From: a virus
IMG/VR virus record: IMGVR_UViG_3300030450_002882
Location: 1 to 27,425 of that record
Strand: one strand, 5' to 3'
Length of the DNA stretch: 27,425 nucleotides
Part shown: positions 1-27,425 of the stretch, one piece after another
How positions within the stretch are numbered: position 1 is the stretch's first letter
Layout of the letters: each line of letters begins with the position of its first letter
The notes under the pieces: model-generated
Database searches by the model: none
The model's input: the letters and a program-made list of their open reading frames with translations, nothing else
What the model was told of the DNA's origin: nothing
Made by a program: the position numbers and the translations under genes

Positions 1-198
1 TTGGCGTTATTTAGAAGTTCTACGCAAATCATTGCAGATACAGCATTGCTGATGTCTCGTCGTGATGCAGAAGTAGATGTGACTAGTACACGTTTTGACA
101 ATGTTATGACGGCTTGTGTAGCTGAAAATATCTTTACTGCTGATCGTGTAACTGCGTTCAAGCGAGGTATTCGTCTTAAACGTCCTGAAGAACTTTAA
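1..198 (+). CDS. C-terminal end of an unidentified phage gene (cut by window edge)
   Basis: The reading frame is open from the first base and stops at TAA 196-198, leaving 65 residues. The first codon is TTG, but the frame cannot be followed upstream, so this is most likely the tail of a longer late gene and not a complete protein. The visible part is mixed-charge and ends in a basic stretch (KRGIRLKRPEEL). I see no membrane segment or catalytic motif and do not recognise the family. Its stop codon forms one arm of a small inverted repeat carrying the ribosome-binding site of the next gene, which suggests they share a transcript. Confidence 0.6.
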   Translation: MALFRSSTQIIADTALLMSRRDAEVDVTSTRFDNVMTACVAENIFTADRVTAFKRGIRLKRPEEL

Positions 199-211
199 AG
201 GAGTTAAATAA

Positions 212-349
212 ATGAAAATTATAGAAGCTATAAGAGATTGGCTTTTAATGGCTTGGGAAACTGTAAAGACTCCTGAATTTTGGATGGTTCCAAAAGAAGA
301 TAAAGAAGTTTCTGAAGATGTAGAGGTTCAGGCAGATGGAAAAGACTGA
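212..349 (+). CDS. Small 45-residue hypothetical phage protein
   Basis: ATG at 212 follows an excellent ribosome-binding site, AGGAG at 199-203, eight bases upstream. The frame ends at TGA 347-349, giving 45 residues. The N-terminal half is a Trp-rich amphipathic segment (three tryptophans in the first 24 residues) and the C-terminal third is acidic. It overlaps the next gene by 14 bases, typical of tightly packed phage genes and consistent with translational coupling. No family is recognised. The strong start signal and the placement between two other rightward genes are the main support. Confidence 0.6.
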   Translation: MKIIEAIRDWLLMAWETVKTPEFWMVPKEDKEVSEDVEVQADGKD

Positions 350-560
350 GGCTCTTGATGTGGCCCTTGAAGCTTTAGAGCGTATCGCTAAGCATGAGAA
401 AGAATGCGGCGAAAGATGGGCAGAAGCTTTAACAGAGTTAAAGAATCTAAGACTTGCTACTGACAATCACGCAAAAAGATGGGAAAAGGTAGCATGGCTT
501 GTTATAGGTACAGTAATTACGACTGGTGCTGCTGCATCAGTTACCATTTTAAATAGTTAA
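336..560 (+). CDS. Coiled-coil protein with C-terminal membrane helix (XhlA-like)
   Basis: This 74-residue protein has two parts. Residues 1-47 form a charged, heptad-like helix rich in Glu, Lys and Leu, and residues 51-71 are a hydrophobic span (VAWLVIGTVITT and onward) ending in a few polar residues. That architecture, a soluble coiled coil followed by one tail-anchor helix, resembles the XhlA/haemolysin-type family of phage lysis-associated proteins. The match is by layout only and I see no diagnostic motif. It could also be a virion or tail-assembly membrane protein. It overlaps the 45-residue gene upstream and is 12 bases before the repeat-protein gene. Confidence 0.65.
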   Translation: MEKTEALDVALEALERIAKHEKECGERWAEALTELKNLRLATDNHAKRWEKVAWLVIGTVITTGAAASVTILNS

Positions 561-572
561 AGGACTTAAATT

Positions 573-839
573 ATGCAACCAGGAAATCCCGATAAACTTT
601 ATCCGTCGCCTAACATATCTGGTGGAGTTAATAGTATTTACCTTTCTGACAATACTAAGGTAGCAGGAGGTAACAGTAATATTTATCTTAAAGATGCTCA
701 AAAGATTCCAGGTGGAGCTAATGACATTTATTCAGGTGAAGTTACTAAAATATCTGGAGGAGCCAATGATATTTCTCTTTCTGATAATCAAGCTACATCT
801 CAAACAGGTATCTATTTAAAAGATAATACACCTGTATAA
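573..839 (+). CDS. Small protein built of 15-residue Gly/Asn/Tyr repeats
   Basis: The protein has 88 residues. After a short leader (MQPGNPDKLYPSPN) it consists of four tandem 15-residue units and one shorter, degenerate unit. The consensus is hydrophobic-x-Gly-Gly-x-Asn-(Ser/Asp)-Ile-(Tyr/Ser)-x-x-(Asp/Glu)-x-x-Lys, seen for example as ISGGVNSIYLSDNTK and VAGGNSNIYLKDAQK. Regular short repeats with alternating hydrophobic residues and Gly-Gly turns suggest a beta-solenoid or beta-hairpin stack, so a surface, fibre or decoration role is possible. That is inference and I do not recognise the family. The start has AGGA at 561-564. The gene lies 22 bases before the giant 1319-residue gene and is probably co-expressed with the virion genes. 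Confidence 0.7.
   Translation: MQPGNPDKLYPSPNISGGVNSIYLSDNTKVAGGNSNIYLKDAQKIPGGANDIYSGEVTKISGGANDISLSDNQATSQTGIYLKDNTPV
615..794 (+). repeat. Four tandem 45-bp coding repeats
   Basis: Units at 615-659, 660-704, 705-749 and 750-794 each encode 15 residues of the 88-residue repeat protein. The DNA copies have diverged while the Gly-Gly, Asn and Ile positions are kept, so selection appears to act on the protein. A fifth, partial unit (795-836) closes the array. Confidence 0.8.
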
Positions 840-858
840 GTAAAGAAAGGGTTACTTA
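837..858 (+). promoter_or_regulatory. Hairpin displaying the ribosome-binding site of the 1319-residue gene
   Basis: TAAGTAA (837-843) and TTACTTA (852-858) are perfect seven-base inverted repeats. The eight-base loop AGAAAGGG contains the only plausible Shine-Dalgarno sequence for the ATG at 862. The left arm begins with the stop codon of the upstream gene, so ribosomes finishing that gene would melt the structure. This suggests translational coupling or controlled initiation of a very large virion protein. The structure is read from sequence; the function is inferred. Confidence 0.4.
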
Positions 859-861
859 GTT

Positions 862-3800
862 ATGGCTAGAAAGTCTGCAAAAAATAAGAAGGCTTTGAAA
901 AGAAAAAATGAAGCCAGTAAGCGTAGTCGTGTCTTAAAACAGAGACAGGATTACACTGTGGGTGGCAGAGTGAAAGCCTTTAACGGTCTTCCTGATGGTG
1001 TACAGGCAGCTATGGATGCTGCAAAGAAAGCAGAAGAAGCAAGAACAAGAGCAACACAATCAACTCAAGGAACAGAGGTTCCTGGTCAAGGTGGGCAAAG
1101 TGATATTGTTCCTACACCTGTAAAAACTAGACCAGATTTAACTGGAGTTATTGATCCTGGTTCTGGTACAGGTGTACAACTACCTACTACCCCTGTTCCT
1201 TCGGATATGGTTCCTACAACTAGAACACCTACACCTGAACCTACTGGAGTTGTTCAGCCTGGAGTTGGTACAGGTATAGAGCTACCTAAAAAAGAAGAAC
1301 CTGCACAACAAGTTTTAAACTTTGGCACCCGTTACGACGGTAAAGAGTTTACTCCTCAAAACTATGAACGTATTAGTAGAGAGGGCGGTGATCCTAATCA
1401 AGATAAGTTTATTACTAATGATGAATGGGTCAACTGGATGCTTGATAAAGGTCCAGATGAAGGCGTTAGTGAGCAAGGGATTCCTTTTGGAACTATTTGG
1501 AGAGAAAAGTTAACAGAAGCTGCCAAGCAGGGGGCATTGACAAATGCTACTCGTGAAAAGCTTAACCAAAGGTTAGGTGTTGGTACTGTAACTACTACTG
1601 AAACTGATGATGTAGGGCAACAAACTACAGTTGCTGCTCAACAAGCTGCTGCTGCTCAACAAGCTGATGATGATGAAGAAATACCCTACGACGATTCTAG
1701 ATTAGCTGATGTTAATAATCCTGCAAATAAAGAAACATATTATAATAGTGATGACGATAGACTTGAGGCAAGCAATCCTTTTTTAAATGATGAAAAGGGT
1801 TCAATTAACCTAGAGCCACTTAAATTTTCAGCTCAAGAAACTGAAATATTTAATTTAAATATGGATAGATGGCTTGCTGCTAATCCACGTCCACAAGATG
1901 ATATTGTCACAACTGGTGACCCTACGGGAGGGACAGGGGGGTCATTTTCAATAAGACCCACTCAAAGATATAATGATTGGCGATCTTCTAAAGCTGCTTT
2001 TCATAATGCCACCGTTAAACAAGTATTAAGGTTACCTAAAGTCAAGGAAGGCGAGGACGGTTATAGGATACTTCCTGTATCAGGGACTGAGTTTAAAAGA
2101 AGAACAACTGCTCCTTACAAAATACCTGCAATGGATGCAGATGATGTTGCAGATATTTCTGTTACTAAAGTATCTGATAGAACTACGGATGATCCTACTA
2201 CAGAAGATGTAGATGAAAGAACTAGAGCAGAAACCTTTCAAATGGATAGGTTTGAAAGAGATGACGAAGGCAATATTCAGTTTGATGACGCAGGTAATCC
2301 TATACGGGCACTTAGAGATGTAGCTGAGTTAACAAAAGAAGAAAAAGTAGCTGTTGAGGATATTGATGCAGATACAGTAGACAGCACTGAAAGACAGTTA
2401 ACTGACCCTAGTGTTGTTGCTGAAAATGCAAAAGCTTTAGGAGTATCAGCTCCAGCTATGCGAGGATTTTTAGCCGCAGAAGCTAACTACTTTAATAAGT
2501 ATCCTGAAGTACGTAACGCTATTAAAAGAGGTGAAGCTACTGACCTTTTTGATTATCACAGACGTATAGGAAAAGATTTAGGTTACACATTAGACTTTGA
2601 TGATACTAAGTATGCTGTTGGTTCAGCAGAGAAACTTGCTGAAGCATCTAGAGCAGCTTTAACAGCTACTACAGCAGCAGAAAGAGACCCTATACAGGAA
2701 AAAGCTGCTAAAGCAGCCGCTAAACCTTTTATAGAAGATACAAGATCTCAAATTGATCCTGTTACAGGAGAGCGAGTTCTTTTATCTTCTACACCTGATG
2801 CAGAAAAACAAACTAGAGAAGCTATACTTGATGAAACTGCTGCTGAAGGTGACGAGGCTTTAATACAGGGAGAAGTAGGTTACGAAGCCGCAGAAAGAAG
2901 AGAGCTAAAAGGAGAAGCAGCTAAAGGAGATGCTAGATCATTACTACAAGAAGTAGGTGAGATACCTCCTGATATAGCTGAAGCAATTCTTGATAATCCT
3001 GTAAGTATTACAGCACAAATAGATACTACTCCTGTAGAGGTTCAAGCAGCAGTTGCAGCATTACCCAATGAAGCACTTGTATCTGTTCAAATAGAAAACC
3101 TTTTAGCAGGTATTGATGAAGGAGTTACACCTATATGGGCTAGACCAGCCGTACAGCTAGTAAACTCTAGAATGAGTGCAAGAGGTCTTGATGTTTCTAC
3201 AGTAGGTAGAGATGCTCTTTTTAATGCAATTATTCAAACTGCTTTACCTATTGCTCAAAGTAATGCAGCCGCGTTACAACAGAGAGCTACTCAAAACTTA
3301 TCAAATGAACAACAGGCTAACCTGCAACAAGCTTCACAGGAGATGCAGCTAAGGTTAACTAATCTAGCTAACAGACAAGAATCTGGTTCACAGAGTGCTC
3401 AGCTTGCACAGCAGATTAACCTGACTCAGGGACAGTTTACTCAACAAGCTCAATTAACTCAGTCAGAACAGGCTCAACAGGTAAGAATACAAAGCCTTCA
3501 GAATGAACAACAAGCTGCTATGTCTAATCTGGGGAATGATCAACAGATTGAACTTGCTAATTTACAAATAGAAGCAGAAAGGTTAGGTGCTAATCAAAGT
3601 GCAATTAACCAGGAAAAGATGGCTGAAATGCAAGTAGCTGCAAACTTCCTTCAGCGTAATGCTGAGTTTAAGCAACAAATGGAAGTAGCTAATCTTTCAA
3701 ACGAACAGCAAATGCGCTTGTCGTATCTTACTGCTAAAAATCAGGCATCCTCTGAAAATCTTAATGCTGCACAACAAACAGAACTGGCTAATCTTAGTAA

Positions 3801-4821
3801 AAGGTTAGAAGTTAATAAAATTACTGCAAACCTTGCACAACAGATGAACTTGGCTCAACTTAATGTTGACCAACAAACAGCAATTCAAAATGCTGCTACT
3901 GTTGCTAACATAGATTTAACTAAGTTTAGTGCTGCACAACAAGTAGAACTGTCTAATAGTAAATTTATGCAAACATCAACTTTGCAGGATTTAAACAACA
4001 GACAACAAACTGTTATGCAGGATGCTACCACTTTAGCATCTATGGATTTACAGGCAGCAGACTCACTTACGAAAGTAAGTATTGAAAATGCTAGAAACTT
4101 TTTACAAATGGACATGACTAATTTAAACAATGAGCAACAGGCTTATATGCTTGACTCTCAACAACGACAGCAAAGAATGCTAAGTGATGCAGCAATTCAA
4201 AATTCTGCTAGGCAGTTCAATGCTTCTAGTGACTTACAAACTCAACAATATGTAACAAGTCTTGCAGCACAGTTAAATCAGTTCAATAGTCAGCAAGTAA
4301 ACGCACTAGAACAGTTTAACTCTGCTGAGACTAATAGAGTAGCAGCTATTAATGCTGGTAATGAGTTACAGGCTGAGCAGTTTATGGCTCAAATACAAAC
4401 ACAGATAAGACAGTTTAATAGCAGTCAAGATGCACAGATTGAACAGTTTAATACTGCTAATAGCCAGGCCATTGAACAGTCTAATATTGAGTGGAGAAGA
4501 AAAGCTAACTTAGCTGATAGTGCTGCACAAAATGCAGCTAATCAACAACAAACAGCTTTTCAATTTGACTTGGATAAAACAGCACTTTCTCAAGCTTGGC
4601 AAACATTACGTGATCAAGCTGCTTTTGACATGACTGAATATCAAAATGATAAAGAAAGAAAGATTAGTGCTATTAATGCTGTATTGTCTAATGAAGCTTT
4701 TATGACAGAGGGTCAATTTTCAACACAAAGAAGAACTCTTTTAGAGTCACTTAATGTATTTAGCGATTCTATAAAAGAAATAGATGTTGCATTTGAATTA
4801 CCATCTGAGTTACGAGCGTAA
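862..4821 (+). CDS. Giant Gln/Asn/Ala-rich repeat protein, probable virion structural protein
   Basis: This 1319-residue protein has a modular build. Residues 1-30 are strongly basic. Residues 80-147 are two tandem 34-residue Pro/Thr/Gly repeats. Residues 177-188 (DPNQDKFITNDE) match a canonical EF-hand calcium loop. Residues from about 190 to 790 are charged and without a motif I recognise. From about residue 795 to 1260 there is a long helical region of Gln/Asn/Ala-rich repeats, with recurring NLSNEQQ-like units and QFNS-like units spaced 11 residues apart in places. No transmembrane segment or enzyme motif is evident. I recall similar NLSNEQQ repeats in proteins called structural in marine phages. 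It could be an ejected internal protein, a tape-measure-like rod or a fibre. It is first of five large or medium genes with short spacers. Confidence 0.7.
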   Translation: MARKSAKNKKALKRKNEASKRSRVLKQRQDYTVGGRVKAFNGLPDGVQAAMDAAKKAEEARTRATQSTQGTEVPGQGGQSDIVPTPVKTRPDLTGVIDPGSGTGVQLPTTPVPSDMVPTTRTPTPEPTGVVQPGVGTGIELPKKEEPAQQVLNFGTRYDGKEFTPQNYERISREGGDPNQDKFITNDEWVNWMLDKGPDEGVSEQGIPFGTIWREKLTEAAKQGALTNATREKLNQRLGVGTVTTTETDDVGQQTTVAAQQAAAAQQADDDEEIPYDDSRLADVNNPANKETYYNSDDDRLEASNPFLNDEKGSINLEPLKFSAQETEIFNLNMDRWLAANPRPQDDIVTTGDPTGGTGGSFSIRPTQRYNDWRSSKAAFHNATVKQVLRLPKVKEGEDGYRILPVSGTEFKRRTTAPYKIPAMDADDVADISVTKVSDRTTDDPTTEDVDERTRAETFQMDRFERDDEGNIQFDDAGNPIRALRDVAELTKEEKVAVEDIDADTVDSTERQLTDPSVVAENAKALGVSAPAMRGFLAAEANYFNKYPEVRNAIKRGEATDLFDYHRRIGKDLGYTLDFDDTKYAVGSAEKLAEASRAALTATTAAERDPIQEKAAKAAAKPFIEDTRSQIDPVTGERVLLSSTPDAEKQTREAILDETAAEGDEALIQGEVGYEAAERRELKGEAAKGDARSLLQEVGEIPPDIAEAILDNPVSITAQIDTTPVEVQAAVAALPNEALVSVQIENLLAGIDEGVTPIWARPAVQLVNSRMSARGLDVSTVGRDALFNAIIQTALPIAQSNAAALQQRATQNLSNEQQANLQQASQEMQLRLTNLANRQESGSQSAQLAQQINLTQGQFTQQAQLTQSEQAQQVRIQSLQNEQQAAMSNLGNDQQIELANLQIEAERLGANQSAINQEKMAEMQVAANFLQRNAEFKQQMEVANLSNEQQMRLSYLTAKNQASSENLNAAQQTELANLSKRLEVNKITANLAQQMNLAQLNVDQQTAIQNAATVANIDLTKFSAAQQVELSNSKFMQTSTLQDLNNRQQTVMQDATTLASMDLQAADSLTKVSIENARNFLQMDMTNLNNEQQAYMLDSQQRQQRMLSDAAIQNSARQFNASSDLQTQQYVTSLAAQLNQFNSQQVNALEQFNSAETNRVAAINAGNELQAEQFMAQIQTQIRQFNSSQDAQIEQFNTANSQAIEQSNIEWRRKANLADSAAQNAANQQQTAFQFDLDKTALSQAWQTLRDQAAFDMTEYQNDKERKISAINAVLSNEAFMTEGQFSTQRRTLLESLNVFSDSIKEIDVAFELPSELRA
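1099..1302 (+). repeat. Two tandem 102-bp repeats coding a Pro/Thr/Gly linker
   Basis: Positions 1099-1200 and 1201-1302 encode two successive 34-residue units, each beginning SD(I/M)VPT and containing TGV(I/V)xPGxGTG(V/I)xLP. The residues between the conserved blocks vary. The composition suggests an extended flexible linker between the basic N-terminus and the EF-hand region of the giant protein. Confidence 0.8.
3292..4640 (+). repeat. Long Gln/Asn/Ala-rich helical repeat region (11-residue periodicity)
   Basis: Within the giant protein, short units recur many times: NLSNEQQ, NAAQQTEL, SAAQQVEL, LNNEQQAYM. Later comes a run where QFN or QSN recurs every 11 residues (around 4408-4491 the segments RQFNSSQDAQI, EQFNTANSQAI and EQSNIEWRRKA follow directly). 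An 11-residue period fits a hendecad coiled coil. The boundaries are approximate. Confidence 0.65.
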
Positions 4822-4838
4822 AAAAGGAGTTATTGTAA

Positions 4839-6047
4839 ATGGGCTTTTTTAGTAAGTTATGGAGAGGCGTTAAAAAAACTTTCAAGAAAATTGGTAAAGG
4901 CATTAAAAAAGTCTTTAAGAAAGTAGGAAAGTGGGCTGGCAAATTAGGAGTGGTTGGACAGATAGCCCTGTCATTTATTCCTTTTGGACAAATATTTGCA
5001 CCCATGTTAAGTGGGTTAAGTAGTTCATTTTTAGGTGTATTAGGTAAAGGTTTAGCTGCTGCTAATCCTATAGTTAAAGGTGCTTCTTGGATGGTTAATG
5101 CTGCTTACAAAACTGGATCAGCTATCTACAAAGGCTACAAAACTGTAACTGGTGCTGTTAGTAAGTTTATAGGAGAAACTGTTGGTTTTATTGGTAGTAA
5201 AATTCCAGGTGTTAATAAAGTAATTGGTAAAGATGCTGCTGGTTCTTTCTTTGGTACAGGATCAGATAGTGTACTTGGTAGAGTAGGAGAACAAGTAAGT
5301 GCTGATTGGGGTGGCTTTAAAAAAGCAGTAGGAGGCATTATAGAACTTAATCCTACAGCCAAAGGTGTAGAGTACATGAAAGATGCCAATATTCTGAAAG
5401 GAGAATATAGGTATGACAGTCCTGATATTAATCCTAAAACAGGTGAATTATTTGATCGTACTAAAGATGGAGACATTATTCCTGGCACAAGTATATCTGT
5501 TCAAGATCAAATACAAAGATCAGGAGGTCAATTACCTGAATATCTTAAAGATAAACCAATGTATGGTTCTTCTATATATACAGGAAAATTAGATGCAGTA
5601 ACTGAAAAATCTTTTAAATTAACAGCTTCTCCAAATGGCCTAGATGCTATTGGAACAGCTGAAAATCTTAATGTTAAACCTGTAGAGCCTCCTGTTGATG
5701 ATAAAAGTTTACTAGGTAGAGTAGGAGACTCTATGGTAGACAGTGCTGTTAATCTTCCAGCTAATTTGGCTACTAGTCTCGCAACTGGAGCAGTACAGCA
5801 AGAAGTTATGGGAGATACTATGCCTGAACCAAGACCAAGAAATGCTCTTGATTTAAATTATGGTTCTCGTAGCTATGATGTAGGACAAGTTATTTCAAGT
5901 ATGGCTCCTCTTATAACAACTCCTACAAATTTTTATCAAAATTCTGAATATAACTTACTTATGGCAAACCTTATGAATACTTTTGGTGTTTCTGGAGGTG
6001 CTTTTGGAAATTGGAATACGAATCTTTCTCAACAACAAGCAGCTTAA
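4839..6047 (+). CDS. Virion-type protein with cationic amphipathic N-terminus
   Basis: The protein has 402 residues. Residues 1-37 are extremely basic, with two exact-length 11-residue tandem units (GVKKTFKKIGK, then GIKKVFKKVGK) that would form an amphipathic cationic helix. Residues about 38-70 are a hydrophobic segment with prolines and glycines (FIPFGQIFAPMLSGL is part of it). Further Gly/Ala-rich, mildly hydrophobic stretches follow to about residue 160, and the rest is soluble and Gly/Pro/Asp-rich. This fits a protein that inserts into or crosses membranes, as T7 gp14 does during genome ejection, but I see no sequence homology to prove that. The start has AGGAG at 4826-4830. It lies 17 bases after the giant gene. 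Confidence 0.7.
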   Translation: MGFFSKLWRGVKKTFKKIGKGIKKVFKKVGKWAGKLGVVGQIALSFIPFGQIFAPMLSGLSSSFLGVLGKGLAAANPIVKGASWMVNAAYKTGSAIYKGYKTVTGAVSKFIGETVGFIGSKIPGVNKVIGKDAAGSFFGTGSDSVLGRVGEQVSADWGGFKKAVGGIIELNPTAKGVEYMKDANILKGEYRYDSPDINPKTGELFDRTKDGDIIPGTSISVQDQIQRSGGQLPEYLKDKPMYGSSIYTGKLDAVTEKSFKLTASPNGLDAIGTAENLNVKPVEPPVDDKSLLGRVGDSMVDSAVNLPANLATSLATGAVQQEVMGDTMPEPRPRNALDLNYGSRSYDVGQVISSMAPLITTPTNFYQNSEYNLLMANLMNTFGVSGGAFGNWNTNLSQQQAA

Positions 6048-6059
6048 TAGGCATTAATT

Positions 6060-6584
6060 ATGTCAGAGATGACTGAAACCGACAAAGACTTTTATAGGAT
6101 AGGTACTTCTTTTAAAAGACCTATACCTGGTTCTTCTTTAACAAGAAGTCCTGAAGACAGATACACATGGGAGCAGCCTCCAGCGATTACTGACTCCTCA
6201 GAAGCGTCTAGGTTCTTTTTTATGAAGCTAGTAGAGCCTAAAGTATACAACGCTGTTTTAGATTCAGTAGAGGAAGGAACTCCTCTTATGGATATATCAC
6301 AGATGTTGATGTATCAGGCATTTTCTGATGGGGTTATTAACCCTGATTTGATGCTAACTATGGTAGAGCAGGTTGTTTATATGATTGCTGCTTTGGCTGA
6401 AAGGCAGGGGATAGACTTTATTATTCAAGAAGATGATGAAGATGATATAGAAGAAGCTGCTATGGAAAGGTCTATAAATTTTAAATCTGTTGAAAAAGAA
6501 GAGATTGAGATACCTGAAGAGATAACTCAACAGTTAGACGAAGCAGATATACCCGAAAGACGCTCATTATTAGGAGAGCAGTAA
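6060..6584 (+). CDS. Conserved marine-phage-type protein with IPGSSLT/PWE-like N-terminus
   Basis: This is a 174-residue acidic protein. The N-terminal segment FKRPIPGSSLTRSPEDRYTW followed by EQPP resembles a motif that I recall at the start of small conserved proteins of T4-like cyanophages and pelagiphages. The middle (about residues 60-120) is predicted helical with several Met residues (ISQMLMYQAFSDGV), and the C-terminus is strongly acidic, including EDDEDDIEEAA. No enzyme motif or membrane helix is evident. Its place among large virion-type genes suggests a structural or assembly role, perhaps chaperoning the basic protein before it. It is 12 bases after that gene and one base before the next. 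Confidence 0.65.
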   Translation: MSEMTETDKDFYRIGTSFKRPIPGSSLTRSPEDRYTWEQPPAITDSSEASRFFFMKLVEPKVYNAVLDSVEEGTPLMDISQMLMYQAFSDGVINPDLMLTMVEQVVYMIAALAERQGIDFIIQEDDEDDIEEAAMERSINFKSVEKEEIEIPEEITQQLDEADIPERRSLLGEQ

Positions 6585-6585
6585 A

Positions 6586-8163
6586 ATGGCACTACCTAGC
6601 TTAGGTGAAGCTTACTCGTTGCTGGCTGATGCACAAAGTGCTGAGTTTAAAAGGCGACGAAAAGAAGAAGAAGATTACAGAGGAAAACTACAAAGAGATC
6701 AAATAAAGTATGCTCTTCTTGGCAACATTGCTTCTGCTTTTATAAATCCTCTCGCAAAAGAACTAAGCACAGGGGTAGGAACAGCTATTTCAAATGTTTT
6801 AGGTGGAGACAGATTAAAAACTGTAAAAGAAAGTGAAGCATATCGTACCACTCATAAAAAAGTTAAATTGGCTCAAGACAGACTTGCTAAAGCTCAAGAA
6901 GTTTATCAAGAATACGCAAATAGTGAATATGGCAGTCCTAAAGAATACTACGATAATGTATATGGTCCTAAGCTACTTATGGATGAGCTAAATCAAGCAA
7001 TTGCATTAAGTCCAGGAGCTAAACTTGGATTAAAAGGTAAAGAAGTGTTTGGCACCGAGGAAGCTTTTTTAAACTTTGCTCGTGACAGTTTTCAAAGTAA
7101 GCATCGTATTGTAGATAGTAGGGGTGAAAGAACTATTCCTTTAGTTGATAAAAATCAAAAAGCATATATTACAGAAGAAAAGTATAAAGAGGGTTTAGCA
7201 AATTTTGAAAAAGTAATGGATTTAGTAGAAAACAATACTTTAACTTTAGATAATTGGGAAAACGACACAGATAAATTAGTAAGAAAGGCATTAGGAGCAG
7301 ACGGTTTAATACCTGCTTTTGTTAGAAAAATAAAAGGTATTTCTAAAGAAGATATAAACAGTTCTATTACAACACTTTTAAAGTCTGGAAAATATTCTTC
7401 TTTTAGTAAAGAAATAATTAATGCTATGGACACTTTTAAAAAAACAGGTGACTTTAATCAACAAGAAGTTAATGCAGCTTTATTGTCTAATAGAATAATA
7501 GAAGAAGCTATTAAGCGCGGAAACATTACAAAAAGTTCCACCGAAACTACTAGAGGTAAAGATAGAAATGAGCTTAAAGTAGTAAAGACTACAACAGTAA
7601 CAAATAAACTGGGAAAAGTGGAGGAAGTTGTTACCACAGATATAACGGACCTTCTTACAGAAAAAGATAGAAAAAGAGCAGAAAGAAAAGTTATAGGTAC
7701 AGCTTATAAAGCTTGGTACGATGGTTTAACGGCTTCAGCCCAAGAAGAGTTTCAAACATTAGTTAACGATAATAAAAATTACGCGCTAGGTAAAAATTCT
7801 TTTAAAGAGCTTCATAAAGCAGCGATGCTTGGGCTTAAAGATTTGTCTGACGCTGATGTTAATACTTTATTTTCTGATCTTAGCACTGTTTATGATAAAA
7901 GTTTTTTAGCCACTTCAGAACATTACAGTAAACAATACATAGATTCTATTCAGGGAGTAGCTGATTTAAGAGCTGCCAACGATAGACTGCGATCTGCAGA
8001 AGAACAGAAACAAACACTGATATCCAGTGAAACGTATACGGGAAAGACTAAAGCTGACATTGACGATGAAATAACAAAAGCAGAAAATGAATATGCAATG
8101 TTATTTAGAGTTTTTCTTGATAATGCTGATAAGTTAATACGAGAAAATGTAGGTAGATACTAA
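6586..8163 (+). CDS. Helical internal-virion-type protein of unknown function
   Basis: The protein has 525 residues and is mostly charged and helical. Residues 15-42 are a very charged helix (FKRRRKEEEDYRGKLQRDQ). Residues 43-75 are a mildly hydrophobic Ala/Gly/Leu segment that could contact membrane, followed by a coiled-coil-like stretch (about 85-110) and a long Lys/Glu/Ala-rich body. The end, about 465-520, is again coiled-coil-like. No catalytic motif is evident. In position it corresponds to the middle of the T7 gp14-gp15-gp16 ejection-protein series, which is my best guess for its role. The ribosome-binding site TTAGGAGA lies inside the end of the preceding gene. Confidence 0.65.
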   Translation: MALPSLGEAYSLLADAQSAEFKRRRKEEEDYRGKLQRDQIKYALLGNIASAFINPLAKELSTGVGTAISNVLGGDRLKTVKESEAYRTTHKKVKLAQDRLAKAQEVYQEYANSEYGSPKEYYDNVYGPKLLMDELNQAIALSPGAKLGLKGKEVFGTEEAFLNFARDSFQSKHRIVDSRGERTIPLVDKNQKAYITEEKYKEGLANFEKVMDLVENNTLTLDNWENDTDKLVRKALGADGLIPAFVRKIKGISKEDINSSITTLLKSGKYSSFSKEIINAMDTFKKTGDFNQQEVNAALLSNRIIEEAIKRGNITKSSTETTRGKDRNELKVVKTTTVTNKLGKVEEVVTTDITDLLTEKDRKRAERKVIGTAYKAWYDGLTASAQEEFQTLVNDNKNYALGKNSFKELHKAAMLGLKDLSDADVNTLFSDLSTVYDKSFLATSEHYSKQYIDSIQGVADLRAANDRLRSAEEQKQTLISSETYTGKTKADIDDEITKAENEYAMLFRVFLDNADKLIRENVGRY

Positions 8164-8193
8164 ACTAAATAAACTTAACGTAGGCTAAAAGCA

Positions 8194-11100
8194 TTGTTAG
8201 ATACTGAAGATATTTTAGAAAGGTATACTGACCTTTCAGAAGATGAAATAGAAAGACTTGTTGCTACAGATAAACTATCTGAGGCTCAAGACACCTCTGG
8301 GTTAAAAGAAGATTTAGAAAACTTAGGCATCCCCAGCACGTCTGAAACTTTACCTTTAGAAGTTGATGCGTCTGATAAGAAAAGAAGTTTAGCTCAATCA
8401 ATTTATCCTGACCTTTCAGAAGAACAAATAGAAAACTTTGTTGCTACAGGGTCTTTCGGTGAAGACCTTGACGAAGTTCGTGATGAGGTTCGTGATGAGG
8501 TTAGTGATGAAGTACCTTCTGATGAAGTAGATAAAACTCTTAGCGACAAAGCTTCAGAATTTTTGGAAGAGCAGTCTGCACATGCAAAGCTAAATCAGTT
8601 TCTCTTTATGAGAGGAATGGGCATAACTGAAGAGGATAGAGATGATTTTATTAAATCTGTTGTTAACCAAGGCTTTAATGCATACGAGGTAATTGCAGGT
8701 GGAATAAAAGAAGCGTTTGATCAGTTTGAAACTAAAGAAGAAAAACTTGCATGGGAAAAAAGACTTAAAAGAGAAAAACCAAATGTATATGGTTTTCTTC
8801 TTAGTCATTTACTTAATCCTTCTGGTTCACCACAAGAAAAGGCTAATGTGGCGTTTGATCCAGAAACAGGTAGACCAGTTCAAGATACACTTAGTGCGCC
8901 TCTAGTAGCTGAAACAGCCCCTTTTTTATTGGCTGGGGCGCAAGCTGCAAAGCTACTTCCAAAAGGGAAGGCGTTAGGTACGGCAGCTATTATCGGCACA
9001 GAGGTTACTCTTTACAACCTGTTAACTAACCGAGAAGATAATGTAGTAGATCTGTTAGCTGACTATATGCCTACTCAAGAAGCGTTTAATGCTGTTAAAA
9101 GTGCTATTACTGCTGACGATTTATCAGAGTCAGAAGAAAAACAAGCTAAACTGGCTTTTGAGTCTGCTATATTAGCCTCTCCAGGAGTTTTTCTTATTGT
9201 ACCTGCTAAACTTGTTAGGTATGCAACAGATTTTGCTAAAAAACCTTGGGTCGTTTTAACAGAGGAAGAAAAAGCAGAAGCTCTCTTTAAAAGTTATAGA
9301 CAAAATTACAAAGAAACAGTTGAACAAGCTAGTAGAAGAACAAAAGAATCTGGGGTGTCTGACCCTGCTGATCTTTTAAACCCTGAAACGGGTGAGCCAT
9401 ACAGCAAAATAGGTACTATGTTTCGTAACGTGTACGCTGGTTTTGTCCGTATGACAAATCAATTTTTTACTTCTGAAGGCTACCTTCCTTCAAGCGTGTA
9501 CAAAGATAAAGCTGAGTTTTTAAATAAACATAAGTCTATTCTTAACCAAGCTGGTAACCTTGCCACACGTTTAGACACTTCAATAAATAAACTAGCAGGA
9601 TTAACAGAAAGTTCTCCTGAAGACGTAAAGAACTTGGTTTTTATGCTACTTCGTGACCAAGAAATTAATGTTAAAATAATGGGAGATGAGTCTTCAAGAG
9701 AAGCTTTTATTAAAGCTGTTCAAAGCTCAGATGTAAATTACGAAAGTTTAAAAGATTTTCCAGGTTACACAAATTATTCTTCTTTGCCTGATGAAGTAAT
9801 TCATTTAGTTGCTGATGCTAGAGAGTCTATAGATTCATTGTCTATGCAGATTTTAGACTTAGATGTAATGCAAGGCGATAGCAAAGAAATAAGGTCTATT
9901 ATTGAAGAAAACATAGGGAAATATGTTAACAGGGCTTACAGGATACATCAGGGAGGATGGTCGCCTTCTAGAAAAGCAGTCGCTGACGCTGTTGACTATC
10001 TGGCAACTAACATCCAGGAAACACGCCCAAAGGTTAGTGCCGCAGCCGCTACAGAACAAGCTGAAAAAATGGTTGACTCTATACTTAGGGCGCAAGAGTT
10101 ACAGCATTTTACAGGAGCTAATAGAGAAGCACTTTCATCTATAACTGATGGAGTGTTAAAAAAGAAAGCTGATATTCCTGTTGAAATTAGAAATTTACTT
10201 GGTGAAATAACAGATCCATCTGAAGTTCTTTTAAACACGCTTTCAAAGATGTCTTATCTTGTTGCCCAGCATAAATTTTTTCAATCGTTCCTTGAGACAG
10301 GAACAAAATCAAATATTTTATATAAAGCAAGTGATAAAGCGCGAGATAATTCTATATTTACTCACAGGATAGAAGGGACTAATTCATCTCTAGATGGGAT
10401 GTTTACTACTCCAGAGATAGGTCTAGCTATAAAAAATAGAGAAACGGCTTTAACTCCTTTGCTTGGACAAATTGGATCAACTCAAGCGGCTTTGGGTAAT
10501 AAAGCTTATGTGTATGGTGCAAGTGCTTTTGTGGCTACCGCAGCAGAATTAAAAGGCATTACACAAAAATTCAAAACAGTGTATAACCCTCTTTCTCATT
10601 TAAGGAATACTGCTGGAGCTTTTTGGATGCTTATGTCTAATGGCTCTAACCCTTTTAATCGTTCAGCTACTACTAGTTTTCTTACGCTGTTAAATAAAAA
10701 GAAAGGAGGTTATGAAGACCTTTATGATGAAGCGTTAGAGCTAGGGATACTAGGCACAAATGTACGTCTTCAAGAGTTTAAAGAAATACTAGAAGAGTAT
10801 AAAGCGGTTATTGATGCTGACGTAGATGCTACTGTAGGGATAGAAAACTTTTATAAATCTGCTAAAAGAATTTTTAACAAGGCATCTGTAGGTACTACTG
10901 AATCAAATCAAGTAGGACTTGGAGATGTTTTAGCAAAAGGTGATGAATTTATTTCTAAAGCATACATGGCTGAGGATGATTTTTTTAAACTTTGGATGTA
11001 TGTAGATGAGTTAGAAACTCTTAAAGGTGCTTATAAAGATGACAAGATTCCACTTGAAGATCTCAAAAAAGAAGCTGCACGAAAAGTACGGGCTGTTATG

Positions 11101-12861
11101 CCCAACTATGATCTTGTTCCTAAAGGAGTAAAGTCAACTAGAAACATTCCTTTCATAGGAGCGTTTATATCTTTTCCGTCTGAAATAATTAGAACTTCTT
11201 TTAATACTGTTGAGCTAGCTACTCAAGAAATTCTTACAGGTAACGCAACACTAAAGGCAAGAGGACTAAGAAGATTAGCTGGTTTTGGGATATTAGCTGG
11301 CGCAGGTTCTACTTCAATAGAAAAACTTACAGCTTCTCAAGCTGGATTAAGTGAACAACAACTCGTTGCTCTTAAAGAAATAAACAGAAACGAAGAGTGG
11401 GGTGAGCAGCTTTATGCTTTCTCAAGAGAAGAAGATGAAAATGGTAATGTTGTTCTTTACTCTTACAACCTTACATACACAGACCCAAGAACAACTATTA
11501 TTGCCCCGTTTCATGCGGCTGCTTCTGCTTTTGCCAATGGAAGAATAACCGAAGAAGAATATGAAAATCGAGTTGCTAAAGCTACTAAAGCTTTTGTTGT
11601 TGAAGCAGTTAAACCTTTTGTAAGTGAAACTATTTTAAACCAAGCTGTATTTAATTTTGCTTCTACTGTGGCAAACGGAAAAAGACTTCCAGGAAGTAGT
11701 AGATCTTTCCATGAGTATATACCTGGAGTTGAAGATGAAGAGAGAACTTTCTCTCAAAGGCTTTCTGTTGCCGCTGAAAACTTTTTATATGATGCAGGTC
11801 CAGGTGTCTTTAAAGATATTAAACTTGCCGTAGACATAAGTAATGAAGAGCGTAGAGGTATCTTTAACGAAATAATAGATGGTGATTTAGCAGCGTCAAA
11901 GTATTTTACTACTATGGACAAAAAGCCCATAAATATTAAAAAAAGTATTTATGAAAAAGTAAGAAGATACTCTCAAGCAATAAACAGGTTACGTCCTACA
12001 ACTTATAGTGCAGAAAAGGTAGAAGATATTGTTAATGAGTATAAAAACTTAAACAATGAAGTGAGATCTCTTTCTGAAGAATTATATTTAAAGATTAATG
12101 CAGGTAGACTTTTTTATGATGATAGTGTTTCAGAAAGTGGTAAATATGAAGCCTTTTTAAATACGCTAGAAAAAGAATATGGTTCTGAAGTAGGAGAAGT
12201 TATTAGAGGTTACACCCCTGTAACATTTATAGATTCTGATTCGTTTTGGAACAGGGCTGAAAAACTCAGACTTGAGGGTAAATTGCCTTCTTCTAACCTT
12301 GAATTTAGAAAGGCAATAGCTAAGCTAAATAGTCAAGTTTCCCCTGATCGCGGTATAAGATTAGATTTTAGACGTAACATACCTGAAACTGGAGTTAGGT
12401 ATTGGTCTGAAAACCAAGAAGACCGAGAAGAAAAAGCTGTTGGCGGGACAATTAATACAACGGGTGCTGAAGTAGTAGTACCTAATGCGCCTGTAGAGCC
12501 TGATGAGCGTATAGACAGGATGACAGGGCTTCCTTACGATGTCCAGGCTGGTATACCCTTTATAGACGAAGAAGATCCTCTTAAACGGTTAGGACTTTCA
12601 GGCGGTGGAACTGTTGCTTATGTAGATCCTTTAGAAAGACTGGGATTTGCTACAGGTTCTGTAGTTAAGACTCCAGTTGATTTTCCTTTTAATACTAAAG
12701 ACATAGTAAAAGCTTTTAAATATGTTTCAGATTCAGAAGGGGTTGATAGTTCTATTCTTTTTGACAGAAAAGATGACGCTGAACGAGTTAAGTTTGTGGC
12801 GGGCGGTGTTCTTTCTTTAGGAAAGGCGATAAAAAAAGTAAAAGATGAGTTTAATGTATAA
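8194..12861 (+). CDS. Very large internal/ejected virion protein (polyvalent-like)
   Basis: The protein has 1555 residues and is the largest in the window. The start is TTG at 8194: the upstream in-frame stop at 8176 leaves no ATG and only weak ribosome-binding sequence (TAGG). The acidic N-terminus holds two copies of Y(T/P)DLSE(D/E)xIExxVAT. Hydrophobic patches appear near residues 235-275, 308-333 and 1024-1045. Around residues 795-810 the NPLSHLRN segment followed by AFWMLMSNG, and later IPFIGAFISFPSEIIR, recall the LPD38-type region of large polyvalent phage proteins; this is recognition by eye. Unlike T7 gp16, no lytic transglycosylase motif is visible. The C-terminus has two RLG-containing Gly-rich repeats (residues 1461 and 1478 onward). 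It overlaps the endolysin gene by 17 bases. Confidence 0.7.
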   Translation: MLDTEDILERYTDLSEDEIERLVATDKLSEAQDTSGLKEDLENLGIPSTSETLPLEVDASDKKRSLAQSIYPDLSEEQIENFVATGSFGEDLDEVRDEVRDEVSDEVPSDEVDKTLSDKASEFLEEQSAHAKLNQFLFMRGMGITEEDRDDFIKSVVNQGFNAYEVIAGGIKEAFDQFETKEEKLAWEKRLKREKPNVYGFLLSHLLNPSGSPQEKANVAFDPETGRPVQDTLSAPLVAETAPFLLAGAQAAKLLPKGKALGTAAIIGTEVTLYNLLTNREDNVVDLLADYMPTQEAFNAVKSAITADDLSESEEKQAKLAFESAILASPGVFLIVPAKLVRYATDFAKKPWVVLTEEEKAEALFKSYRQNYKETVEQASRRTKESGVSDPADLLNPETGEPYSKIGTMFRNVYAGFVRMTNQFFTSEGYLPSSVYKDKAEFLNKHKSILNQAGNLATRLDTSINKLAGLTESSPEDVKNLVFMLLRDQEINVKIMGDESSREAFIKAVQSSDVNYESLKDFPGYTNYSSLPDEVIHLVADARESIDSLSMQILDLDVMQGDSKEIRSIIEENIGKYVNRAYRIHQGGWSPSRKAVADAVDYLATNIQETRPKVSAAAATEQAEKMVDSILRAQELQHFTGANREALSSITDGVLKKKADIPVEIRNLLGEITDPSEVLLNTLSKMSYLVAQHKFFQSFLETGTKSNILYKASDKARDNSIFTHRIEGTNSSLDGMFTTPEIGLAIKNRETALTPLLGQIGSTQAALGNKAYVYGASAFVATAAELKGITQKFKTVYNPLSHLRNTAGAFWMLMSNGSNPFNRSATTSFLTLLNKKKGGYEDLYDEALELGILGTNVRLQEFKEILEEYKAVIDADVDATVGIENFYKSAKRIFNKASVGTTESNQVGLGDVLAKGDEFISKAYMAEDDFFKLWMYVDELETLKGAYKDDKIPLEDLKKEAARKVRAVMPNYDLVPKGVKSTRNIPFIGAFISFPSEIIRTSFNTVELATQEILTGNATLKARGLRRLAGFGILAGAGSTSIEKLTASQAGLSEQQLVALKEINRNEEWGEQLYAFSREEDENGNVVLYSYNLTYTDPRTTIIAPFHAAASAFANGRITEEEYENRVAKATKAFVVEAVKPFVSETILNQAVFNFASTVANGKRLPGSSRSFHEYIPGVEDEERTFSQRLSVAAENFLYDAGPGVFKDIKLAVDISNEERRGIFNEIIDGDLAASKYFTTMDKKPINIKKSIYEKVRRYSQAINRLRPTTYSAEKVEDIVNEYKNLNNEVRSLSEELYLKINAGRLFYDDSVSESGKYEAFLNTLEKEYGSEVGEVIRGYTPVTFIDSDSFWNRAEKLRLEGKLPSSNLEFRKAIAKLNSQVSPDRGIRLDFRRNIPETGVRYWSENQEDREEKAVGGTINTTGAEVVVPNAPVEPDERIDRMTGLPYDVQAGIPFIDEEDPLKRLGLSGGGTVAYVDPLERLGFATGSVVKTPVDFPFNTKDIVKAFKYVSDSEGVDSSILFDRKDDAERVKFVAGGVLSLGKAIKKVKDEFNV
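8224..8451 (+). repeat. Duplicated 48-bp coding segment, copies 180 bp apart
   Basis: Copies at 8224-8271 and 8404-8451 encode YTDLSEDEIERLVATD and YPDLSEEQIENFVATG in the large virion protein. The DNA is also nearly identical over the TGACCTTTCAGAAGA core. This looks like a duplicated short helical unit near the N-terminus. Confidence 0.8.
8476..8511 (+). repeat. Three tandem 12-bp repeats coding V(R/S)DE
   Basis: Units GTTCGTGATGAG, GTTCGTGATGAG and GTTAGTGATGAA are tandem and in frame, giving VRDEVRDEVSDE in the acidic part of the 1555-residue protein. Perfect identity of the first two units suggests recent slippage and possible copy-number variation between related phages. Confidence 0.8.
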
Positions 12862-13237
12862 ATACTTTAAAACTTCTGAACTTACTTGCAGTCACTGTGG
12901 TGCAGATGGCATGGATGAGGGGTTTATGCATAAGATTGATGCACTACGAGAAGAGCTTAACTTTCCTTTTAAGATAAGCAGTGCCTATAGGTGTCCAAAG
13001 CACCCTGTAGAAGCTTCTAAGGCTTCACCAGGAGCGCATACAGAGGGAAGAGCTATTGACATAAGGGTATACGGTAGCAACGCTTTAAAGCTCGTAGAAG
13101 CAGGTATAAGAAGAGGTATGGCAGGTGTAGGAATCAGTCAAAAAGGAAGTGTAGCTTTAAGATTTATACACCTTGATGACTTACCTTTAACAGAGGATGG
13201 AGGTAACAGACCTAGACCTTGGATCTGGAGCTATTAA
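12845..13237 (+). CDS. Endolysin, peptidase M15 family (D-Ala-D-Ala carboxypeptidase-like)
   Basis: The 130-residue protein matches the zinc peptidase M15_3 family, which cleaves peptides of the cell-wall cross-links. The zinc ligands appear as His65 and Asp72 in GAHTEGRAID and His109 in RFIHLDD. SSAYRC precedes them, as is usual in this family. The length is that of a single catalytic domain with no wall-binding domain, and no signal peptide is present, so it would need a holin to reach the wall; a holin gene follows directly. A Cys pair (Cys15, Cys18 in CSHCG) is also present near the N-terminus. The start at 12845 lies within the end of the preceding gene; ATG 12854 is an alternative three codons later. 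Confidence 0.9.
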   Translation: MSLMYKYFKTSELTCSHCGADGMDEGFMHKIDALREELNFPFKISSAYRCPKHPVEASKASPGAHTEGRAIDIRVYGSNALKLVEAGIRRGMAGVGISQKGSVALRFIHLDDLPLTEDGGNRPRPWIWSY

Positions 13238-13240
13238 ACA

Positions 13241-13624
13241 ATGTTGAACTTTTTAACTGGTCTTGTTGGTCCTGTAAGCAACATAGCCACTACATTTCTT
13301 AAAAATAAAGCAGCAGTTAGTCAGGCTAAGCATGAAGCCAAGATGTCTGTTATTCAGAATGATGCTAACTGGGAAGCACATATGGCTCAAGCCAGTGCAT
13401 CATCCTGGAAAGATGAATTTTGGACTTTGGTATTAAGCGTACCCATTTTTATGGTTGGGTGGAGTATTGTAATGGATGACCCTACTATAATAGATAGGAC
13501 TAAACAGGCTTTTCAAGCGTTATCAGAGTTACCTGACTGGTATCAGGCTTTATTGTTTATTTGTATTTCAGCTTCCTTTGGTATTAAAGGTGTTGATCGT
13601 CTTATAAACCTTCGTAAGAAGTAA
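13241..13624 (+). CDS. Holin, 3TM gene-transfer-release type
   Basis: This 127-residue membrane protein resembles the GTA_holin_3TM family. The N-terminus (MLNFLTGLVGP) is an amphipathic or short membrane segment. A Lys/Ala/Gln-rich region follows, then a WKDEFWTLVLSVP segment characteristic of the family that starts a transmembrane helix (about 59-80), and a second helix at about 98-118, with a basic end (RLINLRKK). Such holins permeabilise the inner membrane so the endolysin can act. It starts three bases after the M15 endolysin stop, which supports a lysis cassette. I see no good Shine-Dalgarno sequence, so it is probably coupled to the endolysin. Confidence 0.8.
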   Translation: MLNFLTGLVGPVSNIATTFLKNKAAVSQAKHEAKMSVIQNDANWEAHMAQASASSWKDEFWTLVLSVPIFMVGWSIVMDDPTIIDRTKQAFQALSELPDWYQALLFICISASFGIKGVDRLINLRKK

Positions 13625-13632
13625 CTTACCTC

Positions 13633-14091
13633 ATGCCTTTAGCAGAAATCGCTACGTGCATAGCCTTAGTGAAGGGGCTAAACGACGCTATCTCTCTTGC
13701 TAAAGAGACCAAAGATAACGCTTCTTCCTTTGCAAACATTATAGGAAATTTTGCTAAGGCTAATGATGCAGTTTTAGAAACTGAAGCAAAGCATGTTGGA
13801 AGAATGAGTGTCCAAGATTCTTTACAGCTTCAGGTGGCTAAGAGGCAATTAACTACTTTTAATCAACAGTTAAAAGACATTATGTTAATGCAGGGACTAG
13901 CTGGTGACTACAAAGAGATTATGAATCGTGTAGAAGAATCCAGGCTAGAGCATGAAAAACGTATGAAGTCGTTAAAAGAGAAGCGACGTCAACGGGATAA
14001 AGAATTAAAACAGATACTACAGGTACTAGGCTACATAACACTAGCCGCTTCTTTATTTATTTTAGTTATACTTTCATATAGAGCATTTTAA
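13633..14091 (+). CDS. Coiled-coil protein with C-terminal membrane anchor, lysis cassette
   Basis: The 152-residue protein begins with a helical, weakly hydrophobic segment (MPLAEIATCIALVKGLNDAI). It continues as a long charged coiled coil (about 80-127, very rich in Lys, Arg and Glu) and ends with one transmembrane helix (about 130-150, TLAASLFILVILSY) and a three-residue tail. The order is the reverse of an Rz i-spanin, whose membrane helix is N-terminal, so a spanin role is doubtful. A tail-anchored lysis regulator or a virion protein are alternatives. Similar small proteins occur beside holins in marine phages, from memory. No clear ribosome-binding site precedes ATG 13633. Confidence 0.7.
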   Translation: MPLAEIATCIALVKGLNDAISLAKETKDNASSFANIIGNFAKANDAVLETEAKHVGRMSVQDSLQLQVAKRQLTTFNQQLKDIMLMQGLAGDYKEIMNRVEESRLEHEKRMKSLKEKRRQRDKELKQILQVLGYITLAASLFILVILSYRAF

Positions 14092-14093
14092 AT

Positions 14094-14432
14094 ATGAACC
14101 CTCCTAAAAAACTAGAACCAGATTCTAAATATTCTAAATATGATACAGACGGTGACGGTATTGTTACTGACGAAGAGCTAGAGACTTCTGAAAAGTTACA
14201 AGCTTTAGAGATTGCAAATGAAAAGGCTGATGCACAAAAGCATATGTGTTGGTTCGCCCTATGGGGAATGCTTTTGTACCCTAGCCTTATTGTAATCAGT
14301 TCACTTTTTAAACTGGAACAAGCTGCTGACATATTGGGATCTATCGCATCTGTATATTACATAGCAGTTGCAGGAATAATCTCAGTCTTTTTCGGGTCAC
14401 AAGCTATAACGAATAAAAATGGTAAGAGTTAA
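14094..14432 (+). CDS. EF-hand membrane protein (possible second holin)
   Basis: The 112-residue protein has a canonical EF-hand calcium-binding loop at residues 17-28 (DTDGDGIVTDEE, with Asp at loop positions 1, 3 and 5, Ile at 7 and Glu at 12). A charged helix follows, then two hydrophobic helices (about 51-72 and 78-102) and a basic tail. An N-terminal calcium-binding loop on a two-helix membrane protein suggests calcium-responsive membrane activity, for example a holin or antiholin. That role is inferred from its position in the lysis cassette. I recall similar EF-hand/TM proteins from marine phage genomes. It starts two bases after the preceding stop and ends exactly where the next ATG begins. 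Confidence 0.75.
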   Translation: MNPPKKLEPDSKYSKYDTDGDGIVTDEELETSEKLQALEIANEKADAQKHMCWFALWGMLLYPSLIVISSLFKLEQAADILGSIASVYYIAVAGIISVFFGSQAITNKNGKS

Positions 14433-14654
14433 ATGGTTTTGGCTTTTGCATTGATTGTTGTTATTAACAATGTTGAGCAACCAGATATATCTTATTGGGC
14501 TTCAATATATAAATGTAACTCTTATGCTAAGGCAATTGAACACGGTCAAGTAAGTTCTAAAGATAGATATAGCAATTTAGATCGTAGTCAGGTAAATGTA
14601 ACTGCTTACTGTAAACCTGTTTATGTTGAAGAAGATGTCGAGCTTTTAGATTAA
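14433..14654 (+). CDS. Small exported or membrane-anchored Cys-pair protein
   Basis: The 73-residue protein opens with a short hydrophobic segment (MVLAFALIVVI) that could be a signal peptide or anchor. A soluble part follows with two cysteines (in KCNSY and YCKPVY), which could form a disulfide in the periplasm. ATG 14433 immediately follows the stop of the EF-hand gene, so its translation is probably coupled. The only other nearby ATG, at 14419, gives a frame that stops after 11 codons. The family is not known to me. A periplasmic partner for the lysis proteins, such as an o-spanin-like role, is possible, but there is no lipobox. Confidence 0.6.
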   Translation: MVLAFALIVVINNVEQPDISYWASIYKCNSYAKAIEHGQVSSKDRYSNLDRSQVNVTAYCKPVYVEEDVELLD

Positions 14655-14655
14655 C

Positions 14656-14817
14656 ATGCGTAAACTTTGGAAACTATGGTGCATGTCTCTTGGAGAAAAG
14701 GCTAGTGACAATTCTTTTGAAGCTGATGTTGTTGCATTATTTAGAACATTAATTGTTTTATTGAATACAATAACTTGTATTTTTATTATAAGTGGAATTG
14801 TACGCCATTGGGGGTAG
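14656..14817 (+). CDS. Small conserved phage membrane protein (53 residues)
   Basis: ATG 14656 lies one base after the previous stop, and the frame ends at TAG 14815-14817. The protein starts MRKLWKLWCMSLGEKASD, a Trp/Lys-rich opening that I recognise from small proteins common in marine phage contigs. It continues with a hydrophobic helix (about 27-47, LIVLLNTITCIFIISG) and ends RHWG. One membrane helix with basic flanks fits a small inner-membrane protein. No function is known to me; its place at the end of the lysis cassette suggests a role in lysis timing or membrane remodelling. Confidence 0.75.
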   Translation: MRKLWKLWCMSLGEKASDNSFEADVVALFRTLIVLLNTITCIFIISGIVRHWG

Positions 14818-14824
14818 TATAAAT

Positions 14825-15124
14825 ATGGTAATGACAACTGAAGAAAGAAAAAGAAACATGTTAAAAAAACATGGACTAGCTGGTGTAAACAAACCTAAAC
14901 GTACTCCAGGTCATAAAACTAAATCTCATATGGTCCTCGCTAAAGAAGGAGATACTATGAGGTTAATACGCTTTGGTCAGCAGGGTGTAAAAGGGGCAGG
15001 TAAAAATCCTAAAACACCTAAAGACAAAGCAAGAAAAAAATCGTACTATGCACGTCACGATGCACAAGATGCAAAGCCTTCTAAAATGTCGGCTAGGTAT
15101 TGGTCACACAAGACCAAATGGTAA
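14825..15124 (+). CDS. Small basic conserved phage protein (SYYARHxAQ...SARYWS motif)
   Basis: With ATG 14825 as the start the protein has 99 residues; the frame stays open back to 14792, but that start would overlap the upstream gene and has no ribosome-binding site. ATG 14831 is also possible. It is very Lys/Arg-rich and ends with KARKKSYYARHDAQ and then MSARYWSHKTKW. This tail recurs in small proteins of T7-like and marine phages that databases list as domains of unknown function; I do not name the family number. The basic, zinc-finger-free composition suggests a DNA-binding or virion-packaged protein. GGGGG at 14810-14814 is a possible ribosome-binding site. Confidence 0.75.
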   Translation: MVMTTEERKRNMLKKHGLAGVNKPKRTPGHKTKSHMVLAKEGDTMRLIRFGQQGVKGAGKNPKTPKDKARKKSYYARHDAQDAKPSKMSARYWSHKTKW

Positions 15125-15153
15125 TTTAACTTATGGAGGAAAAGTAAAACTAA

Positions 15154-15333
15154 GTGGAAAGAACCAACAAACCCTTACCCAAAACAAAGAATAAATTTTA
15201 TATTGAACAACGAGAACTTTTAGAGTGTAATAGAAATGAAGAACTACTTGTTCATTACACTCAGACTGAAATAGATAAACATAGAGCTGCCCATTTAGCT
15301 TGGAATGTAAATCTATGGATGACTTACTTATAA
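15154..15333 (+). CDS. Small 59-residue hypothetical protein, last gene of the rightward block
   Basis: GTG at 15154 follows GGAGGA (15135-15140) at a rather long distance of 13 bases, and the frame runs to TAA 15331-15333. The protein is charged and helical with no membrane segment (for example YIEQRELLECNRNEELLVHY), ending in Trp-rich WNVNLWMTYL. The family is not known. The strong ribosome-binding site and the terminator hairpin that begins inside its last codons support it as a real terminal gene. The GTG start is the only initiation codon near the ribosome-binding site that gives a frame of useful length. Confidence 0.5.
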   Translation: MERTNKPLPKTKNKFYIEQRELLECNRNEELLVHYTQTEIDKHRAAHLAWNVNLWMTYL

Positions 15334-15345
15334 GTCTTTTTATTT
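15321..15345 (+). terminator. Rho-independent terminator ending the rightward block
   Basis: GACTTA (15321-15326) and TAAGTC (15331-15336) pair perfectly around a CTTA loop and are followed at once by TTTTTATTT. The stop codon of the last rightward gene lies in the right arm. The stem is short and only partly GC, so strength is uncertain. The U-tract exists on the plus strand only, so it would not stop the opposing leftward transcript. Confidence 0.55.
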
Positions 15346-15570
15346 GACGCTTTTTATATTGATCCTTGAGTAAGCAGTTAGCTGTTTAGACGTTTCCAGA
15401 ATGTAATCAGAGTGAAGTGCTATTCGTTCCGCTATAAGCGGGATCAAGCTTTTATGCTCTGTAACAGCAAGGTCAGATAAATACCTGATAACATCAGTGT
15501 TAGCATGTACGATGGATACTAAAGGGTGTTCACGGACTTCTCTGTCTAAAATTTCATCTTCTATAATCAT
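15340..15570 (-). CDS. Hypothetical protein (76 residues), last gene of the leftward operon
   Basis: The protein is helical and acidic at the N-terminus (MIIEDEILDREVREH), with no membrane segment or motif that I recognise. Its ATG at 15570 overlaps the stop of the gene before it by four bases (ATGA), so translation is likely coupled. Its stop codon lies six bases from the stop of the rightward block, so the two transcription units meet tail to tail here. No separate leftward terminator is visible beyond it. Confidence 0.6.
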   Translation of the reverse strand: MIIEDEILDREVREHPLVSIVHANTDVIRYLSDLAVTEHKSLIPLIAERIALHSDYILETSKQLTAYSRINIKSVK

Positions 15571-15776
15571 GATAATGAGGATAACTCTTTTTGTAATTTA
15601 GTGTGAAGTTTTGAAAACGCTACCTTGCTTTCTCTTAGTATAGTTTTTACATACTGTTGAGATTCAATATCTTTAAATACTTCTTTTACATTCTCTTCAG
15701 GTAGCCATGTGGTTTCAGTAATGAATATATTCTTTTCATTAATGACAACTTTAAAACTTGCTAACTTTGCTTCCAT
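15567..15776 (-). CDS. Hypothetical protein (69 residues)
   Basis: The 69-residue protein has a beta-like N-terminal half (FKVVINEKNIFITETTWLP) and a charged helical C-terminal half. I see no catalytic motif and know no family. It follows the DUF3310 gene by 22 bases with a weak ribosome-binding site (AAGG) and overlaps the next gene by four bases. It is probably an accessory protein of the replication operon. Confidence 0.6.
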   Translation of the reverse strand: MEAKLASFKVVINEKNIFITETTWLPEENVKEVFKDIESQQYVKTILRESKVAFSKLHTKLQKELSSLS

Positions 15777-15798
15777 AACAACGTCTGCCTTGTTTAGA

Positions 15799-16128
15799 CT
15801 ATTCGTCGCTTTCCTGTCCTAGAAGTTTTTCTAGAAGCTTCTTTTCGTAGAATTCTGCTTTATATAGATCCTGTATCCCATTTTTAAACGGGTAACGCCA
15901 GCGGTACTTCAAAGAGTTTCCACGCAGGTAACCTATGTATTCTTCTGGGCTTAACATAGCTTCTATCCCTTCAATACATTCAATGCTGCCCTGGTTGTAG
16001 TGGGGCGGGTGCTGTATCTCAGCGTCAGTTCTTTCAACATCTTTATTCAACTCTTTAGCTTCTTTAACAATCACAATTTCATTCCATTCTTCAGGGGTTG
16101 CGTCGTTTATAGTTTTATGTCGGCTCAC
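15799..16128 (-). CDS. DUF3310 protein (T7 gp1.7-related)
   Basis: The 109-residue protein carries the DUF3310 signature: HPPHYNQGSIECIEGIEAML, then EEYIGYLRGNSLKYRWRY and DLYKAEFYEKKL. DUF3310 is the domain of T7 gp1.7, a nucleotide kinase acting on thymidine nucleotides. T7 gp1.7 is longer, so enzyme activity here is uncertain. The N-terminal 35 residues are a variable charged extension. It overlaps the endonuclease I gene by four bases (ATGA), which keeps it with the DNA metabolism genes and supports a role in nucleotide supply. Confidence 0.85.
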   Translation of the reverse strand: MSRHKTINDATPEEWNEIVIVKEAKELNKDVERTDAEIQHPPHYNQGSIECIEGIEAMLSPEEYIGYLRGNSLKYRWRYPFKNGIQDLYKAEFYEKKLLEKLLGQESDE

Positions 16129-16586
16129 AGGTTTTCTTCTCCTTCTTCAAAAGAGTTACTTCTCCATTCTTCAGGCAGTGTTTCTGGCGTAAACCATCTA
16201 AAGTCATTAGCCGTTGCCCACTCACCATGACTACGTTTAGTGCCATCTTTTCTTTTTTTAGTCTGTGGCATTGGTAGCGAAGAGTTTGCAAACAAAAAGA
16301 CAAGTTCAGTATTAGAAGGAAGTGTCTTCTTTATCCAGATATACTTACTGTATTCTGCATGGTCCCAAAATCTTCCTTTAGCCTCCAGGAGGATCTTCTT
16401 GGTACCTATTCTTTTAACAAAGTCTGGATGGTACTTATGCTCAACAACGTAATCTAAAGTCCCTTCGTGGTGTTCCCAGTCTTTAAGGATTGTTTCGTGT
16501 AGTGTTCTTTCAAACGCTGAGTCGTACCCGCCTTTTTGTTTTTGTAACTCTTTAGGTCTTTTATTTCGTCGATACTGCTTACGCAA
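16125..16586 (-). CDS. Endonuclease I, Holliday junction resolvase (T7 gp3-like)
   Basis: The 153-residue protein matches T7 endonuclease I in length and active site. The PD-(D/E)XK residues are visible as Glu26 (in SAFERTL), Asp55 (YHPDF) and Glu68-x-Lys70 (LLEAKG), matching T7 Glu20, Asp55, Glu65 and Lys67. The basic N-terminus (RKQYRRNKRPKELQKQK) would contact DNA. The enzyme cuts branched DNA, resolves recombination and replication intermediates before packaging, and helps break down host DNA. The gene starts right after the stop of the 91-residue gene with no gap and overlaps DUF3310. In T7 the gene precedes primase-helicase; here it lies after the exonuclease, so the order is rearranged. 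Confidence 0.9.
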   Translation of the reverse strand: MRKQYRRNKRPKELQKQKGGYDSAFERTLHETILKDWEHHEGTLDYVVEHKYHPDFVKRIGTKKILLEAKGRFWDHAEYSKYIWIKKTLPSNTELVFLFANSSLPMPQTKKRKDGTKRSHGEWATANDFRWFTPETLPEEWRSNSFEEGEENL

Positions 16587-16862
16587 TTAATTTCTACCTA
16601 CTCTGTCACAGTATACTTTAACATCTTTAACGGTAATAAGATCTATATCCTTGTATTTCATTATTCTTTTAAGGACGTTCTTACACCCTTTAAAACACAT
16701 AACAATGCAACAGGCTCCACCTCTTAGTCCTGCATACTCTGTCTTTTCAATATGTTTATATGTTAACTTGTTAGCTTCTTCATCAGTAAGTCTTTCTTTT
16801 AAAAAAGACAAAGCAAACTCTTTAGCTTTCCTGCTAACCTTTTTAGATACCTTTCCGTTCAA
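16587..16862 (-). CDS. Small basic Cys-containing hypothetical protein (91 residues)
   Basis: The start is TTG at 16862, overlapping the exonuclease stop (TTGA); no in-frame ATG occurs before about residue 54, so TTG is the likely start. The N-terminus is Lys/Arg-rich and helical (KKVSRKAKEFALSFLKERL), and the middle holds four cysteines in GGACCIVMCFKGCKN. The spacing is not a classic zinc-finger pattern, but a metal or redox role is possible. I know no family. Its place between two nucleases suggests a DNA-related accessory function. Confidence 0.6.
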   Translation of the reverse strand: MNGKVSKKVSRKAKEFALSFLKERLTDEEANKLTYKHIEKTEYAGLRGGACCIVMCFKGCKNVLKRIMKYKDIDLITVKDVKVYCDRVGRN

Positions 16863-17707
16863 TGTAAAAAGACCTCTTCTACTCTGGGTTGACTTATTAC
16901 CCTTGTAAAATATTTTAAACCGTTAGAATATTTAAAAGCTTTTAACCCTGTACCATTATTAGAATCAGACCAGCATTCTTTTTTATGTGGGCAGTAAGCA
17001 CACCCTGAAGAAAGTCTTAGATTACCCTTCTTACCTTCAGCAACAGGATCATAACATCGTTCAGGGGGTGTATCATTTTCTAGTTTTTCTTTTAGATTTT
17101 GAATAGTAACAGTAGCATTAGGTTTTACAAGTGGCCCAGGGTTGTACATAGCTAACGCCCCTGTCTCTTTATTGAGAGCAAGAAAGCCGCCATTGCTTGT
17201 CCCTTCTGCTTCTTCATAAGAAGACAACTGCATCATGTAACCAAAAGGATCGTCTTGGTGTAGTGTACCTTCAGAAAACTTTTTAAAAGAAAAACCAGAG
17301 GCAGTCTTTATATCAACAACTCTTCCATTAATCTTACAATCTATATGGCCTTTTAACCCTTCTAACTCTACTTCTTTTTGCTCGTCAGTAACCTCATGCC
17401 CTGCCATTCGTACTAAAGTTAAGATTACTTCTTCTAAAATGTGACCATACAAAAACTTAATAAAGACTTCAGGGGATATTCTTTCTCCACCGGACTCTGT
17501 TCTTTTATCATACCAAAGACGTCTAGCTGGTCTTCCAACATTAGACATCCTCAAGTAAAAGCCTTCTCTTTTTTCAGGGTTAGCCCAGGATTTAATAGCT
17601 TTCTTTATATTATCTCCTAACGTATCTAGGTCTTCTTCAGATATATCAAGAGAACCATCGTTAAGATGATCTAATTTACTATAAATATCTTCGACTATTT
17701 TATGCAT
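16859..17707 (-). CDS. Cas4/RecB-type PD-(D/E)XK exonuclease
   Basis: The 282-residue protein has the RecB-family nuclease motifs in order: His89 and Glu92 (YGHILEEV), Asp123 (GHIDC), Asp132-x-Lys134 (VDIKTAS) and Gln160-x3-Tyr164 (MQLSSY). Four cysteines at the C-terminal side (Cys218, then Cys236-x2-Cys239-x5-Cys245) resemble an iron-sulfur cluster site. The N-terminal cysteine of Cas4 enzymes is missing: the equivalent place reads NVGRPARRLWY. Position after DNA polymerase matches T7 gp6 exonuclease, so it probably replaces gp6 in degrading host DNA, primer removal and recombination. It overlaps its upstream neighbour by eight bases. An RNA or DNA end-processing role is possible; CRISPR adaptation is unlikely without cas1 or cas2. 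Confidence 0.85.
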   Translation of the reverse strand: MHKIVEDIYSKLDHLNDGSLDISEEDLDTLGDNIKKAIKSWANPEKREGFYLRMSNVGRPARRLWYDKRTESGGERISPEVFIKFLYGHILEEVILTLVRMAGHEVTDEQKEVELEGLKGHIDCKINGRVVDIKTASGFSFKKFSEGTLHQDDPFGYMMQLSSYEEAEGTSNGGFLALNKETGALAMYNPGPLVKPNATVTIQNLKEKLENDTPPERCYDPVAEGKKGNLRLSSGCAYCPHKKECWSDSNNGTGLKAFKYSNGLKYFTRVISQPRVEEVFLH

Positions 17708-18026
17708 TTTTCATTTCTCTATGTTTTACAAAGTGAAAGTCACCATATTTTTTTCTTACTAGATAAACTACTCCTAGCTTTTTTTGTATGTCTGTTCTGC
17801 CTGAAGGTCTGTAATTAGTTTTAACATCAACTAAAAGTGTTGTTCCATTTTGAGAAACAATTGAAAGATCAGCAGGTCCAGTGCATTCACAGTTTTTAAA
17901 TACTTTAAAATTGTTTTTAAGTAACCACAGTATAGCTTCGTACTCTGTGCGATCTCCTACATAGCTGCTATCACCCCTGTTGTCAAACAATGGAGAGGGT
18001 GTTTCACTTATTTTAATGAGTTTCAC
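17700..18026 (-). CDS. PD-(D/E)XK endonuclease (PDDEXK_5/Hjc-like)
   Basis: The 108-residue protein has the compact fold signature: Glu28 in GDRTEYEAILWLL, Asp53 in GPADLSI, and Asp67-x-Lys69 in LLVDVKT. This spacing fits the small family related to archaeal Holliday resolvases and intron-associated nucleases. The start is GTG at 18026, overlapping the polymerase end by 14 bases, with GGAG just upstream. It is the first of three PD-(D/E)XK nucleases in this operon. The likely role is cutting branched or host DNA; the substrate cannot be told from sequence. Confidence 0.8.
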   Translation of the reverse strand: MKLIKISETPSPLFDNRGDSSYVGDRTEYEAILWLLKNNFKVFKNCECTGPADLSIVSQNGTTLLVDVKTNYRPSGRTDIQKKLGVVYLVRKKYGDFHFVKHREMKNA

Positions 18027-19785
18027 TCCAATTTCTCCCTATTTTATATTCACCATCTAAAGGGCATCTCATTTTAAAATACTTCCCAGCTTCAATAATA
18101 GACTGGACTCCAAGCTGCCCCGCTTCTTCAGCGCAAGAAGAGTGTGCTTCAATCTGCCACTCATCATGCACATTACCTACTACTGTTGCATCTAAATCTT
18201 TTAGCTTCTCATCGAGTATGACTAATGCTTGCTTCATTACGATAGCCCCTGCACCTTGGAGCAATGTGTTAAGTGCAGAATGTTCGCTAACAATCTGTAG
18301 CTTCCTACCATCTAATCCTTTGAGGCATTGATTTTTAGCGACTGCTCTTGATACGTCGTTTTTAAGAGTTCTAAATGATGGCAAATTATCAAGAAATGAT
18401 TTTCGTAAGATTGAGCCTGTTTTTTTGCTTCCTCCAACCACTGACCCAAGTCGTTCATCTCCTGCTGCGTATAGGAGTGCATAGATGAAAGTCTTTGCCT
18501 GATCTCGTGATTGAAGTCCTGCAAGTTTTTGATTTGTTGTGTGTATGTCTCCAGAGATGATTTCATTTATATAACCTTTATCTCCCATATAATGCGCTAA
18601 CATGCGTAGTTCTAAACCTGAAGCATCTACTCCTACTAGCCTGTAACCAGGGGGTACACACCAGAGCGCTCTAAACTCTTTACCGTAGCGTTTCCTTGTT
18701 GAAGGAAGCTGAGCTTGGTTAGGGTGAGAGTGAGTCATACGCCCTGTACGCGCTCCATTAGAGTTTATATAACCGTGAATTCTAGAATCGTCACGCTCTT
18801 CAACAGCCTCTAGCCACTGTGACAATTGACCTTTTCTCTTTTCAAGAAGAAAATAGTCATTGATTACTTTAGCTTCAGGTATATCTGTTATAGCTGCTAA
18901 GGTTTTTTCATTAACAACTGGTCTTCCGTTAGGCGTATACTCTTTAGGTTTCCACCCAAACGATTGAAGGTACTCTCCTATTTGTTTACGAGAAGATATA
19001 AGTAACTCTATAGAAGTTTTTCTAACAATGTGAAGTGGTACTGAGTGTTCTTTTTCAAAGAAGAGTTTGTATTCTTCATCTGTTAACCTGACACCTTTAC
19101 CATCTTCATCTTCAGCAGTCTTAGCTATATCGCCTGACTTGTTGTAGCGAGGGTATAGTTTCTTTTCTATTATTTTAGGAAGAAAAACTTTCTTAACTTG
19201 ATTTTCAGCATCAACCATTTTTTCTTTTATTTCTGAAAAAAGAATGTCAGCATCTCTAATGTTGAAGTAGAAGCCTTTGTCTTCTTGTTTCTTAACAAGC
19301 CTGGCTACTTCATGTTCAAGCCTTATAGCATCTTTAGAAAAACCTCTTGCTTCTTTCCTTAGCTCATGAAAAACAGCAGTGTTTAATTCAACATCCCTGA
19401 CACAGTAGTCAAGCATCTCACCAGAGTAATTATAAAAGTCTTGGAACTCTATCTTAGGAAATCCAAGCACATCTCCCCAGTTAGCAAGCCTGTGTCCTGA
19501 AGCCCGTACAGGATTGAACAGCCTTGAAAGAACCAGCGTGTCTAACACTTCAACAGACTTAGCAAATTCAGGTTTGTGTAGTACCTTCCTGATAGCAGGT
19601 ATGTCAAAGCCTATGATGTTGTGTCCTACTAAAGAGTCGGCAGAGCTTAGCAGCCGATACCCTTCTTCTAATTGATCAGGTCCATAGGTATAAATAACTT
19701 TAGTCTCTATGTCCTGAGCAACAATACACCATATTTTTGTATAGCTAAGTCCATCAGTTTCTACATCAAAGACAAGTCGTTTCAT
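18013..19785 (-). CDS. DNA polymerase A (T7-like, with 3'-5' exonuclease)
   Basis: From ATG 19785 the protein has 590 residues; this start is one base after the primase-helicase stop, and the frame extends ten further codons upstream. The proofreading domain has Asp7/Glu9 (FDVETDG), Asp61 (HNIIGFD) and Tyr127-x3-Asp131. The polymerase domain has TGR (347-349), motif A Asp387/Glu392 (VDASGLELR), motif B Lys431-x3-Tyr435-x3-Tyr439 (AKTFIYALLY) and motif C His540-Asp541-Glu542 (VHDEW). Tyr435 corresponds to E. coli Phe762 and T7 Tyr526, typical of lytic phages. T7 pol has 704 residues; the region where T7 carries its thioredoxin-binding insertion is present but shorter here (about 205-265). Motif B has Ala436 and Ala440 where T7 has Gly. 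Confidence 0.95.
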   Translation of the reverse strand: MKRLVFDVETDGLSYTKIWCIVAQDIETKVIYTYGPDQLEEGYRLLSSADSLVGHNIIGFDIPAIRKVLHKPEFAKSVEVLDTLVLSRLFNPVRASGHRLANWGDVLGFPKIEFQDFYNYSGEMLDYCVRDVELNTAVFHELRKEARGFSKDAIRLEHEVARLVKKQEDKGFYFNIRDADILFSEIKEKMVDAENQVKKVFLPKIIEKKLYPRYNKSGDIAKTAEDEDGKGVRLTDEEYKLFFEKEHSVPLHIVRKTSIELLISSRKQIGEYLQSFGWKPKEYTPNGRPVVNEKTLAAITDIPEAKVINDYFLLEKRKGQLSQWLEAVEERDDSRIHGYINSNGARTGRMTHSHPNQAQLPSTRKRYGKEFRALWCVPPGYRLVGVDASGLELRMLAHYMGDKGYINEIISGDIHTTNQKLAGLQSRDQAKTFIYALLYAAGDERLGSVVGGSKKTGSILRKSFLDNLPSFRTLKNDVSRAVAKNQCLKGLDGRKLQIVSEHSALNTLLQGAGAIVMKQALVILDEKLKDLDATVVGNVHDEWQIEAHSSCAEEAGQLGVQSIIEAGKYFKMRCPLDGEYKIGRNWSETH

Positions 19786-19786
19786 T

Positions 19787-21487
19787 TTAATCAAACACCA
19801 TAGATGCATCTTCATCTTCTAACGGTTTATCTTCCAGGTCACCCAGGTCAAGCTCGTTGAGTCTTCCTGTAGCATGATCATATACAAGGTGTGTCGCTAC
19901 TCCTACATCACCTGTATACCTGCTCTTGAGTACCCTGATACGTGTTGTAGCAGCCTCTATAGGATCATCAGACTGTTGATTTCGCTCTAAAGTTACTACG
20001 CAATCACTTAGCTGCGCTATGCTTTGTGATCCCCTGAGATGGCTTAGAGAAGTTTCAGCTCCATTTTCATGACCCTTGTTACCGTCTATCCTTCTTAGGT
20101 GACAAACCAGTATCAAGCCTACCCCTGTCTGCTCTACTAGGGTTCTTAGCCTATGCATAATAGAGTCTATAGATCTACGCTCATCGCCTTCAACGGTTTG
20201 AGAGACAAGCATATGTAAGTGGTCTACAACAACCCATTTACATTCACATCCTACAATCATGAAGCGTAACTTAGTAAATATGGACTCAATATCATTGGTG
20301 CCAAAATGGGCATGTATCCATACACGGTTATGATTGTCACCGTGATACAGGATATTGAAGAACTCATCTAATTCTTCTTCAGTGTACTGCTCTCTAATCC
20401 TGTCAATATGCAGCTTATTGTTAGCTTCTATAGAGATAATTCCATCTACGGTCCTGTTAAAGGATTCTTCTAAAGCAACAATACCTATGTTGTCATCTGT
20501 AGATTTTAGTAGCCAGTGTTCTAACTCTCTAGTGACTGAAGACTTACCTAGCCCTGTCCCGCCAGCTAAAGTAATAAGTTCTCCCTGTCGGATGCCTTCA
20601 AGCTTCGCCGTTAAACCTTCCCACGGATAAGGTATTGAGGGTTTCTTTTCACGGTTCTTGTAAGCTTCTCTATTCTCAGAAACAGACAACACGCCACTAG
20701 GTGTATATGTCTTCGCTGCCCACCAAGCTTCTGTAAAATTCTTCTGTTGGTTAGCAACAAGCATCTCATTAACATCCTTGAAGCCTTCAGGCAGAGACAT
20801 AATCTTAGCCTTTCCAGGGTATAACAATCTTGCAACTCGTGTAGCTGCCTTTAACCCTGGTTCATCCATGTCAAAACAAATAACAACATTATCAAAAGAC
20901 TCAAGGTACTCTAGATTATCTTTTACATCCCTGTCAGCACTCTGCGCTCCTGAACTGATAGATATTACAGGCCACTTACTGCCAAGTATTTGGTAGGCAG
21001 ACATAGCATCTACCTCACCTTCGCAAAGGGTTATAAATTTACCACCACTTGAGAATAGCTGCTGCCCAAACAATCCTGCCTGACCTTTTAAGCCTGACCA
21101 AAAGAAAGATTTAGGGCTAACAACTCTTGTCTTGGTAGCAACTATCTCGTTGTTGCCATAGTAGGGGATAGAATACTTAACAATGTTTTCTTTAGTACCG
21201 TCGAACTCTGTCTGACATTTAACTCCGTATTTTTTTACAGTGTCTAACACCAGTCCACGATTTAAAATAGGCATATAACTAAACAAAGCTTCACTTTCTA
21301 CTATAGAAACAGGTTCCCTGCTTTCAATAACACTCAAAGTCGTCCCCTCTGTTTTCTTTACTTGGTAGTCTTTACTGCTGAGATATTCTCCGCAAGCAAA
21401 ACAGTATGCACTCCCATTTTCGTTCTCGGAAAGTGCATCACTGCTATCGCATGACGGACAATGTAGGTGAGTTCGTACAAAACCCAT
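19787..21487 (-). CDS. Bifunctional primase-helicase (T7 gp4-like)
   Basis: The protein has 566 residues, the same length as T7 gp4A. In order it has a zinc-binding domain (Cys10-x2-Cys13, Cys29-x2-Cys32), a TOPRIM primase core (Glu156-x-Glu158-x-Asp160, then Asp206-x-Asp208 in FDMDEPG), a linker, and a RecA-type helicase with Walker A (GGTGLGKSS, Lys315) and Walker B (WVVVDHLHML). The helicase end has SHLRGSQSIAQLSD. The C-terminal tail is acidic and ends SMVFD, like the T7 tail that docks the polymerase. It unwinds DNA and lays primers for the polymerase encoded one base downstream. A ribosome-binding site (GAGGAC) precedes ATG 21487. Confidence 0.95.
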   Translation of the reverse strand: MGFVRTHLHCPSCDSSDALSENENGSAYCFACGEYLSSKDYQVKKTEGTTLSVIESREPVSIVESEALFSYMPILNRGLVLDTVKKYGVKCQTEFDGTKENIVKYSIPYYGNNEIVATKTRVVSPKSFFWSGLKGQAGLFGQQLFSSGGKFITLCEGEVDAMSAYQILGSKWPVISISSGAQSADRDVKDNLEYLESFDNVVICFDMDEPGLKAATRVARLLYPGKAKIMSLPEGFKDVNEMLVANQQKNFTEAWWAAKTYTPSGVLSVSENREAYKNREKKPSIPYPWEGLTAKLEGIRQGELITLAGGTGLGKSSVTRELEHWLLKSTDDNIGIVALEESFNRTVDGIISIEANNKLHIDRIREQYTEEELDEFFNILYHGDNHNRVWIHAHFGTNDIESIFTKLRFMIVGCECKWVVVDHLHMLVSQTVEGDERRSIDSIMHRLRTLVEQTGVGLILVCHLRRIDGNKGHENGAETSLSHLRGSQSIAQLSDCVVTLERNQQSDDPIEAATTRIRVLKSRYTGDVGVATHLVYDHATGRLNELDLGDLEDKPLEDEDASMVFD

Positions 21488-21515
21488 TAGTTTGTCCTCG
21501 TTTTAAATTTAGTTT

Positions 21516-21755
21516 TTAAGTTTGTTCGTTAGTGGACTCTGATTCATCCTCGACAATGAGGGACTCCGGTGTCAGCAATGCTTCTAGCTTCTGCTGAAGT
21601 CCCTCTTGTGACGTGCTATAGATCAGTACAGCTTGCATAGCTTTCTCTTTTTGAGGAAGAACCTCACTTAACGTCTGTAAAAGAAAGTTTGCTTGCTTCG
21701 GATCAGTAGCTTTCGCTATGTCGTAACGTGCATCACCTTTAACATATATTGCCAT
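21516..21755 (-). CDS. Small protein with acidic C-terminal tail, coupled to SSB
   Basis: The 79-residue protein has a helical body (TDPKQANFLLQTLSEVLP) and ends in an acidic, unstructured tail (VEDESESTNEQT). Its ATG shares one base with the stop of the ssDNA-binding protein gene (TAATG), a classic termination-reinitiation overlap that yields linked amounts of both proteins. I know no family. An acidic tail next to an SSB that lacks one raises the possibility that it is the protein-docking partner; this is speculation. Confidence 0.65.
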   Translation of the reverse strand: MAIYVKGDARYDIAKATDPKQANFLLQTLSEVLPQKEKAMQAVLIYSTSQEGLQQKLEALLTPESLIVEDESESTNEQT

Positions 21756-22243
21756 TAGAGAACAATCCTTACGTTTTGGCTATGGTCTGAAACCTCCGCA
21801 ATCTCTACTACCTGGACGGCTTCAACGATGCCTCTAAGGTAACGACCTGCTGCGTACCTTCGCTTACTCCACTGTACCTTGACAGTAGAACCATTAGGGA
21901 TCATGTCTCCCCACGGCTTACCTTCTGGACCTATCACTACCGGAGCCTTATTGGGCGTACCGTCAGTGCTTTCACGCCAGCGGTAGAACGTCATTACACA
22001 GTCTTCAGTGTACGACTTCTCACCAGCAGCCTTTAGACCTACGTTAAAGCCAGCAGCTTTAAACTGCTTATACACTTCGTCAGAGACAGTAAGATTAATT
22101 TCCCATCCGTACTTCCCTGAACCTGGATTTTGTTTTTCGTTTAGATCAGGAACAGGTATGTCAACGTGGGCATAGTAGGACTGGCCTTCCAGAACTTCAG
22201 GAATTCCTTCGATCAATTGTATTTCATGTTTTGCTTGGGGCAT
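21755..22243 (-). CDS. Single-stranded DNA-binding protein (T7 gp2.5 functional analogue)
   Basis: The 162-residue protein has the look of marine phage SSBs, with an OB-fold-like beta-rich body. Recognisable stretches are YYAHVDIPVPDLNEK, YGWEINLTVSDEVYKQF and VKVQWSKRRYAAGRYLRG, the last giving basic and aromatic residues for ssDNA contact. It sits directly before primase-helicase and polymerase, as gp2.5 precedes gp4 and gp5 in T7. Bacterial and T7 SSBs end in an acidic, Phe-containing tail; this one ends NVRIVL, so the usual docking tail is absent. Its stop overlaps the start of the 79-residue gene. Confidence 0.75.
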   Translation of the reverse strand: MPQAKHEIQLIEGIPEVLEGQSYYAHVDIPVPDLNEKQNPGSGKYGWEINLTVSDEVYKQFKAAGFNVGLKAAGEKSYTEDCVMTFYRWRESTDGTPNKAPVVIGPEGKPWGDMIPNGSTVKVQWSKRRYAAGRYLRGIVEAVQVVEIAEVSDHSQNVRIVL

Positions 22244-22441
22244 TTAAGCTTCTCCAGTTTTTAAAGTATTGTTAATGGCGACATGCTGCTCATACAGCTC
22301 TTCGCCTGTCACGGTACAACCCTTTCCAAAAGACACTCCAACTACGTTACCACTTTCATAGACTTTCGTAGCTAGTATTTTCTCTTGGTATAAGGTGGTC
22401 ATGTTGTGTTTCAGAAAATCATTAAAAGTTTCTTTAGTCAT
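22244..22441 (-). CDS. Hypothetical protein (65 residues)
   Basis: I choose ATG 22441, which overlaps the preceding stop by eight bases; a GTG at 22450 would add three residues. The N-terminal half is helical (KETFNDFLKHNMTTLYQEK) and the C-terminal half mixes beta and helix (GVSFGKGCTVTGEELYEQH). I know no family. The gene ends exactly one base before the SSB start, so the pair is probably co-translated. It is most likely an accessory replication protein. Confidence 0.6.
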   Translation of the reverse strand: MTKETFNDFLKHNMTTLYQEKILATKVYESGNVVGVSFGKGCTVTGEELYEQHVAINNTLKTGEA

Positions 22442-22652
22442 TAACTTCACAAAGACTCTCCAAAAATAAAGGAAGTTGGTTGTAAATCTCTTCCTCAGTT
22501 AAAGGTATATCATCACTGTCTGACTGCTGAATGTCGAGGTAGGCCATGAATCTAAACATCACCCTCTCATCAGGCATTCCAACACCTAACGATAAAGCAA
22601 AAATCCTTGACCATATATCCTCGACAAACACTTTCTCATCATCAGTTAACAT
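22434..22652 (-). CDS. Acidic hypothetical protein (72 residues)
   Basis: The open frame extends to 22751, but that part overlaps the DUF932 gene in another frame and has no start signal. ATG 22652 has AGGAG seven bases upstream and lies 13 bases after the DUF932 stop, so it is the likely start. The protein is helical and acidic (MLTDDEKVFVEDIWSRIF; later SDSDDIPLTEEEIYNQLP), with no membrane segment. The family is unknown. Confidence 0.65.
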   Translation of the reverse strand: MLTDDEKVFVEDIWSRIFALSLGVGMPDERVMFRFMAYLDIQQSDSDDIPLTEEEIYNQLPLFLESLCEVND

Positions 22653-22665
22653 TGATGATCTCCTG

Positions 22666-23607
22666 TTACGCGGCCTTGTCCATCTGTACCGACGCTTGCC
22701 TAACAAGTTTATTACGTGCCACTCGTGTGGACACAATGTTAGCTGCTGCACTTTTCTTACCAGCAGGAGCGTGGGTACTCCAATGAGTCATAGCGTTGTA
22801 TGCTGCCCATTGATTCATTCCAAGATTTTTAATCTCGTCCTGAAACTGGGTCCAAAGATACATAACCGTCTTGTTACTCAAGATTCTTTTGTTATCCATA
22901 GCTTCAGTAACAGAATCATAAGGTTCATTACAGCCAGCTACCCTTGTAAACATGTCAAGTGCTTCTTTGCGAGTAATGGCTAAGCTTTTCCACTTTTTCC
23001 ATCGCTCACCTTCAGCCTCAAAGGTTTTCAAAGCAGTTTCAATCTTACGCTTAGCGTGTTCAGGATCTAAACGAGGAGTGTGCTTAGCTGAGTAGACGGA
23101 GAAGTTGTCTAGGGCTACCTGTCCATTGGTACAGGCTATACGGATTGCACCTACTTCAACAGTAAAGGTCCAGCTTCCATCCCAACTGTTTCTATGTAAC
23201 AACTGGAACTGAGTCTCGTCACCGTTTCCTAAATCCAGGGTGTAGTTTGGTAGAGTGTACGCAGCACAGAGTCTTCCGCCATTGTGCGAGGTATCTATAC
23301 GTCTTGAGACACCTTCAAGATTAACACCTGAATCAAGCAACAATCGTTCTACTGCCTGGATGCCATCAAGTGGCTGCACCTTAGCGTTATAATCTTTGCC
23401 AGCTACGTGAACAAGATCTCCACTTAGGTTATTGTAGACAACACGCTTTGTAGCACTGGTCCTATGTTCCAGCCCTTTATCTGTAGTGGCAACATATGTA
23501 ACAGGATAGGTACTAAAGGAAGGTAACTCATCTAGATCTGATTGAGGGAGTTCCGCTAGATGGTTGTAGTTAGTGTTACGGCTTGCATTTAATTGAGTGA
23601 TAGTCAT
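22666..23607 (-). CDS. DUF932 family protein (phage/plasmid-like)
   Basis: The 313-residue protein fits the DUF932/TIGR03299 family of phage and plasmid proteins. Typical features are the central HRNSWDGSWTFTVEVGAIRI followed by ACTNGQVALDNF, then SAKHTPRLD and a Lys/Glu-rich helix (KTFEAEGERWKKWKS). The biochemical role is not established; in many phages and plasmids it lies beside ssDNA-binding and recombination genes, as here. It opens the replication operon after an AT-rich non-coding stretch, with a modest ribosome-binding site (TAGGAAA) before ATG 23607. The C-terminus is basic (KKSAAANIVSTRVARNKLVR), which would suit nucleic acid contact. Confidence 0.85.
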   Translation of the reverse strand: MTITQLNASRNTNYNHLAELPQSDLDELPSFSTYPVTYVATTDKGLEHRTSATKRVVYNNLSGDLVHVAGKDYNAKVQPLDGIQAVERLLLDSGVNLEGVSRRIDTSHNGGRLCAAYTLPNYTLDLGNGDETQFQLLHRNSWDGSWTFTVEVGAIRIACTNGQVALDNFSVYSAKHTPRLDPEHAKRKIETALKTFEAEGERWKKWKSLAITRKEALDMFTRVAGCNEPYDSVTEAMDNKRILSNKTVMYLWTQFQDEIKNLGMNQWAAYNAMTHWSTHAPAGKKSAAANIVSTRVARNKLVRQASVQMDKAA

Positions 23608-23826
23608 TTTTTATGGTTTTCCTATTTAGGTTTTAGTTTAATTGTTATGTAAAGTATTTTAAATATGTAAAATCTCTTCAGTCTAAAGAAGAAAAAAATA
23701 AATTATTCTTTTATAGATTAACTTCTTTAAAAGATTTTAACTCACAATACAGTAGTTAAGGGCTAAGTCAATAAAGACTTTATAACCACGTTAACTTTCA
23801 GGATTGTTTCATAGTTCCTCCATTTT
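23608..23826 (-). promoter_or_regulatory. AT-rich leader of the replication operon
   Basis: This stretch has no convincing gene. In the leftward sense, TTTACATA occurs twice (23671-23664 and 23653-23646), 18 bases apart, just upstream of DUF932, which could be an operator pair or contain promoter elements; a clean sigma-70 promoter is not visible. A six-base inverted repeat, TTAACT/AGTTAA, spans 23737-23759 with an 11-base loop and might be an operator or weak terminator. Near the far end a strong ribosome-binding site (GGAGGA, 23821-23816) precedes ATG 23812, but that frame stops after four codons. A 23-residue frame (23763-23834) also exists; I do not call it a gene. Confidence 0.35.
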
Positions 23827-23937
23827 CTATTCATTGTTATAAAGAGTGTCTTCACTTTTACCACAGTGGCTACACATTTCACCGTGTTCCAGGCTAATGT
23901 TAAGGCGAAGCCCGTCACAGTTGTGGTTCCAGTACAT
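23827..23937 (-). CDS. Possible 36-residue Cys/His zinc-binding protein
   Basis: From ATG 23937 to TAG 23827 the frame codes MYWNHNCDGLRLNISLEHGE followed by MCSHCGKSEDTLYNNE. The CSHCG pair together with HNCDG looks like a small zinc ribbon and like protein sequence, not random translation. The same frame stays open upstream into the 3'-phosphatase gene, but that part is AT-rich antisense-like translation with no start signal. There is no good ribosome-binding site before ATG 23937, so the true start may be a rare codon further upstream. The family is unknown. Confidence 0.4.
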   Translation of the reverse strand: MYWNHNCDGLRLNISLEHGEMCSHCGKSEDTLYNNE

Positions 23938-24073
23938 TGCTGGTTCGGTTGAGGGCTGGATAAAAAGATCAATTAAAATGTTAAATGTTTCTATATATAA
24001 TTTTAGAAAAAATAACCATGCTTTTAGTAAGGTATTACTAAGTAATTTTAGAACTGTAGTGATCTTTTTTATA
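23938..24073 (-). other. AT-rich non-coding gap with a hairpin
   Basis: Nothing gene-like is seen apart from a frame that continues the small Cys/His protein upstream. TTAGTAA (24024-24030) and TTACTAA (24035-24041) form a seven-base stem with a four-base loop. In the leftward sense a T-run lies about 12 bases beyond it, too far for a standard terminator, but it may attenuate transcription after the 3'-phosphatase gene. Confidence 0.3.
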
Positions 24074-24493
24074 CTACTTAAAATATCCGTCAGCGACTTG
24101 TAAGCAAGTGAGTCCATTATTCCTCCACATTTCAACAACTTCTTGTCTGTCATCAAACACGTACTGCACATTGAACTCCTCTTTAATGTCTTCGTAAATC
24201 CTGGCCTTGACCACAACATCAGTGTCATCAGAGTCAACAGGTTTAGAGTAGCAACGGTCAAACGGTATTTGATAGTCAGATAGCCATTGGGTTGTAAGTG
24301 ATTCAAAGCGACCATCCCTGCACGTAACTATCAACAAGGCGTAGCCCATCTTATACAGCGTACCAACCAATCGAACAATAGGTTTATTAGGGGCATCGTT
24401 ACCTACTTTATGCCACTCATACGGTCCTCTGTTGCGACGTAACGCTATTGTTCCATCAACATCAACGATTATTGCATCTGGTTTTATAGTCAT
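24074..24493 (-). CDS. HAD-family polynucleotide 3'-phosphatase (PNKP phosphatase domain)
   Basis: The 139-residue protein is a HAD phosphatase resembling the C-terminal domain of T4 polynucleotide kinase. Motif I is Asp11-x-Asp13 (VDVDGT), motif II Thr57-x-Arg59 (TCRDGR), motif III Lys96 (VVVKARIY) and motif IV Asp114-Asp115 (FDDRQEVVEMW). The closing GLTCLQVADGYF is also typical. It would remove 3'-phosphates from nicked nucleic acid so that ends can be ligated or extended. The kinase domain found in T4 Pnkp is absent and no kinase or ligase lies in this window. The gene starts two bases after the stop of its upstream neighbour. Confidence 0.88.
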   Translation of the reverse strand: MTIKPDAIIVDVDGTIALRRNRGPYEWHKVGNDAPNKPIVRLVGTLYKMGYALLIVTCRDGRFESLTTQWLSDYQIPFDRCYSKPVDSDDTDVVVKARIYEDIKEEFNVQYVFDDRQEVVEMWRNNGLTCLQVADGYFK

Positions 24494-24495
24494 GA

Positions 24496-24765
24496 TTAAT
24501 ACTTCGTATACTTAGGTTTGCCAACTGGTCTTAGTTCACCTTTATCATCACAGTAATAGACCTCCGTAACTTCATCAAAAGTTTTTAATGAGTTTTCTCG
24601 AACTATATATACAAACACCTTTTTATCCGTCGGGTTTTTCTTGTAGTAGTTCATTAAATCTTTTGAATTTTTATGCTTTATAAAGTTTCTAACAGGTCTT
24701 TCAAACGTAGGTAAAGGGTCAGTTGTAGATGAAAAGTTTGACCCTATATATTTTTTACTAGGCAT
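24496..24765 (-). CDS. Hypothetical protein (89 residues)
   Basis: The protein is basic at the N-terminus (MPSKKYIGSNF, later KHKNSKDLMNYYKKN) and ends in a beta-like, Tyr-rich segment (TEVYYCDDKGELRPVGKPKY). There is no membrane helix and no motif I can name. It starts with a good ribosome-binding site, ACGGAGAA, in a leader repeated before another gene of this block, and ends two bases before the 3'-phosphatase. It may be an accessory factor of that enzyme; the function is unknown. Confidence 0.65.
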   Translation of the reverse strand: MPSKKYIGSNFSSTTDPLPTFERPVRNFIKHKNSKDLMNYYKKNPTDKKVFVYIVRENSLKTFDEVTEVYYCDDKGELRPVGKPKYTKY

Positions 24766-24768
24766 AGG

Positions 24769-24782
24769 TTCTCCGTTTTTAA
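24769..24782 (-). promoter_or_regulatory. Repeated leader with ribosome-binding site, copy 2
   Basis: This is the second exact copy of TTAAAAACGGAGAA, placed between the coiled-coil gene and the 89-residue gene. The first base of the copy directly adjoins the upstream stop codon. Confidence 0.5.
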
Positions 24783-25202
24783 TCAGTGTACGTTATCTGA
24801 AAGATGTTCTACTTTTTCTTCGAGGGTATCTATTCGATCAGACATAAAATTAAATGCCGCAGATATAGTCTGAATTTGAGATCTGTCCTCATGAAACATG
24901 CGTAACATCTTTTCTAAAAGGTCTTGATAAAACCAAGGAAGTTCTGGTTCTTCTTCAGGACTCACCTGGACAGGGGCTTGTGGTAGAGGCTCACTCTTTT
25001 CAATCCTGTCTATATAAACTCTGATGCACTTGCTTTTGGCTAGAGACTGACCATGAGTATGTTTCCTCCAATCCTCACCATCCTGCAAGAACTGACCTCG
25101 TTGCCGTAGCGTGTAGTCATTCCTATTGAGGTACTTACGCATCAGGGATACAAGCTGTCTGCCTTCTTCGTTGTTAGGTATTTCACTGAAGACATACCTC
25201 AT
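24783..25202 (-). CDS. Hypothetical protein with C-terminal coiled coil (139 residues)
   Basis: The N-terminal half (to about residue 68) is basic, with RQRGQFLQDGEDWRKHTHGQ and SLAKSKCIRVYIDRI, a type of segment I recall in small marine phage proteins. A Pro/Glu linker follows, and the last 45 residues form a heptad coiled coil (FMSDRIDTLEEKVEHLSDNV), suggesting oligomerisation. No enzyme motif is seen. A DNA-binding or host-takeover role is possible but unproven. Its ATG overlaps the preceding stop by four bases. Confidence 0.65.
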   Translation of the reverse strand: MRYVFSEIPNNEEGRQLVSLMRKYLNRNDYTLRQRGQFLQDGEDWRKHTHGQSLAKSKCIRVYIDRIEKSEPLPQAPVQVSPEEEPELPWFYQDLLEKMLRMFHEDRSQIQTISAAFNFMSDRIDTLEEKVEHLSDNVH

Positions 25203-25414
25203 GAGTCATACTCATCTTGTGCGTCCCATTTGTCATTGGCTACTTCTAGGCCAAGATTTAAAAGGTACAACATGGTTGTTGCCATAGTGACCTTCTCTAA
25301 ACCACGTTCTTTTTGCAGCCTAAGTTGTGCCAACTCTAATACATTCTTTAAATGAATCGGAAACTCAAGTAGCTTTCTCCATTTATCAGGGCTGTTTGTA
25401 GTAGTATCAGACAT
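25199..25414 (-). CDS. Small helical hypothetical protein (71 residues)
   Basis: The 71-residue protein is helical throughout (LKNVLELAQLRLQKERGLEK; then TMATTMLYLLNLGLEVANDK), with an acidic tail. The pattern could suit a ribbon-helix-helix or small regulatory protein, but no firm motif is visible. GGAG in the repeated leader TTAAAAACGGAGAA precedes ATG 25414. It overlaps the 139-residue gene by four bases, so the two are likely co-translated and may interact. Confidence 0.6.
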   Translation of the reverse strand: MSDTTTNSPDKWRKLLEFPIHLKNVLELAQLRLQKERGLEKVTMATTMLYLLNLGLEVANDKWDAQDEYDS

Positions 25415-25421
25415 ATTACAT

Positions 25422-25435
25422 TTCTCCGTTTTTAA
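25422..25435 (-). promoter_or_regulatory. Repeated leader with ribosome-binding site, copy 1
   Basis: In the leftward sense this is TTAAAAACGGAGAA, exactly repeated at 24782-24769. Both copies lie just upstream of a start codon and contain GGAG, so the element is at least a ribosome-binding site. The longer shared sequence suggests duplication or a common regulator. Confidence 0.5.
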
Positions 25436-25524
25436 AATTGTTAAAGGGTTAGAGCAGATGGCATCTCAATGTTAAGGGGAGTAACACTGAGACACCTTTG
25501 GGAAAAGACTTCTGCTAAAGCCTT

Positions 25525-25764
25525 TTATAAACTAGGAAAGGGTAAGAGATTATCTTCTGTATCATCTAAGCCAGAGGGAAAAATCTCATCAAACTGGTTT
25601 AGTAGTTTTACTTTTAGCTTATCAGGGCTATCAGCGTACATTTCAAGTAAAAACTCTTCGTCATTTTCAGTGATTATCTTTATATCCATTCCCACAGAGT
25701 GAGCAAGATTAAAATATTCAAAGCTGATTTTGTTTACTTTGTGAATCATATGTCGTATGGACAT
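25525..25764 (-). CDS. Acidic hypothetical protein (79 residues)
   Basis: ATG 25764 has AAAGGAGA directly upstream at good spacing; an ATG five codons earlier (25779) would place that ribosome-binding site inside the coding region, so 25764 is preferred. The protein has a helical N-terminus (MSIRHMIHKVNKISFEYF) and an acidic middle and C-terminus (TENDEEFLLEMYADSPDKLK; DDTEDNLLPFPSL). No family is known. It is followed by 110 bases without a gene, in which I see only the repeated leader of the next gene. Confidence 0.6.
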   Translation of the reverse strand: MSIRHMIHKVNKISFEYFNLAHSVGMDIKIITENDEEFLLEMYADSPDKLKVKLLNQFDEIFPSGLDDTEDNLLPFPSL

Positions 25765-25848
25765 TTGTTCTCCTTTCATTTTTTAGTGATATTAAAGATT
25801 AATTATGAAGATATATTGCACACATAATGGAGTAACACATAACAAACA

Positions 25849-26463
25849 TTAGTTGTTTAGTATCTGTTGCTCACGTAGCACACGTTCAATATATCTGATT
25901 GATGATTTGGGTATAGAAGATTCATTTTTTGTTTTAGTTGGTCCTTGGTAATAAGCTGCAAGAGCAATCAACTTACTGCCAAACCTTAACCTGAGCTTGG
26001 ATATATACTTTGCACCAACTTCAACATTTAAACAGGGGTTAAATAGCTCATCTCTATTAGTGATCCCTAACTCTTGTGCAGTAACAGGCCACTTAATCTG
26101 CATAAGACCTATCGCATTAGCGTCTGAAACTGCTAACGGATCAAAGCTACTTTCAACACTGGCAATAGCAGCTAACAGGCTAGGCTCAATGTCATATCGT
26201 TTACTGGCTAACTTAAAACATTTGCTGAAGGGGTAAGGTTCGGGTACTTCTTCTACTGCACCTGGACAATCTTTACCATAGGTATCCTCAAGCTTATCAA
26301 CGCCCCAAGCCCTATAATTAGGTACAACCTGGTCACAAACATCATTAGCATATTGCTGCTGATCAGCCAGCTCATGACTATGCTCATCTGTTACTTGCAC
26401 AACAGCGTAAACCCCAGCAATTATTACTAATATTAAAAACCAAAAAAGCTTTTTGCTTTCCAT
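25849..26463 (-). CDS. Membrane-anchored lytic transglycosylase (SLT domain)
   Basis: The 204-residue protein has an N-terminal membrane anchor or signal (residues 6-23, LFWFLILVIIAGVYAVVQ), a spacer with three cysteines, and a goose-type/Slt70-like catalytic domain. The catalytic Glu104 lies in IASVESSFDP, followed by AIGLMQI (117-123), NVEVGAKYISKL and AAYYQGP (the usual form is AYNAGP). Such enzymes cleave the glycan strands of peptidoglycan. It is encoded in the leftward, early-type block and not next to the endolysin or in a virion protein, which is unusual. It may act in infected cells, for instance to remodel the wall or exclude other phages. The ribosome-binding site GCGAGG precedes ATG 26463. 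Confidence 0.85.
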   Translation of the reverse strand: MESKKLFWFLILVIIAGVYAVVQVTDEHSHELADQQQYANDVCDQVVPNYRAWGVDKLEDTYGKDCPGAVEEVPEPYPFSKCFKLASKRYDIEPSLLAAIASVESSFDPLAVSDANAIGLMQIKWPVTAQELGITNRDELFNPCLNVEVGAKYISKLRLRFGSKLIALAAYYQGPTKTKNESSIPKSSIRYIERVLREQQILNN

Positions 26464-26481
26464 ATGTAACCTCGCATTATT

Positions 26482-26628
26482 TTAGTAGTCTTTATACTCA
26501 TCGCTTTTAGGCTGCTTGCGATCACGTTTAATAATCTCATAAGTCTTTTGCTTACGTTTCTTAATTTGCTTAAACTCTCGACGTTTCTTTCTACGCTTAG
26601 AGCTACGGTAGCTATGTCTAACACTCAT
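26482..26628 (-). CDS. Very basic 48-residue protein
   Basis: ATG 26628 follows GGGAGGAG at good spacing and the frame ends at TAA 26482-26484. About 21 of 48 residues are Lys or Arg, concentrated in SSKRRKKRREFKQIKKRKQK, followed by an acidic end (SDEYKDY). That composition suits a nucleic-acid-binding or host-ribosome-targeting peptide. It lies three bases after the zinc-ribbon gene stop and 18 bases before the transglycosylase start. The family is unknown. Confidence 0.7.
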   Translation of the reverse strand: MSVRHSYRSSKRRKKRREFKQIKKRKQKTYEIIKRDRKQPKSDEYKDY

Positions 26629-26631
26629 ACC

Positions 26632-26859
26632 TTACTCCTCCCAGTATCCGTCATACTTACTGTCAGGCTCGACAGGCCCATCACCCCAGTCAGCCTTCCC
26701 TTCTTTGTATTCTCCGATACAGTCGAAACATACCTTCTCTTCATCAAGCCAGGCAGTAGGTGTTATTTCGTCACAGACTGAACAAAGATCATGTTCATCT
26801 ATCTTTTTATCTCCTAAGTAAACACCTGTCTTGTAAAACCTAACAGTCATTTTACTCAT
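26632..26859 (-). CDS. Small zinc-ribbon protein (75 residues)
   Basis: Two Cys-x2-Cys knuckles (Cys26/Cys29 in LCSVCDE and Cys44/Cys47 in VCFDCIGE) form a likely zinc ribbon. The rest is acidic and Trp/Tyr-containing (DWGDGPVEPDSKYDGYWEE). AAAGGAGG precedes ATG 26859 and lies in the loop of a small CTTA/TAAG stem (26863-26878). ATG at codon 4 is an alternative start. Such small zinc proteins in early phage regions often modify host transcription or translation; here this is only a suggestion. Confidence 0.7.
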   Translation of the reverse strand: MSKMTVRFYKTGVYLGDKKIDEHDLCSVCDEITPTAWLDEEKVCFDCIGEYKEGKADWGDGPVEPDSKYDGYWEE

Positions 26860-26873
26860 ACTCTTATCCTCCT

Positions 26874-27425
26874 TTAAGCTACGTTATTTAGTTTCATTAG
26901 TTTGTACTGCTTATTAATACTTCTACCATGTGCAAGATAAGCAACGACTAACACATTCTTATCCCAACATGATCGACAGGGACCACACTTACCGCCTCTA
27001 TCGCTTGCCTCGCATACTGACATCTTAGGAGTAGCATCCTCTGCATACTGCACAATGGTGCTGGTGTTTCTACCTTTGATGATTCCACCAGTAATACTGT
27101 CGCTAGAAAACCTAACAACGACATTGGGTAATGCATTCATCTTCTTGAAAATAGAAGAGAACTTTGGAAACTTATACGATCTAGTAGGCAGCCAATGGCT
27201 ACACCAAGGTGTACGTTGCATGACCTGATAGATCTTGTTTGCAAGTGAGACAGAATAAACATCACCACTATCAAACCATCTGAAATATCTAGAGTTATCT
27301 AGTTCCTGTACCATCTCATCTACCCATGCATCACGCTGCCAGTCGTGCTTATTGTGATCTCTAACCGCCTTAACATTCGGCATGTTGTACATCCCATCTG
27401 CTGCGTAGCACCCTGTACAGGCGGG
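26874..27425 (-). CDS. Gp88-family phage protein (N-terminus beyond the window)
   Basis: The frame is open to the window edge: upstream of the internal Met at 27392 it continues with PACTGCYAADGMYNMPNVKA, so the true start is outside the window. The visible 183 residues contain the pattern I associate with the phage gene-product-88 family: a CxxCYA cysteine motif, then RWFDSGDVYS, TPWCSHWLPTRSYK, LPNVVVRFSSDS, and a second cysteine cluster, CGPCRSCW. The family function is not established; the cysteines suggest a metal or iron-sulfur centre. Its stop codon forms part of the small hairpin that holds the ribosome-binding site of the zinc-ribbon gene. Confidence 0.75.
   Translation of the reverse strand, partial: PACTGCYAADGMYNMPNVKAVRDHNKHDWQRDAWVDEMVQELDNSRYFRWFDSGDVYSVSLANKIYQVMQRTPWCSHWLPTRSYKFPKFSSIFKKMNALPNVVVRFSSDSITGGIIKGRNTSTIVQYAEDATPKMSVCEASDRGGKCGPCRSCWDKNVLVVAYLAHGRSINKQYKLMKLNNVA

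Follow-up and report, generated by a model that had tools for sequence, protein, structure and literature searches.

The slot between the DNA polymerase (DNAP) gene and the exonuclease gene of a phage and its relatives has had its content swapped between closely related backbones, and its occupants are nuclease-family genes of unrelated superfamilies, several of them of classes known for homing. The present occupant in the window (the whole stretch of 27,425 nucleotides analysed, IMG/VR record IMGVR_UViG_3300030450_002882) is PDDEXK-A, which is predicted, at about an even chance, to be a free-standing homing-type nuclease. Somewhat less probable, though still a serious proposal, is the fuller reading in which a predicted PD-(D/E)XK homing family and homing genes of the GIY-YIG, HNH and Endo VII classes compete for a single landing pad, which has its start codon provided by the C-terminal codons of DNAP and has come to be obligatorily occupied in one marine phage clade.

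Gene order downstream of the DNA polymerase

The genes of the locus are listed in Table 1. The initial annotation described three nucleases following DNAP in one run linked by overlaps. All three are present (the 108-aa PD-(D/E)XK protein, the Cas4-type exonuclease and endonuclease I), but orf91, which that annotation overlooked, intervenes before the last of them. By the ORF coordinates, DNAP and the nuclease overlap by 14 nt, the nuclease and exonuclease by 8 nt, and the exonuclease and orf91 by 4 nt, but orf91 and endonuclease I abut with zero overlap. The order DNAP, exonuclease, endonuclease I recurs in most of the fetched contigs that are long enough to show it, indicating that the run is no chance arrangement. 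The source phage and its clade are described as marine.

Table 1. Features of the polymerase-exonuclease locus in the window
Feature	Position	Strand	Evidence
Family A DNA polymerase, bounding the slot upstream	18013..19815	-	PF00476 E 3.1e-47
DNAP/nuclease overlap, 14 nt	18013..18026	-	Sequence; nuclease GTG start within the codons of the DNAP terminal W-S-E-T-H-stop
Predicted nuclease PDDEXK-A (108 aa, PD-(D/E)XK), occupant of the polymerase-exonuclease slot	17700..18026	-	ORF, alignment, fold, structure matches
Predicted Cas4/lambda-exo-type exonuclease, 282 aa, C-terminal Cys cluster	16859..17707	-	phrog_1990 E 4.6e-50
orf91, conserved 91-aa protein, between exonuclease and endonuclease I	16587..16862	-	phrog_37981 E 3.9e-8
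Predicted endonuclease I of the T7 type, 153 aa, listed with a TTG start; Holliday junction resolvase family	16125..16586	-	PF05367, phrog_945
DUF3310 protein, adjoins endonuclease I downstream	15799..16128	-	PF11753 E 9.6e-17

The 108-aa nuclease

PDDEXK-A is assigned to the PD-(D/E)XK nuclease superfamily on its aligned residues and modelled fold. E28, D53, D67 and K69 are kept in all 80 unique homologous ORFs. The modelled fold (mean pLDDT 77) is built on an alpha-beta-beta-beta-alpha-beta core, and the protein has no extra DNA-binding domain. Loss of active-site residues among homologues had been named beforehand as the observation that would count against the nuclease assignments; the core catalytic residues are kept in all aligned homologues. 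The protein alone had zero matches to PDB sequences, Pfam or PADLOC, and among NCBIfam models nothing stronger than E 0.034 and 0.086. Searching PDB with the alignment profile produced weak matches, including Hjc chains at E 0.0046-0.055. Relatives of the protein resemble YraN/UPF0102, and one of them, L036, has matches below the curated cut-offs to YraN models and to NCBIfam PRK14681 (E 2.4e-8). Neither Hjc (PF01870) nor PDDEXK_5 (PF11645) matches the window protein, and L036 scores 16.1 bits against a curated 21.1 for the former and 14.1 against 26.1 for the latter. The Hjc/PDDEXK_5 likeness originally proposed is weak but real, with every match lying under the curated cut-offs.

The highest structural score of the model is with I-Ssp6803I (PDB 2ost; Z 9.1, rmsd 2.5, 86 residues, 22% identity), in a tie with SPARDA (Z 8.7) and Hjc 1gef (Z 8.6). 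Foldseek ranks a SPARDA domain first (E 3.4e-3) and I-Ssp6803I second (E 3.8e-3). I-Ssp6803I is an intron-encoded enzyme from a cyanobacterium. One scan of bacterial genomes found homologues in two MAG contigs, both bearing the same phage operon, and no cellular family.

The exonuclease and endonuclease I

The exonuclease is assigned to the Cas4-domain phage exonucleases on its full-length match to phrog_1990 ('Cas4-domain exonuclease', residues 19-269), Cas4/RecB active site and Cys cluster. All 119 unique sequences keep D123, D132, K134, Q160, C236, C239 and C245, and 118 keep C218. The predicted iron-sulphur cluster ligands (C218, C236, C239 and C245) are thus conserved, and the model is of low confidence past residue 240. 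The model matches SSO0001 (a Cas4 protein), lambda exonuclease and MGME1; PDB sequences gave no match to the protein alone and only irrelevant ones by profile. The window holds no T7-type exonuclease (best profile match E 0.15), and relatives that have one hold it at this position, in the order DNAP, slot gene, T7 exonuclease, endonuclease I (e.g., L204, L206 and L212). These findings support the earlier suggestion that the Cas4-type enzyme stands in place of T7 gp6.

Endonuclease I is assigned to the T7 family by PF05367 (E 5.8e-7; 29.7 bits against a cut-off of 29.1), phrog_945 (E 7e-33) and the catalytic pattern E, D, E-x-K. Its residues E26, D55, E68 and K70, which are kept in 102 of 102 sequences, presumably correspond to the catalytic residues of the T7 enzyme. 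The orf91 family forms a cluster of 61 ORFs at the exonuclease-endonuclease I junction in relatives, and inspection of 102 ORFs from this junction revealed no nuclease cluster.

Occupants of the slot

A nuclease-family gene lies between DNAP and the exonuclease in 73 of 73 sequences (72 related contigs and the window), with none empty. The slot profiles were made from this set's own slot ORFs, and the independent check is a second sample, in which 71 of 71 contigs carry such a gene. The slot nuclease is not universal in relatives: only 4 of 70 SIO1-type contigs have one, and it is absent from 9 of 17 cyanopodoviruses and from HTVC115P and HTVC104P. Some contigs carry two slot nuclease genes.

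The occupants in the 73 sequences belong to three unrelated superfamilies (PD-(D/E)XK, GIY-YIG and HNH/Endo VII) and seven sequence families. The representatives, one or two of each, comprise T5orf172/GIY-YIG (PF10544, E 1.9e-8), Endonuclease_7 (E 8.3e-16), HNH (phrog_3322, E 1.5e-31), HNH_3 (E 4.6e-6) and PDDEXK-A; PDDEXK-B and PDDEXK-C are labelled nucleases from motifs read in their sequences, and no library match says nuclease. The slot ORF of NATL2A-133 was considered as a LAGLIDADG gene and rejected: the match is weak (E 0.002, below cut-off), phrog_5046 labels it HNH, and all seven slot profiles leave the ORF unmatched.

Unrelated slot genes often share a start site: 80 of the 102 that overlap DNAP carry a GTG or ATG at the same codon of the DNAP tail (W-S-E-T-H-stop). 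No shortened copy was found among 33 PDDEXK-A genes. GIY-YIG occupants are not all whole; the gene of L027 is in two pieces and that of L015 covers 0.62 of the profile. In 78 contigs found by PDDEXK-A similarity the neighbours fit the DNAP-exonuclease slot, so no movement between sites was seen there. A distant homologue, HTVC106P gp40, is located elsewhere, outside the slot. Among 31 contigs found with a slot GIY-YIG protein, relatives occupy the slot ahead of a T7-type exonuclease; in 10 of these contigs they lie upstream of another polymerase.

Exchange between backbones

Different nuclease folds occur on backbones whose exonucleases are 95-99% identical. Such swaps are recent: L064 carries PDDEXK-A and L053 carries HNH, with exonucleases 99.3% identical; further pairs with different occupants are L022/L018 (97.4%), L057/L071 (96.2%) and L009/L010 (95.8%). 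These comparisons cover 143 contigs, many picked by PDDEXK-A similarity and seven of them repeats, leaving 136 distinct. The occupant label changes at least 17 times on the exonuclease tree (49 contigs) and at least 14 times on the polymerase tree (41 contigs), against a minimum of 4. Shuffled labels gave means of 24.0 and 20.3 changes, respectively; the labels are more clustered than the shuffles, which indicates some vertical inheritance.

PDDEXK-A tracks the flanking genes much less than orf91 or endonuclease I does. Pearson correlations of its distances with those of the exonuclease and polymerase are 0.19 and 0.39 (48 contigs), compared with 0.78 and 0.82 for orf91 (44 contigs) and 0.82 and 0.79 for endonuclease I (43 contigs). 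Among 17 contigs selected by the exonuclease, PDDEXK-A gives 0.38 and 0.49, orf91-exonuclease 0.83, and exonuclease-polymerase 0.97. The slot GIY-YIG genes track their neighbours (0.66 and 0.71; 15 contigs). For DUF3310, an ordinary neighbour, the values are only 0.48 and 0.55 (30 contigs). As a possible sign of co-conversion, the median drop in identity over the opening 200 nt of the exonuclease gene is 3.3 points in pairs with different occupants (n=11) and -0.2 in pairs with the same occupant (n=21), with a one-sided P of 0.02 on the exonuclease side and a P of 0.11 on the polymerase side. PDDEXK-A exchanges at a fixed site independently of its flanks, as a homing endonuclease would, with one exception: its rank correlation with the polymerase equals that of orf91 (0.395).

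Homing and alternative functions

If PDDEXK-A is a homing-type nuclease, it would act during co-infection with a related phage that carries another occupant, cutting the rival's polymerase-exonuclease junction. Recombination repair using the polymerase and exonuclease genes on either side would then copy in the cassette with some flanking DNA, as in intronless homing or marker exclusion. The Cas4-type exonuclease and endonuclease I, as the usual recombination enzymes of the phage, would serve in such repair. An Rfam search of 14 sources (138,664 bases) matched no group I intron, and collaborative homing with one was rejected. Points against homing include the lack of an extra DNA-binding domain, the lack of between-site movement in the 78 contigs, the GIY-YIG genes that track their neighbours, and the structural tie with SPARDA and Hjc. 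The complete occupancy of the slot in the window's clade and the lack of shortened PDDEXK-A genes also argue against a purely selfish gene, for which empty slots and dead copies would be expected.

The main rival to homing is a useful replication nuclease: the replication module would need one cutting activity here (e.g., branch removal or genome-end processing), any fold could supply it, and the swaps would reflect ordinary recombination and selection. This reading is less probable than homing but deserves weight, as the slot is full in the window's clade (73/73 and 71/71), the catalytic residues are intact in 80/80, the gene overlaps each neighbour, which suggests coupled expression, and PMC10448857 cites the HNH nuclease of HK97 as a gene that is homing-like and has a phage function. 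However, the activity is not generally needed, given the 9 of 17 cyanopodoviruses, HTVC115P, HTVC104P and 66 of 70 SIO1-type contigs that have no slot gene, and some contigs have two.

The initial annotation suggested that the protein may be a second resolvase or an anti-host nuclease, and neither is favoured; endonuclease I is kept, and the exchange behaviour and slot-mates are homing-like. An Hjc-type Holliday junction resolvase working alongside endonuclease I is improbable. Hjc chains do occur among the profile and fold matches and Endo VII, another resolvase fold, is found in the same slot, but of the 65 PDDEXK-A contigs that run 1500 nt or more beyond the exonuclease, 64 have endonuclease I. 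It is also present in 6 of 8 Endo VII contigs and 16 of 16 GIY-YIG contigs that are long enough to include it. Moreover, the DHCH motif of the slot Endo VII proteins is C-terminal (0.68-0.72 of length, 9 ORFs), a position that PMC6083498 ties to the endonuclease clade and not the resolvase clade; the same source describes F-CphI as a homing endonuclease with an Endo VII motif. More improbable still is a nuclease that degrades host DNA or plasmids as an anti-host or counter-defence function. A small nuclease whose tied structural matches include the SPARDA effector nuclease domain would fit such a role, but PADLOC gave no match at E 0.1, the gene sits in the replication operon in the similarity-found contigs, and exchange between backbones would be left unexplained.

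Comparison with known systems

Homing genes beside phage DNA polymerase genes are already known (PMC10448857; PMC2988022, in the parts drawn on here). What is new is one fixed slot with repeated fold-for-fold replacement of nucleases on near-identical backbones and complete occupancy. Such a slot serves as a natural experiment for asking if homing genes are selfish or have been domesticated. PDDEXK-A is a testable candidate for a phage-borne PD-(D/E)XK homing family. Genes annotated as 'Hjc-like' or 'Endo VII' at this position should not be taken as resolvases by default.

The exonuclease shows no notable difference from the Cas4-domain exonucleases of phrog_1990 (SIO1, P12053L and relatives), being 52% identical to that of HTVC115P and 45-47% to those of SIO1, P12053L and ICBM1. 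PDDEXK-A shares its predicted core and active-site order with archaeal Hjc resolvases and UPF0102/YraN, but its family matches lie under curated cut-offs. The model scores highest with the PD-(D/E)XK homing endonuclease I-Ssp6803I; unlike that enzyme, the window nuclease is free-standing, phage-borne and shorter, with a sequence profile match of only E 0.24. The slot resembles the free-standing homing genes near phage DNAP described by Barth et al. 2023 (PMC10448857) and among T4 mobile DNA elements (PMC2988022), in that nuclease genes of several classes lie beside an essential replication gene and are exchanged among relatives. It differs in that the single slot of the window's clade is always filled, and in holding a PD-(D/E)XK family, which the parts of these two sources drawn on here do not name among free-standing phage homing genes.

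The slot between the polymerase and exonuclease genes

The slot between the DNA polymerase and exonuclease genes, occupied in the window by a 108-aa nuclease of the PD-(D/E)XK family PDDEXK-A, contains at least one nuclease-family gene in the window and in every one of 72 contigs in which both flanking genes were found. These came from 80 viral contigs collected by exonuclease similarity (the best 80 of at least 597), and the 72 and the window were reduced to 49 once near copies were dropped. The occupants are PDDEXK-A alone (28 contigs), GIY-YIG alone (17), Endo VII (11), PDDEXK-B with GIY-YIG (4), HNH (4), PDDEXK-C (3) and five other combinations (one each), families being labelled from domain evidence on representatives and PDDEXK-B and PDDEXK-C being called nucleases by motif reading only. 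Because HNH and Endo VII are related, the occupants count as three superfamilies. Searching with another exonuclease yielded a second set of 78 new loci (one contig, L225, also listed as L082, is common to both sets), and 65 of 71 slots held these families; the other six held one ORF each, all from a single cluster whose tested member is HNH (phrog_3106, E 3.2e-15).

Occupancy differs elsewhere. Such a gene was present in only 4 of 70 cases in the SIO1-exonuclease set, which overlaps the earlier contigs (L366 is L032 and L368 is L023). Among 17 cyanopodoviruses, whose exonuclease is T7-type, the slot holds PDDEXK-A in three (P-SSP7, P60 and Syn5), Endo VII in two, HNH in two, an ORF that is HNH by PHROGs in one (NATL2A-133) and none in nine. 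Pelagiphages HTVC031P and HTVC109P carry PDDEXK-C in the slot, and HTVC115P and HTVC104P have no slot gene. In HTVC115P an ORF of the PDDEXK-C family lies about 3 kb upstream of the polymerase (L084, 2-289), so the family is not confined to the slot. The small Cys-containing slot proteins of roseophages CRP-804 and CRP-403 (L219, 3554-3769; L221, 3551-3745) gave no nuclease match. By inspection, no nuclease cluster was seen in the interval between exonuclease and endonuclease I (102 ORFs, four clusters).

PDDEXK-B (phrog_18407), possibly a family in its own right, comes first in the slot in 21 of 136 contigs (including L079, L081-L083, L014 and L097), always followed by a second slot nuclease. 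When 78 contigs were collected by PDDEXK-A similarity, the exonuclease lay directly downstream in 73, four ended there, and one (L164) had an exonuclease of a different family. A distant PDDEXK-A homologue, HTVC106P gp40 (L086, 4950-5321), lies away from the slot, after a 2784-nt hypothetical-protein gene and not in a recognised polymerase-exonuclease pair.

Gene order and the neighbouring nucleases

Gene order around the slot, with two further window genes
Feature	Coordinates	Strand	Remark
Primase-helicase		-	Upstream of DNA polymerase; first in order
DNA polymerase	18013-19815	-	
108-aa nuclease	17700-18026	-	PDDEXK-A; slot occupant
282-aa exonuclease	16859-17707	-	
orf91	16587-16862	-	Conserved; phrog_37981 (no assigned function)
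Endonuclease I	16125-16586	-	
DUF3310 protein	15799-16128	-	Last in order
139-aa protein	24074-24493	-	Polynucleotide kinase 3'-phosphatase domain (HAD_PNKP, E 1.3e-39); kinase domain apparently absent from the same ORF
172-aa protein	26874-27392	-	Match to 'Gene product 88' (PF17338, E 2.8e-24)

The three nucleases described in the initial annotation are present, but it overlooked orf91, which separates the last two. The position of orf91 is kept in relatives (a cluster of 61 ORFs at the junction), making it a candidate partner of the exonuclease or endonuclease I. The exonuclease is a Cas4-domain enzyme (phrog_1990, E 4.6e-50) whose model matches the Cas4 protein SSO0001 (Foldseek E 6e-7) and also resembles MGME1, LHK-exo and lambda exonuclease (Z 10.1-10.9). 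All 119 unique exonuclease sequences share the same catalytic residues; in endonuclease I, E26, D55, E68 and K70 are kept in 102 of 102. The window has no T7-type exonuclease, and such an enzyme occupies the equivalent place in phages of other lineages. The proposal that the middle nuclease replaces T7 gp6 is therefore well supported by position, and the replacement presumably extends to function. In L164, a phrog_298 exonuclease (2498-3277, E 1.2e-13) adjoins PDDEXK-A instead of the Cas4-type enzyme, indicating that the exonuclease itself is also exchangeable.

The 108-aa protein

A Pfam search with the 108-aa protein returned no match, and its alignment profile reached Hjc, UPF0102 and I-Ssp6803I with E values of 0.005-0.24. 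The AlphaFold model (mean pLDDT 77, with low confidence at residues 1-17) gives tied Z scores for I-Ssp6803I (9.1), SPARDA nuclease domains (8.7) and Hjc (8.6), and Foldseek has SPARDA at the top (E 3.4e-3), followed by I-Ssp6803I (3.8e-3). E28, D53, D67 and K69 are found in all 80 unique PDDEXK-A sequences and Q81 in 77, the exceptions being the P-SSP7, P60 and Syn5 proteins.

Exchange of occupants and a putative shared start site

Nucleases of different folds occupy the slot despite exonuclease identities of 99.3% (L064/L053), 97.4% (L022/L018), 96.2% (L057/L071) and 95.8% (L009/L010). At least 17 occupant changes are required on the exonuclease tree (49 contigs) and at least 14 on the polymerase tree (41 contigs); shuffled labels need means of 24.0 and 20.3, so the occupant is also partly inherited. 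PDDEXK-A distances correlate with those of the exonuclease at 0.19 and the polymerase at 0.39 (Pearson, 48 contigs), and those of orf91, of similar length, at 0.78 and 0.82 (44 contigs); 95-column pieces of the exonuclease give 0.74-0.89. Within the 17 exonuclease-selected contigs, the PDDEXK-A values are 0.38 and 0.49 and that of orf91 with the exonuclease is 0.83. Endo VII (0.13 and 0.15) and PDDEXK-B (0.15 and 0.26; nine contigs each) behave like PDDEXK-A. However, the slot GIY-YIG tracks its neighbours (0.66 and 0.71, 15 contigs), DUF3310 tracks them at only 0.48 and 0.55 (30 contigs), and PDDEXK-A and orf91 do not differ in their rank correlation with the polymerase (0.395). Between L014 and L026 the exonuclease differs by 3%, the polymerase by 1% and PDDEXK-A by 48%. 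Pairs with different occupants lose identity over the exonuclease's first 200 nt, which is modest evidence of co-conversion.

W-S-E-T-H-stop is the polymerase terminus in 100 of 136 distinct contigs; the remainder have close variants of it. Shifted by one frame, these codons commonly read GTG or ATG, then Lys-His or similar. The open frame of the first slot nuclease overlaps the polymerase in 102 of the 136, lies in that shifted frame in 95 and has a start codon at the exact tail place in 80 of the 102 (PDDEXK-A 39/44, PDDEXK-B 18/20, GIY-YIG 10/19, HNH 5/5, Endo VII 5/10, PDDEXK-C 3/3, HNH_3 0/1). Judged from sequence, the tail would be a common landing pad at which unrelated nucleases often borrow the same putative start codon.

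A possible homing role and its limits

In 10 of 31 contigs, a relative of the slot GIY-YIG is encoded upstream of another polymerase. These ten (L189-L191, L193, L194, L200, L203, L205, L210 and L211) belong to another phage group, the polymerase being adjacent or within about 1.2 kb. Since the slot also holds classes known from homing, the 108-aa protein is best read as the present occupant of a homing-type slot, a reading with about an even chance of being right. The nuclease would cut the junction of a rival phage, and the slot cassette would then be copied into the cut rival. Full occupancy and the absence of shortened PDDEXK-A copies (0 of 33) would not be expected if the gene were purely selfish, and make a domesticated function possible, which would be compatible with homing.

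In the portions of the open-access literature consulted, no description was found of the slot or of a free-standing PD-(D/E)XK phage homing family. Homing genes beside a polymerase are of an already known kind. T5orf172/GIY-YIG and HNH homing genes lie near genes for terminase, ribonucleotide reductase and polymerase (PMC10448857; PMC2988022), a homing enzyme with an Endo VII motif is known (PMC6083498), and the polymerase of a T7-like cyanophage has an intron-borne HNH enzyme (PMC3428280).
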